Below, piece by piece: positions 1 through 64,000 of a stretch of 64,000 bases of DNA. Location: NCBI GenBank assembly GCA_022729705.1, contig DZAX01000012.1, forward strand, positions 1 to 64,000, read 5' to 3'. The notes under the pieces were generated by a model that was given only the letters and a program-made list of their open reading frames with translations, was not told the DNA's origin and did no database searches. A program made the position numbers and the translations under genes. The stretch is from Helicobacter cetorum (GTDB lineage: Bacteria; Campylobacterota; Campylobacteria; Campylobacterales; UBA6016). Each line of letters opens with the position of its first letter. Within the stretch, counting starts at the first letter, position 1.

Positions 1-54
1 ACTTGCGACATCTACCTTGTAAGGGTAGCGCTCTACCAACTGAGCTAAGAGACC
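1..54 (-). tRNA. tRNA-Val (UAC), 3' part cut by window edge
   Basis: Read on the minus strand this starts GGTCTCTTAGCTCAGTTGG and carries a normal D-arm, a five-pair anticodon stem (CTACC/GGTAG) and the seven-base loop CTTACAA, giving anticodon UAC for valine. The T-arm and acceptor 3' half lie beyond position 1, so the gene is partial only because the window starts here. It is the last of three tRNA genes transcribed leftwards. Confidence 0.93.
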
Positions 55-64
55 AAGCTCGAAA

Positions 65-142
65 TGGTCACCCTAAGGGGATTTGAACCCCTGTCACCGC
101 CGTGAAAGGGCGGTGTCCTAGGCCTCTAGACGATAAGGTGAC
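65..142 (-). tRNA. tRNA-Glu (UUC)
   Basis: The minus strand begins GTCACC and ends with GGTGAC followed by an encoded CCA. The anticodon stem CCGCC/GGCGG encloses the loop CTTTCAC, anticodon UUC, and the T-arm contains GGTTCAAATCC. Acceptor pairing GTCACC/GGTGAC is intact. It sits 10 bp upstream of tRNA-Val in the same direction, so the three genes are probably cut from one transcript. Confidence 0.95.
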
Positions 143-165
143 GACCAATGAAAGCTTACAAAAAC

Positions 166-241
166 TGGTGACCCGTGATGGACTCGAACCATCGGCCCTA
201 TCATTAAAAGTGATATGCTCTACCAACTGAGCTAACGGGTC
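166..241 (-). tRNA. tRNA-Lys (UUU)
   Basis: The minus strand begins GACCCGTTAGCTCAGTTGG, with anticodon loop CTTTTAA between TATCA and TGATA, anticodon UUU for lysine, a standard T-arm (GGTTCGAGTCC) and an encoded CCA. It is 76 nt long and is the first gene of the Lys-Glu-Val cluster. It matters here because the tRNA cleaved by the best-studied PARIS effector (AriB of Escherichia coli) is tRNA-Lys(UUU), and a PARIS-like pair lies at 34.4-36.6 kb. Confidence 0.95.
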
Positions 242-318
242 TCTCATCTTTTCAAGCGATTCATTTACAATGTTTCACTTAAAAGGAGCCGGAATTATAT
301 GCGAAAAAATTTGATTTG

Positions 319-1416
319 TCAAGAGCTTTTTGAAATTTCTTTTAAAATTTCGCAAATTATTTTTAGCGCACACCCTGCGGAGCTCGACTGGATAAGCTCT
401 CGGTCGCCAAAAAAAATATTTTTTTCCACCCTCAAAACACCGCTTTTATGCTTAACGCCTATATAAACAAGCCCTACAGGCTTGCCATAGACCGCTCCGC
501 TGGGGCCTGCTATGCCGCTTATAGCCACGGCAAAGTCGGCTAAAGAGATTTTGAGCGTTCCATCAAGCATCTGAGACACAGTTTGTTCGCTAACCGCACC
601 GTTTTCCTCTATCTCCTCTTCACTCACGCGTAGCCATGCTATCTTCGCATCGTTTGAGTATGTGACAAGAGAGCCTACAAATACGTCGCTAGCCCCCGAT
701 ATTTTGACAAACATATGACTAAGCAGTCCGCCCGTACAGCTCTCCGCAAACGCTATCGTAGATTTTTTGGCTCTCAAAGAGGCTATCAAAAACTCTTCCA
801 ACGAATCTGCTATAACTATCTTGTCACCAAAAAGCTTTTGGAGTTTTTGCATAAAACTATCAAGATTGCCATATCTCTTCTCCTCGGCTATCACTTCGAT
901 ATAACCGCTAGGATTTTTGAATATCGTCACATTAATCTCGCTTGTCGCCGCAATAGGCGCAATAAGAAGCTTAGCGCTCTCCTCGTCGCTATCCAAAATA
1001 AACGCTTTTTTGATTTTTATCGTCTCTTCTATCATAATGGTCGGTATTTCGCAAGTTGTGTCAAGCCTTATTACGTTTACAAGCTTATCTTGTACTTTTA
1101 CAAGGTAGCTTCCGTCCGTATAATCTATGTGCTTGGAGGGGACTAACATATCTCCTTTTTGGACTAACGTGTCTTGCGCATGAGTAGAGAGTGTTTTTCC
1201 TATCAATGCAAAACTTGTTTTGGGGGTTGCGATTATGATGTTTGAAGATTTGTCTATAAAACTTTCAAGTTCCCCCAAAATATTTGGGTCATTCTCTTTA
1301 ATAAATAAAAAAGCGTCTATTTTTGTTATTTTCGCGTATATTTTTCGCTTCAAATACTCCAAAAACTCCTCCGAATACCTAAACTTCTCTCCCACCACCA
1401 AAACCGTATTTTGCAT
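319..1416 (-). CDS. CinA C-terminal domain protein (nicotinamide-nucleotide amidase-like)
   Basis: The last 160 or so residues of this 365-aa protein are a CinA/PncC domain, which deamidates nicotinamide mononucleotide in NAD salvage. The diagnostic AESCTGG motif and the later GIAGPSG motif are both present. The first 205 residues do not start like the usual CinA molybdopterin-binding domain; they read as a divergent region beginning MQNTVLVVGEKFRYSEEFLE that I do not recognise. The gene runs towards the tRNA cluster and is divergent from ileS. Amidase activity is inferred from the motif; a competence role is not supported. Confidence 0.85.
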   Translation of the reverse strand: MQNTVLVVGEKFRYSEEFLEYLKRKIYAKITKIDAFLFIKENDPNILGELESFIDKSSNIIIATPKTSFALIGKTLSTHAQDTLVQKGDMLVPSKHIDYTDGSYLVKVQDKLVNVIRLDTTCEIPTIMIEETIKIKKAFILDSDEESAKLLIAPIAATSEINVTIFKNPSGYIEVIAEEKRYGNLDSFMQKLQKLFGDKIVIADSLEEFLIASLRAKKSTIAFAESCTGGLLSHMFVKISGASDVFVGSLVTYSNDAKIAWLRVSEEEIEENGAVSEQTVSQMLDGTLKISLADFAVAISGIAGPSGAVYGKPVGLVYIGVKHKSGVLRVEKNIFFGDRELIQSSSAGCALKIICEILKEISKSS

Positions 1417-1436
1417 ATACTTCCTTTTTACTAATT

Positions 1437-1535
1437 GATGTTACGCACCAATACGAGCAAAGCCCGTATTGGCGGCAAAGACATAAATGTCCCTGCACCC
1501 CCTAAAGCTACCCGCATAAATGCGTAAGTTAAGTT
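1437..1535. repeat. Family B hairpin repeat, copy 1
   Basis: The stretch contains three inverted repeats in series: CCAATACGAGC against GCCCGTATTGG, GACAT against ATGTC, and CGCAT against ATGCG. It ends in the family's common block CCCCCTAAAGCTACCCGC. The same order of blocks recurs near 5.9, 8.8, 12.1 and 32.2 kb, with partial copies elsewhere. It fills the gap between the divergent cinA-like and ileS genes, where promoters must also lie. Confidence 0.8.
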
Positions 1536-1631
1536 AATTACTTATATTTTACCAACAAAGCCTTTTAACGCTTTTTTACCTATGCTTCTGTAAGATTACA
1601 AAAACTTTTTTCTATATCCTCGGAGCAAAAA

Positions 1632-4376
1632 ATGGACTATAAAGACACCCTTCTATTACCCGCTACAGATTTTCAGATGAGGGCAAATCTGCCTCAAAAC
1701 GAACCAAAAAGATATGCAAAGTGGAAAGAAGAGGCGGTTTATACCTCTCTTACACGAGGTAAAAAAGCTGATTTTACGCTTCACGACGGCCCCCCGTACG
1801 CAAACGGGCATCTACACATAGGACACGCCCTAAACAAAACGCTAAAAGACATTATCGTAAAACACAACTTTTTTAAAGGCTCCTCTGTTAGATTTACGCC
1901 CGGCTGGGATTGTCATGGGTTGCCTATAGAGCAAGAGATAGAAAAAGCTTTGACAAAAGAGAAAAAAGACGCTTTGCAAAAGGAGGAGATAAGAGAGCTT
2001 TGTCGCGAGCACGCTAGAAAGTTTGTCTCTATCCAAAAGGAAGAGTTTGAGAAGATGGGCGTTGTCGCCGATTGGAAAAAACCGTATGTGACTATGGATT
2101 TTAAGTTTGAGGCAAATATCTATAAAGCTCTGTGCGAAGTGGCAAAAGCGGGGCTTTTGGTGGAACGTAGCAAGCCTGTGTATTGGAGCTGGGCGGCAAA
2201 AACCGCTCTTGCCGAGGCTGAAGTTGAGTATAAAGACAAAGAGGATTATTCGATATTTGTGGCGTTTGCTCTTGGAGTTGAGGCTCTATCAGTAATCGGC
2301 GAAGAGGCGGCGTCTATCGTCATCTGGACGACAACGCCTTGGACGCTTCCCGCAAACGTAGGTATATCGCTAAATCCGGACGAAGAGTATGCGTTAACCA
2401 CGGACGGCTACATTGTGGCGGCGGCGCTATACGAAAAGTGCAAAGCAAACGATTTATTTGATGGTGAAATCAAAAAAACATTTCCGTCAAAAACGCTAGA
2501 AAAGCTAACAGCTATAAATCCACTAAACGGTAGAGACTCAACAATCGTTTTGGGAAGCCATGTAGTGGTGGAAGACGGCACAGGATGCGTCCACACAGCT
2601 CCGGGACACGGCGAAGACGACTACAGAGTGGGGCTAAAATACAATCTTGAAGTAATAATGCCTGTAGACGAAGAGGGAAAATATGACCAAACAGTAGCGA
2701 CAATGGCTCTTTTGCCAAACGCAAACGATTTTGTAGGTATGCATATCTTCAAGGCAAACGACATAATAGTAGAGCTTTTAGGCTCCGCCGCTCTTAAAGT
2801 CTCAAAATTTCTTCACCCATACCCGCACTGCTGGAGAACGCATAAGCCGGTAATCTATAGAGCCACAAAACAGTGGTTTATAGCGATGGACGAGAAGCTA
2901 CGAGATGATGAGCGAACGCTAAGAGAGATAGCCCTTGAAGAGATGGAAAAGGTGGAGTTTTATCCAAAAACCGGCAAAAATCGTCTCAAAAGTATGATAG
3001 AAAATCGCCCCGACTGGTGTATCTCAAGACAGAGAGATTGGGGCGTGCCTATAGCGTTTTTGAGAGACAAAAGAAGCGGCGAGACGTTGCTTGACGAGAG
3101 AGCCCTTGAACTTACCGCCGCCATATTTGACGAAGAGGGCGCGGATGCTTGGTACACAAAGCCCGTTGTAGACTTTTTGCCGTATAGTATGAAAACGCAG
3201 GCTGAGCATTTTGAGAAAGTGACGGATATTTTGGATGTTTGGTTTGATAGCGGCTCCACTTTTTTCTCCGTCATAAAAAGCGGCGAATACGACGCGGGCG
3301 AGTATCCCGCCGATGTGTATCTGGAAGGGAGCGACCAACATAGAGGTTGGTTTCAAAGCTCTCTTTTGCTCTCTTGCGCGATAAACAAGCAAGCTCCTTT
3401 TAAGAGCGTCATTACGCACGGCTTTACCGTAGACGCAAGCGGACGCAAAATGAGCAAATCGCTTGGAAATGTCGTGGCTCCTGAGGCTCTGCTAAAAGAG
3501 TACGGTAGTGAGATTATGCGTCTTTGGGTGGCTATGAGCGACTTTACGGACGATGTGAAAGTCTCAACGGAGATACTCAAACAGATTTCAGAACAGTATA
3601 GAAAGCTTAGAAACTCGTTTAGATTTCTCTTAGCAAATATAAATGACCTTGAGGAGCTTTTGCCGCTCTCTTGTCTTGGCGAACTTGATAGATGGATACT
3701 CTCAGAAGCAAAAACGGTGTTTGACGAAGTTAGAGCAGAGTTTGACTCTTACGAATACGCAAAAGCGATGATAAGGCTAAACGCTTTTGTGGTCAGCAAA
3801 CTCTCAAACGTCTATATGGACGTATGTAAAGACAGACTCTATTGCGACGCCAAAGACTCAGAGACAAGACGCGCTTCGCAAACAACGATGGCTCTAATAC
3901 TTCGCTCCCTGCTTACAATAGTGGCTCCAATACTTACATACACGGCGGACGAGGTTGTGGAGTATATGCCGGAGTTTTTGAGAGAGGGGCAAAAAAGCGT
4001 CTTTGGACTAACAACCAAAGAGCTTCCAGGTATGGAGTCTCCTTTTGACGCCGAAAAAATGAGTGCCATAAGAAACGGTTTTTTTGAGGCTGTTGAGAAG
4101 TACAAAAAAGAAGGCGTTATCAAAAGCACGTTGGAACTTGAGATTGTTGCGCCAAAAGGTTTTGTTTTGCTAAATAGCGAAAAAGACATGGAAGACCTAT
4201 TTCTTGTCAGCGCCGTAGGCGAAAGAGACGAGGGCGAGCTACTTGCGACCTTTAGCGCCGATGGCGTAGAGTTTGGTGTCGTCAAATCATCAAAACACAA
4301 ATGCCCTAGATGCTGGAGATACGCCTCTAGCACCGAAGAGGGCTTGTGCCCTAGATGTGAAAAGGCCTTGGCGTGA
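1632..4376 (+). CDS. ileS: Isoleucyl-tRNA synthetase
   Basis: This cytoplasmic class I synthetase of 914 aa attaches isoleucine to tRNA-Ile. The nucleotide-binding HIGH motif is at residues 62-65 and KMSKS at 606-610. Between them lies the CP1 editing domain, with the TTPWTLPAN segment, which hydrolyses mischarged Val-tRNA. The C-terminus carries a zinc knuckle with cysteines 891, 894, 906 and 909, as in bacterial type 1 IleRS. Length and domain order are typical. It heads an apparent operon: its stop overlaps the GTG of a tiny membrane gene, which in turn overlaps gatA. Confidence 0.98.
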   Translation: MDYKDTLLLPATDFQMRANLPQNEPKRYAKWKEEAVYTSLTRGKKADFTLHDGPPYANGHLHIGHALNKTLKDIIVKHNFFKGSSVRFTPGWDCHGLPIEQEIEKALTKEKKDALQKEEIRELCREHARKFVSIQKEEFEKMGVVADWKKPYVTMDFKFEANIYKALCEVAKAGLLVERSKPVYWSWAAKTALAEAEVEYKDKEDYSIFVAFALGVEALSVIGEEAASIVIWTTTPWTLPANVGISLNPDEEYALTTDGYIVAAALYEKCKANDLFDGEIKKTFPSKTLEKLTAINPLNGRDSTIVLGSHVVVEDGTGCVHTAPGHGEDDYRVGLKYNLEVIMPVDEEGKYDQTVATMALLPNANDFVGMHIFKANDIIVELLGSAALKVSKFLHPYPHCWRTHKPVIYRATKQWFIAMDEKLRDDERTLREIALEEMEKVEFYPKTGKNRLKSMIENRPDWCISRQRDWGVPIAFLRDKRSGETLLDERALELTAAIFDEEGADAWYTKPVVDFLPYSMKTQAEHFEKVTDILDVWFDSGSTFFSVIKSGEYDAGEYPADVYLEGSDQHRGWFQSSLLLSCAINKQAPFKSVITHGFTVDASGRKMSKSLGNVVAPEALLKEYGSEIMRLWVAMSDFTDDVKVSTEILKQISEQYRKLRNSFRFLLANINDLEELLPLSCLGELDRWILSEAKTVFDEVRAEFDSYEYAKAMIRLNAFVVSKLSNVYMDVCKDRLYCDAKDSETRRASQTTMALILRSLLTIVAPILTYTADEVVEYMPEFLREGQKSVFGLTTKELPGMESPFDAEKMSAIRNGFFEAVEKYKKEGVIKSTLELEIVAPKGFVLLNSEKDMEDLFLVSAVGERDEGELLATFSADGVEFGVVKSSKHKCPRCWRYASSTEEGLCPRCEKALA

Positions 4377-4497
4377 ATCTTGGCGCCCCTATACCATTGA
4401 GCGTTGTCGGCGTCGGCGTTGCGACTTTGGCGGTTATTTTTTTGATAGGTCTGTTTATTGTAAAAAACCATCCGAAAGCAAAAGAGGAAAGTAGAAA

Positions 4498-4501
<4 letters not shown>
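4373..4501 (+). CDS. Small single-pass membrane protein, 42 aa
   Basis: The frame starts at a GTG whose last bases form the ileS stop (GTGA) and ends at a TGA overlapping the gatA ATG (ATGA). It encodes a short N-terminus, one hydrophobic helix (about residues 9-33, starting LSVVGVGVATLAVIF) and a charged lysine-rich tail. Stop-start overlaps at both ends and the lack of any other function for the 120-bp gap argue that it is a real gene. From memory, C. jejuni has a similar tiny membrane gene (Cj1060c) at the same place. No function is known to me. Confidence 0.8.
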
Positions 4502-7469
<2,968 letters not shown>

Positions 7470-7478
7470 AAAAAGCAA

Positions 7479-8585
7479 GTGCTGATAGAGACAAAAAGAG
7501 TTGATTTTAACACGCCGCTATATTTGGATAGCGGTAGGATATTAGAGCCTTACCGCTGTGTTTATGAGACATACGGAGAGATGGATGAGCAAAAGAGCAA
7601 CGTAATCGTGGTGTGTCACGCGTTCTCAGGCTCTCACCACGCCGCCGGTAGATACTCGCAAACCGAAAAGCCGGGATGGTGGGATGCTCTTATCGGCGAC
7701 TCCAAAGCTGTAGACACAAAGAAATATTTTGTAATTTGTATAAACACAATAGGGAGTTGCTACGGCTCCACGGGGCCAAAAAGCGAAAACCAAAAAACAA
7801 GAAAACCCTACGGTCTAAAGTTTCCGGTAATCACAATAAGAGACATGGTAAGGGCGCAAAAGACGCTTTTGGCAAAGCTTGGTATTTTCAAAGTAAAAGC
7901 GATACTTGGCGGCTCGATGGGCGGTATGCAAGCTCTCTCCTTTGCGGTTGAGTATCCCGACTTTACAGAGATTGTATTGCCGATGGCGACGACGCACGCT
8001 ACATCCGCATGGGCAATAGCTCTGAATAAAGTGGCGCAAACAGCCCTTTTGTCAGATCCCGCATTTGAAAATGGCGACTACAATAGCGAAGAGATAAAAC
8101 AAAACGGTTTTGCAGGGCTATCCGCCGCAAGAATGGTGGGGTATCTCGGATATATTAGCCCAAGCGGAATGTGCGATAAGTTTGGACGAAACTATGTGGC
8201 AAACGACGGTCTTTTTGAGCTTTTTGGACGCTTTGAGGTGGAGAGGTATCTAGACTACAACGGCGCCAACTTTGTCAAATGGTTTGACCCACTCTCTTTT
8301 TTGTATCTTTCAAAAGCTATTAATATCTTTGACGTCTCATACGGCTATGACAGCCTAGAAGATGCGCTTTCTCGTATTAAGGCTTCTTTATGTCTTCTTT
8401 CGTTTAAAGGCGATACTATGTTTTTTCCGCAAGAGATGCAGCGCATAGCAAAGGTGATGCAAAAAAAGGGAATGGAAAATGTCTCATACGTTTGTATAGA
8501 TTCAGACTATGGACACGACGCTTTTTTGGTGGAAGTGGAGAAGTTTTGCGACCTTGTGTCAGATATTTTGGAGAAAAAAGCGTGA
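7479..8585 (+). CDS. metX: Homoserine O-acetyltransferase
   Basis: MetX acetylates homoserine with acetyl-CoA for methionine synthesis. The 368-aa alpha/beta hydrolase has the nucleophile elbow GGSMGGMQ with Ser146, the upstream HAFSGSHH segment typical of the family, and the C-terminal DYGHDAFL block holding the catalytic His346. Translation starts at GTG 7479, 9 bp after guaB. Its stop overlaps the xseB start. A succinyl donor cannot be excluded from sequence alone, but the family usually uses acetyl-CoA. Confidence 0.93.
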   Translation: MLIETKRVDFNTPLYLDSGRILEPYRCVYETYGEMDEQKSNVIVVCHAFSGSHHAAGRYSQTEKPGWWDALIGDSKAVDTKKYFVICINTIGSCYGSTGPKSENQKTRKPYGLKFPVITIRDMVRAQKTLLAKLGIFKVKAILGGSMGGMQALSFAVEYPDFTEIVLPMATTHATSAWAIALNKVAQTALLSDPAFENGDYNSEEIKQNGFAGLSAARMVGYLGYISPSGMCDKFGRNYVANDGLFELFGRFEVERYLDYNGANFVKWFDPLSFLYLSKAINIFDVSYGYDSLEDALSRIKASLCLLSFKGDTMFFPQEMQRIAKVMQKKGMENVSYVCIDSDYGHDAFLVEVEKFCDLVSDILEKKA

Positions 8586-8779
8586 GCGAAAAAGTAAGCT
8601 TTGAAAATGAGATAGAATCGGCAAAAGAGTTGCTAAAAGAGTTAAATAACCCTGAAATTACGCTTGCCAAAAGTGTAGAGGTTTATAGAGAGGGCATAAA
8701 AAAGCTTAAAAATGCAACTAAAATGTTAGATGAGGCAAAATTGCAAATTGAAGAGTTTTCTACCGATGGTACGCGTTAA
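8582..8779 (+). CDS. xseB: Exodeoxyribonuclease VII small subunit
   Basis: This 65-aa helical protein matches XseB, which binds in several copies to XseA to form a processive single-strand exonuclease. The recognisable core is the SVEVYREGIKKLKNAT segment followed by a helix ending EEFS. The chosen start is GTG 8582, which overlaps the metX TGA (GTGA); the frame is open further upstream but only inside metX. The xseA gene is not in the window. Confidence 0.9.
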   Translation: MSEKVSFENEIESAKELLKELNNPEITLAKSVEVYREGIKKLKNATKMLDEAKLQIEEFSTDGTR

Positions 8780-8865
8780 TACAGGCAAAGCCCGTATTAA
8801 CGGCAAGGACATAAATGTCCCTGCACCCCCTAAAGTTCCCGCTTGCGCGGGGGAGTGAAGTTTAT
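8769..8865. repeat. Family B hairpin repeat, copy 3
   Basis: Same orientation and layout as copy 1: GTTAATACAGGC/GCCCGTATTAAC, GGACAT/ATGTCC, then CCCCCTAAAG and a CCCGC/GCGGG hairpin. The first stem changes on both sides relative to copy 1 (CCAATACG to TTAATACA) while pairing is largely kept. Its left end overlaps the last codons of xseB. Confidence 0.8.
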
Positions 8866-8897
8866 ATAACCAAAAGTGTGTGAGGTGAGTTAGTTTA

Positions 8898-9710
8898 GTG
8901 GAAAATAAAATATTAACGGTTGCGGCGGTACAGCTTCCCTCTTTGCCTATTGAAAAGGCGAAGCTGGATTACTATATCGCAATTGCAAAAAGTAAAAAAG
9001 TTTCGCTTCTTTTGTTGCCTGAATATGTGACAAACCTTTTTTTTAAAGAGCTTGAAAAAACGCCGATAGGGCTCATAGAAGACCAAGCGCAAAAGCAAAA
9101 AGAGATTTTGCTTAATCTATCGAGGATATACAATATTGTCATTGTATCCCCTCTTGTGTGGGTTGATAAAAAAAAGCTATATAAATTAATGGCGGTGTTT
9201 AATAAAGGCGTATTTAAAGCTTTTGAGCAACGCACTCTTATGCCCTACCCGCACTGGAATGAAAAAGCTTTTTTTAGCGAGGGATACTCAATGCCAACCC
9301 CTGGTTTTATTACGATTAACGGCTTTAAAATAGCTATAGTCGGCGGGTTTGAGTTATATTTTGACTCCATTTGGCAAAAGATACGCGAAAAAAAGAGCGA
9401 ACTTGTGCTTTTGCCAACCGTATCCACATTTGAAAGCAAGACTAGATGGCGGACTATCGCCAAAACAAGGGCGTTTCTTGGTAATCTCTATATTTTGCGA
9501 GCAAATAGAATTGGGGAGTTTTCATCCGCCGAGGGTAAGTGGAGTTTTTACGGCGATAGCTTTGCCGTTAATCCATTTGGCGAAATAGAGTCATGCGCAA
9601 GCCAAAACGAAGAGATTTTGATAGCTGAGGTCTCAAAGCAAGAGCTTTTGGGGGCGAAAAAAGCGTGGGCGTTTAGCAAAATATCATCTACTATCGGGGT
9701 CTTACCATGA
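8898..9710 (+). CDS. Nitrilase-fold protein lacking the catalytic Cys and Lys
   Basis: The 270-aa protein has the carbon-nitrogen hydrolase fold: the catalytic-glutamate strand LLLLPEYV (Glu42) and the ordered beta segments of the superfamily are clear. The family's lysine is replaced by Arg112 (EQRTLMP) and the cysteine position in the usual ICYE-type motif reads GGFE, so Gly150 replaces the nucleophile. Active nitrilases and amidases need Glu-Lys-Cys, so this is probably a non-catalytic or altered-chemistry member. It starts at a GTG and its stop overlaps the next gene's ATG, suggesting a shared role with that aminotransferase. Confidence 0.8.
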   Translation: MENKILTVAAVQLPSLPIEKAKLDYYIAIAKSKKVSLLLLPEYVTNLFFKELEKTPIGLIEDQAQKQKEILLNLSRIYNIVIVSPLVWVDKKKLYKLMAVFNKGVFKAFEQRTLMPYPHWNEKAFFSEGYSMPTPGFITINGFKIAIVGGFELYFDSIWQKIREKKSELVLLPTVSTFESKTRWRTIAKTRAFLGNLYILRANRIGEFSSAEGKWSFYGDSFAVNPFGEIESCASQNEEILIAEVSKQELLGAKKAWAFSKISSTIGVLP

Positions 9711-10846
9711 ACTTTGAGAGCTACCCATTTGAAAAATTATCAGCGCTAACCAAAGAGATAACGCCAAATAAGGACTACTCGCCGCTTGCGCTAACCATCG
9801 GCGAGCCGCAGTTTAAAACGCATATGTTTATCAGGCAAAAGCTGTGCGACACCTCCGCCTCTCTCAATAAATACCCAAAAACAGTCGGCGAAGAGGAGCT
9901 TAAAAGCGCGATGCTTGGCTTTGTGCGCAAAAATTTCAGCGTAACGCTAAAATATAGCGAACTACTGCCAACGCTTGGCACAAGAGAGGTTCTTTTTAAC
10001 TTCCCGCAATATTTTTTGTTTGACAAAACAAATCCCATTATGGCGTATCCAAACCCTTTTTATCAGATATACGAAGGGGCGGCGATAGCGTCAAAAGCCG
10101 ATACTATCCACATGAATCTAAGAAGCGAAGAGGGGTTTTTGCCAAATCTTGAAGAGCTAAAAGAGCATATCAAAAACGGCAAAAAACCACATATCGTAAT
10201 CCTAAACTCCCCAAACAATCCAACCGCTTCGGTTATGGGTATGGATAACCTAAAAGAGTGGATGAGTGCGGCTTTGGAGTACGATTTTTTGCTGATAAAC
10301 GACGAGTGCTATAATCAAATATATTTTGATGCGCCCCCGCCAAGCTTGCTTGAGGCTTCCATCGCAATAGGCAATACAGAGTTTAAAAACTGCCTGGTTC
10401 TAAACTCTATCTCAAAGCGCTCCTCTGCCCCCGGTCTTAGAAGTGGCTTTATCGCGGGAGACGCAAAGATTTTGAACGGATACCTCAAATACAGAACATA
10501 CGTCGGAGCCGCAAACGCTCTTTGTATGCAGTATGCGGCAGCGGCGGCGTGGAGCGATGAAGCGCATGTGGCGGAGTCAAGAGAAAAATATAGAGAAAAC
10601 TTCAAGATAGCCGCTAAATATCTAGGGACAAGCGCTCCAAACGCGACTTTTTATATTTGGCTAAAAGTACAAGACGGAGTAGAATTTGCCGCAAATCTAT
10701 ATAAAGAAAAAAACCTTCTTGTCTTACCAGGAAGCTTTCTGGCAAGAGGTTTTGCAAAAGAGTATGTACGAATTGCGCTCGTAGAGAGTCCCGAGAGAAC
10801 AGAAGAGGCGATGAAGCGATTAAAAGATTTTTTAATAGATAATTGA
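9707..10846 (+). CDS. PLP-dependent class I/II aminotransferase, probably succinyldiaminopimelate transaminase (DapC type)
   Basis: This 379-aa fold type I aminotransferase has the NSPNNPT motif that contacts PLP, the NDECYNQIYF segment, and the cofactor lysine Lys237 in SISKRSSAPGLRSGF. That lysine context is typical of the aminotransferases annotated as DapC in Campylobacterota, which make N-succinyl-LL-diaminopimelate for lysine and peptidoglycan synthesis. Substrate assignment is by family resemblance only; another amino acid is possible. It is coupled by ATGA to the nitrilase-like gene upstream. Confidence 0.8.
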   Translation: MNFESYPFEKLSALTKEITPNKDYSPLALTIGEPQFKTHMFIRQKLCDTSASLNKYPKTVGEEELKSAMLGFVRKNFSVTLKYSELLPTLGTREVLFNFPQYFLFDKTNPIMAYPNPFYQIYEGAAIASKADTIHMNLRSEEGFLPNLEELKEHIKNGKKPHIVILNSPNNPTASVMGMDNLKEWMSAALEYDFLLINDECYNQIYFDAPPPSLLEASIAIGNTEFKNCLVLNSISKRSSAPGLRSGFIAGDAKILNGYLKYRTYVGAANALCMQYAAAAAWSDEAHVAESREKYRENFKIAAKYLGTSAPNATFYIWLKVQDGVEFAANLYKEKNLLVLPGSFLARGFAKEYVRIALVESPERTEEAMKRLKDFLIDN

Positions 10847-10849
10847 CTT

Positions 10850-10915
10850 TATGCGCTTTAAACGCATAAAAATCTCTTACTCTCCCGCACAAGCGGGTAG
10901 CTTTAGGGGGATGCA
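10850..10915. repeat. Partial family B repeat, copy 4 (reverse)
   Basis: It contains ATGCG/CGCAT and CCCGC/GCGGG hairpins and the CTTTAGGGGG block, reverse of copy 1, but lacks the first long hairpin. It lies just after the aminotransferase stop and runs into the MITE at 10922, so the MITE may have inserted into or beside it. Confidence 0.65.
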
Positions 10916-10921
10916 ACACCA

Positions 10922-11056
10922 CCATTAACTTAAGCGTATTAGTGCCAAATTCCGTCATTCCCACATAGTTGGGAATCCATAGAAGCACCTATATTAATAG
11001 GATAATCCCCCTAGATTCCCGCTTTTGCGGGAATGACGATTTTCTTAAGTCAATGG
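10922..11056 (+). mobile_element. 135-bp MITE with dRS3-like hairpins, left copy
   Basis: The element opens CCATTAACTTAAG and closes CTTAAGTCAATGG, a 13-bp terminal inverted repeat with one mismatch. Inside are ATTCCCACATAGTTGGGAAT and ATTCCCGCTTTTGCGGGAAT, both of the ATTCCC-N8-GGGAAT type seen in Neisseria dRS3 repeats. A matching copy in opposite orientation lies at 11907-12040, and the two bracket a broken gene. No coding capacity. Transposase source unknown. Confidence 0.8.
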
Positions 11057-11125
11057 CGTTGGTGCTTACCTAAGTAATTTTTTACTTGTAGTGCTTGTAT
11101 TATAAATAACATAAGGATATAAAAA

Positions 11126-11866
11126 ATGTTTAGTTCTGCCGCAGCCGCTATTAACATTCTTGGAGGTGCTTTTGAATTATTAAAAAATATTGGAAATAAT
11201 TCGGAATCAAAAGAAGTATATGAATCAATAGAAAAAAGAATCGAGACCGCATTGGCGCAAGCCAAAGAATCGTTAGATAAAGATTCTGTTCAGCCAAATT
11301 TAGCACAACTGCACAAGGACTATATTACAATTCCAGGTTTGGACGATACAAACAAGATCTTTATGTAAGCAATTGAGTCAAACAAGGATGAGCAATTGAT
11401 AAAAGTTGCTAAAACGCTGCTATATTATGAGTGGATTTCTAACGCTACGCCAGGTAAGTCAAAGCAAGATATTGCATATATATCTGAAATATGGCTTTCA
11501 CATTACAAAAAGATTTTTGACGATAAAGATAAAATTTTAGAATTAGGGATAAGCTCTTTTTTGGAAGCTGAAAGTTTTAAAGAGATATTAACAATCCTAA
11601 AAAACGCTGGCGCAACTGCTGGAGTCATAGGTGTAATACTCTTGATTATACTCCCAGCAATAGGTGTTGGGGCTGGAATCATTGCTTCCATATCAATCTT
11701 TTTCTTCGGAATACCTGGTGGACAATTACTGACTGGTGCAGGACTGATAATACTTCTTGGTTTATTGTCGAGGTTTGATATAAAGGGCAAATATTTGCAA
11801 ATGATTAATGCGATAATAAAAAAGCAACTTGATCCAGACTTACATTATATTAGCCTACTCAAGTAA
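11126..11866 (+). pseudogene. Unrecognised membrane protein gene with one in-frame stop
   Basis: Two open stretches in the same frame (11126-11365 and 11369-11866) are separated only by a TAA at 11366-11368; reading through gives about 246 aa. An RBS-like AAGGA precedes ATG 11126. The N-terminal half is helical and charged; the C-terminal half has two long glycine-rich hydrophobic segments (around AGVIGVILLIILPAIGVGAG and GIPGGQLLTGAGLIILLGLL) and then a soluble tail. I do not recognise the family. The second part could restart at TTG 11396. The gene is AT-richer than its neighbours and is bracketed by two inverted MITE copies, which points to acquired DNA. Confidence 0.7.
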
Positions 11867-11906
11867 CAAGTACAAATATAATAAAAAAAAGGGAGGGGGG
11901 TCACCG

Positions 11907-12040
11907 CTATCGACTTAAGAAAATCGTCATTCCTGCGAAAGCAGGAATCTATGGGGATTGTCCTGTTGATTTAGGTATTTTTCTATATTCCCACCTACGC
12001 AGGAATGACGGAATTCGGGCTGATACGCTTAAGTTAATGG
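11907..12040 (-). mobile_element. 135-bp MITE with dRS3-like hairpins, right copy (inverted)
   Basis: Its reverse complement aligns along its whole length with the element at 10922-11056: the same TTAACTTAAGCGTAT start, TTCCGTCATTCC, AATCCCC centre, AATGACGATTTTCTTAAG end. The ATTCCC-type hairpins here read TTCCTGCGAAAGCAGGAA, with both arms changed together. The right terminus CTTAAGTTAATGG is a perfect match to the left terminus of the other copy; the inner end (CTATCGACTTAAG) has diverged. Confidence 0.8.
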
Positions 12041-12121
12041 CGTTGGGGGGGATGTAAGGGGCGGCGGAGCCCCTGCCGCCAAGGCGGGCTTCGCTCGCAT
12101 TGGCGTTAACATAAGCATATA
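12041..12121. repeat. Family B hairpin repeat, copy 5 (reverse)
   Basis: In reverse orientation it holds GCCAATGCGAGC/GCCCGCCTTGGC, then GGGGCTCCGCCGCCCC, then the CCCCCC edge. The middle hairpin differs in sequence from the other copies but keeps its place. It directly abuts the right MITE copy and lies upstream of murC, so any murC promoter must be in or near it. Confidence 0.7.
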
Positions 12122-12140
12122 ACACACCAAGGAATATTAT

Positions 12141-13445
12141 TTGAAAGTACACTTTGTAGGCATAGGCGGCATAGGACTATCCGCTATAGCTAGGTTTTTA
12201 CTCGCCAAAGGACACCGCGTAACCGGCTCAGACGTCAAAAGAACAAAAATCGTAGAAGACCTGGAGACGCTAGGTATAAAAGTGACTGTGCCGCACGATA
12301 GACACGCCGTGGAAGACCAGGACATGCTCATATACTCAGCGGCGGTCAAATCTACAAATCCGGAGCTAAAGCAAGCGCGCCACAAGGGCATACTTGTAAT
12401 CACAAGACTTGAAGCGCTAAAACTTGTGTTGTCTGAAAAAAAGGTGTACTCAGTGTGCGGCGCCCACGGCAAAAGCACGACCACCGCAATGCTCGCCGAA
12501 ATCATGGGAAGCAGCGCACTAATAGGTGCGGAGAGTAAAGCGATAGGGGCAAACTGTAGAGTTGTGAGCCAAAAAAAGATAATGGTTTTTGAAGCTGACG
12601 AATCAGATGGTAGTTTTTTGAACTCAAATCCGTATTGCGCCATCGTCACAAACGCAGAGCCTGAGCACATGGAGTATTACGACTACGATACGGAGTGGTT
12701 TTATGAGTGTTACAAAGAGTTTTTGCTAAAAGCGCAAAAGAGAGTGATAAATGCAGAAGATGAGTTTTTGGGCTCTCTTGATATGGACGCACAAAGGCTT
12801 TATCCGTCAAAAGATATAAAAAACATACGTTATGAACTAAGAGACGGCGAGCCTGCTACTATTTTTGAACTTCGGAATCTAGGAGAGTTTTCTGTTTGGG
12901 GATTTGGCGAGCATATAGCCCTTGACGCCTCTCTAGCCGTGCTAGCCGCCTTAGATGAACTTAGCGTAAACGAAATAAGAGAGAATCTAAAAAAATTCAA
13001 AGGTATCAAAAAACGCTTTGACGTACTGTGTGCGGACGGTAAACTAGCGATTATCGACGACTACGCCCACCATCCGACAGAGATAGAGGTCACAATCAAA
13101 TCGGCAAAACTGTACGCAAAACTTGGCGGATATGAAAAAATAATAGCCGTATGGCAGCCGCATAAGTGGTCTAGAACATTGGACAACTTGGAACATTTTG
13201 TGCGATGTTTTGAGGGTGTGGACACGCTTGTTATTTTGCCTGTTTGGGCTGTAAACGAAGAGCCTGGAGAGCTTGATTTTGCCGATGTTTTCTCTCGTTA
13301 CTCTCCTATTTTGGCGCAAAAGATAAAAAGAGAAGAAAACAAAGTTACAATAATCTCAAACAATTCTGATACCATGATAGATAGCGGGCTCTTAATAGGT
13401 TTTGGTGCCGGAGACATCACCTATCAACTAAGGGGTCAAAAATAG
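12141..13445 (+). CDS. murC: UDP-N-acetylmuramate--L-alanine ligase
   Basis: MurC adds L-alanine to UDP-MurNAc, the first peptide step of peptidoglycan synthesis. The 434-aa protein has the N-terminal nucleotide-binding motif GIGGIGLSA, the Mur ligase P-loop GAHGKSTTT (from residue 107), the FEADESDGSF segment, and the conserved DDYAHHPTEI motif in the third domain. It starts at TTG 12141. It is monocistronic, between repeats on the left and a convergent gene 14 bp away on the right. Confidence 0.96.
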   Translation: MKVHFVGIGGIGLSAIARFLLAKGHRVTGSDVKRTKIVEDLETLGIKVTVPHDRHAVEDQDMLIYSAAVKSTNPELKQARHKGILVITRLEALKLVLSEKKVYSVCGAHGKSTTTAMLAEIMGSSALIGAESKAIGANCRVVSQKKIMVFEADESDGSFLNSNPYCAIVTNAEPEHMEYYDYDTEWFYECYKEFLLKAQKRVINAEDEFLGSLDMDAQRLYPSKDIKNIRYELRDGEPATIFELRNLGEFSVWGFGEHIALDASLAVLAALDELSVNEIRENLKKFKGIKKRFDVLCADGKLAIIDDYAHHPTEIEVTIKSAKLYAKLGGYEKIIAVWQPHKWSRTLDNLEHFVRCFEGVDTLVILPVWAVNEEPGELDFADVFSRYSPILAQKIKREENKVTIISNNSDTMIDSGLLIGFGAGDITYQLRGQK

Positions 13446-13459
13446 ATTAGACGGGAGAA

Positions 13460-15229
13460 CTACACGCTTTTTTGCGAAAGCGTGTAGACGGCGTTTCTTG
13501 CCGATTCGGTACTTACGCTTTCTAGTTTGTCTCCAAAAATAAGCGTTACATTTCGTATTTTGCGGCTTTTGTCGGGTGCTTTTGAAAATCTGCTTCCAAA
13601 TAGGCCGCCAAGGAAAAATGGATAAACAGGTACGCCGCTTTTTTTGGCTATTAGCTCAAATCCTTTTTTAAACTCCGATATTTGCCCGTCTTTTGTAAGC
13701 TCGCCCTCGGGAAAGATAATCACGGTTTTTCCGCTCACCAGTAGCTCTATCGCTTTTTTTATCGAATCTTTGGCGTTTTTGGAGTCTATCGGCAACGCTC
13801 CAAAAAAGGCGAGAAACGGGCGGAATGGCGGCTTTTCATATATCTCTTTTTCTATCAAAAAGTGTATTTTCTCATCCATTGCCATCTGCAAAAACGCCCA
13901 ATCTATAAAGCTTGTATGATTGCCGATTAGTAGTTTGCCACCCTCTGCAAAAGGCGATTCTCCATTTATTGCAAGTCTGTATTTAAAGCCAAATAAAGCC
14001 GCCAATGCAGCCTCTATAATGGGTTGTGGAAAGTAGATAAGAGAGTAGAGCGCTCCAGAAAAGGCTAGAAAAACACACGCCAAAAGTATATTTTGCGCCT
14101 CAAAGCTAGCCAAAGCCGCAAGTACTCCAAGCCCCAAAAATAGAAGCATTAAAAGGTTTTGCATCAGATTTGAAAGAGATAGAGCCGAACCCAAAAGAGC
14201 TGTTTTGACCCTCTCTTGAATAAGCGTGTTGAGCGGCACAATAATAAATCCAGCCGATACGCCAATACAAAAAAACGATAGATATATCGTCCCAAACAAC
14301 ACCGCCGCCAAAAAGAAAGAGTAGCCGAGCATCCCAAAAAACACAAACGCAATACGATGTCTTGAATTTTTGTAAGCTCCCGACACAAAAGAACCAACTA
14401 TAACCCCAAGCGCGCTAATCGCCATAGCCGCTTGAACAGAGAGAGCGCTTTGCATACCAAGCCCCTCTTTTGCGAAAGATGGAAAAGACGCCATAACGCT
14501 TTGAGAGAGAGCAAAGAAAAGAGAGAGCAAAACCATCGCAAAAAATAGCGTCTTATCTTTTAGTATCGTCTTGTATTTCTCGATTTTTGTGATTGACTCT
14601 TGCGCATTTTGGGTATACGGCTTGTCTATACGCAAAAGCGATAGGTACTCCAAAAGACTAAGAGCACTCATAACGGCGCCTATCGGAGCAAGGCGCGTCA
14701 AATACTCCTCTTTTGTCCCCGCAAAATCCGCCGTCAACATCTCAAAGACAATAGTAAAAACAAGCGTTGAGAAGATGATAGAGACTATCGACACGCTCTG
14801 CAAAGCCGAATTTGCACGAGAAAGCCCCCCGCTTTTTACAAGCTCTTTTGCGTAGCCATACTTTGCGGGCGAATAAAACGCCGCCTGCGCCCCAAGGAGC
14901 AAAGTCGCCCCAAACGCCGCCCAAAACATACCAAGAGCGTAAAATAACGTGATTGACACGCATAAAACCACAGCCAAAGCCGCCAACAAGCGCATATTTG
15001 CAAGCTTGCTTCTTTTGTCGTTAAGTTCCCCAGCCTGAACAAAAAAGAGCGCAAATGGGAGCAGAATAAGGGCGTTTACGACCTGTGTCATAACAAGAAG
15101 CTCCACGCCGCTCATCGTCTTAAAAATAGTGTTTTGGATTGTTATCTTGTGAGCTAAGTCTACAAATGCATTCAAAAAAGCCGCAATAAGATAAAAGCTC
15201 ATATTTTTGTCAAAAAATCTACTTTTCAT
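13460..15229 (-). CDS. LplT-like MFS transporter fused to PlsC-type acyltransferase
   Basis: The N-terminal 400 or so residues are a 12-helix MFS transporter resembling LplT (lysophospholipid flippase). The C-terminal 190 residues are a glycerolipid acyltransferase with the NHTSFID box (HX4D) and the FPEGELTKDG box. In E. coli, LplT and Aas act together to bring in lysophospholipids and re-acylate them at the inner membrane. Here the two parts are in one 589-aa chain, and the acyl-ACP synthetase (AMP-binding) domain of Aas is absent. The fatty-acyl donor is therefore unknown. Start by ATG 15229; convergent with murC. Confidence 0.88.
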   Translation of the reverse strand: MKSRFFDKNMSFYLIAAFLNAFVDLAHKITIQNTIFKTMSGVELLVMTQVVNALILLPFALFFVQAGELNDKRSKLANMRLLAALAVVLCVSITLFYALGMFWAAFGATLLLGAQAAFYSPAKYGYAKELVKSGGLSRANSALQSVSIVSIIFSTLVFTIVFEMLTADFAGTKEEYLTRLAPIGAVMSALSLLEYLSLLRIDKPYTQNAQESITKIEKYKTILKDKTLFFAMVLLSLFFALSQSVMASFPSFAKEGLGMQSALSVQAAMAISALGVIVGSFVSGAYKNSRHRIAFVFFGMLGYSFFLAAVLFGTIYLSFFCIGVSAGFIIVPLNTLIQERVKTALLGSALSLSNLMQNLLMLLFLGLGVLAALASFEAQNILLACVFLAFSGALYSLIYFPQPIIEAALAALFGFKYRLAINGESPFAEGGKLLIGNHTSFIDWAFLQMAMDEKIHFLIEKEIYEKPPFRPFLAFFGALPIDSKNAKDSIKKAIELLVSGKTVIIFPEGELTKDGQISEFKKGFELIAKKSGVPVYPFFLGGLFGSRFSKAPDKSRKIRNVTLIFGDKLESVSTESARNAVYTLSQKSV

Positions 15230-15280
15230 TGATATGTCTTTGTGTGAATATCGCTTATTGTAGTTTAGACGTGGTTAAAA

Positions 15281-15343
15281 AAGGCGGTAAGGGCTAATCG
15301 CCCTTTGTAAACCCCTAAAGCTAGCCGCCAATGCGGCAGAATA
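15281..15343. repeat. Partial family B repeat with strong hairpin
   Basis: AAGGGC-TAATC-GCCCTT forms a six-pair stem at 15289-15305, followed by the family block CCCCTAAAGCTAGCCGC and a GCCGC/GCGGC inverted repeat. It lies between the superoxide reductase stop and the start of the LplT-PlsC gene, both on the minus strand. It may help end the upstream transcript, but no U-run follows the stem. Confidence 0.55.
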
Positions 15344-15369
15344 GAGGTTTTCATGCTTTTGAGTACTGG

Positions 15370-15756
15370 CTATTCGCCTACAGCAACTTCTATCGGATCG
15401 CTTTCCCAAAGACCATGCTTTGTACAGTAGCTCATAGCCGTTAGTTTCATTTTTGATTTGTGCGGCACAATCACAAAAGTCGCTTCAGTGTTTGCGGGAG
15501 CCGAACCTTGAGCGCCTGGCATATAAGTTGTTTGCGCTAGCAATGTCTCGCCGTCAAATAGTTGGACATACGAAATGTAGTGGTCAAAGTCATCTGGGTG
15601 CTTGTACTCTTTGCCCATCTGCACTCTTACAGCAAACTTTTCGCCTTTTTTTGCCGTCTCTTCACAATAAACAAACGGTGAGTGTCTATCAATATAATCT
15701 TTTTTTGCCTCTTTGTCTACCGTGCTTATATCTACATATCTACTTACTGTCGCCAT
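15370..15756 (-). CDS. Superoxide reductase (neelaredoxin/desulfoferrodoxin family)
   Basis: Superoxide reductase reduces superoxide to peroxide at a mononuclear Fe(His)4(Cys) centre. All five ligands are visible in this 128-aa single-domain protein: His25, His53 and His59 (KHPDDFDH), Cys111 and His114 (SYCTKHG). The N-terminal desulforedoxin domain is absent, so it is neelaredoxin-like. The usual EKH motif reads Asp23-Arg24-His25, so both the labile glutamate ligand and the catalytic lysine are replaced by similar residues. A strong Shine-Dalgarno (AGGAGG) precedes the ATG. Function depends on an electron donor not found here. Confidence 0.88.
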   Translation of the reverse strand: MATVSRYVDISTVDKEAKKDYIDRHSPFVYCEETAKKGEKFAVRVQMGKEYKHPDDFDHYISYVQLFDGETLLAQTTYMPGAQGSAPANTEATFVIVPHKSKMKLTAMSYCTKHGLWESDPIEVAVGE

Positions 15757-15917
15757 AGTTTTCCTCCTAAGATTTTTTTGGTTATTATCCGAACAAAACC
15801 GATTCTAACTCAAATAAGATAAAAATAATCTTATTTTATAAATTTGAATTAAAGAGTGTTTTATTGTCAAAAAAAATAGTAAAATACAACAATTATTTTC
15901 TCAAAAAGGAAACCAAA

Positions 15918-16589
15918 ATGACCGACCAAGAGCTAAGAGAGCTTATAACGCAAGCATTTAGGGGGATTCAAGAGCTAAGAGAGACGCAAAGCAAAACAGA
16001 CGCACAACTCGCCAAGACAGACGCACAACTTGCCAAGACAGACGCTCAGCTCGCCAAGACAGACGCTCAGCTCGCCGAAACCGCCAAAGAGATGCGAGAA
16101 ACATTCAAAGGAATGAGAGAGACGTTTGCAAAGATGCGGGAAAACTCCGACAGAGTAGACGAAAAACTAACCCGCATGGGTATACATCTAGGAAATATCA
16201 GCAATAACCAAGGGGACGTAACAGAAGAGTTCTTCTACAACTCTCTAAAAGACAAACAAGACTTAGCGGGTATCCATTATGACTTCATAGACAAAAATAT
16301 GTCAAGAAGCTCCGGCAAAATAGCAGACGAATTTGACATCGTCATGGTAAACGGCAGAGACGTAGCCATCATAGAGACAAAATATAAAGCCCATGAAAAA
16401 GATTTAGAAAAATTAATCACAAAAAAATATGAAAACTTTAAAAAACTATTCCCAATATATAAAGACTATGCCCATCATCTAGCCCTAGCAAGTTTTCATA
16501 TCAACGAAGACTTAAAAGAGAAAGCTCTTGAGCAAGGCGTGATAGTGCTTCAACGAAAAGGGGATGTTGTGGAGACTACTACGCCATAA
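15918..16589 (+). CDS. Coiled-coil protein with PD-(D/E)XK nuclease-like domain (DUF3782 type)
   Basis: The first part (to about residue 85) is a heptad-rich helix containing four exact KTDAQLA repeats, then further coiled coil. The C-terminal part has an endonuclease-like core: a glutamate-bearing helix (VTEEFFYNSL), DEFDIVMV and then IIETKYK, matching the D-(X)n-ExK arrangement. Such proteins are common in cyanobacteria and Campylobacterota and have no established role that I know. The start ATG 15918 is chosen because AAAGGAAA precedes it; an earlier in-frame start at 15864 lacks such a site. 223 aa. Confidence 0.75.
   Translation: MTDQELRELITQAFRGIQELRETQSKTDAQLAKTDAQLAKTDAQLAKTDAQLAETAKEMRETFKGMRETFAKMRENSDRVDEKLTRMGIHLGNISNNQGDVTEEFFYNSLKDKQDLAGIHYDFIDKNMSRSSGKIADEFDIVMVNGRDVAIIETKYKAHEKDLEKLITKKYENFKKLFPIYKDYAHHLALASFHINEDLKEKALEQGVIVLQRKGDVVETTTP
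15993..16076 (+). repeat. Four tandem 21-bp units inside the coiled-coil gene
   Basis: Units begin at 15993, 16014, 16035 and 16056, each encoding the heptad KTDAQLA. They differ from one another only at third positions (for example GCACAACTC, GCACAACTT, GCTCAGCTC). Seven-residue units keep heptad phase, so copy-number change would lengthen the coiled coil without a frameshift. Confidence 0.9.
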
Positions 16590-16619
16590 GATGTACGATA
16601 CCATTAGGCAACTACACAC

Positions 16620-17354
16620 ATGCAAGATTTTAACTACACCTTTTTAGCCTCTTTTTTACTTGTTGCGCTAGCCGCTCTCTACTCCTACAAAGAGGGGCTT
16701 GGCATAGAAAAAAAGATAGTGCTTGGCTCTTTTTTGGCTTTTTTTCAGCTGCTTATTTTGGGGGTGGCGCTCTCTTTTTTATTTTCTTTTGACTCTATTT
16801 TTTATTTTTTTGGCGTTTGGCTTTTTATGTGCGGGTATGCGGCTTTTGTGGCGAGAGGGCGCGTTGGACTCCAAAAAGGCGGGTTTTGGGTCTCCTTTGC
16901 TGTTGTCGCCGCCGCCTCTTTTTGCGTTCTCTCTCTTTTATTGTTAGTTGGTGCAATATCGTTTACGGCGCGAGAGTTTATCCCTTTATGCGGTATGGTG
17001 ATTGGCAATGCGCTAAACGTGTACACCCAGTTTGCAGATAGATTAAATGGGGAAACAAAAAATAGAGTCGCAGAAATAGAGGGCAAGATAGCTCTTGGAG
17101 CCAATATCTCAAAGGCAATGGAAGAGGCGGTAAAAGCCGCCTCCAAAGCCTCAATGCTTCCCACTCTAAACACTCTGCAAACGGTTGGACTTATACATAT
17201 TCCAGGCGTAACGGTGGGTATGATACTGGCCGGAGCCTCGCCTATGTCGGCGGTTAGCTTTCAACTTGTCGTTATGTTTATGATGGTTAGCGTGGCGATG
17301 TTTAGCGCTGTTTTTGGAAAGATTTTGCTAGTTGGGCGAGTGTTTGGCGCTTAG
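16620..17354 (+). CDS. fetB: FetB/YbbM-type ABC transporter permease (UPF0014)
   Basis: The 244-aa protein has about seven hydrophobic helices and the UPF0014 hallmarks: the FIPLCGMVIGNALN segment and the long cytoplasmic helical stretch ending with PTLNTLQTVGLIHIPG and VGMILAG. The family member studied in E. coli pairs with the ATPase FetA and exports iron, easing oxidative stress. No FetA is adjacent, so the partner must be elsewhere. It follows the coiled-coil nuclease-like gene by 30 bp in the same direction; superoxide reductase is the next oxidative-stress-linked gene. Confidence 0.85.
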   Translation: MQDFNYTFLASFLLVALAALYSYKEGLGIEKKIVLGSFLAFFQLLILGVALSFLFSFDSIFYFFGVWLFMCGYAAFVARGRVGLQKGGFWVSFAVVAAASFCVLSLLLLVGAISFTAREFIPLCGMVIGNALNVYTQFADRLNGETKNRVAEIEGKIALGANISKAMEEAVKAASKASMLPTLNTLQTVGLIHIPGVTVGMILAGASPMSAVSFQLVVMFMMVSVAMFSAVFGKILLVGRVFGA

Positions 17355-17366
17355 CACCAATAAGGT

Positions 17367-18272
17367 TTACTCTTTTGCGGCGCCCAAAAACTCAGACCTA
17401 ACATTTTTTTGCGACTCTATCTCAAAATCTTTGCCTTTGTACTCAAAAGAGATTTTTGAGGCGTGCAGACAGACTCTATCAGCTCCCGTCTTTGCCACTC
17501 TTTGCGCTCTATCCATCTTTTTGTCCAGATACTCTCTCGCCGCCTCCAAATCTTTTCTGTATATAGGCTCACCCATGATTGGAAGTCCGATGTGTACGGC
17601 GTGCAAGCGTATTTGGTGGAGTCTGCCTGTAAGCGGTTTGGCTCTTACCAATGTAGCGTCGTTGTGCTCAAAATACTCAAGCGGCTCAAAAATAGTAAAC
17701 GAACGCTTACCTTGCTCGCTTGCCCCCTGCATCACTTTTTGCTCCAATATCTTTATCTGTTCCAGCAAGCATTCGACCTCTAGCCTATCGCTAAGCCGAC
17801 CTTGAAGCAAAGCGGTATACTCTTTTTTCATCCCTCTCGTCTCAAAAGTCGTCTTCAATATAGACTCCGCCGCTTTGTTTTTACTAGCGACAAGCAAGCC
17901 GCTTGTCTCGAAGTCTAGCCTATGCGTGATATTGGCGGCGTAACCGTATAGTTTTTTGATGCTGTCAAGCAGACACTCTTTTGTTTCAAAGCCGTTTGGG
18001 TGAGAGAGCATAAGGGATGGTTTTTCAAAAACGGCAAAATCCTCCTCCTCAAATACAGGAATCAGTTGCAACGAGGGCGTAGGTTCATAAAACAAAACCT
18101 CTACGCTTCCAATTGCCCTTACGCCCTTATATGCGACCGTCTCGCCGTTTAGCTTTACCCTGCCTTTGTCTATAAGCCGCTTGCCGACTCTCTCGCTCAC
18201 GCCGAGTTGTTCGACCATATAATATAGAAGCTTCTCTCCGTTTATATCAAATCTTTTTATCTCATACGCCAC
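17367..18272 (-). CDS. RluA-family pseudouridine synthase
   Basis: This RNA-modifying enzyme has an S4 RNA-binding domain (about residues 15-60, VGKRLIDKGRVKLNGE) followed by the RluA catalytic domain with the HRLDFETSGLL motif, whose aspartate is the catalytic residue, and the GRLHQIRLH motif. The frame is open to 18398, but GTG 18272, with GAGG nine bases upstream, gives a normal N-terminus and 301 aa. Which rRNA or tRNA uridine it modifies (RluC, RluD or TruC type) cannot be told. It is convergent with fetB, 12 bp apart. Confidence 0.9.
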   Translation of the reverse strand: MAYEIKRFDINGEKLLYYMVEQLGVSERVGKRLIDKGRVKLNGETVAYKGVRAIGSVEVLFYEPTPSLQLIPVFEEEDFAVFEKPSLMLSHPNGFETKECLLDSIKKLYGYAANITHRLDFETSGLLVASKNKAAESILKTTFETRGMKKEYTALLQGRLSDRLEVECLLEQIKILEQKVMQGASEQGKRSFTIFEPLEYFEHNDATLVRAKPLTGRLHQIRLHAVHIGLPIMGEPIYRKDLEAAREYLDKKMDRAQRVAKTGADRVCLHASKISFEYKGKDFEIESQKNVRSEFLGAAKE

Positions 18273-18440
18273 AATTTTAGCCTCATTATCTAAATCAAAA
18301 GGGCATTTTACTTTAAAAAGGGATATTTTAAGCGCCGCTTGGCTTTTTGGTGCTAAACTATAGAGTTTAAATATAATGCTAGCATTGGCGCGTAACATAA
18401 TTTTGTTAATATTCTACATCAAATATGCAAGGGGGCTTCT

Positions 18441-20912
18441 TTGGCGACACAAGATACACAAAATGAAAATACTCATACAGGAGACGCCGAGAGGTTGCTT
18501 GCGGATATACGCAAGCATATCGTGTGCACACTAGGAAACGACTTTTTGCCGCCTAGAAAAGACACTTATTATAATGGGCTGGCTTATAGCGTCAAAGAGA
18601 GACTCTCTGAGAGATGGCTTAAAACGCAAAGAGAGTATTACAGCAAAGAGGCGAAAAGGGTTTATTATCTTTCCATGGAGTTTTTGCCAGGTCGTTTTTT
18701 GATGAACTACGTCACAAATATGCAACTTGGCGAGCAGGTAAAAGAGGCTATCAAAGAGACAAATTTTACATTGGAGCAGATAGAGAGCGAAGAGTGGGAC
18801 GCGGGGCTTGGCAACGGCGGACTTGGGCGGCTCGCCTCTTGTTTTATGGATTCGATGGCAACTCTCAAAATTCCGGGGTACGGATACGGTCTTCGTTACG
18901 ACTACGGTATTTTTTATCAAACAATAGAAAACGGCTATCAGGTGGAGCACTGTGACAACTGGATTAGACAGGGCAATCCGTGGGAGTTTGCGAGACGCGG
19001 CTTTTTGTATGATGTAAACTTCTATGGCAGGAGCGAAGCGTACACCGATGAGAGCGGACGCTTAAGGCATCGCTGGAAGGATGCTGAAAAGATAAAGGCT
19101 ATGGCGTGCGATATTTTGATTCCGGGATACGGAAGCGACAATGTAAACAATATGCGTCTCTGGTCGGCGGTCTCTAGTGAAGATTTTAACTTAGGACACT
19201 TCAATAACGGCGATTACACGGGTGCTATGGAAGCGAAAGTGCTTTCTGAAAACATCTCAAAAGTTCTTTATCCAAGCGACGAAAAAGAAGAGGGCAAAGA
19301 GCTCAGGCTAAAACAGCAATACTTTCTTGTAGCCGCAACATTTCAGGATATTATGAGAAGGTTCAAAAGACACAATAGCAACGACTTTAGCCTATTTCCA
19401 AAACAGATAGCCGTACAGCTAAACGATACGCACCCGACAATCGCTATTCCGGAATTTATGAGGCTCCTTATCGACGAAGAGGGGCTTTTGTTTGAGGATG
19501 CGTGGAAGATTTGCGTAGATACTTTTGCTTACACCAATCACACCGTATTGCCGGAGGCTCTTGAGACTTGGTCGGTTGACCTTTTGGGCAGGATTTTGCC
19601 GCGACATATGCAGCTTATCTATGAAATCAACGATAGATTTATGAAAGATGTAGCAAAACGATTTCCGGGTAGGTTTGATTTGATGTCAAAACTATCTTTG
19701 ATAGACGAGACATACCCAAAAAGAGTTCGTATGGCGCATCTAGCGATAGTCGGCTCTCACGCAGTAAACGGCGTTGCGATGCTTCACTCAAATATCCTAA
19801 AAGAGCGGCTTTTTAAAGAGTTTGACGTATGTTTTCCGGGTAGGCTAACAAATGTGACAAATGGGGTAACACCACGAAGATGGATACTTCAGGCAAATCC
19901 AAAACTCTCGGCACTGATAACATCTCGTATAGGAGACGGCTGGATTACAAATCTTGACGAGCTAAAAAAACTTATACCGCTAGCGGAGGATAAAGATTTT
20001 AGGGCAGAGTGGAGAGAGGTCAAAAAAGCCAACAAAGAGCGACTAAAAGGGTATATTAAAAACAAAGTACGCGTCGAGATAGATACGGACTCTATTTTGG
20101 ATGTGCACGTCAAACGAATTCACGAATACAAAAGGCAACTGCTAAACGTACTCCATGCCGTAACGCTTTATAATAGACTAAAAGACAACCCAGAGCTTGA
20201 TATGGCGCCTAGAACCATCGTCTTTGCCGGCAAAGCGGCTCCCGCTTACCACTTGGCAAAGCTCATCATCAAGCTGATAAATTCAGTGGCGCAAGTCGTA
20301 AATAACGACGAGAGCATAAACAAAAAGCTAAAAGTAATTTTCCTGCCAAACTACTGTATCTCGCAAGCCGAGACGGTTATTCCGGCGACAGACCTCTCAG
20401 AGCAGATTTCTACGGCGGGGCTTGAAGCATCCGGTACCGGAAATATGAAGTTTGCGATGAACGGCGCGCTTACGATAGGCACTCTGGATGGCGCAAATGT
20501 GGAGATAATGGAAGAGGTCGGAGAGGAGAATATCTTTATTTTCGGTCTAAAAGCAAACGAAGTGGTAGAGCTTCGAGATAGAGGCTACAATCCATACGAG
20601 TATATGAGAAGAGACGAGGAGTTAAGACGAGCGCTTGAGCTAATCGGCTCAAACCATTTTTGTCCAAACGAACCGAGATTGTTTGGTGCGATACTTCACA
20701 CCCTGCTTGAGAGCGGAGATAAGTATATGGTACTCGCCGACTATAGAAGCTATGTGGATGCGCAAGGCGAAGTGGACAAGCTATATAGAGATAAGGAGGA
20801 GTGGACAAAAAAATCTATTCTCAACGCCGCAAACATGGGCAAATTCTCCTCTGACCGCTCTATTTTGGAGTATGCGGAGAGAATTTGGGGTATTAAGCCG
20901 CTTGATAGTTGA
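18441..20912 (+). CDS. glgP: Glycogen/alpha-glucan phosphorylase
   Basis: GlgP releases glucose-1-phosphate from alpha-1,4-glucan ends. The 823-aa protein has the family features in order: the MEFLPGRFL and GNGGLGRLA motifs, the NDTHP segment, and the PLP-binding EASGTGNMKFAMNGALT motif with Lys670. It starts at TTG 18441. No glycogen synthase or branching enzyme lies nearby, so it may act on maltodextrins or on glycogen made elsewhere in the genome. Its stop codon is followed immediately by a family A repeat. Confidence 0.96.
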   Translation: MATQDTQNENTHTGDAERLLADIRKHIVCTLGNDFLPPRKDTYYNGLAYSVKERLSERWLKTQREYYSKEAKRVYYLSMEFLPGRFLMNYVTNMQLGEQVKEAIKETNFTLEQIESEEWDAGLGNGGLGRLASCFMDSMATLKIPGYGYGLRYDYGIFYQTIENGYQVEHCDNWIRQGNPWEFARRGFLYDVNFYGRSEAYTDESGRLRHRWKDAEKIKAMACDILIPGYGSDNVNNMRLWSAVSSEDFNLGHFNNGDYTGAMEAKVLSENISKVLYPSDEKEEGKELRLKQQYFLVAATFQDIMRRFKRHNSNDFSLFPKQIAVQLNDTHPTIAIPEFMRLLIDEEGLLFEDAWKICVDTFAYTNHTVLPEALETWSVDLLGRILPRHMQLIYEINDRFMKDVAKRFPGRFDLMSKLSLIDETYPKRVRMAHLAIVGSHAVNGVAMLHSNILKERLFKEFDVCFPGRLTNVTNGVTPRRWILQANPKLSALITSRIGDGWITNLDELKKLIPLAEDKDFRAEWREVKKANKERLKGYIKNKVRVEIDTDSILDVHVKRIHEYKRQLLNVLHAVTLYNRLKDNPELDMAPRTIVFAGKAAPAYHLAKLIIKLINSVAQVVNNDESINKKLKVIFLPNYCISQAETVIPATDLSEQISTAGLEASGTGNMKFAMNGALTIGTLDGANVEIMEEVGEENIFIFGLKANEVVELRDRGYNPYEYMRRDEELRRALELIGSNHFCPNEPRLFGAILHTLLESGDKYMVLADYRSYVDAQGEVDKLYRDKEEWTKKSILNAANMGKFSSDRSILEYAERIWGIKPLDS

Positions 20913-21025
20913 TTGAATCCTCTGATTAAATATGAAATTTTTAGAGCGACTAGTCGTGAGAGCCGTCTGCTGAAGACCTCATTTTGGGCTTTGCCCAAAA
21001 TGTGAGAATTAATTAGAGGGTTCAA
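20913..21025 (+). repeat. Family A structured repeat, copy 1 (most complete)
   Basis: The element begins TTGAATCCTCTGATTAA and ends TTAATTAGAGGGTTCAA, a 17-bp terminal inverted repeat with two mismatches. Inside are three hairpins: GCGAC/GTCGT, GTCT/AGAC and ATTTTGGGC/GCCCAAAAT. It starts at the base after the glgP stop and lies upstream of thyX. Other copies are at 28.5, 53.5, 58.4 and 61.4 kb. It is either a MITE-like or a REP-like element. Confidence 0.85.
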
Positions 21026-21069
21026 TTGAATCCTCTCGGCGTATAACATGAATCAAAAAAAGTAACATA

Positions 21070-22437
21070 ATGAATATAAAAATAATCTACCCAAAAGAAC
21101 CGGAGTTTAAACCCTCAAATATCAGCGTATCCGCCGCTAGAACCTGCTATTTTGCGGGTGGGCTTGTGGAGCCTTATAAAAGCGAGGGGTGGGCGGCGAA
21201 AGAGTCTTTGCTCTCTTCCATCTTTGAGGCGGGACACCATACCACCTTGCAGCACGCCCATTTTACTATTCTCATCGACGGTATGAGTAGACATCTTATT
21301 TGGCGGTTGCTGCACTCTCATCCATACTACAATTCAGAGCAGGTGAGCCAAAGATACGCCAAGATGAAGTTAGAAAACTTTGTGTATCCAAAGAGTGCGG
21401 ACGTTGCGGTTTGGCGGGAGTACTATGCAAAGACGTTTTCGCATTATGAGAGACTTAGCGAAGAGCTAAAGATAAAGTTTGAAGAGATTTTGCCAAAATT
21501 TAAGAAAAAAGACGCAATCAAAAAAGCTCAAGAGTTTGCAAGGTATGTATTGCCTCAAGGCATGGGCGCATATCTTTATCACACCGTAAATCTTAGCGTC
21601 GCCCTTAGATATATCGCTCTCGCCAAAGTATTGCCGGAGGCGCGCAAGGAGGCTATGGAGTTTGCTGATTTGCTCGCAAAAGAGCTTGTGGCTATCGACG
21701 CCTCCTTGGCGCCTTTGGTGGAGTACGCCAAAGAGGCTAAGGCTGTTTTTTCGGAGTTTGATATGGTCGCTTTTAAAGAGGAGTACGGCGTAAATGAAGC
21801 GGCAAACGTCAAGATATTTGACATAGTAAAGCCGTTGCAACATGAGATAAACGAAAACTACTCAGATGTGCTAAGAGTATCGACGCTTTGCGTGGACGGG
21901 GCGAGTCTCGGAGGCTTTAGCTCTTACATGAAGCTCTCATTTTCCGCCGATGCGCAAAACCAGAGACATAGACGCTCAATGGGCGTACGCCCCGCACTAG
22001 AGAGAGGCTACAAAAAAGAGTATTACACCCCGCCTATAATCACTAAGAATCCAAAACTAAAAGCGATATATGACGAGGCGATGGAAGAGTCATATCGCTT
22101 TTTTGAGGCGCAAAGAGAGGTGATAGGCTTTGACGAAGCGGTCTATGCGCTTTTAAACTCTCACCTTTTGGAGATAGTAGAGCGAAACGACATGGCAAGC
22201 TTCAACCACAAAGTGCAAATGAGACTCTGTTTTAACGCCCAAGAGGAGATATATGATTTGGTCTATGCACAGGCAAAAGCACTGAGGGAAGCGGGCGTAA
22301 AAGGCACCGAGAAGCTACTGCCGCCATGCTCTCTTAGAAATGAAGCGGGAATCCATCCGATATGCCCCGAGGGGAGCAGGTTTTGCGGTGTAAAAGTGTG
22401 GAAACAGAGCTTTGAAGAGCTAAAAAGAGAGTATTAG
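21070..22437 (+). CDS. thyX: FAD-dependent thymidylate synthase, tandem double-domain form
   Basis: ThyX makes dTMP from dUMP using FADH2 and methylenetetrahydrofolate. Most ThyX proteins have 210-260 aa; this one has 455 and contains two ThyX-like halves. The N-terminal half keeps the nucleotide-binding serine stretch NSEQVSQRY (near residue 90) but has LLHSH where RHR is expected. The C-terminal half keeps QRHRR (298-302). The motifs are thus split between the halves. It is probably the only thymidylate synthase, but thyA cannot be excluded outside the window. Confidence 0.88.
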   Translation: MNIKIIYPKEPEFKPSNISVSAARTCYFAGGLVEPYKSEGWAAKESLLSSIFEAGHHTTLQHAHFTILIDGMSRHLIWRLLHSHPYYNSEQVSQRYAKMKLENFVYPKSADVAVWREYYAKTFSHYERLSEELKIKFEEILPKFKKKDAIKKAQEFARYVLPQGMGAYLYHTVNLSVALRYIALAKVLPEARKEAMEFADLLAKELVAIDASLAPLVEYAKEAKAVFSEFDMVAFKEEYGVNEAANVKIFDIVKPLQHEINENYSDVLRVSTLCVDGASLGGFSSYMKLSFSADAQNQRHRRSMGVRPALERGYKKEYYTPPIITKNPKLKAIYDEAMEESYRFFEAQREVIGFDEAVYALLNSHLLEIVERNDMASFNHKVQMRLCFNAQEEIYDLVYAQAKALREAGVKGTEKLLPPCSLRNEAGIHPICPEGSRFCGVKVWKQSFEELKREY

Positions 22438-22820
22438 TGGCGTTGTGGGCGGCGCATACCTTGCATATTGTGGGGGTTGCGTATTTTTTGGGTTTTTTGC
22501 TGTTGGACGCTATTGTGATTCGCCGTTTTTTGGACTTTGAGTGTCATGCAAAAAAGCTTGCTTTTTATGAGGGCGCCAAAAAATCGCTCTATATATCTGC
22601 GTTTGTCATTTGCACAAGCGGTCTTTGGCTACTAGAGGGCTTTGAGTTTGCCCCGCCCGCTTATATTTGGCTCAAAATATCGCTGGCCATTACGGCTCTG
22701 ACGCTTTTTTTTGGCGCTCCATACCTTGCAAAGAGAGTCTCCAAAGCCGCCCTTGCTCGCCTCTACGCTTTTATACTATTTTTGGCGGTTGTCGTCGCCT
22801 GGCTCTCTCAATCGTCATAA
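22437..22820 (+). CDS. Four-helix membrane protein of unknown function
   Basis: The 127-aa protein has four predicted hydrophobic helices joined by short loops (starting near LHIVGVAYFLGFLLLDAIVI, then LYISAFVICTSGLWLLEG, a third and a C-terminal LYAFILFLAVVVAWL). His9 in the first helix and the overall layout faintly recall CopD/DUF2269-type proteins; I would not assign either. The GTG start shares one base with the thyX stop, so it is likely co-translated with thyX. Confidence 0.7.
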   Translation: MALWAAHTLHIVGVAYFLGFLLLDAIVIRRFLDFECHAKKLAFYEGAKKSLYISAFVICTSGLWLLEGFEFAPPAYIWLKISLAITALTLFFGAPYLAKRVSKAALARLYAFILFLAVVVAWLSQSS

Positions 22821-22870
22821 GTCGTCTTGGGTTTGAATAATCCCAAGAGTCTAACGGCTTCAATAATTAC

Positions 22871-23053
22871 GTGTCCAGTTTTGCTATATTAGCCTCTATC
22901 GCAATTCTTGGCGCAAGCTGCTCGCTGTTTGCAGACGCCGACGACGTAAAATGGATTAGCCAGTGCATCAAAGACAATAAAGGCGAAGGCGCAAAAGAAG
23001 AAGTGGTATACAAATACTGCTCTTGCATGAACGACAAAATGAGCTCAAATTAG
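22871..23053 (+). CDS. Small secreted cysteine-containing protein
   Basis: The 60-aa product starts at GTG and has a signal peptide (about residues 1-21) ending near a cysteine, so it could be a secreted or lipid-anchored protein, although the lipobox LGASC is weak. The mature part has a spaced Cys followed by a YCSCMNDKM end; this C-n-YCxCM pattern looks like a metal- or disulfide-forming motif. I do not recognise the family. It lies between the four-helix membrane gene and the PsiE-like locus. Confidence 0.6.
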   Translation: MSSFAILASIAILGASCSLFADADDVKWISQCIKDNKGEGAKEEVVYKYCSCMNDKMSSN

Positions 23054-23062
23054 GTCATTTAA

Positions 23063-23499
23063 ATGCTCCAATGGGAAACCACTCTTACGAATTTTACAAA
23101 GTATGGAAGAAATCTTTTTATCACCATCATGGTTATTTATCTATTTGCCTGCATAGTCGGACTCTCGCTTGATATAATCTCGCTTGGCTTACACGGGATG
23201 ATATTTGATTTTTCATCGCTTAGAGTTATTTTGAACGATGCGCTTTACACCCTCATCGTGCTAGTAATCGTAAAACCTTTTTTATCAATAATAGCTTTGA
23301 CTACGCAATTACTTTTTTGGAAATAGGCTTTGTCGTTATATTGCGAAAGCTTATTTTGATTGAAACAATCCCTGAAGAGTTGTGGCTTATGGTTGCGCTA
23401 GGTCTTATGTCCGCTCTGTTTTTTGGTCTTATCCTTGCGACAAGCAAAATCAATAAAGATATTTGCTGTAAGATGACGGAAAGTAGCTTGCAAAGCTAA
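23063..23499 (+). pseudogene. PsiE-like membrane protein with a one-base frame break
   Basis: Two overlapping frames (23063-23326 and the frame ending at 23499) together make one protein of about 145 aa. The first gives helices up to LYTLIVLVIVK; the second continues NSFDYAITFLEIGFVVILRKLILIE, which looks like the C-terminal half of PsiE family proteins. The change is at GTAAAACC (A-run 23272-23275): one more A, or a -1 slip of the Lys codon AAA, would give VKTFFINNSFDY without a gap. It may be a decayed gene, a base-call error or a frameshifted gene. Assignment to PsiE is moderate. Confidence 0.65.
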
Positions 23500-23526
23500 A
23501 GGGAGAAGCACAAAAAGCGCATAGTC

Positions 23527-24657
23527 CTACTCCTCAAAAAAATCCTCGCCCCCGCCGCCAAGCTCGGTGCCGGTAATCTCTTCAAGTAGCGAAGTGGCGT
23601 AAGAGCCTTTTGGTAAGCTAAACTTTATCTTTGCGTGCGCCTCTTCCTCTTCATATTCTATCTCGCAATCGTATGGAAATATCCACGCATATCTTCTATC
23701 GCCAAGAGCTTGTACTTTTTCGTCGATAAATAATTTTTCAATCAAAAAAGCCTCATCGGCGGAGACGCGGTTTTTTTCGCCGCACAAAAGCCCTGTTGGT
23801 GAGACCTGCTTTTGCGCAAATCTCACCGCTTCTTCGTTTGCGTTTTCGGCGTTAAAGAGCTTTCCGTGCGGGTAGTGACACATCGCATCGCCGTGAAATA
23901 TCTTCAAAAACTGCTCTTGCTTTTTGAGCTCATGCCCTATTTTTGGGTCTATCTCCACGCCTTTTGAAGCAAAGTGCATTTTTAGGGCGTTTTCTAGGTC
24001 GTTTTTGTCAAAACTCTCGATAAGCCTAGAGGCGTTGATACGAAAATCCAGCCACTCGTTATAAAGATGGCTCTGGTAGGCGCTGATAAAAAACCTCTTA
24101 AGATTTTGGTTGCGCTCTCTTTTTTCGCCGTATACTATCTCTTTGCCTAGCTCATGGTTTTTGCCGTCCCGCCCAAATCTCTGGTATCCAAAATAGTTTG
24201 GCATACCCTCGTTTGATATTTTCGTCAAACCCTGTTTTAGTTTTTTAAAATCAGAGGGCATAATTTTTTTGAGTCTGACAAAAAATCTATTACCGATTAG
24301 GTGACCTAGTTTTATCTTGTTTTTGTGTTTTGTAAGATTCAAAATTTTTAGATTTGGGTGTTCTATCTCTTTTAGTGCCGCCTCAAAGTTTCGCGGCAAC
24401 GATATGTGTTGGATAGTCATACCGTCTTTGTCTTTTAACCCCGCATATCCGATGTCGCGCTGCTTTACGCCCACAGCGGATGAAATCGCGCTTAGCATAT
24501 CCCACGTCGTCATATCTTTTTTTCGCACCGTAGCCACGATATGCTCGCCCTCGCCGCTAAACTCATACAGCGGCAACTCCTCTACGGTAAAATCTTTTGA
24601 GCCTTTGTTGAATACAAAATTGATAGGAGAATGGGTCAGAAATCTGCTGTTTTTCAT
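23527..24657 (-). CDS. truD: tRNA pseudouridine(13) synthase
   Basis: TruD modifies U13 in tRNA-Glu and some other tRNAs. The 376-aa protein has the family opening FTVEELPLYEFSGEGEH, the catalytic segment GYAGLKDKDGMT with Asp76, the NYFGYQRFG motif, and a conserved YQSHLYNEWL. The TRUD insertion domain is between about 160 and 280. It is convergent with the PsiE-like gene. Substrate tRNA-Glu is encoded at the left end of this window. Confidence 0.95.
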   Translation of the reverse strand: MKNSRFLTHSPINFVFNKGSKDFTVEELPLYEFSGEGEHIVATVRKKDMTTWDMLSAISSAVGVKQRDIGYAGLKDKDGMTIQHISLPRNFEAALKEIEHPNLKILNLTKHKNKIKLGHLIGNRFFVRLKKIMPSDFKKLKQGLTKISNEGMPNYFGYQRFGRDGKNHELGKEIVYGEKRERNQNLKRFFISAYQSHLYNEWLDFRINASRLIESFDKNDLENALKMHFASKGVEIDPKIGHELKKQEQFLKIFHGDAMCHYPHGKLFNAENANEEAVRFAQKQVSPTGLLCGEKNRVSADEAFLIEKLFIDEKVQALGDRRYAWIFPYDCEIEYEEEEAHAKIKFSLPKGSYATSLLEEITGTELGGGGEDFFEE

Positions 24658-24780
24658 TGTTTGTTTTGTCCGAATTTTTTAAGGCATTGTAGCATTACAA
24701 GCTGATGTTACGCGTATTAGATATAGGCGGATTTTGAAGTACTCTTTTGGCGGTCTGCTTGTGTTTGGATGATTAAAACT

Positions 24781-24802
24781 ATAACGTGGTGAAACTTGAC
24801 AT
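24781..24802 (+). repeat. 22-bp inverted repeat, left arm, downstream of rhlE
   Basis: This 22-bp sequence, with core CGTGGTGAAACTTGACAT, is repeated in inverted orientation at 26388-26409 with one mismatch. The two arms bracket the rhlE gene and nothing else. Nothing beyond the arms is similar. Confidence 0.7.
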
Positions 24803-24888
24803 GAATTCTTCTCCGGCGCCTTCTGCATTCGCTCGGATTTGCTCTTTCTATTCTCAATGGAAGGTCTTAGAGTATGACATCGGCTCTT

Positions 24889-26205
24889 TTATCTCCGCCC
24901 ATCTCTTTTATCCCCTCTTGTTGCGCTGTGTGTTTTGTCTTGGCGTTTTTGTGGGGCTTTTGATTGTCCGGCTCCGCCGCCTCTGCCGCTATTACCGCCT
25001 CTGCCTCCGCCGCCGTTTCCTCCGCGACCACCTCCGCCGCCTCTTTGTATCGCTTCGGCTTTGATGCTTGGATCGGGTTCAAAGCCGTCTATTATGTTTT
25101 TGTAAAGCTCTTTTTTGATTAGTTTTTCTATATTTTTTAGATACTCGGCTTCATCTATACACACAAGCGATATAGCCTCGCCCTCAGAGCCCGCACGTCC
25201 GGTTCTGCCTATTCGATGCACATAATCCTCAGAGACGTTTGGCAACTCAAAGTTGATGACGTGAGGCAGAGCGTCTATATCTATTCCTCTAGCCGCTATG
25301 TCGGTAGCCACAAGGACTCTTACGGCGCCTTTTTTAAAATCTTCCAAAGCTTTGGTTCTAGCCCCTTGGCTTTTGTTGCCGTGTATTGCGGCGGAGCTTA
25401 TTTGGCATTTTTCTAGGTATTCGCTTAGCTTGTTTGCGCCGTGTTTTGTTCTTGTAAAGACTAGTACTTGCTCCCACTTGTTTTTTTCTATCAAGTGGCT
25501 AAGAAGTGCGCTTTTTCTTTTGCAGTCCACAAGATAGACACTTTGCGCTACAAGTTCGCTTGCCGTATTGCGTCTTGCCACCTCTATCTCCGCCGGATTT
25601 TTGAGAAGCGTATTTGCTAGCGTCTTTATCTCATCAGAGTATGTAGCCGAAAAAAGCAGGTTTTGTCTCTTTTTTGGCAAAAGCTCGATTACTTTTTTGA
25701 TGTCTCTGACAAAGCCCATATCCAGCATACGGTCGGCTTCGTCTAGCACAAATATCTCCACGGCAGAGAGATTTACCGTACCTTGTCCTATGTGGTCAAG
25801 CAGCCTTCCAGGCGTGGCTATCAGTATATCTACGCCGCTTTTTAGAGCCGCGATTTGCGGGTTGATACCCACTCCGCCAAATATAATCGCGCTTTTAAGC
25901 GGTAGATATTTACCGTATATCTTTACGCTCTCGCCCACTTGCGCCGCAAGCTCTCTTGTTGGCGTGAGGATTAGCGCTTTGACGCTTCTTTTTGTCTTTG
26001 GATTGACATTTTTACTTAAAAGCTCCAGTAGCGGCAGGGTAAAGCCCGCTGTTTTGCCTGTACCCGTCTGAGCTCCGGCTAGTACGTCGCGCCCCTCTAG
26101 TATTACGGGAATCGCTTGCGCCTGTACGGGCGTTGGGGTCTCGTAGCCTTCGTCTTTGACGGCTTTTAGAATTTCTGGGGATAGTTTGAGATCAATAAAT
26201 TGCAT
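24889..26205 (-). CDS. rhlE: DEAD-box RNA helicase, RhlE type
   Basis: The ATP-dependent RNA helicase has all family motifs in order: the Q motif and TPVQAQAIP, the P-loop [37 protein letters not shown], and [10 protein letters not shown]. The C-terminal 55 residues are glycine- and arginine-rich (RGG type) with a basic tail, as in RhlE-like helicases that help ribosome assembly and RNA decay. The start chosen is ATG 26205, with AAAGGA upstream; the frame runs on for 46 codons without a better site. 438 aa. Confidence 0.93.
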
Positions 26206-26387
26206 TATGGAAAGTCCTTTTTTTGTGTGTAACAAGCCTAACCAAAGCATAAGCTTTATAGGTTGGTTTTTAGGCGAATTATAATAACTGAACGCAGGAT
26301 TAAAGTAGAAATCTAGTCTAAATAAGTTCGTAAGAGGCGCCAAACCAAAGCGCAGTCGTTTTTATGGCACAATTATATCGTAATAAT

Positions 26388-26409
26388 ATGTCAAGTTTCA
26401 CCACGCTAT
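26388..26409 (-). repeat. 22-bp inverted repeat, right arm, upstream of rhlE
   Basis: Reverse complement of the 24781-24802 arm with one mismatch. On the minus strand it contains TTGACA and is followed 11 bp later by TATAAT (26372-26377), so the TATAAT could serve rhlE although the spacing to TTGACA is too short for a standard pair. The rest of the 276-bp gap between rhlE and the ABC permease gene holds nothing else that I recognise. Confidence 0.65.
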
Positions 26410-26481
26410 GCTTACCTAGCTTCCTAAGTACAAGCGATAGACAAACAACAATCAAGTAAAATCTTTAAATCAAAAAAGGAT

Positions 26482-27456
26482 TCAAATCTTTGTCTCCGCT
26501 CTCGCAAAAGGATTAAGCCTCATCAGCGCCACATCGGCAAGGATATTGCCAAGAAGCGTCAAAAACGCCCCTATCATCGTAACGCCCAAAATCACCGGAT
26601 AATCGCGGCTAATGACGCTCTGATAAAAATATAGTCCCATGCCGTTAATCCCAAAAATGCTTTCTAAAATAACGCTGCCGCCGATAATTCCGGGGAGCGA
26701 GAGACCGAGCATTGTGACTATTGGGTTTAGTAGATTTGGCAGTATATATAGCCTGACAAGCCGCGCCCTGCTCACTCCTCTTGATATTGCAAAAAAGACG
26801 TAGTCGCTTTTTAGTATCTCCATCGTAAGGGCTTTGATATAAAGCGTCAAGCTTCCAAATGAGGTGATTACTATAACGGCGATTGGCAAAAAGAGGTGGT
26901 GTGAGAGATTTAGATAATAACCAAATACGCCGGACTCCTCTTTTGTCGTACTAGAGACGCCGGAGAGTGGGAAGATACCCAGATAGATGGAAAAAAACAT
27001 AATAAATAAAAGAGCTAGATAAAAAGAGGGCATAGCAAAGCTAAACAAAGAGGCTCCAACTGCGATTTGTTCTCGCTTTTGACCGCTTTTTAGGGCGGCG
27101 TATATGCCGAGGGCTATGCCAAAAATAAAGATAAAAGCCATTGATATTAGGTTGATGGCAAGCGTAATCGGCAGGCGCGAGAGTATCTCCTCTTTGACGC
27201 TTTTGCCGCTCGCAAAAGAGACGCCAAACTCCAAAGAAGTCATACTTTTTACCCAGCCTATATACTGCTCATATGGCGACTTGTCAAGCCCGTATACTTC
27301 TTTGAGGGTTTTTATAGACTCCTCTGTGATATTTGGGTTTAGCTCTCCCGCCGCCAAAAAATTGTTTGGAGCCGCTTTTACGGCTAAAAATGAGATGAGC
27401 GATATTAGAAGAAGCATCAAAGAGATATAAAAGAGTTTTGAAAAAAAAGTCTTCAT
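26482..27456 (-). CDS. DppB/OppB-type ABC transporter permease
   Basis: The 324-aa inner-membrane protein has about six helices and the binding-protein-dependent transport signature near residue 230 (SRGVSRARLVRLYILPN), which contacts the ATPase. Length and the N-terminal TM followed by a periplasmic loop are typical of the first permease of peptide or nickel importers. No second permease, ATPase or binding protein is adjacent, so substrate is unknown. Its start overlaps the lptG stop (ATGA), so the two are co-translated. Confidence 0.88.
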   Translation of the reverse strand: MKTFFSKLFYISLMLLLISLISFLAVKAAPNNFLAAGELNPNITEESIKTLKEVYGLDKSPYEQYIGWVKSMTSLEFGVSFASGKSVKEEILSRLPITLAINLISMAFIFIFGIALGIYAALKSGQKREQIAVGASLFSFAMPSFYLALLFIMFFSIYLGIFPLSGVSSTTKEESGVFGYYLNLSHHLFLPIAVIVITSFGSLTLYIKALTMEILKSDYVFFAISRGVSRARLVRLYILPNLLNPIVTMLGLSLPGIIGGSVILESIFGINGMGLYFYQSVISRDYPVILGVTMIGAFLTLLGNILADVALMRLNPFARAETKI

Positions 27457-28502
27457 TTGAGCTTTCCAAATAGTCTTACGCTATAGGCTCCAAGCGCCGC
27501 AATAGCCGCCATAGGAGCGTAGGCGTCGAGCGGCCCATAAAAGGATAGTTTGGTAAGCGTAATGAGAGCCCCCCAGCCCGCAAGAGTCGCAAATATCCAA
27601 AAAGCGGCAAATTTTGCCTGCATAAATCCTCTTGAGGCTATAGGCGTAAAATACCCCAAAATAAGTATAAAAAAAGGCGCAAATAGCGGAGCAGATAGGT
27701 TGCCAAACAAAGACGCTTTTATTCTCTCTAAACTGATATTTTGATCTTTTAAGAGCCATATAGCGCCTATCGCATCTACGGCGTTTAAGCCCTCTCCGCC
27801 GTGCGATATGTTGTCTAATATCTTTGGTTTAAACCCTTGCAGCATATTGATTTCGCTCTGTTTTGAAAGAGACATAAACGGCTCTTTTTGTTCATCCAGA
27901 GTGACTACGCTAGCGTTTTTTATCTTCCAGCTATCGTTTTCAAACGACGCCTCGTTTGCTCTAATGGAGTATTTAAGATCACCGTCATGCACGCCTATGA
28001 TTTGAATATCAGACGCTTTTTTTGAGATAGGGTTTAACTCTTTGATGTAGATAAACTCATCTTTATATCGAAAAAAGAGATCTTTTACCCTCTCCTTGGA
28101 GTCTTTGTTTTCTAGTATCGCCCTAGCGTCGTCGTAGTAGTATCCGACTTTTGTAAACCCAAGTCCGATATAGATAAAAGAGACGATAAGAGAGAGTGCA
28201 AAAAAAGGTTTTATACTCTCTTTTTTTGCCATGCCCATACTCTCAAAAGCCGTTAGCTCATTGCTTCTAACAAGATATATAAAACTCCAAATAGCGGCAA
28301 AAATAAGCGAGAGAGCCAGTGTTATTTTGAGTGCAGCAAACGATTGGTAGTAAAAATATAAAATTGTCAGGTTTGTTGAAGAGGGTATATTTTTTTGATT
28401 TTGTAGATAATCTATTAAAAGAAAAAAAAGTTCAAGCCCAAGCAAGGTAACAAAAAAGTTTTTTGCATATAGCTTTGCTAAATACTGTTTTGCAAGTTTC
28501 AT
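27453..28502 (-). CDS. lptG: LPS export permease LptG/LptF (YjgP/YjgQ family)
   Basis: The 349-aa protein has the YjgP/YjgQ layout: helices near the N-terminus, a periplasmic beta-jellyroll domain (about residues 110-250) and further helices at the C-terminus. Within LptB2FG such permeases extract lipopolysaccharide from the inner membrane. The opening LAKLYAKNFFVTLLGLELFFLLIDYL is typical. F versus G cannot be settled from one copy, although its position after pth and rplY is the one I recall for the LptG-like gene in Helicobacter and Campylobacter. A family A repeat lies in the gap before it. Confidence 0.88.
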   Translation of the reverse strand: MKLAKQYLAKLYAKNFFVTLLGLELFFLLIDYLQNQKNIPSSTNLTILYFYYQSFAALKITLALSLIFAAIWSFIYLVRSNELTAFESMGMAKKESIKPFFALSLIVSFIYIGLGFTKVGYYYDDARAILENKDSKERVKDLFFRYKDEFIYIKELNPISKKASDIQIIGVHDGDLKYSIRANEASFENDSWKIKNASVVTLDEQKEPFMSLSKQSEINMLQGFKPKILDNISHGGEGLNAVDAIGAIWLLKDQNISLERIKASLFGNLSAPLFAPFFILILGYFTPIASRGFMQAKFAAFWIFATLAGWGALITLTKLSFYGPLDAYAPMAAIAALGAYSVRLFGKLK

Positions 28503-28508
28503 TTTGTA

Positions 28509-28620
28509 TTGAGCTCTCTGATTAAATATGAATTTTCAAGAGCGGCAAGCCGCGAGAGCCGTCTGCTGAAGACCTCATTTTGGGCTTTGCCTAAAATGTG
28601 AGAATTAATCAGACGGCTCA
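28509..28620 (+). repeat. Family A structured repeat, copy 2
   Basis: Ends TTGAGCTCTCTGATTAA and TTAATCAGACGGCTCA form a terminal inverted repeat. The first internal stem is GCGGC-AA-GCCGC, the last ATTTTGGGC/GCCTAAAAT with one G-U pair. It fills the whole gap between lptG and pth, and its right end supplies the pth stop codon. Relative to the minus-strand genes it is in the reverse orientation. Confidence 0.85.
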
Positions 28621-29169
28621 TTTTGGATTTTTTGTAAATTTACTAGACACGTTCGCCAAATCGCTCTTTGTAAGCTCCAAAACCGCCTCCGCCGCCGTAT
28701 TCAGTATCTCTTCCACACTATCCCTCTCCATCTTACCAAAGTCGCTAAGACAATAATCGGCAACTTGCTCTTTGCGTTCTGGTTTGCCTATGCCGATTCT
28801 CGCTCTATAATAATCGGCTCCGATGTGCGCGTCAATTGAGCGCAAACCGTTGTGTCCCGCGTGTCCACCGCCTTTTTTGAAACGCAAAGCTCCTATTGGC
28901 AACTCTATTTCATCATGCAACACTATGACATTTTCTATTTTAAAGTAGTTTTTGACCGCAATTACGCTTTCTCCCGAGAGATTCATAAAAGTGGTTGGTT
29001 TTAGTAGGTAGATTTGTCCGGCGCGCCAAAGCTCGCCCTTAAACTCTTTTTTTGAGATATTGACGGTTTGAAGTTTTGATATTGGTTTGTCAACCGCCAT
29101 AAAGCCGGCGTTATGGCGGTTGTGAAGATATTTATTCCCGGGGTTGCCGAGTCCGACTATTAGCCACAA
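28618..29169 (-). CDS. pth: Peptidyl-tRNA hydrolase
   Basis: Pth rescues tRNAs by cleaving peptidyl-tRNA released from stalled ribosomes. The 183-aa protein has the family opening IVGLGNPG with Asn10, catalytic His19 in NRHNAGF, the LKPTTFMNLSG segment, LHDEIELP with the catalytic aspartate, and GGGHAGHNGLRSI. It lies 6 bp after rplY. The stop codon falls inside a family A repeat, but the length is normal, so the insertion cost little if anything. Confidence 0.97.
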   Translation of the reverse strand: MWLIVGLGNPGNKYLHNRHNAGFMAVDKPISKLQTVNISKKEFKGELWRAGQIYLLKPTTFMNLSGESVIAVKNYFKIENVIVLHDEIELPIGALRFKKGGGHAGHNGLRSIDAHIGADYYRARIGIGKPERKEQVADYCLSDFGKMERDSVEEILNTAAEAVLELTKSDLANVSSKFTKNPK

Positions 29170-29175
29170 GGCTTG

Positions 29176-29712
29176 TTATTTAGCCTTCATAACGCCGACT
29201 ACAGCGTCTGAATCAGGGTGCTTGATGATTACGCCTTCCGTTGGCGTAACTTGTCTTACAAGTACAGTATCGCCAACGTCAAGAGTTGAGATGTCGATAG
29301 TTATAGAGTCAGGAAGATTTTCAGGTTTACATTTGACTTTTACTCTTCTTTTGCTCATTACAAGAACGCCTTTGTTTTTAAGACCTATCGGAGTACCTTT
29401 TGTTTTTACAGGAACCAAAAACGTAGCTGTTTCGCCGTAGTTTAGGATTCTAAGGTCAACATGAAGCAATTCGCTTGTTACCGGATCTTTTTGGTAGTCT
29501 TGGATGATTACTTCGCACTCTGTATCCGCTACTTTTACTTTAAACTTCAAAGATGGTTTAGTTTTTACGAATTTCATAAATTCATTTCTTTTGAACGCAC
29601 AATGGATATTTTCAGCGCCTCTTCCGTAGATATTGGCGATTAGATAACCATCTCGTCTCAAGCCTTTTACTTCTTGCTTGTCGATACTCTCTCTAAGTAT
29701 TCCTTCGATCAT
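29176..29712 (-). CDS. rplY: Ribosomal protein bL25, Ctc form
   Basis: bL25 binds 5S rRNA in the large subunit. At 178 aa this is the long Ctc form: an N-terminal 5S-binding domain (about 1-90, with LRRDGYLIANIYGRG) and a C-terminal beta domain ending in GVIIKHPDSDAVVGVMKAK. A good Shine-Dalgarno (AGAGG) precedes the ATG. It follows tal and precedes pth, the order I recall in H. pylori. Confidence 0.95.
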   Translation of the reverse strand: MIEGILRESIDKQEVKGLRRDGYLIANIYGRGAENIHCAFKRNEFMKFVKTKPSLKFKVKVADTECEVIIQDYQKDPVTSELLHVDLRILNYGETATFLVPVKTKGTPIGLKNKGVLVMSKRRVKVKCKPENLPDSITIDISTLDVGDTVLVRQVTPTEGVIIKHPDSDAVVGVMKAK

Positions 29713-29767
29713 TGTGTTTTTCCTCTTGATTTACTATTTTAAAAATGGGTCGCAATTGTACTGAAAT

Positions 29768-30736
29768 TTAGCTTAGTTGTTCTAGCATCTCTTTAAACGC
29801 CGCTTCAAACTGTTTTAATCCGTCTTCCAGAAGCTCGCTTGAAACGCTCTCTATATCTACTCCGGCGGCTTTTAGCTCTGCAAAAAAAGCGTCTATCGCC
29901 TCTTCGCTTATTGGGAGCTTAGCAGCTTTTGACGAGTTTGCCATAGCCGCTTCTACGGTTTCAAGCGGGGCGGTGTTTATAGAGTTTTTGCCTATTAACT
30001 CATCCACATAGTAGTGAGGCGCCAAATCGTTTCCTTTTACGCCCGTGCTTGCAAATAGTGTTTTTACATTCGCAAATCCGTAGTCTTCCACGATATTGTA
30101 GTGCGCCGCTGCGTTCATTACGCCGACTCTATTTTTTAGGTTATCTGGAAGTTTTTGATTTAATAATCTATCAAAACGACTTACAAATACGGAGACCACA
30201 AACTTGGCTTTTTTTGTGCCGCTAGCCATGATAGCTTCCATTACCCCTATGGTTTGGTCTAGTCCAAATACCAAAGTGGCGTTGACGTTTATCTCTCTTT
30301 TTGCAAGCTCTTCGATGATACCAAGCCCGTCTCTTGTAGCCGGAACTTTTATCATAACGTTTGGTTCGCCTATCTCTTTAAAAAGCCTAACGCCCTCCGC
30401 AACGCTCTCTTCAACGGACGAGGACAAAAACGGGTCAATTTCTATGCTCACAAATCCGTCGTCGCCATTGTCAAACAATGGTCTTAAAGCAATAGCCGCC
30501 GCTTTAATATCCTCAATTGCCAGCGTCTCATATTTTTGCTTTGCGCTCATATCGCCAAGTTCCGCAAGTCTCGCTTTATATGCGCCGCTTGTAAGAATTG
30601 CATTTTTAAAAATAGACGGATTGCTTGTCGCACCGTTTACCTCGCCGTTTTTAATAAGCTTTCTAAACTCATTTTGAATATAGTCTCTCTCTATAAAATC
30701 AAGCCAAAGCGAAAATTTTATATCTTTTACAAACAT
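29768..30736 (-). CDS. tal: Transaldolase
   Basis: Transaldolase moves a dihydroxyacetone unit in the pentose phosphate pathway. The 322-aa protein has the family's NGATSNPSIF segment, the Schiff-base strand PNVMIKVPATRDG with the active-site lysine, and the VSVFVSRFDR segment. It reads as the Tal2/TalAB-like type found in Campylobacterota. AGGAG lies just before its ATG. It heads the leftward set tal-rplY-pth-lptG-permease and is divergent from the SGNH hydrolase gene. Confidence 0.95.
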   Translation of the reverse strand: MFVKDIKFSLWLDFIERDYIQNEFRKLIKNGEVNGATSNPSIFKNAILTSGAYKARLAELGDMSAKQKYETLAIEDIKAAAIALRPLFDNGDDGFVSIEIDPFLSSSVEESVAEGVRLFKEIGEPNVMIKVPATRDGLGIIEELAKREINVNATLVFGLDQTIGVMEAIMASGTKKAKFVVSVFVSRFDRLLNQKLPDNLKNRVGVMNAAAHYNIVEDYGFANVKTLFASTGVKGNDLAPHYYVDELIGKNSINTAPLETVEAAMANSSKAAKLPISEEAIDAFFAELKAAGVDIESVSSELLEDGLKQFEAAFKEMLEQLS

Positions 30737-30819
30737 TTTATCTCCTGGTTCTTGGATATGCGTGCTAGATTGTAATATTTTTGAGGTAAAAATACAAAAC
30801 AGAATAATAAAGGCAAAAA

Positions 30820-31419
30820 ATGCAGTGGTATGAAGAAGAAGTGCGAGCTTTAGAGAAAAAAACGGCGGAAAACAGACCTATGGATGGGGTGATAGTTTTT
30901 TATGGCAGCTCTAGTTTTAGATTGTGGGATGGATTGGAAAGCGACTTTGCCGATGCAAAGATTATTAATTTGGCTTTTGGCGGTAGCACTCTTGAGGCGT
31001 GTGGCTATTTTTTTGAGCGCATTTTTGTAAACGTGTCGCCCTCCGCTCTCTTTTTTTACGCCGGAGACAATGATATAGGGGATGGCAAAAATCCTGAGCA
31101 GATATTATATTATTTTAAAACTCTGCTACAAAAATTCAAAACTGCATTCCCGCAGACTCCCTTTATATTTTTATCCATTAAGCCAAGCCCGTCAAGGTGG
31201 CACTTGAGGGGAAAAATCATAGCAACCAATGAGATGATAAAAAATGAGCTATCAAAGGAGCAAAACTGCTATTATCTCGACATTTATAGCAAAATGCTTG
31301 ACGAGAACGGCGCGCCGAATAGGGGTTATTTTGAACCAGATATGCTTCATTTGAGCAAAGATGGATATGCACTTTGGGCGACTCTTTTAAAAGAAGAGTT
31401 TGAGCGGTTTTTGTCTTAA
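30820..31419 (+). CDS. SGNH/GDSL-type hydrolase
   Basis: The 199-aa protein has the SGNH blocks: FYGSSSFRLW with the nucleophile serine near residue 31, the FGGST glycine block, GDND as the asparagine block, and DMLHLSKDGY with the catalytic Asp-His pair. These enzymes cleave esters of lipids or sugars. There is no signal peptide, so it is probably cytoplasmic. Its stop shares a base with the next gene (TAATG), another esterase-like protein. Confidence 0.88.
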   Translation: MQWYEEEVRALEKKTAENRPMDGVIVFYGSSSFRLWDGLESDFADAKIINLAFGGSTLEACGYFFERIFVNVSPSALFFYAGDNDIGDGKNPEQILYYFKTLLQKFKTAFPQTPFIFLSIKPSPSRWHLRGKIIATNEMIKNELSKEQNCYYLDIYSKMLDENGAPNRGYFEPDMLHLSKDGYALWATLLKEEFERFLS

Positions 31420-32147
31420 TGAACAGGGAGTATCACGAGTGGATTAGTCCAAATCTACATCGTAAAATGGAGCTTTTGGTGTTTGGGCATAGTGGCGCTA
31501 GGGTTATCGTATTTCCAACGAGAGGCGGTAGATTTTTTGATTATGAGAATTTTGGAATACTAAACTCCCTTAGAGGCTCCATAGAGGCTGGAAATATTCA
31601 GCTGTTTTGCGTTGACAGTGTGGATTATGAGAGTTTTTACTGCTTTTGGGCGCATCCAAGGGGGCGAATAGAGAGACATATCAGGTATGAGGCGTACATC
31701 ATGGAGGAGGTTTTGCCATTTTCGGCGCAAAAAAATCCAAATCCGTTTGTAATAACGCACGGCTGCTCTTTTGGCGCATACCACGCCGTTAACTTCGCCT
31801 TTAGATACCCTCATATTTTTCGTAAAACGGTAGGTTTTAGCGGCAGATACGACCTTACTATACAGACTTACGGGTTTTCTGATTTGCTTGACGGATACTA
31901 TGATGAAGACGCATATTTTCATATGCCAAGCCACTATTTGCCAAACCTAGACGACGAGACGGTTTTATCTAGTTTGCGAGATATGGAGATAACGCTTGTC
32001 ATAGGCGAAAATGATGATTTTTTAAACAACAATCTTAGGCTCAGCGATACGCTCACCCAAAAAGGGGTGGCGCACTCGCTTTATATCTGGGAGGGAGAGG
32101 CGCATAGCGCAAGATATTGGCGGAAGATGGCGCCTTGGTATGTTTGA
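31419..32147 (+). CDS. Alpha/beta hydrolase, esterase D-like
   Basis: The 242-aa protein is a compact alpha/beta hydrolase related to the putative esterase family. The nucleophile elbow GCSFGAYHA, a possible acid in VIGENDDFL and a histidine in GEAHSARYW make a complete triad. No signal peptide is seen. It is coupled to the SGNH hydrolase upstream, suggesting that both act on one pathway, perhaps on acylated sugars or thioesters; this is inference. Substrate unknown. Confidence 0.82.
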   Translation: MNREYHEWISPNLHRKMELLVFGHSGARVIVFPTRGGRFFDYENFGILNSLRGSIEAGNIQLFCVDSVDYESFYCFWAHPRGRIERHIRYEAYIMEEVLPFSAQKNPNPFVITHGCSFGAYHAVNFAFRYPHIFRKTVGFSGRYDLTIQTYGFSDLLDGYYDEDAYFHMPSHYLPNLDDETVLSSLRDMEITLVIGENDDFLNNNLRLSDTLTQKGVAHSLYIWEGEAHSARYWRKMAPWYV

Positions 32148-32148
32148 T

Positions 32149-32243
32149 TGATAACGCCAATGCGGGTAAAGCCCGTATTGGCGGCAAAGGACATAAATGT
32201 CCCTCGCGACCCCCTAAAGCTACCCGTATAAATGCGGGAGAGT
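32149..32243. repeat. Family B hairpin repeat, copy 6
   Basis: Orientation as copy 1: GCCAATGCGGGT/GCCCGTATTGGC, GGACAT/ATGTCC, the CCCCCTAAAGCTACCCG block, and CCCG/CGGG at the end. It starts just after the esterase stop and precedes the ppnP promoter. Confidence 0.8.
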
Positions 32244-32281
32244 ATTAAATAGCAAGGAAACTCTTATAAACTCACTCGCTA

Positions 32282-32287
32282 TATAAT
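32282..32287 (+). promoter_or_regulatory. -10 element of ppnP
   Basis: A perfect TATAAT lies 30 bp before the ppnP ATG, with TCGC upstream and no convincing -35 box, as is usual for the T-rich promoters of Campylobacterota. An AAGGA ribosome-binding site follows at about 32307. Confidence 0.6.
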
Positions 32288-32317
32288 CTTAAGCCCAAAA
32301 AAAATTAAGGACAAAAT

Positions 32318-32629
32318 ATGAATTTTGAAAACGTAACGGCTGTCAAAAAAGCAAATGTATACTTTGATGGCAAAGTAACCAGTAGAACAATAATATTTCC
32401 AGATGGAAGTAAGAAAACATTAGGCGTAATGTTGCCAGGTGAATATGAGTTTAGCACGGGCGCGGCGGAGATAATGGAAGTTATCGGCGGCTCAATGTGC
32501 GTACAGCTTCCAAGAAGCGACGAGTGGGTGACATTTACAGAGGGGCAAGCTTACAACGTGCCCGCAAACTCGAAATTCAAGCTCAAAATCAGTGAAGTAG
32601 CTGATTATTGTTGTAGTTTCGCAGAATAG
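32318..32629 (+). CDS. ppnP: Pyrimidine/purine nucleoside phosphorylase (DUF1255)
   Basis: This 103-aa cupin-fold protein matches PpnP (formerly YaiE), which phosphorolyses several nucleosides. Diagnostic stretches are [13 protein letters not shown]-like (here [16 protein letters not shown]), [11 protein letters not shown] and the C-terminal [12 protein letters not shown]. The length is typical. It has its own -10 element and RBS and stands alone between a family B repeat and the accessory region. Confidence 0.93.
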
Positions 32630-32643
32630 CGGTTAGTCGCATT

Positions 32644-32671
32644 GCAAATCGGCTCAAATAGGCTGATTTGC
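32644..32671. terminator. Possible ppnP terminator hairpin
   Basis: GCAAATCGGC and GCTGATTTGC form a ten-pair stem with one mismatch around an eight-base loop, 15 bp after the ppnP stop. No U-run follows on either strand, so factor-independent termination is doubtful. The remaining bases up to the PIN gene contain no gene I can support. Confidence 0.35.
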
Positions 32672-32791
32672 GTATAGATCAAATTGCGCACCGACTTGTA
32701 GTGCCAACAATCCTCACCTTTTTTTCGATAACCTTGACGCACGCTTCAGCTACCGGATCAAAAGAGTGCCTGACACCCTTTATTTCAAACC

Positions 32792-33241
32792 ATGTTCAAA
32801 ATAGTGATTGATGGCAATGTTTTCTTTTCGGCTCTATACTCAAATAGCGGCGCATCGTTTGCGATTGTATCGGCACTGCCAGACGCAAAACAAAAAAAGT
32901 TATACATAAATTGTGTATCCGTTCCGACGGTTTTAGAGCTTGAGGATATTTTGTTTAGACCAAAAAATAGAGAGCTTTTGGAGCCGTTTTCTGGCGAGGA
33001 CTTGAGCTGTTTTATCGACGATGTCGTGCTTATAAGCGAGAGAGTCAGACTTGGCTATCTTTGGAGACCGTTTTTGAAAGACGGCGGCGATGACAAAATA
33101 TTGGAACTTGCATTTAACGGCAATGCAAGGTATATCATCACGCACAATACGAAAGATTTTGAGGGCGTCGAAGAACGGTTTGAAATCAAAATCGTAACGC
33201 CGAAACAATTTTTGAATTTAACAAAGGGGCTTAAGTCGTGA
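32792..33241 (+). CDS. PIN-domain toxin (PIN_3/COG1569 type)
   Basis: The 149-aa protein is a PIN ribonuclease: Asp7 in FKIVIDGNVF, a central glutamate in VLELEDILF, and the DGGDDKILELA and IITHNTKDF blocks supply the acidic residues that bind Mg. The family is the toxin half of type II toxin-antitoxin pairs with COG1569 architecture. The gene precedes and overlaps (GTGA) a small helical gene that is the likely antitoxin; toxin-first order is common for this family. Confidence 0.85.
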   Translation: MFKIVIDGNVFFSALYSNSGASFAIVSALPDAKQKKLYINCVSVPTVLELEDILFRPKNRELLEPFSGEDLSCFIDDVVLISERVRLGYLWRPFLKDGGDDKILELAFNGNARYIITHNTKDFEGVEERFEIKIVTPKQFLNLTKGLKS

Positions 33242-33471
33242 ATGTAGCGCTTAGACTTCCAGACTCTCTGGGAAGCAAACTAAAAGAGTTTTCAAAAGCC
33301 GAGCAAATATCTATGAATCAATTTATAGCTACCGCCATAGCAGAGAAGATGTCCGCTATGGAGACAATTGATTATCTAGGCGAAAGAGCCAAAAAAGGGG
33401 ATTATGAACATTTCAAAAATATGCTTTCAAAAGTACAGAGTAGAAAACCGTTAAAGGGTGACGAGGTTTAA
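33238..33471 (+). CDS. Antitoxin of the PIN pair, ribbon-helix-helix type
   Basis: The 77-aa product starts at GTG, overlapping the toxin stop. Its first 45 residues (VALRLPDSLGSKLKEFSKAE then SMNQFIATAIAEK) have the pattern of a ribbon-helix-helix DNA-binding domain. The charged C-terminus would wrap the toxin. Autoregulation by the pair is usual but no operator is identified here. Confidence 0.82.
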   Translation: MNVALRLPDSLGSKLKEFSKAEQISMNQFIATAIAEKMSAMETIDYLGERAKKGDYEHFKNMLSKVQSRKPLKGDEV

Positions 33472-33578
33472 AACTATTGATGTTTTGGAAAATAGAAACT
33501 GGTAAAATGGCAGCTGTTCCGATACCCAAACTACAAAACAAACTTGACCTCATATATCCAATAAGATATAATCTTGTT

Positions 33579-33923
33579 ATGAAACATTGGAATATCAACT
33601 ACTTTTTTAATATCAACGGCAACTCACCAGTAAAAGAGTGGATTGATGAGTTGTCCGATGAATCGAAAGCGGAGATTTTCAAAGTTTTTGAGCTTTTAAA
33701 AAAGTACGGTATAGAGCTTGGATTGCCTTTTGTCAAGTGCCTTGAGAGCAAAATCTATGAAGTCAGAACAAAAGACAAATCCGGCATTTATCGGGTTTTG
33801 TATTTTGCTCATACGGATAGAACTTTTGTACTGCTTCACGGTTTTAAGAAGAAAACACAGGCTACGCCTAGAAAAGAGATTGATATAGCCATAAAAAGAA
33901 TGAAAGAGGTACAAAATGGATGA
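33579..33923 (+). CDS. higB: HigB/RelE-family toxin (phage-derived Gp49-like)
   Basis: This 114-aa protein matches the Gp49-like RelE superfamily: SPVKEWIDELSDESKAEI, the beta strands KIYEVRTKDKSGIYRVLYF and LLHGFKKKTQATPRKEI. These are ribosome-dependent mRNA endonucleases. I start it at ATG 33579, which gives the usual length; the frame is open to 33477. It overlaps the next gene by 8 bp. The toxin-before-antitoxin order is that of higBA. Confidence 0.88.
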   Translation: MKHWNINYFFNINGNSPVKEWIDELSDESKAEIFKVFELLKKYGIELGLPFVKCLESKIYEVRTKDKSGIYRVLYFAHTDRTFVLLHGFKKKTQATPRKEIDIAIKRMKEVQNG

Positions 33924-34188
33924 TTTTCAAAAACACCTGCAAGAGTCCTTGAAGGACGAAGCGTTTAGAGCCGAGTATGAAGCCAAAGAGCTAAGATATA
34001 AGGTAATAGACATTTTGGTGGGGCTAAGAATCCAATACAAACTAACGCAAGCCGAACTAGCAAAAAAACTAGGGACGACGCAGACCGTAGTTAGCCGAAT
34101 AGAAAACGGTAGTGTTAATGTCGGGATTGATTTTTTGCAAAAATTGGCGACTGCTTTTGGTAAGAAGGTGGAGATTAGGGTAGGGTAG
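33916..34188 (+). CDS. higA: HigA-type XRE antitoxin
   Basis: The 90-aa protein ends in an XRE helix-turn-helix (LRIQYKLTQAELAKKLGTTQ, TVVSRIENGSVN) preceded by a helical N-terminus. It neutralises the HigB-like toxin and should bind the operon promoter. Overlap with the toxin gene ensures coupling. The two toxin-antitoxin operons stand directly left of the AT-rich defence pair. Confidence 0.9.
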   Translation: MDDFQKHLQESLKDEAFRAEYEAKELRYKVIDILVGLRIQYKLTQAELAKKLGTTQTVVSRIENGSVNVGIDFLQKLATAFGKKVEIRVG

Positions 34189-34423
34189 TCTTGTTTGCTT
34201 GCTTCTTTGACGGTGGTGTATACGAAACCGCAACATCCAAATTTGCGTGCCAAAAAAATAAAAAAGGGAACGAACTATATTTTGAATTATGTTTTTTGTT
34301 GCCTGTCCCCATTTTCCCCTACTATCTTTTCTTTCTTATCATACATTAATAAGGTTCTTTTTGCAAGAATAAGAACAGTACTATGGATTAATTTACTTTT
34401 ATAAAAATAAGGAAATATACACG

Positions 34424-35761
34424 ATGAAGCTATTAAGTGTACAAATAGAAGGATTGTTTAATATATTTACCCATAATATTATTCTTAATCAGAAAGAACG
34501 AATTACAATAATTACAGCCCCGAATGGCTACGGTAAAACTATCGCATTAAAAACTATTTATAGTTTATTTAATAAAAAATTTACTTTTTTTAATAAATTA
34601 ATTTTTAATTCAATTACTTATATATTTGACAATAAGCAATCAATAGAAATACATAAAAAGAATAAAGAAAATGAACAAAAAATAGAATTTGTTTTAAAAG
34701 AAAACAATAAACAAATAGATTCGTTTGAATACCCGTCTAAAAAAATAATGAATAATCTCAAAAGAACTATGCCTGCACATGCAATTGAAGAGTTTACTCC
34801 ACCGTTTATACGAAGAATAGGAGCTTCTGAGTGGTTAAATGAGTTAACAAACGAAGTCTTGTCTATTGAAGATGTCTTGTATCAATTTAATGAGTATATT
34901 CCAGAGCATATAACTGAAAAGTTCAATGTTGATATTTCTCCAAAGTTTTCTGAAATTTTTGAAGCTATTGAAGTTTATTTTATCCAAGAACAGAGACTAG
35001 TTCTAAGAGAACCAATATCTGACCATAGAATACGCAGAGAAATTGTAATTACAGACACTATTGAAAAGTATTCACAAGAATTAAGCAAACTTATTAAGCA
35101 AAAAATTAGTGAATATGCTCAAATAACTCAATCATTAGATAGCAGTTTTCCTAAAAGATTATTTCAACAAAATAGTACTTCGGTTCAAGCTACAGATTTA
35201 AAAGATAAATTAAATGCGCTACAAGACAAAAGACAAAAAATTTCTAAGTATGGACTTTTAAAAGTTGATGATGACACATTTATGCTTTCTGATGAAAATA
35301 TTGATGATAGTGAAACAAAAGTTTTATCTTTATATCTGGCTGACAATGAAGAAAAATTATCTGTTTTCGATTCCCTTGTTAATAAAATTGAATTATTTAC
35401 ACAGATATTAAATGAAAGAAGATTTAATTTTAAGTCTATAGAAATTGATAAAGAAAAAGGTTTTATTTTTAAAACATCAAACGATTCTAGTTTAAAACTT
35501 ACCGATTTATCATCCGGAGAACAACATGAAGTAGTGTTGCTTTATGAGCTTTTATTTAAAGCCAAAGAAAACTCACTTGTGTTAATTGATGAGCCAGAAA
35601 TATCATTGCATGTAGTATGGCAAAAGGCATTTTTGGACGACATACAAGAAATTATAAATCTTCAAAAAATTGATGTGGTAATAGCTACACATTCTCCACA
35701 AATTATCAACGATAGATGGGAGCTTACTGTAAATTTGGAGGCTTCTGTTGGAGCCAAATAG
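34424..35761 (+). CDS. ABC-type AAA ATPase of a PARIS-like defence system (AriA-like)
   Basis: The 445-aa protein is an SMC/ABC-type ATPase of the AAA_15/AAA_21 group: Walker A APNGYGKT at 32-39, a signature LSSGE at 362-366, Walker B LVLIDEPE at 385-392 and the switch ATHSPQI at 421-427. The middle (about 200-330) is helical and probably coiled coil. Its 14-bp overlap with a DUF4435 gene is what identifies it: this pair is the make-up of PARIS, in which AriA cages AriB until a phage trigger such as an anti-restriction protein is sensed. The gene is much AT-richer than its flanks. Confidence 0.8.
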   Translation: MKLLSVQIEGLFNIFTHNIILNQKERITIITAPNGYGKTIALKTIYSLFNKKFTFFNKLIFNSITYIFDNKQSIEIHKKNKENEQKIEFVLKENNKQIDSFEYPSKKIMNNLKRTMPAHAIEEFTPPFIRRIGASEWLNELTNEVLSIEDVLYQFNEYIPEHITEKFNVDISPKFSEIFEAIEVYFIQEQRLVLREPISDHRIRREIVITDTIEKYSQELSKLIKQKISEYAQITQSLDSSFPKRLFQQNSTSVQATDLKDKLNALQDKRQKISKYGLLKVDDDTFMLSDENIDDSETKVLSLYLADNEEKLSVFDSLVNKIELFTQILNERRFNFKSIEIDKEKGFIFKTSNDSSLKLTDLSSGEQHEVVLLYELLFKAKENSLVLIDEPEISLHVVWQKAFLDDIQEIINLQKIDVVIATHSPQIINDRWELTVNLEASVGAK

Positions 35762-36614
35762 CCTTAGAGCAGAATCTAATAATCTTGATTCTAAGCTTGC
35801 AGAAATACGATTATCAATTAGTCATCATAGCAATAAGAACAAAGTTTTTATTTTGCTTGAGGGAACTACAGATATAAAACTATTTAGAAAGTTTTTTGCA
35901 AAAGACTTTACAGATACCACAGGATTAATTGGCAAAGAAAAAGTTATAGAAGCTTTAGAAAAATTAATTTCCGAAGGATATTCTAAAATCATAGGAATCA
36001 AAGATGCAGACTTTGACCATCTCTTAAGTATTCAGCCTCCAAATAATCTTTTTATTACAGATTTCCACGATGTGGAAATTCAAATGATTGAATCTTCTGC
36101 ATTGGATTCTCTTATTTCAGAATACGGAAACGGTAGCATAGAATCTCTTAAAATTAAAGAAAGCATTTACCGGATTGCTTTTATGATAGGGTGTGCGAGA
36201 TATTTTGATGAAAAGAAAAAACATAATGGACAAGCAAGAGATTTAGCTTTTGATGGTTTGAAATTTAACAATTTTATACAATCCGATAGTCAACAATTAG
36301 TCTTTGATGAGGAAAGGTTTTTAGTAGAACTTATTACCGAGTCTCAAAAAAGAAAACAGTCTTTACAATTAACAAAACAAGAGTTAAAAAGCGAGATAGA
36401 ATCTATAAAATCAGAATCACATGATGATCGACAGATGTGCTCAGGGCATGATTTAACAAAGTTACTCGGATTACTTTTTTTAAAGAATCCAAATAGCGAT
36501 GAAATAGAAAAAGCTTTAAGATTATCATATCAATTGGAAAATTTTAGAAATACAAATTTATATAGCCTTTTATATAAATGGGCAGAGGCGAATGAAACTC
36601 AATTGTTTTGCTAG
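35748..36614 (+). CDS. DUF4435 TOPRIM-like effector (AriB-like)
   Basis: The 288-aa protein has the DUF4435/TOPRIM pattern: LLEGTTD with Glu38 and Asp42, IGIKDADFDH with Asp86 and Asp88, and TDFHDVEIQMIES with Asp108 and Glu110. In E. coli PARIS the AriB nuclease, once freed, cleaves host tRNA-Lys(UUU) and stops translation. All catalytic acidic positions appear intact, so the effector should be functional. It overlaps the ATPase gene. A MITE target duplication begins 8 bp after its stop. Assignment to PARIS rests on the pair, not on a search. Confidence 0.8.
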   Translation: MEPNSLRAESNNLDSKLAEIRLSISHHSNKNKVFILLEGTTDIKLFRKFFAKDFTDTTGLIGKEKVIEALEKLISEGYSKIIGIKDADFDHLLSIQPPNNLFITDFHDVEIQMIESSALDSLISEYGNGSIESLKIKESIYRIAFMIGCARYFDEKKKHNGQARDLAFDGLKFNNFIQSDSQQLVFDEERFLVELITESQKRKQSLQLTKQELKSEIESIKSESHDDRQMCSGHDLTKLLGLLFLKNPNSDEIEKALRLSYQLENFRNTNLYSLLYKWAEANETQLFC

Positions 36615-36621
36615 AAAAAAA

Positions 36622-36828
36622 GGAACAGGCTAGAATGGTGCTTACTTAAGCTTTTTTATTCGTCTGCGTCGAGCCTCGCTGAAGCGTTAATTTAAAAAGC
36701 CGTGCACAGCCTGACAAGCTCGCCGTAAACGTAAAACAAGCCAATGAACTGTTATTGTAAAATTTAGTTCAAATCTTCAATGTAATTTACGGAATTCTGC
36801 TTAAGTAAGCACTATTCGGAACAGGCTA
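36622..36828. mobile_element. 185-bp MITE with 19-bp TIRs and perfect 11-bp target duplication
   Basis: GGAACAGGCTA occurs at 36622-36632 and again at 36818-36828, exactly flanking an element of 185 bp (36633-36817). Its ends are GAATGGTGCTTACTTAAGC and, inverted, GAATAGTGCTTACTTAAGC: 18 of 19 match. The inside has no frame of note; on the minus strand the text near the left end reads like a protein C-terminus (INASARLDADE then stop), as expected for an internally deleted insertion sequence. An 11-bp duplication fits IS4-like elements among others. From here to 37011 I see nothing further. Confidence 0.88.
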
Positions 36829-37011
36829 CTTTTTAAAAATAGCTTAAAATCAGCACCCATGAATAATCAAATCCATTGCCACAAAAATTTCGACTCTCCA
36901 GAGTAGGTATGTCTCTACCGCTACCAACCGCCCGTCTCACATAATGCAGATTCTCTTGAAAACGCTATTTCACATCATAAATTATTGCGTCTTTTTTAAA
37001 ACCTATTCGTG

Positions 37012-37017
37012 TATAAT
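37012..37017 (+). promoter_or_regulatory. -10 element directly before a start codon (leaderless)
   Basis: TGTATAAT (extended -10) ends 6 bp before ATG 37024. Transcription would then begin at or within a base or two of the ATG, giving a leaderless message. No Shine-Dalgarno is present before this ATG, consistent with that. Confidence 0.6.
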
Positions 37018-37023
37018 CTCTTA

Positions 37024-37275
37024 ATGAGCAAAATTGATAACTTAAAAGAAACTAAATCGGATTTGAAAGAAGTTTTCAAGGCATTGTTGTATTTCATTAT
37101 TGGAATACTGACCGCCGTAGCAACTATAGCCTATAAAGTACTAATTCACGAAATTGAAGCCTACATGATTATAGTCGCAGGCTTGGGTTTGATTGTTGTA
37201 TTTTTAGTCGGTATCTATACTCTAAACCTTTGGCACAAAATGCAAAAAATAAACGAGGAGATGGAAAATGCTTGA
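37024..37275 (+). CDS. Small two-helix membrane protein
   Basis: The 83-aa protein has a charged helical N-terminus, then two hydrophobic helices (about ALLYFIIGILTAVATIAYKV and MIIVAGLGLIVVFLVGIYTL) and a charged tail. I do not recognise it. ATG 37024 is preferred to the in-frame GTG at 37009, because that GTG lies inside the -10 element. It overlaps the next tiny gene by 8 bp. It may be a membrane partner or a toxin-like peptide; there is no direct evidence. Confidence 0.65.
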   Translation: MSKIDNLKETKSDLKEVFKALLYFIIGILTAVATIAYKVLIHEIEAYMIIVAGLGLIVVFLVGIYTLNLWHKMQKINEEMENA

Positions 37276-37372
37276 TATAAATACAATTGCTGGATTTACA
37301 ATAATTTTGATTGGCGGCGCCTTTATTGTTTGGTTTGCAAATCAATTAACAAAAAGCTCTCGCAAAGCATAA
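37268..37372 (+). CDS. 34-aa single-pass membrane protein
   Basis: Reading from ATG 37268, preceded by GAGGAG at 8 bp, the product is a short N-terminus, one hydrophobic helix (IAGFTIILIGGAFIVWFA) and a basic tail ending SSRKA. The good ribosome-binding site and overlap with the upstream gene support it. The pair of tiny membrane genes forms a separate unit between the MITE and the sensor kinase. Confidence 0.65.
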   Translation: MLDINTIAGFTIILIGGAFIVWFANQLTKSSRKA

Positions 37373-37697
37373 TTAATCTATGAGCAACGAGGGTTCAGAC
37401 CCCCTTTAGTAAACCTTTCTTATATAAAGACCCATAAAATATAGGGGTCAGTTGCCACCTTAAATCCCCATTAAAAAACCCAAAAAAAAACCCAACAATT
37501 TTCCATTACTTCCTCAAAATCCACAATCTAAGCACAAACCCCCATTTCCCTATTAACCCCGCACTGCTTTTTATAAAAAACAGCGTCATAAGCGCAATTA
37601 TTAACATGTCACACCCTATCACATTATACCATTCAATTTAAAAGAGTAACATAAAGTAACAGGCGGTGGAGGGAATAAGATTTTTTAGAGAATTGTC
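37373..37697. other. Intergenic stretch with no recognised gene
   Basis: 325 bp of low-complexity, C- and A-rich plus-strand sequence. A short GGGTTCAGACCCCC run at about 37391 resembles a tRNA T-arm but has no other tRNA parts. No frame, repeat or hairpin that I can support. Confidence 0.5.
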
Positions 37698-37726
37698 TTG
37701 ACAAAGCGGGGTGGTATCATTATGCT
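37698..37726 (+). promoter_or_regulatory. Sigma70-type promoter of the sensor kinase
   Basis: TTGACA (37698-37703), a 17-bp spacer and TATGCT (37721-37726) form a good consensus promoter 27 bp before the kinase ATG. A full -35 box is unusual in Campylobacterota and suggests strong or transferred control. Confidence 0.6.
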
Positions 37727-37752
37727 TTAAATAATGAAAATAAAGACTATTA

Positions 37753-39945
37753 ATGTTCCTAAAACAACTTTTTAAAGCCGCTTCCTTACTTGTTTTTATA
37801 CTTTTCTTGTGCGCACCTTTAAAATCAGAGGAGGCAAATAAAACTATCATACGATTTGGCGTGTTTGCATATCTCGGGGTAGAAGAGACAAAAAAACAGT
37901 ACCAACCAATAGCGGACTATCTAAATAACTCATTAAAAAACGAAGTTGTAATTTTAGAAGTGCTACCTCAAGAAGAGATAGATAAAAGAATTAAAGAAAA
38001 AACACTTGATATTGCAACTACAAATCCAACGCACTATCTTGTAGCCAGAAAGGAGTTTCCGCTTACTGGCATCATAGCAACCCTAGTAGAATCAGAGGAT
38101 GGCAAGCCACTAAGACGTTTAGCCGGTGTTATAGTGGTCAAGGCTGACAATAAAAAGATAAATAAACTTGAAGATATAAAAAATAAAACTATAGCAGCCA
38201 TAGGAAAAACAAACTTAGGCGGATATAGAGCTCAAGCGTATGAACTCAAGCTCGCCGGCGTAGATTTGGAGCAAGAAAGTAAGTTATTAAGAGTTTCAAC
38301 GCATCAAAAAGCTATTAAAAGTGTAATTGATGGAAAATCAGATGTTGGATTTGCTAGAAGCGGCATAATTGAAAAAATGATAAAAAATAATGAAATAAAT
38401 CTCTCCCAAATTAAACTCATAAATAAAAAAATAGACCCACATTTTAAGCTTTTATCTTCTACAAATCTATACCCAGAATGGCCGGTTTTTGCACTGCCGC
38501 ATGTAAAAGATAGCACGGTTAGACATCTAGCTACCGCCTTATTTGCACTAGACCCAAACAGCGAAACAGCTAAAAAAGCGGGGATATACGGCTTTACAAT
38601 AGCAGCAGACTACCTTCCCGTAGAAGATTTAACAAGAACTTTGAGACTTCCGCCTTTTGATAAAGCGCCAGAATTTACCTTCAACGATATATGGATGAAA
38701 TATAAAGTATTGATTATCTCTCTAGCAGTGGCGTTAAGCATAATAATAGTTCTATCTTTGACCCTTACATGGCTACTAAATAAAAACAAAAAAGAGAAAC
38801 GGTTTAAAGAGTTGCTTTTATCATCGCTTGGCGATGGCGTGTATGGCGTAGACACAAACGGAATATGTACATTTATAAACGATGCAGCGCTTAGTATGCT
38901 AGGATTTAAAAAAGAAGAGGTAATAGGAAAAAATCAACACATACTTTTTCATCACCATTATGAGAACAACAACCCCTACGATGAGCGTGATTGTCCGATT
39001 CATAAAACCACACAAGATGGACTTAAAAGAGATGTTGAAGAGGTTTTTATAAGAAAAAACGGAGATTTTTTTAATGTTCATTTGAAAATTAACGCTATAC
39101 AGCTATCCCAAAATGTTGTAGCAGGGGTCGTAGTAGCCTTTCAAGATATTACAGAGCGAAAAAAATTAGAATCAGAAATACAAAAAATAAATGAAAACTT
39201 ACATCTTATGGTCACAGAGGAAACTCGCAAGAGAGTTGAAAAAGAAAAAATGCTTATACAACAATCAAAAATGGCGATGATGGGTGAAATGATAGGAGCA
39301 ATCGCACATCAATGGCGTCAACCATTAAATGCACTTGCAATCTATATACAAGATGTGCGGATGGCATACGACTACAACGAGCTAACGCAAGAGTATATAG
39401 ATGAGTTTCAAACATCAAGTATGTCAATCGTGCAGAAGATGTCTAAAACTATTGATGACTTTAGGAACTTTTTTAGGCCAATAAAAGAAAAAACAAAATT
39501 TTCACTAAAAGTAGCCATAGATGGAACACTAAGCATAATGGGTCCGCAACTAAAAAATCACAATATAAATGTCAATCTTGCTTTAAATGAAGAGCAACAA
39601 ACGTATGGATTCCAAAATGAATTAGAGCAAACCATACTTATTATTTTATCAAATGCGCAAGATGCGCTATTGGAAAACAACATCAAAAATCCAATGATAA
39701 ATATATCTATAGTAAAAGAAGAGAAGAAAGCAATCATAAAAATACAAGACAATGGCGGCGGTGTGCCTCTTGAAATAATAGATAGAATTTTTGAGCCGTA
39801 TTTTACAACAAAAGAGCAAGGAAAAGGCACTGGTATTGGTTTGTATATGGCAAAAGAGATAATTGAAAGACAAATGGGTGGCAAAATTAGCATAGAAAAT
39901 GTAGACGATGGAGCGCTTTTGTCAATAGAGTTAGATAGCATTTGA
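37753..39945 (+). CDS. Sensor histidine kinase with PhnD-like periplasmic domain and PAS
   Basis: This 730-aa inner-membrane kinase has a signal-anchor helix (about 5-22), a PhnD/phosphonate-binding-type periplasmic domain (30-300; FGVFAYLGVEETKKQYQPIA, TTNPTHYLVAR), a second membrane helix (318-341), a PAS domain (352-470) and a kinase core. The phosphoacceptor is His519 in AIAHQWRQPLNAL; N-box SNAQDALLE is near 633 and GKGTGIGLYMA near 690, so all ATP-binding boxes are present. The ligand could be a phosphonate or another oxyanion such as phosphite or selenate. No response regulator gene is adjacent. Confidence 0.9.
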   Translation: MFLKQLFKAASLLVFILFLCAPLKSEEANKTIIRFGVFAYLGVEETKKQYQPIADYLNNSLKNEVVILEVLPQEEIDKRIKEKTLDIATTNPTHYLVARKEFPLTGIIATLVESEDGKPLRRLAGVIVVKADNKKINKLEDIKNKTIAAIGKTNLGGYRAQAYELKLAGVDLEQESKLLRVSTHQKAIKSVIDGKSDVGFARSGIIEKMIKNNEINLSQIKLINKKIDPHFKLLSSTNLYPEWPVFALPHVKDSTVRHLATALFALDPNSETAKKAGIYGFTIAADYLPVEDLTRTLRLPPFDKAPEFTFNDIWMKYKVLIISLAVALSIIIVLSLTLTWLLNKNKKEKRFKELLLSSLGDGVYGVDTNGICTFINDAALSMLGFKKEEVIGKNQHILFHHHYENNNPYDERDCPIHKTTQDGLKRDVEEVFIRKNGDFFNVHLKINAIQLSQNVVAGVVVAFQDITERKKLESEIQKINENLHLMVTEETRKRVEKEKMLIQQSKMAMMGEMIGAIAHQWRQPLNALAIYIQDVRMAYDYNELTQEYIDEFQTSSMSIVQKMSKTIDDFRNFFRPIKEKTKFSLKVAIDGTLSIMGPQLKNHNINVNLALNEEQQTYGFQNELEQTILIILSNAQDALLENNIKNPMINISIVKEEKKAIIKIQDNGGGVPLEIIDRIFEPYFTTKEQGKGTGIGLYMAKEIIERQMGGKISIENVDDGALLSIELDSI

Positions 39946-40028
39946 GCCTTACGCAAGCAAAGCGCATAAAAACCTCGTTTTCTCATGCTCTTTAAGCTTA
40001 GTGCGTAAGTTATTCGGCGACTCTAATG

Positions 40029-40997
40029 TCAAATCCCTCTTTTGCCAATGACTGTGAGAGCCGTTAGCCATACGATTTTCATCTCAAGCCAAAAACTCCA
40101 ATATTTGATATAGTAGAGGTCGTACATCAGTTTTTGCTTTGCGTCTTCCGTATTTTCACCGTATGGATACATCACTTGCGCAAGACCCGTTATGCCCGGT
40201 CTCACAAGGTGTCGTTCGGTATAGTATGGCATTCGTTTTTCAAATTCGTTTGTCCATATTCTGCGCTCCGGTCTCGGACCTATGAGGTGCATTTCACCCT
40301 TTAAGATATTAATCATCTGCGGTAACTCGTCAAATCGCGTTTTTCTCATAGTTGCGCCCCATGGAAACACTCTTGGATCGCCTTGTTTTGCAAATTGCGC
40401 TCCGTCTTTTTCGGCGTCTATTCTCATGCTGCGAAATTTGATACAGACAAACTCTTTGTTTTTGTATCCGACTCTCTCTTGCCTATACAAAACGTCTCCG
40501 AGAGATTGTCTTTTTATTTTCAAAACGCACAGTAGCAACACCGGCCAGCCAAAGAAAAACAGCCAAAACAGCCCAAAAAAGTCAATCATCCTCTTTTGAA
40601 CATATTGGCGCTTGGTAAATGGTCCGATATTTTCCAAAAAGCTTAAATCCCCAGAGTCGTCTGGTATATAGCACTTTTTGAGATATTTTTCCAAAAAGCT
40701 CTCAACGCCGAGAACGCGAAATTTACGTTTCATATCGTGAAACTGCAACTTAGTCAAGTATCTTACAATAAGGTCGTCCACCTTATCCAGAGTGTTTAAA
40801 ACCAAAAGTGCGACATCGTTTGTTTTGATATGATTGTCTATCTCAAAAATAACATCCAAAGGATCTTTTCCGCAATACTTAACGCACAATATGTCGCTAA
40901 ATACAGCACTTAACTCCTTGCGCTCTAAGTCTGAAAATTGATGCTTGAGTCCTAGTACGATTATATGCCTAGGTTTTTTGCGAGACCGTAGCGTCAT
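40029..40997 (-). CDS. Polyprenyl-phosphate sugar phosphotransferase
   Basis: The C-terminal 190 residues of this 322-aa protein are a bacterial sugar transferase domain (PglC/WcaJ type): a membrane helix near 140-162, then RQERVGYKNKEFVCIKFRSM, RKTRFDELPQ, LIGPRPER and RPGITGLAQV. It transfers a sugar-phosphate from a nucleotide sugar to undecaprenyl phosphate, initiating glycan synthesis. The first 130 residues are a soluble region without membrane helices. Unlike capsule or EPS loci, no glycosyltransferases surround it. It overlaps the CorA-like gene by ATGA. Confidence 0.88.
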   Translation of the reverse strand: MTLRSRKKPRHIIVLGLKHQFSDLERKELSAVFSDILCVKYCGKDPLDVIFEIDNHIKTNDVALLVLNTLDKVDDLIVRYLTKLQFHDMKRKFRVLGVESFLEKYLKKCYIPDDSGDLSFLENIGPFTKRQYVQKRMIDFFGLFWLFFFGWPVLLLCVLKIKRQSLGDVLYRQERVGYKNKEFVCIKFRSMRIDAEKDGAQFAKQGDPRVFPWGATMRKTRFDELPQMINILKGEMHLIGPRPERRIWTNEFEKRMPYYTERHLVRPGITGLAQVMYPYGENTEDAKQKLMYDLYYIKYWSFWLEMKIVWLTALTVIGKRGI

Positions 40998-41941
40998 AAA
41001 AATTTCCTTTTTTTAAGCCAAAAGTAGATAAATCCTCCGGTGGCCAACGTAAGAGCCAATACGATATGATAGCCGTGAGTCATTTTAAGTTCCGGCATAT
41101 TTTCAAAATTCATGCTAAAGATAGATGTAAAAAAGGTAAGCGGGATAAAAATCATTGATATTCCCGCTAGCTTTTGCATCGCCTCATTTGCTTTATTGTC
41201 GGTCAAGCCTAGCTGAAGGTTTAACAAACTGACCGTTTTGTCTTGCAAGCTTTTGCATTCGGCGACAAGGCTCTGCTTATGCTCTTTTAGATCTAAAAAC
41301 TCAAATCTAAACTTCTTTTTGACGGAGGTCGTAATGCTTGTAAAAAATCTGCTGAGTGCGACTGATTCGTTTACAAAGATATGTGACAATCTATTAAGAG
41401 AGCGTCTAGCGTAATAGAGATTTTTTAGTGTTTTTTGTCTCTCTACACTCTCCGACAAAATACTCTCTTCGAGATTTTCCAATATGGAGTTGGCTCCATC
41501 GAGCGTCTGTATCTGCTGGTCGGTCAAAATATCCAAAAATGTATACAGCTCAAAATATATATTTGTTTTTTTACCACGCATTCGCTTGTCAAACTTCATC
41601 TCAATATCAAAAGCGGTCATCTCGTCTTTGCACACAATTGCAAGCTTATTGCCAAGGTTGATAAGAGCCACATTCTCCTCATAAAAATCCATAAACTCCT
41701 CTTTTTCGAGTTTTAGATATTTTAGAATTAGCACCGTTCCCTCGCTAAAATCTTCAAAAGATGGGGTCTGCTCAAAAGATGCTATATCTTCAAAAAACGG
41801 CTCCGGTAACTCCTCGGCTTTTAGCCAATTGACAAGGAGCGGTTTGTTGAGAGTAGATACGATGACTTGGTGCGCCTCTTCGCTAATAATATTTTCGTCA
41901 AGTTTGACAAGCAAGCCATTGCGCTCTTCATAAATAATCAA
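40994..41941 (-). CDS. CorA-like divalent cation transporter
   Basis: The 315-aa protein has the CorA plan: a cytoplasmic alpha/beta domain, a long helix (about 190-260) and two C-terminal membrane helices. The selectivity loop between them reads SMNFENMPEL; the invariant Gly of the GMN motif is Ser276. GMN variants occur in ZntB and some CorA-like proteins, so Mg transport is not assured. It overlaps the sugar transferase gene downstream and follows a diguanylate cyclase gene by 11 bp. Confidence 0.82.
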   Translation of the reverse strand: MIIYEERNGLLVKLDENIISEEAHQVIVSTLNKPLLVNWLKAEELPEPFFEDIASFEQTPSFEDFSEGTVLILKYLKLEKEEFMDFYEENVALINLGNKLAIVCKDEMTAFDIEMKFDKRMRGKKTNIYFELYTFLDILTDQQIQTLDGANSILENLEESILSESVERQKTLKNLYYARRSLNRLSHIFVNESVALSRFFTSITTSVKKKFRFEFLDLKEHKQSLVAECKSLQDKTVSLLNLQLGLTDNKANEAMQKLAGISMIFIPLTFFTSIFSMNFENMPELKMTHGYHIVLALTLATGGFIYFWLKKRKFL

Positions 41942-41952
41942 GCTACTCCTTT

Positions 41953-44058
41953 TTACCTTATGTATTCAACTCTATTTCTACCATTCCTCTTTGCGGCATA
42001 TAGCGCCTCGTCTGCTCTTTTGATAAAAGACTCCATAGTGTCGCCCTCTTTGAATGTCGAAACGCCAAAACTACTGGTTACCGTCGCTGGTTGCACAAAA
42101 TCACACTCTGCAAGCGACGCCCTAAAGGTCTCCGCCCTCTCTATCGCCACATCTAGGTTTGCGCCCACAAGTAGCAACATAAACTCCTCTCCGCCCCATC
42201 TGCCAAAAATATCATTATTTCTGATTTTTGACTTAATAATATCAACCACTTTGATTAACACGTCATCTCCGACTTGATGTCCGTAGGTGTCGTTAATCTT
42301 TTTGAAATAGTCTACATCTATTGCAACAAGCGAGAGTGCTCTTTTGGTTTTTATAGATCTTGCAATCTCCGTTTCCATCAGATGACCAATCTTCATTCTG
42401 TTGTATATTTGAGTCAAAGGGTCGGTCGCCGCCAAAAGCTCTAGCGTTTTGCTTCTTTTTTCAATATTAGTAATATCTGTAAACGAAACTAGGTAATAAT
42501 CGTCTTGATTGAACTTTTCAAGCTTCAAAAGAAAGCTTCTCGGCTCTTCTTCCGCCTTGCCCTGTTTTTGCATTAGAGCTTTAAAATCGCCGTCAGGTTG
42601 AGATTTTAGCGTCTCAAACCACGGCTTGCTTTTTTGCTTTGAGATGTAGCCCTCTTTTTTAATAAACAAATCTGCCACACTCTTATATTTGTCGTTAAAA
42701 TCTAGCACGCCGTCAATGCCGTAAAACTCTAAAAAGCTTCTATTTGCCTCTATTATGCTATTTCCGTCGTTTGTTATGATTAGCATAGAGTCTTGCATAT
42801 TCAAGATGGCTTGTAAATACTCTTGCTGAAGTTTTGCTGCGTCTTCAAGGTTTTTTTGTTCGGTCGTATCTCTTGATATGCCGATAAGACCGACTATTTT
42901 ACCCTCGGCGTCCCTAAGCGGAGCTTTTTTTACGCTCAAATAAACATTTTCTTTATCAGCGTATTTTGTCCAGTAACTATAAATAACTGTTTTACCGCTT
43001 TCTATAACGCCTCCATCTGTACTCCTAAACATAGCGGAGCATTTTTCGTCAAATAGTTCAAAATCAGTTTTACCGATTATTTGCAATTTTTGCAAGCCGA
43101 CAAACTCGGCAAACGCCTTATTGCAACCAATGTATCTATACTCAAAGTCTTTATAAAAGATAAAATCATCGGTAGCGTCCATAAACTCGTTTAAGAGTCT
43201 AACGTTTCTCTCAGACTCCTCTGTTTTTGCGGCGAGGCTTTTCGATAGCTTCCGAAGCTCATGCTCTTTTTCTCTAACTATCTGAGACCATTTATTGTAT
43301 ATAACATCCATTATCTCTTCTCTGGTGATAATGCCCATAAGTTCGCCGGTTGATTCGACGACTATAATTCTTTTGAATCTCTTTTTACTCATAAGCTCTA
43401 ACGCCTCTTTGACCGTGGTGGATTCGCTTACCGCCACAAGAGGCGAACACATAAACTCTTGCGCCTCCCTTGTCATATCGACTTTGCTTATTATCAGTTT
43501 GACAATATCTCGCTTGGTAATTATTCCTATCGGAATACGCAACTCATCGACCACTATAACCGCTTCCGTAGGAGTTGAGTTTACCCTATGAAATACGGCA
43601 CTTAAGGAGTCTGTCGGTTTTACTGTTCTTGCTTTAGTTTTGCATATAATATGACCGAGTTTCATATCGTTTGCCACAAATTCGGTATCAATTGAGGATA
43701 TAATATTTGACATTGACACAACGCCCAAAAGCTCATCTTCTTCGCCAACCACGCAAAGATAAGAGACGTCCTCTCTAATCAAAAAAGAGGCTTCTAACGC
43801 ATTTACACTCTTGTTGACTTTTTTTACAATTTTATAATTTACCGATTCTATCAAATCGGTAAAGCTAACGCTGTTTAATAGAAAGCTTGTAATATCGCTA
43901 ACGGTGATAATTCCATACTCTTTGATGTTGTCATCAACAATAAGCACATTTCGGAGATTGCTTTGTATCATTAGCTCCGCAGCCCTCATAATACTATCTT
44001 TGCGACTAACCGACGTTATATGCTTTGTGGCAATCTCCAAAACACTCTTAAATTCCAT
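41953..44058 (-). CDS. Diguanylate cyclase with four CBS and two PAS domains
   Basis: The protein makes cyclic di-GMP. Domains in order: four CBS repeats (two Bateman modules, about residues 1-260), a coiled linker, two PAS domains (about 290-405 and 410-520) and a GGDEF domain with active-site GGEEF. An RNND sequence five residues before GGEEF matches the RxxD inhibitory site, so product feedback is likely. CBS domains suggest sensing of adenine nucleotides or metal ions. There is no membrane segment. ATG 44058 is chosen; a TTG at 44094 is possible. About 701 aa. Confidence 0.9.
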   Translation of the reverse strand: MEFKSVLEIATKHITSVSRKDSIMRAAELMIQSNLRNVLIVDDNIKEYGIITVSDITSFLLNSVSFTDLIESVNYKIVKKVNKSVNALEASFLIREDVSYLCVVGEEDELLGVVSMSNIISSIDTEFVANDMKLGHIICKTKARTVKPTDSLSAVFHRVNSTPTEAVIVVDELRIPIGIITKRDIVKLIISKVDMTREAQEFMCSPLVAVSESTTVKEALELMSKKRFKRIIVVESTGELMGIITREEIMDVIYNKWSQIVREKEHELRKLSKSLAAKTEESERNVRLLNEFMDATDDFIFYKDFEYRYIGCNKAFAEFVGLQKLQIIGKTDFELFDEKCSAMFRSTDGGVIESGKTVIYSYWTKYADKENVYLSVKKAPLRDAEGKIVGLIGISRDTTEQKNLEDAAKLQQEYLQAILNMQDSMLIITNDGNSIIEANRSFLEFYGIDGVLDFNDKYKSVADLFIKKEGYISKQKSKPWFETLKSQPDGDFKALMQKQGKAEEEPRSFLLKLEKFNQDDYYLVSFTDITNIEKRSKTLELLAATDPLTQIYNRMKIGHLMETEIARSIKTKRALSLVAIDVDYFKKINDTYGHQVGDDVLIKVVDIIKSKIRNNDIFGRWGGEEFMLLLVGANLDVAIERAETFRASLAECDFVQPATVTSSFGVSTFKEGDTMESFIKRADEALYAAKRNGRNRVEYIR

Positions 44059-44101
44059 ACTCTTGTACGCCCTATAGTGATGTTGCATAGGCAAATGTGG
44101 C

Positions 44102-44130
44102 TTGACGCCAAATTAAGCCGAGATTATAGC
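44102..44130 (+). promoter_or_regulatory. Candidate promoter of coaE-dapF
   Basis: TTGACG, 17 bp, TATAGC lies 64-92 bp before the coaE ATG. A second -10 candidate TATAAT is at 44161-44166, 28 bp before the ATG, without a -35 box. One or both probably drive the coaE-dapF operon. Confidence 0.45.
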
Positions 44131-44193
44131 ACTATTTCTTTTTAGTATTTATAATTTTGCTATAATTTGATACTACTTTAAAAGCGGCGGTAA

Positions 44194-44820
44194 ATGAATT
44201 TTTGCAAAATGGCGGTAATTACCGGTTCAATCGGGTGCGGCAAAAGTAGCGTTTGCAAAATTTTGCTAGGCAAAGGCTACGAAATTATAGACGCAGACGC
44301 TATCGCTAAGACGCTTTTAAAAGAGCTTTTTTTGGAGATTATAGAGGCGTTTGGTGCGGGGTTTGACGCTGGCGGCGAAGTGGACGCAAAAAAGCTTGGA
44401 AAGCTAGTTTTTAGCGATGCGCTTGCAAAGGCGAAGCTGGAAGCTATCATGCATCCAAAGATAAGAGAGAGAATATACGGTGAAATATCTCGTTTGTGCG
44501 AGATGGAGAAGCTTTTTTTTGTCGATATTCCGCTTTTTTTTGAGAGCAAAAACTACTCAAAACTCTCGCCGGTAGCGGTGGTGTATGTGCCAAGAGAGAT
44601 TCAGCTATCTCGCATAATCGCTAGAGACAAACAGGGCGAGGCGGACGCATTAAGTAGAATAAACTCTCAAATAGATATAGAAAAAAAACGCACGAAAGCT
44701 GATTTTGTGATAGACAACTCCGGCGAAGAAGCGGTGCTTGAAGAAGCGGTTGGAAAATTTTTAGAAGAGGTAGAAAAGTGGTTTTGCAAAAATACTGCGC
44801 AAGCGGAAACGATTTTTTAA
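44194..44820 (+). CDS. coaE: Dephospho-CoA kinase
   Basis: CoaE phosphorylates dephospho-CoA in the last step of CoA synthesis. The 208-aa protein has the P-loop GSIGCGKSS near the N-terminus, DADAIAK, the VDIPLFFES motif and the RxxxD-type lid region (LSRIIARDKQ). The last 43 bases overlap the start of dapF in another frame, a tight arrangement that suggests coupled translation. Confidence 0.95.
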   Translation: MNFCKMAVITGSIGCGKSSVCKILLGKGYEIIDADAIAKTLLKELFLEIIEAFGAGFDAGGEVDAKKLGKLVFSDALAKAKLEAIMHPKIRERIYGEISRLCEMEKLFFVDIPLFFESKNYSKLSPVAVVYVPREIQLSRIIARDKQGEADALSRINSQIDIEKKRTKADFVIDNSGEEAVLEEAVGKFLEEVEKWFCKNTAQAETIF

Positions 44821-45515
44821 TATTTCACACATTCAAAAAAGAGGACAAAAGCGCTCTTGCAAAACAGATGTGCGATAGACACTACGGCTTTGGAGCGGAC
44901 GGACTTATCGCGCTTTTGCCGCATCCTGAGCTTGATTTTGAGTGGCTTTTTTACAACTCTGATGGCAGTGAGGCATCTATGTGCGGCAACGGCTCAAGGG
45001 CGGCGGCTCTATATGCGTTTGACAACCATTTGGCGTCCGCTATACAGAGCTTTTTGACTGGAGCCGGAGTGATCAAAGCAGAGGTCGGTGCAGACAATAT
45101 GGTAGAGACCGAACTTACGCCTCCAAAGACTATTTTGGAAAAGTTTTGCGAAAACGGATTTGAGTGGAGTCTTATCGACACTGGAGTACCTCATCTTGTC
45201 GCAAAATGCGAAAAAGGTTTTTTTGATAAAGAGATGGCGGCTCTTATGAGAAAAAAGTACAACGCCAACGTAAATTTTTATCATTTTGACGATGAAATTG
45301 TCTGGGTTCGGACGTTTGAGCGCGGAGTGGAAGATGAGACTCTTGCGTGCGGCACAGGGATGGCGGCTTGCACATATGACCTAAAGACAAAAGAGGATAT
45401 AACAAAAACTTTTTTGATAAGACCAAAAAGCGGAGAAACCATCACGATTAAGATAACAGGCGAGCAAATCCTATTCAAGGGCGAAGTTAAAAGGGTTGGG
45501 AGCTGTTTGGTTTAA
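44778..45515 (+). CDS. dapF: Diaminopimelate epimerase
   Basis: DapF converts LL- to meso-diaminopimelate for lysine and peptidoglycan. The 245-aa protein has both active-site cysteines in conserved settings, MCGNGSRA and LACGTGMAA, as well as the opening YCASGNDF and the substrate loop FNSDGS-like FYNSDGSEA. It starts at GTG 44778 inside coaE. It complements the DapC-type aminotransferase at 9.7 kb in the same pathway. Confidence 0.95.
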   Translation: MVLQKYCASGNDFLIFHTFKKEDKSALAKQMCDRHYGFGADGLIALLPHPELDFEWLFYNSDGSEASMCGNGSRAAALYAFDNHLASAIQSFLTGAGVIKAEVGADNMVETELTPPKTILEKFCENGFEWSLIDTGVPHLVAKCEKGFFDKEMAALMRKKYNANVNFYHFDDEIVWVRTFERGVEDETLACGTGMAACTYDLKTKEDITKTFLIRPKSGETITIKITGEQILFKGEVKRVGSCLV

Positions 45516-45733
45516 AACTTGACTTTTTGGTACAATTACATTCCTGATTTGCTGTTGCAACATTAGTCTACACAACTCACATATGCAGTTCTTTTCTTTG
45601 TAAAAGTTCTCTTACGCCGCCGTATTTATGCGGATTCTTTCGGCGTTACAGCGTTTATTTATGCTCAAAACAGTTTTTACTTGAGTTGTTAAAATCTTTA
45701 AACGCGCAATTTTTAACATTTAAGGAGGAGTTT

Positions 45734-46516
45734 ATGTCGCCAAAATTTCTTACGATATATATCTCGCTTTTATTTTCAGCATGCCTTTTTGCAGGCACCA
45801 AGGAGCAAAATGAGCTCTATTGGAACAAAGCCTTGCAAGAAAGCGTGGATAGAAAACAGACATTTGTAAACCTACTGCTTCCGCTTATAGAAGAGCAAAA
45901 TCAAAAAATAGTAAACAATAGAGAGTTTGTAAAAAACTTTTTTGAAAAGTATCCAAACACCAATGTCGGCGTCAAAATACCAGCTTCCGACTACGCTAGA
46001 CTTTTTACTCTAGCCGCAACGTATAAAATCGGAGATATTTTTGATAAAAAAGAGTATTTTGAAAAGATAGACACTATTCCGGCGTCGCTTGTGTTGTCGC
46101 AAGCGGCCCTTGAGAGCGGTTGGGGTAGTAGCAGAATTTCGCTAAACTCAAACAATCTTTTTGGTCAAAAAGCGTTTGGCGCAAAAAAATATCTAAAAGC
46201 CAATGACTCCTCAAACGTCAAATATGCGACGTTTGACACGCTAGGCGAAGCGGTAAGCTCATACATGACAAACCTAAACTCGCATGAAGCGTATAAAGAG
46301 TTTAGAAAGAAAAGAGCCGATACAAGAGGGAAAAACACAGAGTTTACCGGACTCAAAGCCGCAAAGACGCTAAAACATTACTCCGAGGTTGGCAACTACA
46401 CCGCCATGCTCTCTCAAATGATAAAATCATACTTTGGCGGATACGACGAAGTCAAGGATATTATTGTTTCAAGCGCAAACAGGGCTTTATATATGAGGCG
46501 AGAGAGTTTTAATTAA
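45734..46516 (+). CDS. Bax-like N-acetylglucosaminidase, secreted
   Basis: The 260-aa protein has a signal peptide (residues 1-20, ending SACLFAG) and a glucosaminidase domain with SQAALESGWGSSRIS; Glu127 is the likely acid. The NNLFGQKAFG and LGEAVSSYMTNLN stretches fit the Bax/FlgJ-like lysozyme family. It should cut peptidoglycan glycan strands in the periplasm. ATG 45734 is chosen because AAGGAGG stands 7 bp before it; the frame is open to 45686. The 218-bp leader has a -10 like TACAAT at 45531 and a weak CGCCG/CGGCG hairpin. Confidence 0.88.
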   Translation: MSPKFLTIYISLLFSACLFAGTKEQNELYWNKALQESVDRKQTFVNLLLPLIEEQNQKIVNNREFVKNFFEKYPNTNVGVKIPASDYARLFTLAATYKIGDIFDKKEYFEKIDTIPASLVLSQAALESGWGSSRISLNSNNLFGQKAFGAKKYLKANDSSNVKYATFDTLGEAVSSYMTNLNSHEAYKEFRKKRADTRGKNTEFTGLKAAKTLKHYSEVGNYTAMLSQMIKSYFGGYDEVKDIIVSSANRALYMRRESFN

Positions 46517-46622
46517 GTAACTCCAAAGTAAACCCCATTTAAACTATTTTAGATTTTGAAATATTTTCTTGTCCAGTTTGTGATGGTGGATAGGGTTTAT
46601 AGTGTATAAGTATCATTAGCGG

Positions 46623-46979
46623 TTATTTAAGCGTCGCAACAAAAACGGCGATTTGTTCTTTGTCAGCGTCGTTTAGCGTGGCAAAATCAGCTCTTAGCTG
46701 CACACCCTCGCCAAATATCCCCTCTTTGTGCGCTTTGATTTTCACAAGTGCTTCTTCTTTGTTTAGACCCATTATCTTTGCGTATCCGCCGCTTCCCTCG
46801 CCTTTTACGCCGTGGCACATCGCACATTTGGCACCGTATAGGGCTTGCGAGCGTTCGACGCTTTTTGCCGCCTCTGAGGCTTTTGGCTCCATATAGGCAA
46901 ACACAACCTTATCTACGAATACAACAAAAGGCAAAAATAGCAAAATAGCGATTATTAGTTTGTAATGTCTTTTTATCAC
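46623..46979 (-). CDS. Membrane-anchored c-type cytochrome
   Basis: The 118-aa protein has an N-terminal membrane helix (about 8-28) and a single class I cytochrome c domain with the heme motif CAMCH followed by GVKGEGSGGYAKIMG. The distal methionine is not certain. It faces the periplasm and probably carries electrons. Start is GTG 46979, whose bases overlap the stop of a decayed transposase frame. No oxidase or reductase genes are adjacent. Confidence 0.85.
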   Translation of the reverse strand: MIKRHYKLIIAILLFLPFVVFVDKVVFAYMEPKASEAAKSVERSQALYGAKCAMCHGVKGEGSGGYAKIMGLNKEEALVKIKAHKEGIFGEGVQLRADFATLNDADKEQIAVFVATLK

Positions 46980-47352
46980 TTATTTTTCGTAACCCCCAAG
47001 CAAACCCCATCCACCATAAAAAGCTCAGGGCTTGTGTCAAACTTTTCAAGTAGCATATTATAAGGAGTCTTAAATTTCAAAGCCTTTAGTTTCTTTTGAT
47101 GATTATAATAAAGCAAATAACTCATCAAGTGTTTTTCAGCTCTTCTATAGTTTTATAGTAATTGTTTTAGTTGTAGCGTTTTTAAAGGATGTTTAAACTT
47201 AGGTAGCCTATGTTCAATACTGCTCTCTTTGCAAACTATATCAAACGGATGAGTTTTGTCTTTTGGTTTAAGGTGTTCGCTTAAGAGTTCATATATAAAC
47301 CGGGCTCCATTGTCCGTAAGTATCTTTGTAATCTTCTAGAAGCAATGTCTAT
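46976..47352 (-). pseudogene. Decayed IS481-type transposase (integrase core fragment)
   Basis: Conceptual translation of the minus strand gives KILTDNGARF, HPFDIVCKESSIEHRLPKF, then YYNHQKKLKALKFKTPYN and SPELF, the pattern of the rve integrase core of IS481-like transposases. It has stop codons before the TDNG motif and after LKTLQLKQLL, and the segment that should hold the last catalytic glutamate is missing. No inverted termini are visible. It fills the 396-bp gap between the cytochrome and pgpA. Confidence 0.8.
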
Positions 47353-47375
47353 CGCACTTTAAAAGCCTTTTTATT

Positions 47376-47849
47376 TTAATAGCCAACAAAAATCAACCCC
47401 TTGTAAACGCCCCAACTAAGAACTCCGGCAAAAAAACCAGCCAAAATATCATCTAGCATCACGCCGTAACCGCCGTTTAGTTTGCGTTCCGCTACGCCGA
47501 TGATTGAGGGTTTTTTGATGTCTAGGTATCTGAAAAATACAAACACCAAAGCGGCTTGGAGCCATAGGTTGCTCATCGTGGCGGTCATTGATAGGGCTAC
47601 AAAAGTTCCCGCTACTTCGTCCATTACGATACGGCAGTCGTCGTGCTCGCCACCCTCGGCTTCATATTTGTTTATCTCTTTGATAGATATGACGGTCAAA
47701 AGAGCCGCCGTCAAAAATAGGGTCGTAGCGCCAAGAAAATGCAGTATCAAAAATCCAAACGGCAAAGCGGCAAGCGTCCCCATCGTACCCGGCGCATACT
47801 TAGATAATCCCGCTCCAAAAAAAGATAAAAATATGAGTCTTCTATTCAC
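47376..47849 (-). CDS. pgpA: Phosphatidylglycerophosphatase A
   Basis: PgpA removes phosphate from phosphatidylglycerophosphate at the inner membrane. The 157-aa protein has the DEVAGTFVAL motif, the FRYLDIKKPSII segment and the C-terminal GGYGVMLDDILAG motif with metal-binding aspartates, along with about four helices. It starts at GTG, preceded by AAGGAG, which is itself the left edge of a tandem repeat. It belongs to the ispDF-regulator-sat-like-pgpA set. Confidence 0.93.
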   Translation of the reverse strand: MNRRLIFLSFFGAGLSKYAPGTMGTLAALPFGFLILHFLGATTLFLTAALLTVISIKEINKYEAEGGEHDDCRIVMDEVAGTFVALSMTATMSNLWLQAALVFVFFRYLDIKKPSIIGVAERKLNGGYGVMLDDILAGFFAGVLSWGVYKGLIFVGY

Positions 47850-47855
47850 CTAATA

Positions 47856-48050
47856 GCTCCTTGCGGCGTAGCCGTTCGTCGCTTGTTGTTGGGCTTTTAG
47901 CCCAAACCCCTAAAGCTACGCCTGGCGGCGAGAGTTTTTTCATTTTGTGCGCTCCTTGCGGCGTAGCCGTTCGTCGCTTGTTGTTGGGCTTTTAGCCCAA
48001 ACCCCTAAAGCTACGCCTGGCGGCGAGAGTTTTTTCATTTTGTGTGCTCC
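47856..48050. repeat. Two tandem 95-bp repeat units (family B related) carrying micro-ORFs
   Basis: Units 47856-47950 and 47951-48045 differ at one base; a third copy begins GCTCC at 48046. Each holds GGGCT/AGCCC and GGCGTAGC/GCTACGCC inverted repeats and the CCCCTAAAGCTACGCC block of family B. On the minus strand each unit also carries AAGGAG or GGAG, ATG and a 32-33 codon frame starting MKKLSPPGVALGVWAKSP. The frames (48038-47940 and 47943-47842) overlap by ATGA, and the second overlaps the pgpA start. Confidence 0.9.
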
Positions 48051-48052
48051 AA

Positions 48053-49243
48053 TTATGTTAAGGATGTTGTTTGGTATAGGGACATTAGCTCGTTGTAGAA
48101 CTCTCTCTCGGAGTGCTCTTCGATAAGTCCGCTGTTTGTTGTGAGGTCGTTGTATAGTTTGCCTAGGTTTTTGAAGCGGTTTGGGAATAGTTTTGATAGA
48201 TAAATAGCCGATATGTCTTTTCTCATTAGTATTGCGGGCGGCAGTAGTCCGGTTTTTAGGAGTTGCTGTAGCGACTCGGCGTTGAAGTTGATGTGGTGGT
48301 GCATACCGTGCGGGCATGAGCGACCGGTGACAAGCGTTTTGCAGACGTTGCAGTAGACAAAATAGCTTGAAAACTCTATCTTCAAATCCACTCCGACAAA
48401 GGTGTCAAAGATGCTCTTTATCTCATGGCTCTCATAAAACATACCAAGTCCCGCGTGGTTTGCCCCTATTACGAAGCTATCGCAACCAAAGTTTTGAATA
48501 GCTATCGCGTCTAGCAAAAGCTCGTTTGTTCCCGCAAAGAGATAGGTGTTTTCAAGCGGAACTACAACGACTCTATCAGAGGGCAGATAGGTATTGATGA
48601 GGCATTCAAGTGCTTCGTGCCGCAAGCTATAAGGAAACTCGTCCGTATAGTATGGTTTTGACAAAAATATAACAACTAAGTCATTTTTTTCAAGCGTCAA
48701 GCGAATCAGCCTCTCATGCGCGCGGTTAAGCGGTCTAGCCGCCATTACAAGCCCCGCGATGTATTTTGCGTCTATGCGTTTTTTTGCTTCTTCGATTTTG
48801 ATTTTAGCTTTTTTGACATCCTCAAAATCCACTTCGTACTCGCCGCTAACGGCGTATTTGCCAAGCCTTGAGAGCGTGTTTACGACGCCTGGGTGAGATA
48901 GGTCTCTTGTGCCGTAAATCTTCTCTATTCTAGCGATTTCGTCTATCTCAAACACTTCGTCAACGGTTAGTCGACCTACAATCTTATGGTTTTCTACAAG
49001 GTTGACGGTTTCGCCTTGACTTAACCCCTCCAGCGTCTCTTTGTTTCTCTTTCCGCTTGGAGCTAGAAGAAATGAACAGGGAAAGCTTTTGCCCTTATAC
49101 ATGGAGCTTTCATCCACCTCTTTTGCTATGCGACTTCCCATGAGAGAGTCTATGGGCGCAAGTATCCCCTCTTTTACCAAAGACAACGACGCAACCGCTT
49201 CTTTGTCGATAAATAAAGACTTATTTCTTTTTATAGACGCCAT
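48053..49243 (-). CDS. ATP sulfurylase-like protein with altered active site
   Basis: The 396-aa protein has the ATP sulfurylase layout: N-terminal PUA-like domain, catalytic domain and a C-terminal cysteine cluster (Cys298, Cys301, Cys310). The substrate motif QTRNPxHxxH reads MAARPLNRAH (167-176) and the GRDHAG motif reads GANHAG (260-265), so key residues for sulfate and ATP binding are lost. A role other than sulfate activation is likely. It overlaps the response regulator gene by 23 bp; I recall the same neighbour in C. jejuni (Cj1608-Cj1609), suggesting a shared function. Confidence 0.82.
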   Translation of the reverse strand: MASIKRNKSLFIDKEAVASLSLVKEGILAPIDSLMGSRIAKEVDESSMYKGKSFPCSFLLAPSGKRNKETLEGLSQGETVNLVENHKIVGRLTVDEVFEIDEIARIEKIYGTRDLSHPGVVNTLSRLGKYAVSGEYEVDFEDVKKAKIKIEEAKKRIDAKYIAGLVMAARPLNRAHERLIRLTLEKNDLVVIFLSKPYYTDEFPYSLRHEALECLINTYLPSDRVVVVPLENTYLFAGTNELLLDAIAIQNFGCDSFVIGANHAGLGMFYESHEIKSIFDTFVGVDLKIEFSSYFVYCNVCKTLVTGRSCPHGMHHHINFNAESLQQLLKTGLLPPAILMRKDISAIYLSKLFPNRFKNLGKLYNDLTTNSGLIEEHSEREFYNELMSLYQTTSLT

Positions 49244-50120
49244 GTTTTTTTCTTTTCTCCCAGAGAGATTTTCTTGAAATGCCTAGTTTTTTAGAAAGCT
49301 CGACATCGGGATATTTATCTTGAAAATTAATAACAATATTTTTTACATACTCTTCTATCGTCAATATTTCGCCGCCGCCGACAAATCCCTCGTCATTTTC
49401 TAATTCAACGACGCGCATAGCCACCTCTTCTATCTCCTCCGTAGAGGAAAATACAACGTTTTTTGAGCTTATGACATCCAAAAATAGCTTCTTATCGCTC
49501 TTTTTTAGGGACTCAAAATTAGCAGCGTAAAGAATAGATTTATTATCGTGCTCTAAAAAAGTTTTATCGTCAAACTCTTTTTGCAAAGAGATAAATTCGA
49601 GCCTCATCCCTTTTGCCGCCGCTAATTTAAAGGCGTATGCGTCCATTTTTTTTTGTGAAGTAGAGAATACGCCAAGAGGTAATTCTGTTTTTTTGCCAAC
49701 GTCGGGAAGGCTTGAGACGGCAAAAGAGCTTGCTATGTATTTTTTGAGAGAGTTGTTTTCTTTTATGAGTCTCTCAAACTCTAAGTAGTGATTTATTTTT
49801 TTTATCAACTCTTCAATCATAAACGGTTTTAAAATATAGTCTTTGGCTCCCGTTTTGAGCGGAATAGAGACCGTGTCGTTGTTGATGTAGCTCACCATTA
49901 AGATTATGATTGATTTTTTGTATCTCTCAATAATCGGCATAAAATTTTGTCCGCCCATAGACGTGGAGAGCAGTATGGCATCAAAAAACTCGTCTTTAAT
50001 AGCGTCTTTAGCACCGGCAGCCAATTCGCAAACAAAACCGTGTTCTGAGAGCTTGTTGGCTATACTTTGAGCCAGATACACTTCATTTTCTACGATAAGT
50101 ACTTTCAAATATCCATCCAA
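49221..50120 (-). CDS. Degenerate response regulator with Fis-type DNA-binding domain
   Basis: Residues 5-115 form a receiver fold, KVLIVENEVYL through GAKDYILKPF, but the phosphoacceptor aspartate is Ser52 (LLSTSMGG), and one acidic-pocket residue is also changed (ENE). The centre (about 140-255) has only traces of the NtrC AAA+ domain, without a Walker A motif. The C-terminus is a Fis-like helix-turn-helix (LSKKLGISRKSLWEKRKKHG). It should therefore bind DNA without phosphorylation or sigma-54 ATPase activity. It overlaps ispDF upstream and the sat-like gene downstream. Confidence 0.85.
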   Translation of the reverse strand: MDGYLKVLIVENEVYLAQSIANKLSEHGFVCELAAGAKDAIKDEFFDAILLSTSMGGQNFMPIIERYKKSIIILMVSYINNDTVSIPLKTGAKDYILKPFMIEELIKKINHYLEFERLIKENNSLKKYIASSFAVSSLPDVGKKTELPLGVFSTSQKKMDAYAFKLAAAKGMRLEFISLQKEFDDKTFLEHDNKSILYAANFESLKKSDKKLFLDVISSKNVVFSSTEEIEEVAMRVVELENDEGFVGGGEILTIEEYVKNIVINFQDKYPDVELSKKLGISRKSLWEKRKKHGVYKKK

Positions 50121-51226
50121 TCAAAAAATTTAAGGCTTGCGACGCTCATAACAACAACGCCCTCTCCTCTTCCTACAAATCCCATTTTTTCGGATGTTGT
50201 CGCTTTTACGCATATTTTATAAAGCGGAAGCTCCATTATGTCCGCCAAGCTTCTCTGAATTTCACTTTTTGTGTTAAAAAGCTTCGGCTTTTCGGCGACT
50301 ACGGTCATGTCTATGTTTGAAATATCATATCCTACGGTGCGAACCATATCTACGACTACTTTTAGCAGTTTTGCGGAGTTTACGCCTTTATATTTTGGGT
50401 TTGTATCGGGAAAAAACTCCCCTATATCGCCAAGTCCGGCGGCGCCCAAAAGAGCGTCTATCACGGAATGAATTAGCACATCTCCATCGGAGTGCGCTTT
50501 AAAGCCGTATTCGTCTGTTATTTTCACACCGCCTAGCACGCAAGAGCCGCCGTCAAGAAAAGCGTGCGTGTCAAAGCCTATACCGCAAAACGTATCTTTT
50601 GCGGGCGGCTTAAGGCAGAAAAGTGCCGCCAAATCCTCTTTTGCCGTCAGTTTTATCTGTTTTTTGGAGCCCTCCACAAAGCCTACAGAAAATCCGGCAC
50701 TTTTCATGGCTCCCGAATCATCGGTAAAAACAGCACTTTTTGAGAGCGCCTCTGCGAGTAAATCTTTTTTTGAGATTTGCGGGGTTTGGATTAGTTTGAC
50801 GTTGTTTCTATCTATGTATAGACCGTCTAGGGTTGTTGTATCTGGTACGCTGGTGAGGGGAGCTACACAGTCAAACTTATCTTTTGCGCCAAGAACTCTT
50901 TTTGCACATTCGGCGTCAACGCAACATCTAGCGGCGTCTGCGGTCATTACAAACTCGCTTGTTGCGAGAGTGAGAGCGTTTTTGAGGGAGTCTTGCCTCT
51001 CTTTGCCGCCGGAAACAAAGATGTAGTCCGCATAGTTTTGCATATATCCAAGCTCTGCTTCGTCACCGACGACTATAATCTCTTTAAAGTCGGCAATTTT
51101 TTCAAACTGTTTTGCCACAAACAGCCATAACGGCTTGTCGCCGACCCTTAGCCACTGCTTTTTTGTCGCTAGCCCAAAACGGCTAGAACTTCCCGCCGCC
51201 AAAAGGATTAGAGATATTTCGGACAA
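50105..51226 (-). CDS. ispDF: Bifunctional IspD/IspF isoprenoid enzyme
   Basis: The protein carries two steps of the methylerythritol phosphate pathway. Residues 1-205 are the IspD cytidylyltransferase (LILLAAGSSSRFG, KQWLRVGDKPL); residues 215-373 are the IspF cyclase (GIGFDTHAFLDGG, FKAHSDGDVLIHSVIDALLGA, DIGEFFPDT). The enzyme between them in the pathway, IspE, is separate. The fused form is characteristic of Campylobacterota and some alphaproteobacteria. It heads the leftward operon ending in pgpA and is divergent from thiC. Confidence 0.96.
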   Translation of the reverse strand: MSEISLILLAAGSSSRFGLATKKQWLRVGDKPLWLFVAKQFEKIADFKEIIVVGDEAELGYMQNYADYIFVSGGKERQDSLKNALTLATSEFVMTADAARCCVDAECAKRVLGAKDKFDCVAPLTSVPDTTTLDGLYIDRNNVKLIQTPQISKKDLLAEALSKSAVFTDDSGAMKSAGFSVGFVEGSKKQIKLTAKEDLAALFCLKPPAKDTFCGIGFDTHAFLDGGSCVLGGVKITDEYGFKAHSDGDVLIHSVIDALLGAAGLGDIGEFFPDTNPKYKGVNSAKLLKVVVDMVRTVGYDISNIDMTVVAEKPKLFNTKSEIQRSLADIMELPLYKICVKATTSEKMGFVGRGEGVVVMSVASLKFFDWMDI

Positions 51227-51315
51227 TTTCAGCCTTTTTTTGGTTTTTTGTGTTATATTTTTTTTAAGATTATACTTTAACTACACTGTATAAATTCGTA
51301 ACACTAGGAGAAGCT

Positions 51316-52647
51316 ATGCTGAGAAGCGAATGGGTAAAGACAAGAACAAACGACACAACAAGAACACAAATGTACTATGCGAAAAAAGGGATTATCACGG
51401 AGGAGATGCGCTACGTCGCCAATATAGAAGAGCTTGACGCGGAGTTTGTAAGAAGCGAAATAGCCAGAGGGCGCATGATAATACCGGCAAACATCAACCA
51501 CTTAAGCCTACAACCAATGGCGATAGGCATAGCCTCCAAATGCAAAATAAACGCAAATATAGGCGCAAGCTCTCTATCAAGTTGTGCCGAAGAGGAGCTT
51601 GCAAAGCTCAATATCTGCCTAAAACACGGAGCCGACACGGTAATGGATCTCTCCACCGGCGGCAATCTCGACGAAATCAGAGAGACGCTAATCCAAAACT
51701 CAAGCGTACCGATAGGCACAGTGCCGATGTATCAAATCATCTACGAGTGCGGCAACGACATAGAAAACCTAAATATTGAGACGATGCTTAGCGTGCTTGA
51801 AAGGCAAGCAAAGCAGGGTGTGAGCTACTTTACAATACACGCCGGATTTTTGCTTAAGTTTATGCCGGAGGTCGCAAAAAGAAAGATGGGGATAGTCTCA
51901 AGGGGCGGCTCTCTAATCGCGGCGTGGATGATAAAAAACCACAAAGAGAATCCGTTTTTTGATGCGTTTGATGCGATACTAGACATTTGCGCTAGACACG
52001 ATGTGTCGCTATCTCTTGGCGACTCATTGCGTCCGGGGTGTATAGCGGACGCAAGCGATGCGGCTCAACTTGGCGAACTAAAAGTACTTGGCGACCTAAC
52101 TCTTAGGGCGTGGGAAAAAGACGTGCAGGTGATGATAGAGGGGCCCGGACACGTGCCGCTAAACCAAATAGAGCGAAATATGAAGATAGAAAGAGAGTAT
52201 TGCCACGACGCTCCTTTTTATATTTTGGGACCCCTCGTCACCGATATAGCCGCCGGATACGACCATATAGCCTCAGCCATAGGTGCGGCTGTCGGCGGTT
52301 GGCACGGCGCTAGTATGCTCTGCTATGTCACGCCAAAAGAGCATTTGGGATTGCCAAATATGGCGGACGTGCGAGAGGGCATCATAGCCTACAAAATAGC
52401 CGCTCACGCCGCCGACATCGCAAGAGGACGCAAAAACGCAAGGGTGCGAGACAACGCCATGAGCGACGCTAGATACGCCTTTGATTGGAACAAACAGTTT
52501 GAGCTGGCTCTTGACCCCGAACGCGCAAAAGAGTACCACGACGAGACGCTTCCAGCTGAGGGATTTAAAGACGCTGAGTTTTGCTCCATGTGCGGACCGA
52601 AGTTTTGCGCCTACAAAGTGACGCAAGATGCGTTTAAGGCGCTTTAG
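51316..52647 (+). CDS. thiC: Phosphomethylpyrimidine synthase
   Basis: ThiC is a radical SAM enzyme that makes HMP-phosphate for thiamine from aminoimidazole ribotide. The 443-aa protein has the family stretches [33 protein letters not shown] and MIEGPGHVP, and the C-terminal cluster motif CSMCGPKFC. It is shorter at the N-terminus than the E. coli form, as is usual outside Enterobacteria. TATACT at 51271 is a likely -10. The 89-bp leader is too short and lacks the CTGAGA box for a TPP riboswitch. Confidence 0.96.
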
Positions 52648-52685
52648 GGTTGCTTTTAAAAAGCTACCGGCTTTGCCGGGGAGAA

Positions 52686-52725
52686 ATAGCGACCTTTGCA
52701 TTTTTTGGGCGCATAAGGTCGTTAT
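52686..52725. terminator. Bidirectional terminator between thiC and the lipoprotein gene
   Basis: ATAGCGACCTTTGCA pairs with GCATAAGGTCGTTAT around a T-rich loop, a stem of about 13 pairs with one G-U pair and a bulge. It lies between two convergent genes and its right arm contains the lipoprotein stop codon. A smaller CCGGC/GCCGG hairpin at 52668-52680 precedes it. Confidence 0.6.
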
Positions 52726-53297
52726 CTGCTCTTTGAGAGTTCAACCAAACCTCTCACCGTAGCGGCTATGCTCTCTCTCATAAAAGGTTCCAGCTCTTTT
52801 TTGATTCCTTCGCTCTCAAAGATTGGTTTAACCCATTTTTGCTCGTCGTATTTGTAGTTTTTTGTGACCGTTACGGCGCCTCTTCTCGCTTTGATGTTTA
52901 TATCCATCGTTAAGCGCATATTTTTTCCGGTTAGGTCGCTTTTTGTGTAGTCAACATTTAGTTTTGTTATTGCAAAAGTGTAGATAAAATCCGCATTTTC
53001 AGGTTTTGAGACAAAGGTAAAACCGGCGGCTCTCATCTCTTTTTGAAGCGCCGAGCCCACCCACGACGGAATATTTTGGCTCGTGGCAACTGCGCTAAGC
53101 TCGTTTCCGTCTCTTATAACACCGATAGTTTTTGTATCTACCCTATCGTCTCTTATACCCTCAAAATATGCTTTTACATATGCTTTTTCGCCCATATAAA
53201 CAGAGACAGGCTCGCCAAATTCAATATTTGAAGACTTAAAAGAGCATCCGCCCATAATAAGAGCCGCCGCAACGAGCGGCAAAAAACGCATTATCAT
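52722..53297 (-). CDS. YajG-like lipoprotein
   Basis: The 191-aa protein has a type II signal peptide with lipobox IMGGC at about residues 14-18, then a beta-rich domain. The stretch VDTKTIGVIRDGNELSAVATS and the SWVGSALQKEMRAAGF helix resemble YajG-type outer-membrane lipoproteins of unknown role. A conserved YTKSDLTGKNMRLTM pattern follows. It is monocistronic and convergent with thiC. Confidence 0.8.
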   Translation of the reverse strand: MIMRFLPLVAAALIMGGCSFKSSNIEFGEPVSVYMGEKAYVKAYFEGIRDDRVDTKTIGVIRDGNELSAVATSQNIPSWVGSALQKEMRAAGFTFVSKPENADFIYTFAITKLNVDYTKSDLTGKNMRLTMDINIKARRGAVTVTKNYKYDEQKWVKPIFESEGIKKELEPFMRESIAATVRGLVELSKSR

Positions 53298-53466
53298 ATA
53301 TCTTTTCCTTTGCTAGTTTGTACTTATTTTTGAGAGTTTACATCAATCAAGCTTATAATACTCCAAGAAAACTATACAGCTTTTTCTAAATCTTTATGAT
53401 TGTAGATTTTAGCTAAATTGTGGTTTTGGATTGGTTAAGTGGTGGGGTTTTTCAGAGGTGTCCATA

Positions 53467-53545
53467 ATTTATTCTCATATTTTGGGCAAAGCCCAAAATG
53501 AGGTCTTCAGCGTAAGGACTCACGCAACTGTCGCTTTTTCAAAAT
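53467..53545 (-). repeat. Family A structured repeat, copy 3 (diverged)
   Basis: On the minus strand this has GCGAC-A-GTTGC, GCTGAAGACCTC and ATTTTGGGC/GCCCAAAAT followed by ATGAGAAT. The first stem is altered on its right side with G-U pairing kept; the GTCT/AGAC hairpin is lost and the termini are gone. It and the next repeat take up most of the 338-bp gap between the lipoprotein and rluB; the rest holds a TATAAT-like sequence at 53354 and nothing else I can identify. Confidence 0.75.
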
Positions 53546-53561
53546 ACAGTGTTTTTATCTG

Positions 53562-53635
53562 CTGCGAATGCAGCTAGCTTTAGCGGCTTAGCGCCAGCGT
53601 AGCCAAGACGGGCTTTTGCTCGTCTTGGCGTACTA
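53562..53635. repeat. Family B hairpin repeat, copy 7 (reverse)
   Basis: GCCAAGACGGGC/GCTCGTCTTGGC at 53602-53629 is the long hairpin of the family; GCGAATGC, CTTTAGCGG and other blocks precede it in reverse orientation. It abuts the rluB stop codon and may mark the 3' end of the rsmA-rluB operon. Confidence 0.7.
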
Positions 53636-54454
53636 TTAATGTCTTTCGCGGGCACGGCTTACTTTGGGCGCTATTGGCTCTTTATCTTTGATAAACTCCC
53701 TTAGCTCTCTATACTCTGATGCACTCAAATACCTAGTTTTTCCGGTTGGCAAGGCGTTTAGACTGATAAAGCCGTAGCTAACTCGTTTTAAGTCCGCAAC
53801 CTCTCGTTTGAAGTGCGCAAAAAAGCGTCTAAGCTCTCTATTTTGTCCCTCTGTAATCTTTACGCTAAGCTTTGAGAAAGTCGGGGCGCTTTTTATTATC
53901 TTGTAGCCTACAAACGGCTCTATTTTCATATTTACAGGCACACTTCGTTCGTGCGCCCCGACTTTTGAGTTTGTAAGCTCCACACCCTCTAGCATCGCAG
54001 CTTCTAGCTGTTTTGTGATGTCGCCTTTTATTTTGACGTTGTATGTTCTCTCCAGATTGGAGTTCATCAAAGCCGTCGCCACTTTTGAGGAGTCTGTGAG
54101 TATTAGTACCCCCTCTGATGCGTAGTCAAGTCTTCCCACGGGAATAAACTTTTTAAACTCTGCGTCCAAAGAGTCAAAAACCGTTTTTCTGCCTCTTGCG
54201 TCCGTCTTTGACACAAGTTCGCCTTTTGGTTTATTGTAGACTATTGCCGTAAAAAAGTCCGTAGGCGGTTTTAGCCTCTTGTTTTTGACGCTAATGTCGG
54301 TGTTTGCCTCATAGCTATCGCCCGGATTTGTGACGACTTCACCGTCTACTTTGACAAAACCGTTTTTGATTAGCTCGTCCGCTTCTCGTCTGGAGTATTC
54401 GCTCCTATCTGCTATCAGCTTATTAAGCCTTATTGTTTCTACTTTTCTTCTCAT
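53636..54454 (-). CDS. RsuA/RluB-family pseudouridine synthase
   Basis: The 272-aa enzyme has an N-terminal S4 domain (RLNKLIADRSEYSRREADEL) and the RsuA-type catalytic motif GRLDYASEGVLILTD with the nucleophilic aspartate, then GQNRELRRFFAHF. It isomerises a uridine in rRNA; RluB (23S) is the closest guess but RluE, RluF and RsuA share these motifs. It overlaps kdsD by four bases. Confidence 0.9.
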   Translation of the reverse strand: MRRKVETIRLNKLIADRSEYSRREADELIKNGFVKVDGEVVTNPGDSYEANTDISVKNKRLKPPTDFFTAIVYNKPKGELVSKTDARGRKTVFDSLDAEFKKFIPVGRLDYASEGVLILTDSSKVATALMNSNLERTYNVKIKGDITKQLEAAMLEGVELTNSKVGAHERSVPVNMKIEPFVGYKIIKSAPTFSKLSVKITEGQNRELRRFFAHFKREVADLKRVSYGFISLNALPTGKTRYLSASEYRELREFIKDKEPIAPKVSRARERH

Positions 54455-55431
54455 TTTTTTATTCCGGCCTCGACCAAGTCGTGTATGTGTAGGGCGCCTT
54501 TTATGACGCCGCTTTTATCGGTTACTATCAAAAGCTGTATCTTATTTGCCTCTATAATATTTAGAGCCTCTACGGCTAACAGATTTTCGTCTTGCAACGT
54601 TTTTGGCGACTTACAGGCGTAAGAAATAGCTTTTTTATCCAAAGAAAACCCCTCGTCCATAAGAGCTCGTCTTAGATCTCCATCGCTAAGGATACCCATA
54701 AGTTTTGAGTCTTGCTCAAATATCACGCTTCCAAGTTTGCCCTCGGACATTCTTACAATTGCGTCTTTTAGGATTGTTTCACATGAAACAATCGGAAGAT
54801 TTTGGGTGCGCATAATATCTTTTACCTTGACAAAAAGTCTCTTACCAAGAGCTCCGCCGGGGTGAAAGTATGCAAAATCTTCATGCTTAAACTCTCTTTT
54901 TTCCATCAAAGCCACAGCCAAAGCGTCGCCCAAAGCCATTGTAAGCGTCGTTGAGCTAGTAGGAGCGGCGTTAAGCGGGCACGCCTCTTTTGAAACGCCG
55001 ATATTGAGGTGCGTATCAGCAAAAGAGGCAAGCGTCGAACCCTCGTCTCTGCTCATCGCTATTAGCTTCACGCCCCGTCTTTTGAGGTGCGGAAGTATCG
55101 CCACAAGTTCTTCGCTCTCACCGCTATAGCTAATAGCCAAAACGCCGTCCTCTTTGCCAATCATACCAAGGTCGCCGTGCATCGCTTCAGTTGGGTGAAT
55201 AAAAAAGCTTGGTGTGCCTGTGCTAGCCATTGTGGCGGCTATTTTCGCCCCGACAAGCCCAGATTTACCAACTCCTATAATAATTAGTTTGCCGCTTAAA
55301 TTATAAATTTCGTTAATGGCATCGTCAAACGAAGAGTCTATCCTATCCGCGCAAGAGAGTAATTCCGCAGCCTCTAGTCTTAAAACCTCGGAGGCTGTTT
55401 GCTTATAGCTTTGCATCTTTTTATTGGACAA
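54451..55431 (-). CDS. kdsD: Arabinose-5-phosphate isomerase (KpsF/GutQ family)
   Basis: The enzyme interconverts ribulose-5-phosphate and arabinose-5-phosphate, the precursor of KDO for lipopolysaccharide. The 326-aa protein has a SIS domain (GVGKSGLVGAKIAATM, HPTEAMHGDLGMI, SYSGESEEL) followed by two CBS domains (about 205-320). The 11-bp overlap with rnj and 4-bp overlap with rluB place it in one operon, even though its metabolic role differs from the RNA-related neighbours. Confidence 0.93.
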   Translation of the reverse strand: MSNKKMQSYKQTASEVLRLEAAELLSCADRIDSSFDDAINEIYNLSGKLIIIGVGKSGLVGAKIAATMASTGTPSFFIHPTEAMHGDLGMIGKEDGVLAISYSGESEELVAILPHLKRRGVKLIAMSRDEGSTLASFADTHLNIGVSKEACPLNAAPTSSTTLTMALGDALAVALMEKREFKHEDFAYFHPGGALGKRLFVKVKDIMRTQNLPIVSCETILKDAIVRMSEGKLGSVIFEQDSKLMGILSDGDLRRALMDEGFSLDKKAISYACKSPKTLQDENLLAVEALNIIEANKIQLLIVTDKSGVIKGALHIHDLVEAGIKK

Positions 55432-57415
55432 AGATAGTAGGCACGATTACCGGATATTTTTTTAGCGCTCTAAATATGTGTTTTTTTAGCGCTTGTCTTA
55501 TCTCGTTTTCGAGCATTCTTTTGTTGTCTAAAGCGTCTTTATTGACGTTTTCTAGGAAGCTTACAAGCACGTTTTCCATCTCTTCGGAGAAGTTTCTATC
55601 GTCTCTATCGGATACAAGTCCAAAGCTTGACACTCTCGGTTTTTCAAGGAGAACCTTGTTTTGCTTATCCACAAATGCTACGATTACAACAACACCGTTT
55701 TCGGCAAGCTCTTGTCTATCCATTACGACGTCTTCTTCTATCTGGTTGTTTCGCTGATTGTCTATGTAGACTTTCCCGCTTTTTACCGTTTTTACTTTTC
55801 TCATGCTTCTAGTGCTTATCTCTATCTGGTCGCCGTCTTCCATAAGAATGATATTTCTCTCGTCAACGCCACATGTGATAGCCGTCTCTTTATGTTTTGC
55901 GACGTGTTGATACTCGCCGTGTATTGGCAAGAAAAACTTTGGTTTTACAAGGCGAAGCATAAGTTTTTGCTCCTCTTGCGCACCGTGCCCTGAGACGTGA
56001 ATATCTGAAAAATCTTTGTACGCTACACTTGCGCCGGCTTTCAAGATATAGTTTAGCACCGTTGAGACGCTGCCCTCATTGCCCGGAATCGCGCTTGAGG
56101 AGAGTATGACCGTATCGCTTGGCTTTAGCTTGATATGCCTATGCTCGTTTACCGCCATTCTGTATAGTGCGCTCATCGTCTCGCCCTGTGAGCCGGTTGT
56201 TACTATAAGCACTTCGTTGTCGGGATATTTGGCGACCTCCGCCGCATCTATGAAGATGCCAAATGGAAGCTTGATGTAGCCCAAATTCATAGCCACTTCA
56301 AGGTTTCTCTCCATAGAGCGCCCGATAATCGCCACTTTTCTATTAAACTTTATACCCTTGTCGATAGCTTGATAGACTCTGTGTATGTTTGAACTAAAGG
56401 TGGACATAATGACTCTGCCCTTAGCTCTTGAAAATATAGTGTCAAACGTAGGTCCTACAGTGCTCTCTGAGAGCGTTACACCAGGTCTCATAGAGTTTGT
56501 GGAGTCTGAGAGAAGACACAATACGCCTCTCTCACCATAAAACGCCAATCTATGCAAGTCCGCCGGATAACCGTCTATTGGAGTATGGTCTATCTTGAAG
56601 TCTCCGGTGTGAATGATAGTTCCCGCCTCAGACGTAATAGCGATACTTGAAGCGTCGATGATAGAGTGTGTCATGTGCATCCACTCCACTTCAAAATCAC
56701 CGATTTTTATTAATCTTCTCTTCTCAATAGCGCGGAAAAACTTCTTGTATTCGAGCATTTTGTGTTCGTCAAATTTGTTGCCTATCATACCAAGCGGCAA
56801 TGGCGTGCCATAAAGCGGAAACTGCATCTCTCTAAAAAGATAAGGCACAGCTCCAATATGGTCTTCATGTGCGTGCGTGATGATAATTCCAGCTATTTTG
56901 TGTTTAATCTGTCTAAGATAAGTAAAATCAGGAATCAAAATATCGACTCCATGCATATCGTCATCAGGAAAGCTCATACCCACATCCACAAGAATAGCAC
57001 TGTTTTGGGTCTCAATAATAGTGATATTGCCGCCTATCTCTTCAAGTCCGCCAAGAGGGGTTATTCTGATAGTCGCTTTTGTATTATGGTTTAGTTTTGC
57101 GTCCGTGTTTAGTCTATTTAGCTGTATTCTCTTGTTGGCCTCTATAGAGTTTTTGATATTTGTGTGCCATCCGTGTTGCCCATCCATCGGGTCTACGACT
57201 GGTTCGGGGCGCTGACGAAAGCCCTCCTCCGAGCGGTCGCTTTTCCCAGGTCTTCTATCCGGCGTAAATTTTTGTTTTCTATTTTTGAAATACTCTTCGG
57301 CTCTGGCACTTCTTTGTCTATCTTGCCCTTGTCCGTCGTTTTGCCTTGGCGGTGTTTGATCCGCTTCTTGCGCCTCTTGTATGTGCGGTTGCTCGTTTTG
57401 TTCTATGTTATCCAT
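55421..57415 (-). CDS. rnj: Ribonuclease J
   Basis: RNase J is a metallo-beta-lactamase nuclease with 5' exonuclease and endonuclease activity, central to mRNA decay in Campylobacterota, which lack RNase E. The 664-aa protein has the zinc motif HAHEDHIG at 181-188, the beta-CASP segment around SGHGAQEEQKLM and the C-terminal domain. The first 115 residues are a polar, disordered extension rich in Gln, Arg and Glu, as I recall from H. pylori RNase J. It overlaps rsmA and kdsD. Confidence 0.95.
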   Translation of the reverse strand: MDNIEQNEQPHIQEAQEADQTPPRQNDGQGQDRQRSARAEEYFKNRKQKFTPDRRPGKSDRSEEGFRQRPEPVVDPMDGQHGWHTNIKNSIEANKRIQLNRLNTDAKLNHNTKATIRITPLGGLEEIGGNITIIETQNSAILVDVGMSFPDDDMHGVDILIPDFTYLRQIKHKIAGIIITHAHEDHIGAVPYLFREMQFPLYGTPLPLGMIGNKFDEHKMLEYKKFFRAIEKRRLIKIGDFEVEWMHMTHSIIDASSIAITSEAGTIIHTGDFKIDHTPIDGYPADLHRLAFYGERGVLCLLSDSTNSMRPGVTLSESTVGPTFDTIFSRAKGRVIMSTFSSNIHRVYQAIDKGIKFNRKVAIIGRSMERNLEVAMNLGYIKLPFGIFIDAAEVAKYPDNEVLIVTTGSQGETMSALYRMAVNEHRHIKLKPSDTVILSSSAIPGNEGSVSTVLNYILKAGASVAYKDFSDIHVSGHGAQEEQKLMLRLVKPKFFLPIHGEYQHVAKHKETAITCGVDERNIILMEDGDQIEISTRSMRKVKTVKSGKVYIDNQRNNQIEEDVVMDRQELAENGVVVIVAFVDKQNKVLLEKPRVSSFGLVSDRDDRNFSEEMENVLVSFLENVNKDALDNKRMLENEIRQALKKHIFRALKKYPVIVPTIFVQ

Positions 57416-58230
57416 TCTAAAGCCCTTTTTTGTGCCATGTTGAATGATTTAATCTCCGAAAAAAGCTCGACAAAAATTTCGGTAGAAAGCTCGTGAGGTC
57501 TTATGTTTAAAGATATATCCAATTTTTCAAAAGCAATAGATAAGGCGCCTTTTTCGTATGCGCTACAAAGATTTTTGAAAAGCGTCTTTCTTGGAGCCAA
57601 AAAAGAGTGTCTCAAAAAAACTTCAAATTCGCCATACATTTCTCGTCTCATCAAAGGCTTTTCGCGTTTTGATAACTTCAAAACGCTTGAAAAAACTTTT
57701 GGAGCCGGCTCAAAAGCCGATGGCGGCAATTCTAGGGCTATTTCTCTGTGACAAGTCGCGTCGCAAAGTATTGATATGGCGCCGAAATCAGACGATTTCG
57801 GGGTTGCGCAAAATTTCTCGGCAACCTCTCTTTGAACCATAACAAGAATGTTTTGTACTTTTTCGTCTTTGAGCGCTTTTAGGACTATATTTGTAGCGAT
57901 ATAATACGGTAAATTCGCGACTATATCTAGTTTTGGGGCAAAGCTCATAGCGTCTTCCCAAACGCTCAGTATATCCGCGTGGAGCAATCGAAACTTACCG
58001 CAATCTAATTCATCTTTAAACTTAGACTTTAGATTTGAAATCAAATCTGTGTCAACCTCGACGGCAACTACCGCTTTTTTTGTCAAAAGCTTGCCGGTTA
58101 AATCACCTAGTCCAGGCCCGATTTCTAAAATTAGATTATCGTTTTCGGACATCGACTGGATGATTTGGTCTAAGTAGAATTCGCCTCTCAAAAAATTTTG
58201 TCCGAATTTTTTTTTAGCTACTACTTGCAA
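57403..58230 (-). CDS. rsmA: 16S rRNA dimethyladenosine transferase
   Basis: RsmA (KsgA) dimethylates two adenines at the 3' end of 16S rRNA during small-subunit assembly. The 275-aa protein has the opening KKFGQNFL, the SAM loop ILEIGPGLGDLT and the catalytic NLPYYIATNI motif, followed by the C-terminal helical domain. It is the first gene of rsmA-rnj-kdsD-rluB and is divergent from hisF, with a family A repeat between. Confidence 0.96.
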   Translation of the reverse strand: MQVVAKKKFGQNFLRGEFYLDQIIQSMSENDNLILEIGPGLGDLTGKLLTKKAVVAVEVDTDLISNLKSKFKDELDCGKFRLLHADILSVWEDAMSFAPKLDIVANLPYYIATNIVLKALKDEKVQNILVMVQREVAEKFCATPKSSDFGAISILCDATCHREIALELPPSAFEPAPKVFSSVLKLSKREKPLMRREMYGEFEVFLRHSFLAPRKTLFKNLCSAYEKGALSIAFEKLDISLNIRPHELSTEIFVELFSEIKSFNMAQKRALEWIT

Positions 58231-58350
58231 TTTTCAACTTTTATGTGATTTTTAACCTCATAATACTGAAAATTTGCTTATAAAACGTTAAGGCGCCTCC
58301 AAAAAATGCAAGTTAATCTTTGTTAATATCTCATATAAGAATTAGGCTTC

Positions 58351-58450
58351 CAATCAGAATATGAAATTCTAAGAGCGGCTAGCCGCGAGAGCCGTCTGCT
58401 GAAGACCTCGTTTTGGGCTTTGCCCGAAACGTGAGAATTAATTAATTAAT
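58351..58450 (+). repeat. Family A structured repeat, copy 4
   Basis: GCGGC-TA-GCCGC, GTCT/AGAC, and a last stem GTTTTGGGC/GCCCGAAAC: compared with copy 1, its A-T pair has become G-C on both sides and one further pair G-U. The termini have diverged (CCAATCAGAATATG at the left). It lies between the divergent rsmA and hisF genes. Confidence 0.85.
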
Positions 58451-58462
58451 AAAAGGTAGAAA

Positions 58463-59227
58463 ATGGATTATTTGGCAAAAAGAATAATTCCGTGTCTTGA
58501 CGTAAAAGACGGCAGGGTTGTTAAGGGAGTAAACTTCGTAGGGCTCAAAGACGCCGGAGACCCTGTAGAGATTGCGACAAGATACAACGAAGAGGGCGCC
58601 GATGAGCTTACCTTTTTGGATATTACCGCAAGCCATGAGAATAGAGACACAATTGTTCATATCGTAGAAGAGGTGGCAAAAACAGTTTTTATCCCATTGA
58701 CCGTGGGCGGCGGAATTAGAACGCTCGAAGATATTTATAGACTTTTAAATGTAGGTTGCGACAAGATAAGTATCAACTCCTCAGGCGTAAAAAACCCGTC
58801 ATTTTTTGACGAAGCCTCTTTTCGGTTTGGAAGCTCTACGATTATAGCGGCGATAGATGCGAAAAAAGTGGGCGAGGGCAAATGGAACGTTTTTATCAAC
58901 GGCGGCAGAGTCGATACGGGTATGGACGCTGTTGTTTGGGCAAAAGAGGTAACAGATAGAGGCGCCGGAGAGATTTTGCTTACGAGTATGGATACGGACG
59001 GGGTCAAGCAGGGGTTTGATTTGGCTCTTACATCGGCGGTTAGAGAGGCTGTCCCTGTACCCGTCATAGCGAGCGGGGGAGCGGGTAGCGTAAAGCACTT
59101 TAGAGAGCTTTTTGAAAAGACGCAGTGCGACGCAGGGCTTGCCGCTTCTATCTTTCACTTTAAAGAGGTTGAAATACGGGAGCTAAAAGAAGAGCTTGCT
59201 CGTAGTGGCATAAACGTAAGGTTATGA
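58463..59227 (+). CDS. hisF: Imidazole glycerol phosphate synthase, cyclase subunit
   Basis: HisF closes the imidazole ring in histidine synthesis, with ammonia from HisH. The 254-aa TIM barrel has the opening [16 protein letters not shown] with the catalytic Asp13, LTVGGGIRT, the second catalytic aspartate in AAIDAKK, and the closing IASGGAG. No other his genes are near. It is the first gene of hisF-mqnB-rlmN-can, all overlapping. Confidence 0.97.
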
Positions 59228-59754
59228 TAGTTTGCGCTGGACGAACAGAGGCTTTTTCTTTTGCGCAGGCGATTGGGGTAGGGCTTATAGAGAGTGCTTA
59301 CAATTTATCCCTAATTTTTAAAAGTGAAAAGCCCTCAACTGTTTTATTTGTCGGTAGTTGCGGGAGTTATGGAAAACTTGGGGTTTTTGATAGCTTTTAT
59401 TCTGAGTCAGCTTTTCAGGTAGAGAGTGCTTATTGTCTTGGCGAAGCGTACACGCCGTTAGAAAGCAAAATTATTAGCAATGTTTCACATGAAACAATCG
59501 TAAACTCCTCAAACTATATTACGTCAAGCAAGAGAGCAAGCGAAAAGTTTTTGGCGCTTGGCGCAGACGCTGAAAATATGGAGTTTTTCTCCGTACTATG
59601 GGCGGCGAGAGAGGCGGGGGTAAGTGCAAAAGGTTTTTTTGTGATGACAAACTACTGCTTTGAAAATGCAAAAGAAGAGTATGCAAAAAATATTAAAACC
59701 GCTACGGAGATTATTTATGATAGATATGAAAAAGAGTTGAGAGAGTATGAATAA
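59224..59754 (+). CDS. mqnB: Futalosine hydrolase
   Basis: MqnB, or an MTA/SAH-nucleosidase-like equivalent, releases hypoxanthine or adenine from (aminodeoxy)futalosine in menaquinone synthesis. The 176-aa protein is a short nucleoside phosphorylase-like fold: [10 protein letters not shown] near residue 43, the [10 protein letters not shown] stretch, and [11 protein letters not shown] with substrate-binding Glu. It is shorter than most family members (around 200-230 aa). Overlap of four bases with hisF. The exact substrate is not settled. Confidence 0.82.
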
Positions 59755-60820
59755 AATAAATATGTATGATTTGGAGCCATCAGAGCTTGGGGCTATGCTT
59801 GAGGGTCCATCGTTTCGGGCGACCCAAGCACTAAATTGGATTTACAAAAAAAATATGACAAATTTTCAGGATATGAACAATTTGCCAAAAGATTATAGAG
59901 CGGCTCTGGATGAGAAGTTTGTAGCGGGCGGCTTGACGCTTCTCAAAAAAGAGGTAAGCGTCGACGGGAGCGAAAAATATCTTTTTGGGCTGCATGACGG
60001 CAGGACGATAGAAACCGTACTTCTCAAAATGAAAGAGGACGAATACGACGAAGAGGGCGCAAAAACAAGAGAAGCACGCTATACGGTGTGCATCTCCTCG
60101 CAAGTCGGTTGCAAAGTAGGGTGCTCTTTTTGCCTTACCGCAAAAGGCGGTTTTGAGCGAAATCTAACCCCTGGTGAGATAGTAGAGCAGGTCGCTTTTA
60201 TGAAAAAAGATAAAGAGTTTGGCGAAGAAAAGAGTATAAATATCGTCTTTATGGGAATGGGCGAACCGCTGGACAATATGGATAACGTCGTAAAAGCGAT
60301 AAAAATCATCACGCACAAAGACGCTCTTTGTATAGCCCCAAGAAGAATTACCATCTCCACAAGCGGACTCGCCACAAAGATAGAGAAGCTTGCAAATATG
60401 GATTTGGGCGTCAATCTAGCTATTAGCCTACACGCCGTAGACGATGAGCTTAGAGAGAAGCTAATGCCGATAAACAAGGCGTACAATATCAAATCCGTAA
60501 TAGATGCGGTCAAAAAGTTTAAAGCCGATAGACGCAAAAAAGTGCTTTTTGAGTATCTGCTTTTGGGCGGTGTAAACGACGATATAAAATCAGCGCAAAA
60601 GCTTGGCAAACTGCTTAGCGGTATTGACGCAAAAATAAATTTGATTTTGTTTAACCCTTTTGAGGGGAGCGAATTTAAAAGACCAACTACAGAGGCGGCT
60701 GAGGCTTTTAGGGGGTATCTTGCGAATAAACGCTTTATATGCACTATCCGAGAATCAAAAGGGATAGATATTTCGGCAGCGTGCGGACAATTAAGGGAGA
60801 GAACTCAGGATGGAAGATAA
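59747..60820 (+). CDS. rlmN: Dual-specificity 23S rRNA/tRNA adenine-C2 methyltransferase
   Basis: RlmN methylates A2503 of 23S rRNA and A37 of some tRNAs by radical SAM chemistry. The 357-aa protein has the cluster CxxxCxxC (Cys122, Cys126, Cys129), the two methyl-transfer cysteines Cys115 and Cys346, and the GMGEPLDNMDNV motif. It overlaps mqnB by 8 bases and can by 11. Confidence 0.96.
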   Translation: MNKINMYDLEPSELGAMLEGPSFRATQALNWIYKKNMTNFQDMNNLPKDYRAALDEKFVAGGLTLLKKEVSVDGSEKYLFGLHDGRTIETVLLKMKEDEYDEEGAKTREARYTVCISSQVGCKVGCSFCLTAKGGFERNLTPGEIVEQVAFMKKDKEFGEEKSINIVFMGMGEPLDNMDNVVKAIKIITHKDALCIAPRRITISTSGLATKIEKLANMDLGVNLAISLHAVDDELREKLMPINKAYNIKSVIDAVKKFKADRRKKVLFEYLLLGGVNDDIKSAQKLGKLLSGIDAKINLILFNPFEGSEFKRPTTEAAEAFRGYLANKRFICTIRESKGIDISAACGQLRERTQDGR

Positions 60821-61436
60821 GCTTTTAGGGGGTGTTTTAAGATTTAGAAACGAAGAATTTTTGGAGCATCAAAATCTCTTTTCGACGCTTGGAAACAATC
60901 AAGACCCACATACGCTGTTTATTGGGTGCGCAGACTCTAGAGTTGTTCCAAATCTTATTACAAACACGCTTCCGGGAGAGCTTTTTGTAGTGCGAAACAT
61001 CGCAAATCTAGTGCCGCACTATAGAATCTCCTCGGAGTTTGCCGCGACAACGGCGGCCATAGAATACGCCGTAGTTGTGCTAGAGGTGGAAAATATAGTA
61101 GTTTGCGGACACTCAAACTGTGGCGGTTGCTCCGCTTTGTACCTACCCGAGGAGAAGCTAAACAAAATCCCAAACGTCAAAAAATGGCTAGAACTGGCCG
61201 CTCCAATCAAAAAGCAGGTGTTAGAAGAGGGCAAATATGAAGACGAAAAGAGACGAAATCTGCATACAGAGCTTTTAAACGTAGTAGAGCAACTAAAACA
61301 TCTACTTAGCTACCCTTTTATCAAAGAGAGATTTGAAAAAGGGCAAATAAAACTTTACGGTTGGTATTATGTGATAGAGACCGGCGATGTGTATGATTAT
61401 AACTTTGACTCCAAAGAGTTTAGGTTGATAAAATGA
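60810..61436 (+). CDS. Beta-class carbonic anhydrase
   Basis: The enzyme interconverts CO2 and bicarbonate. Zinc ligands Cys40, His101 and Cys104 and the Asp42-Arg44 dyad (CADSR) are all present in this 208-aa protein. Sequence around GHSNCGGC fits plant-type/beta carbonic anhydrases common in capnophilic Campylobacterota. It ends a four-gene overlapping operon, and its TGA is followed directly by a family A repeat. Confidence 0.94.
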   Translation: MEDKLLGGVLRFRNEEFLEHQNLFSTLGNNQDPHTLFIGCADSRVVPNLITNTLPGELFVVRNIANLVPHYRISSEFAATTAAIEYAVVVLEVENIVVCGHSNCGGCSALYLPEEKLNKIPNVKKWLELAAPIKKQVLEEGKYEDEKRRNLHTELLNVVEQLKHLLSYPFIKERFEKGQIKLYGWYYVIETGDVYDYNFDSKEFRLIK

Positions 61437-61536
61437 TTAATGCTCACATTTTGGGCAAAGCCCAAAATGAGGTCTTCAGCAGACGGCTCTCGCGGCTAGC
61501 CGCTCTTAGAATTTCATATTTAATTAGAGGGTTCTA
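61437..61536 (-). repeat. Family A structured repeat, copy 5 (reverse)
   Basis: The minus strand reads the family in full: CCCTCTAATTAAATATGAAA, GCGGC-TA-GCCGC, GTCT/AGAC, ATTTTGGGC/GCCCAAAAT. It exactly fills the gap between the carbonic anhydrase stop and the queE TTG. The outer end on the queE side contains AGAGGG, which is the only ribosome-binding site available to queE. Confidence 0.85.
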
Positions 61537-62259
61537 TTGCTAAGTATCTCAGAAATTTTCTATTCACTCCAAGGGGAGGGCAGGTATGCGGGGCGTCCTA
61601 GCGTATTTGTGCGCTTTGGCGGGTGCAACCTTCGATGTGAGGGGTTTGGCGGCGGATGTGATAGCCATTATGCTGTTTATCCGCTCTTTAGCAACTCTTG
61701 GGCTAAGTATGACGCAAAAAGCTTGATAGCGGAGTATGAAAAGGCAAAGGTTCACAGCCACACCGATACAGTCTTAACAGGTGGAGAGCCTACGCTTTAT
61801 TTCAAAGACGCTGATTTTATGGCGTTTGCCGAGTATATCGCCTCCTCTGGTTCGCTTACCACCGTGGAGACCAACGGCACAAAAGAGATAGATTTTGAGT
61901 TTGCGCCGTTTTGCTCTTTTGTATACTCTCTATCGGTAAAGCTTTCAAATAGCGGCGAGGGCGTAGAGGATAGAATAAACCCCGCCGCATTGGACTCTTT
62001 TGTGAAAAACTCAAATCACTTTTTTAAGTTTGTATTGGACGCAAAGCTTATAGCCTCCGGCAAAGCAAAAGAGGAGATAGGCGAGCTAAAAGTGCGGTTT
62101 GACATATCGCCCCAAAACATCTACTGTATGCCGCTTGGAGTCTCAAAAGAGGAGATTGGCGAAAACGCAAAAGCTGTATTTGAGTTTTGCGCCGCCGAGG
62201 GGTACTCCTACTCCGATAGACTTCACATCAGGGTGTATGACAAAAAACGGGGCGTTTAG
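61537..62259 (+). CDS. queE: 7-carboxy-7-deazaguanine synthase
   Basis: QueE is a radical SAM enzyme making 7-carboxy-7-deazaguanine for queuosine. The 240-aa protein opens ISEIFYSLQGEGRYAG and has cysteines 30, 34 and 41 (spacing CX3CX6C rather than CX3CX2C), then LTGGEPTLY and VETNGT. The longer gap resembles the modified loops seen in other QueE clades. The start is TTG 61537 with AGAGGG seven bases before it. No other que genes are in the window. Confidence 0.92.
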   Translation: MLSISEIFYSLQGEGRYAGRPSVFVRFGGCNLRCEGFGGGCDSHYAVYPLFSNSWAKYDAKSLIAEYEKAKVHSHTDTVLTGGEPTLYFKDADFMAFAEYIASSGSLTTVETNGTKEIDFEFAPFCSFVYSLSVKLSNSGEGVEDRINPAALDSFVKNSNHFFKFVLDAKLIASGKAKEEIGELKVRFDISPQNIYCMPLGVSKEEIGENAKAVFEFCAAEGYSYSDRLHIRVYDKKRGV

Positions 62260-62330
62260 CCGCAGTTGGTACCATCGCACACCTGAAATCTCAACCCCTT
62301 TCCCAATAAACGGATTTTATTTAAGCGCAT

Positions 62331-62562
62331 AACTCATCTTTCGCACCTAATTAAATAGCGTTATATTCGACAGCATAGGCATTTTATGAGTATTTACCAT
62401 ATCTATTGACAGCTGTTTTTCTCTCTTTTTAAAGCCTTTAAATAGGGGTTTGAAAAAAGTTAGTATCTAGTGTCAAGTAGTATTGAATATATTTCTATAA
62501 TGCCCTACTTAACTGCGACTTCGCAAGACATACCGCTTAAAATTAGGTGCGAAAGATGAGTT
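62331..62562. repeat. 232-bp element bounded by 22-bp perfect inverted repeats
   Basis: A 22-bp sequence (core CATCTTTCGCACCTAATT) at 62331-62352 recurs inverted at 62541-62562 with no mismatch. The interior is AT-rich and non-coding. No clear target duplication is visible. The right arm reaches into the first codons of the 35-aa gene at 62556. It could be a MITE or IS remnant or a long cruciform. Confidence 0.75.
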
Positions 62563-62663
62563 CTTATTCTTTTTCAGATAAAGTAATTATAGACGGTAGG
62601 CTTTCAAAAGAACAAATTGTTGATAACGTTATATCGCATATTCAGGGGATTGACAAAAAATGA
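62556..62663 (+). CDS. 35-aa peptide, possible first gene of the Gre-like operon
   Basis: ATG 62556 opens 36 codons, and the terminal TGA overlaps the start of the next gene (ATGA at 62660-62663). The product is charged, without membrane helix, with a GRLSKEQIVDNVISHIQGID helix. The coupling supports a real gene; a GTG at 62547 is an alternative start. I do not recognise it. Confidence 0.55.
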   Translation: MSSYSFSDKVIIDGRLSKEQIVDNVISHIQGIDKK

Positions 62664-63145
62664 TTTCAAATAAGGCAATATTGTTTTCTGCTATTAAAGA
62701 TAGATTATTGGAAAAACGATTATTATATGAAGCGGAAATGCTTGCCGCTCAAGAAGAAGCCAATTATCACAAGGGGGCGATGGAGTCTAGATATGATACT
62801 TTTAAGGAAGAAGCACAGGCTCTAAAGGATGGATTGGCAAAACAATATTCGGAGGTGGTGAGCGCATTATCCAAAATAGCAATCGTTGAATACAACATGA
62901 AAGAAAGTGCCAATTTAAGCACAAAAGCAAGAATGGGTTCCATTGTTAAATTGCTTGAGGATGGAAATACTGATAGTATTTTTAATTACTGCATATTTGT
63001 TAATGTTGGGACAGTAGTTGTTGGTGATGTTGAGTGTATAACTATTGGCGCTGATTCGCCTCTTGGTAAAGTGCTTATTGGGCATGAGGTTGGAGACGAG
63101 ATTTTGTTTTTAGGTAAAACTATCGAGGTCTTAGAGCTTTACTAA
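62660..63145 (+). CDS. GreA/GreB-like transcription factor family protein
   Basis: The 161-aa protein has the Gre plan: an N-terminal helical hairpin (about 18-75; AAQEEANYHKGAMESRYDTF) and a C-terminal FKBP-like domain ending ADSPLGKVLIGHEVGDEILF, close to the GreA SPLGKALLG-type motif. The YDT block matches the Gre-like proteins with AAxxAHE...KYDT found in other proteobacteria, whose role is unclear. It should bind the RNA polymerase secondary channel; the acidic tip residues cannot be placed with confidence. A housekeeping greA is probably elsewhere. Confidence 0.78.
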   Translation: MISNKAILFSAIKDRLLEKRLLYEAEMLAAQEEANYHKGAMESRYDTFKEEAQALKDGLAKQYSEVVSALSKIAIVEYNMKESANLSTKARMGSIVKLLEDGNTDSIFNYCIFVNVGTVVVGDVECITIGADSPLGKVLIGHEVGDEILFLGKTIEVLELY

Positions 63146-63200
63146 CTAACTAAGGCTGTATGACAAGTTTGACAAAATCAATCTTGGTTTATTAGGTTTA

Positions 63201-63229
63201 TCGACACGCCATGTTAAATTATGTATAAT
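63201..63229 (+). promoter_or_regulatory. Sigma70-type promoter of the small GTPase gene
   Basis: TCGACA, a 17-bp spacer and a perfect TATAAT preceded by TG (extended -10) place transcription start near 63236, leaving an 87-nt leader. AAGGAGA precedes the ATG at 63323. It is one of the best promoters in the window. Confidence 0.65.
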
Positions 63230-63322
63230 AAAGTGTTTGTGCGTACTAGTGTAGGCTTTAATATGTTTTTGGTATTTTGCGAGCGCAAAACCAGTTTATG
63301 AAATTAAATTAAGGAGAACATT

Positions 63323-63898
63323 ATGTTTTGGTTTGCTATTCCACCGCTGTTGACCTTATTCGTTTGGGGTGTCTATGAGTATTTTCAAGGTAAAAGCTAT
63401 TGTGTTGCCGGACCTATTGCATCAGGTAAAACCACTTTGGCAATTTTGATGGAAAAAGGCAAACTTGAAACTGGACATAAACGTACAGATTACAATACTA
63501 AAATTGGAAACAAATGCATAGATATGAGCGGTAGCGAATCTGCCGTTAAAATTGGATGGAAAAATGCCATTGAAAAACAAGGGTACTGTTTGTATTTGTT
63601 TGATGTTAAAAAATATCACGAACAATTTAAATATGCAGATGACACATATAGTGAAATAGTAAAAAAGCACTTAAATACTATTAAGGGCTACAGTACTAAA
63701 ATTATAATTATAGGTACGCATTTAGACTTGCTTTTCAATGATGCCGCGCAAAAAGTAGAAGAAGACTTAATAGGGTTTCTCAGGCAAAAAAATATTCCAC
63801 ACACAATAACGATCGGCTCATTAAATAATGAAGGTAATGCAGAAAAACTTGCTGAAGAAATAAAAAAATGCATGAAGGAGTACAATGTTGCAGTATAA
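63323..63898 (+). CDS. Membrane-anchored small GTPase of unknown function
   Basis: The 191-aa protein has an N-terminal membrane helix (about 2-20, WFAIPPLLTLFVWGVYEYF) and a Ras/SR-beta-like G domain: P-loop GPIASGKTT near 31, DMSGSES as the DxxG motif, IGTHLDLL as the NKxD-like base motif and a later IGSLNNEGN. All nucleotide-binding elements are present. Bacterial proteins of this shape are often parts of conflict or polarity systems with a large partner. The next gene overlaps it by 14 bp and is cut by the window end, so the partner cannot be read. Confidence 0.75.
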   Translation: MFWFAIPPLLTLFVWGVYEYFQGKSYCVAGPIASGKTTLAILMEKGKLETGHKRTDYNTKIGNKCIDMSGSESAVKIGWKNAIEKQGYCLYLFDVKKYHEQFKYADDTYSEIVKKHLNTIKGYSTKIIIIGTHLDLLFNDAAQKVEEDLIGFLRQKNIPHTITIGSLNNEGNAEKLAEEIKKCMKEYNVAV

Positions 63899-64000
63899 CA
63901 CGATAGTATTTGTGCAAAATAAAAATAATGCAGGCTACGACGAAACAGCCATAGATGGCGAAAGGGTGCTAGATAGAGATATAATATTAAATTCAACAGA
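63885..64000 (+). CDS. Gene after the GTPase, 5' part only
   Basis: ATG 63885 follows AAGGAG at about 5 bp and overlaps the GTPase gene in another frame. The 38 visible codons start MLQYNTIVFVQNKNNAGYDE and contain no stop up to the window edge. They do not match a family I know. Overlap implies that it works with the GTPase. Confidence 0.6.
   Translation, partial: MLQYNTIVFVQNKNNAGYDETAIDGERVLDRDIILNST

Follow-up and report, generated by a model that had tools for sequence, protein, structure and literature searches.

Within the 64,000-nucleotide stretch of Helicobacter cetorum DNA analyzed here (the window), a complete copy of an interspersed repeat, family A copy 1 (20913-21025, plus strand), lies between a glycogen phosphorylase gene (18441-20912) and a ThyX-family gene (Thy1, from 21070). 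As the first-pass annotation had stated, this copy is bounded by 17-bp terminal inverted repeats. The left arm, TTGAATCCTCTGATTAA, occupies 20913-20929 on the plus strand and the right arm 21009-21025 on the minus strand; they form 15 Watson-Crick and 2 G-T pairs, and the arm pair is unique at that spacing within the 64 kb. Between the arms, a 5-bp hairpin designated H1 (20946-20957, plus strand; GCGAC-TA-GTCGT, arms 20946-20950 and 20953-20957) is followed by an H-type pseudoknot (20961-20977, plus strand), in which stem 1, AGC/GCT, joins 20961-20963 to 20969-20971 and stem 2, GTCT/AGAC, joins 20965-20968 to 20974-20977, with GA as the linker. Two-sided changes are found in 5/5 pairs of H1 and in 7/7 pairs of the pseudoknot. 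A long hairpin, CATTTTGGGC/GCCCAAAATG (20980-21002, plus strand), completes the 3′ part. The earlier description of three shared hairpins was thus incomplete, the middle one being the pseudoknot.

All five copies reported at 20.9, 28.5, 53.5, 58.4 and 61.4 kb were located. Copy 2 (28508-28623, plus strand) is antisense to both of the genes between which it lies, an lptF/G-like gene and a peptidyl-tRNA hydrolase gene. Copy 3 (53465-53537, minus strand) has a degenerate 5′ half, copy 4 (about 58358-58456, plus strand) is in the 5′ region of a hisF-like gene, and copy 5 (61434-61537, minus strand) lies downstream of a carbonic-anhydrase gene in antisense orientation. The paired change first noticed in H1, from GCGGC/GCCGC to GCGAC/GTCGT, is real, and genome-wide 25 copies have A-U and 20 have G-C at the column pair 8/13. 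For the last stem of copy 4, where paired changes had also been claimed, the outer A-T to G-C change is two-sided, but the inner change from U-A to U-G affects one side only.

Other repeats occur in the same window. A second interspersed family (1437-1512, 5948-6007, 8765-8840 and 32149-32236) has hairpins GGGACATAAATGTCCC and CAATACGRGCAAAGCCCGTATTG, plus CCCCCTAAAGCTACCCGC, and it directly adjoins family A copies at loci L035, L037 and L014. A tandem pair of 95-nt units, 99% identical and with hairpins containing TTGGGCTTTTAGCCCAA, is present at 47856-48045. Between 10917 and 12045, inverted repeats of about 117-130 nt (81-88% complementary) surround about 840 bp, possibly a mobile unit; the ORF inside (11396-11866) has no Pfam match.

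Copy 1 has about 50 matches in the window's own genome (G000; 2.19 Mb in 75 contigs). Many reach 85-94% identity, and some are arranged in tandem, with 75-nt units on contigs C49 and C6 and 96-nt units on C35. The C49 arrays fall within a putative ffh-rpsP-KH-rimM-trmD-rplS operon, its genes being named from sequence reading. Overall, the repeat is about 75-115 bases long. In an alignment of 48 own-genome copies (A2), 95% of cells pair in a structure made up of H1, RGC-GCY and the long hairpin; two-sided changes affect 9/18 pairs, and 38 cells are changed on both sides, compared with 11.5 after shuffling. Arrays were also seen elsewhere: four 90-nt tandem core copies separate nusG from rplK in genome G238 (L187, 1501-1856), and genome G149 has 92-nt arrays of 3-4 units (L225, L226). 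At L039 and L043, long but spurious ORFs made of SHILSKAQNEVFSRRLSRL repeats run along the opposite strand of tandem arrays and are likely to give rise to erroneous protein annotations. In both G000 and the congeneric genome G002, a further hairpin of about 44 nt interrupts the family A 3′ hairpin, each time at one and the same position (L025 near 1590, L057 near 1550); it represents either a nested insertion or a common old copy.

The first-pass annotation had proposed scanning the genome and its relatives with a covariance model of the repeat copies, and such a scan reveals an order-wide element. Model R1, built from the A2 alignment, found it in 49/299 genomes of the order and 21/81 genera, and an exact-pattern scan gave named matches in Sulfuricurvum, Sulfurovum, Sulfurovaceae and a 'Helicobacteraceae' MAG. 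With a core model, R2, 81/397 high-quality genomes of a phylum sample matched, all from the same order (Campylobacterales), with up to at least 16 matches per genome. When searched with the covariance models of 4227 Rfam families, the element matched no family at the gathering threshold or at E = 1. Viral contigs, phages and plasmids yielded no match to it, and a phage or plasmid origin was rejected on that basis; a literature search of partial coverage found no description of it.

What is constant across lineages is a core with the sequence AGAGCGACnAGTCGC-GAG-RGC-n-YTCT-GCY-GA-AGAR: the 5-bp hairpin H1, then two interleaved stems that make up a minimal H-type pseudoknot (3 bp + 4 bp, linker GA). 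A long hairpin follows on the 3′ side and is lineage-specific. It takes the form TTTTGGGC/GCCCAAAA, or related forms, in the window's family; several other lineages have AACYYAGYGTTARCGTAG and a hairpin closed by RCGT, and in families f15 and f2 the 3′ domain is a hairpin that contains a Shine-Dalgarno sequence. No U run follows the 3′ hairpin, as an intrinsic terminator would have; GTGAGAATTAATCA comes next.

Covariation in the core was measured in a sequence-only alignment, A4, of 133 copies (131 distinct rows). Three low-scoring loci that are probably false or truncated matches (L180, L189, L173) were left out, as were a duplicate (L143) and a copy masked with N (L158). Two-sided changes were found in 12/12 core pairs, including the four of pseudoknot stem 2, although R1, the model with which the copies were found, lacks that stem. 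The outer pair of stem 2, 28/41, is G-C in 58 copies, C-G in 52 and U-A in 7. Across the alignment, 95.7% of cells are paired, against 83.1% in shuffled alignments, and 209 are changed on both sides, against 59; 0/500 shuffles reached any of five measures. Shuffling ignores shared ancestry. Controls in which the structure was slid along the alignment, which allow for it, gave 26-52% paired. Conservation is 92-97% at the unpaired G that precedes stem 1 and in the GA linker.

Selection on the folded form, as first suggested from the five window copies, is strongly supported by these alignments, and it extends to a pseudoknot that the earlier reading had missed. Neither the lack of covariation nor the single recent expansion with random mutations that the first-pass annotation had set against its own proposal was found. 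Some copies are shortened or mutated, copy 3 among them, as they would be if the similarity were due to chance or to the decay of a single expansion free of structural selection. That account is contradicted by covariation far above shuffles and slid controls in 133 copies, and by a core that stays constant despite lineage-specific 3′ domains, and we give it a negligible probability.

Whether the selected molecule is RNA or single-stranded DNA is a separate matter. Wobble asymmetry was considered as a strand test and rejected: the core has 38 G-T and 41 A-C mismatches and hence no asymmetry, so sequence in the window's own genome does not settle the choice. The 3′ hairpin in that genome has 32 G-T or T-G mismatches and 8 A-C or C-A, a difference that may reflect shared descent. 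Sense-only copies that abut start codons in other families, described below, favor RNA.

The element is mobile, as seen from its presence or absence at orthologous sites between congeners. At the 58.4-kb hisF-like site, congeners G001 and G002 carry a short intergenic stretch with no element, and the 28.5-kb copy is missing from the orthologous site in both. Conversely, G002 has a copy one gene beyond the 28.5-kb site, at a junction that is short and free of the element in G000 and G001 alike. This reciprocal pattern shows that the element is gained or lost whole within the genus. The sites of the thyX and 61.4-kb copies, compared in the same way, have been hit by rearrangement or contig ends. 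Copies in G000 bear TTGAACCCTCTGATTAA as inverted arms (67 arm matches at ≤3 mismatches versus 5 for a reversed control), and internal-deletion derivatives in this genome keep the same ends. The 17-bp terminal inverted repeats are confined largely to the window's genus and its relatives, most other lineages having no such ends. Element ends run into AT-rich flanks, and a target-site duplication is seen at most as a possible 8-bp TCATTTTG at 28.5 kb.

The enzyme responsible for movement was sought in two ways. For a parent transposon with the same ends, the search started from all 67 end-like matches in the 75-contig assembly. Of those left unexplained, the 13 strongest were read, and none of these flanks a transposase. 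This candidate was rejected, the matches read being shortened family A copies or lying beside genes with no transposase between paired ends. A RAYT-like transposase encoded with the same ends, a partner raised in the first-pass annotation, did not emerge either: the three Y1 loci in G000 have no family A copy at their ends, and a Y1 gene went unmatched in 16/49 element-bearing genomes, complete ones included. Among those lacking Y1 are G001, G002, G067, G184 and G238, the last with 15 element copies at 100% completeness. By hand count, Y1 is commoner in genomes with the element (33/49) than in those without it (104/250). Since element-bearing genomes can lack Y1, a Y1 (RAYT-type) transposase is not required, and we rejected it as the parent. 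One Y1/RAYT-like gene (L046, 1381-2103, minus strand) holds several REP-like palindromes of the GGGGCTAAAGCCCC-ACTTCC type in its coding sequence.

These properties could be those of a purely DNA-level mobile element, MITE- or REP-like, whose fold serves as a single-stranded transposase substrate and whose start-codon positions are tolerated landings. The terminal inverted repeats, presence and absence at orthologous sites, deletion derivatives with common ends and a core with no G-T excess all fit such an element, as does the use of both orientations in the own genome, where copies with a called downstream neighbor are sense in 16 cases and antisense in 19. In other families, neutral landings would not produce what is seen. 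All 40 scored copies of families f15, f10, f2 and f3 are sense to the downstream gene (Fisher p ~1e-8 versus the own genome, in a tally labelled by hand in which related copies are not fully independent). In f15 and f2 combined, the element ends ≤4 nt from the start codon in 23/24 copies, and in 20/24 of these element-bearing leaders most of the Shine-Dalgarno sequence is predicted to pair within the 3′ hairpin. Neither that precision nor the 40/40 sense orientation is expected of landings that are merely tolerated, no transposase is flanked by element ends among the matches read, and the five genomes named above lack Y1. Taken together, we regard a DNA-only element as unlikely.

The f15 and f2 copies suggest a comparison with translational riboswitches that sequester the Shine-Dalgarno sequence, in that a structured 5′ domain precedes a hairpin predicted to hide it. 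In these two families, the element would work like such a leader and is a putative regulator. Family f3 differs in that the hairpin lies just upstream and leaves the Shine-Dalgarno sequence mostly free. At L099 (1487-1501) and L175 (1487-1500), a mini-ORF, ATG AAA GGA GGA/T TAA ATG, is found between the element and infA and overlaps the infA start. Genes led by the element, as identified by sequence reading, include metK, argH, argC, uvrA, metG, pyrF, der, truA, infA and others; rplK and trmD were also read as element-bearing, and no common theme connects them. The lack of functional relationship argues against a single metabolite-sensing regulon, and when examined as a riboswitch regulon the targets proved to be unrelated housekeeping genes. 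A classical metabolite riboswitch or a ribosomal-protein autoregulatory leader would account for the compact pseudoknot, the predicted Shine-Dalgarno sequestration, the tandem units and the copies in ribosomal or translation operons (rplK, rpsP, infA). It is nonetheless very improbable given a mobile element with tens of copies per genome, targets with no common function, antisense and 3′-end copies, and no match to an Rfam riboswitch even at E = 1.

Sense copies between co-directional genes and beside tRNAs, along with operon-internal tandem arrays (ffh-array-rpsP, nusG-array-rplK), point in another direction, toward an intercistronic mRNA-processing or stability element that is cut or bound by an RNase, or is self-cleaving, and separates operon messages. 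Many copies in the own genome and in families f6 and f20 are antisense or lie between convergent genes, which speaks against such a role, and no known ribozyme family matches. We find this explanation unlikely.

Comparison with known systems helps to place the element. Like MITEs, it is short (about 115 bp), non-coding and present in high copy number, with terminal inverted repeats, presence/absence differences at orthologous sites and internal-deletion derivatives; unlike them, it has no cognate transposase among our findings, and its body is an RNA-like fold with a pseudoknot that covaries across an order. With terminal inverted repeats and insertion differences in the window's genus, but no ends shared with an autonomous transposon among the matches read and at most a possible target-site duplication, 'MITE-like' is the best name. 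REP/REPIN sequences and their RAYT (Y1) partners are also short, structured, intergenic repeats in single or tandem arrangement, but the element has a pseudoknot core, flanks no RAYT gene in G000 and is present in Y1-less genomes. It belongs to no REP/RAYT system or known Rfam family, nor is it an intrinsic terminator. The bcr elements of Bacillus cereus are likewise scattered repeats with a proposed RNA fold; they differ in belonging to an unrelated host phylum. Type III toxin-antitoxin RNAs (ToxI) are likewise tandem repeats of small RNA pseudoknots, with a repeat unit of 36 nt, whereas units of the element are 73-96 nt and mostly occur as single dispersed copies. A ToxN-family (PF13958) search matched 0/17 element-bearing genomes, and no control genome matched either.

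The reading we prefer, to which we assign a probability of roughly 60% on the basis of these sequence comparisons, is that of a MITE-like element whose core is under selection as RNA and which serves some lineages as a portable mRNA leader. It would be a mobile repeat, small and non-autonomous, with a structured RNA module encoded in its body, in the order H1, compact H-type pseudoknot and long lineage-specific hairpin, all enclosed by 17-bp inverted repeats in the window's genus. Each lineage carries an amplified version and tandem arrays of its own. An enzyme supplied in trans may move the DNA copies by way of their ends, while the fold may work as RNA in mRNA leaders and spacers, a use that would keep it preserved. 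There, the pseudoknot may bind a conserved partner and tune initiation or mRNA processing, and in f15 and f2 the element may control access to the Shine-Dalgarno sequence. Copies in G000 are probably for the most part near-neutral intergenic insertions. More tentatively, we raise the possibility that the cargo of the mobile element is itself a regulatory RNA. A leader made of pseudoknot and hairpin would then insert between genes and, in entire bacterial families, would have come to stand upstream of many unrelated genes, one fold controlling their translation or message processing.

Our covariation model represents a missing Rfam family and offers a concrete target for searches for the binding partner and the mobilizing enzyme. 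Small dispersed repeats are common in bacteria, and to our knowledge few have been shown to keep a tertiary-capable RNA fold across an order while still moving. Should leader copies prove to control the genes they precede, the element would provide a route by which a selfish repeat could rewire how dozens of housekeeping genes are translated, all at the same time.
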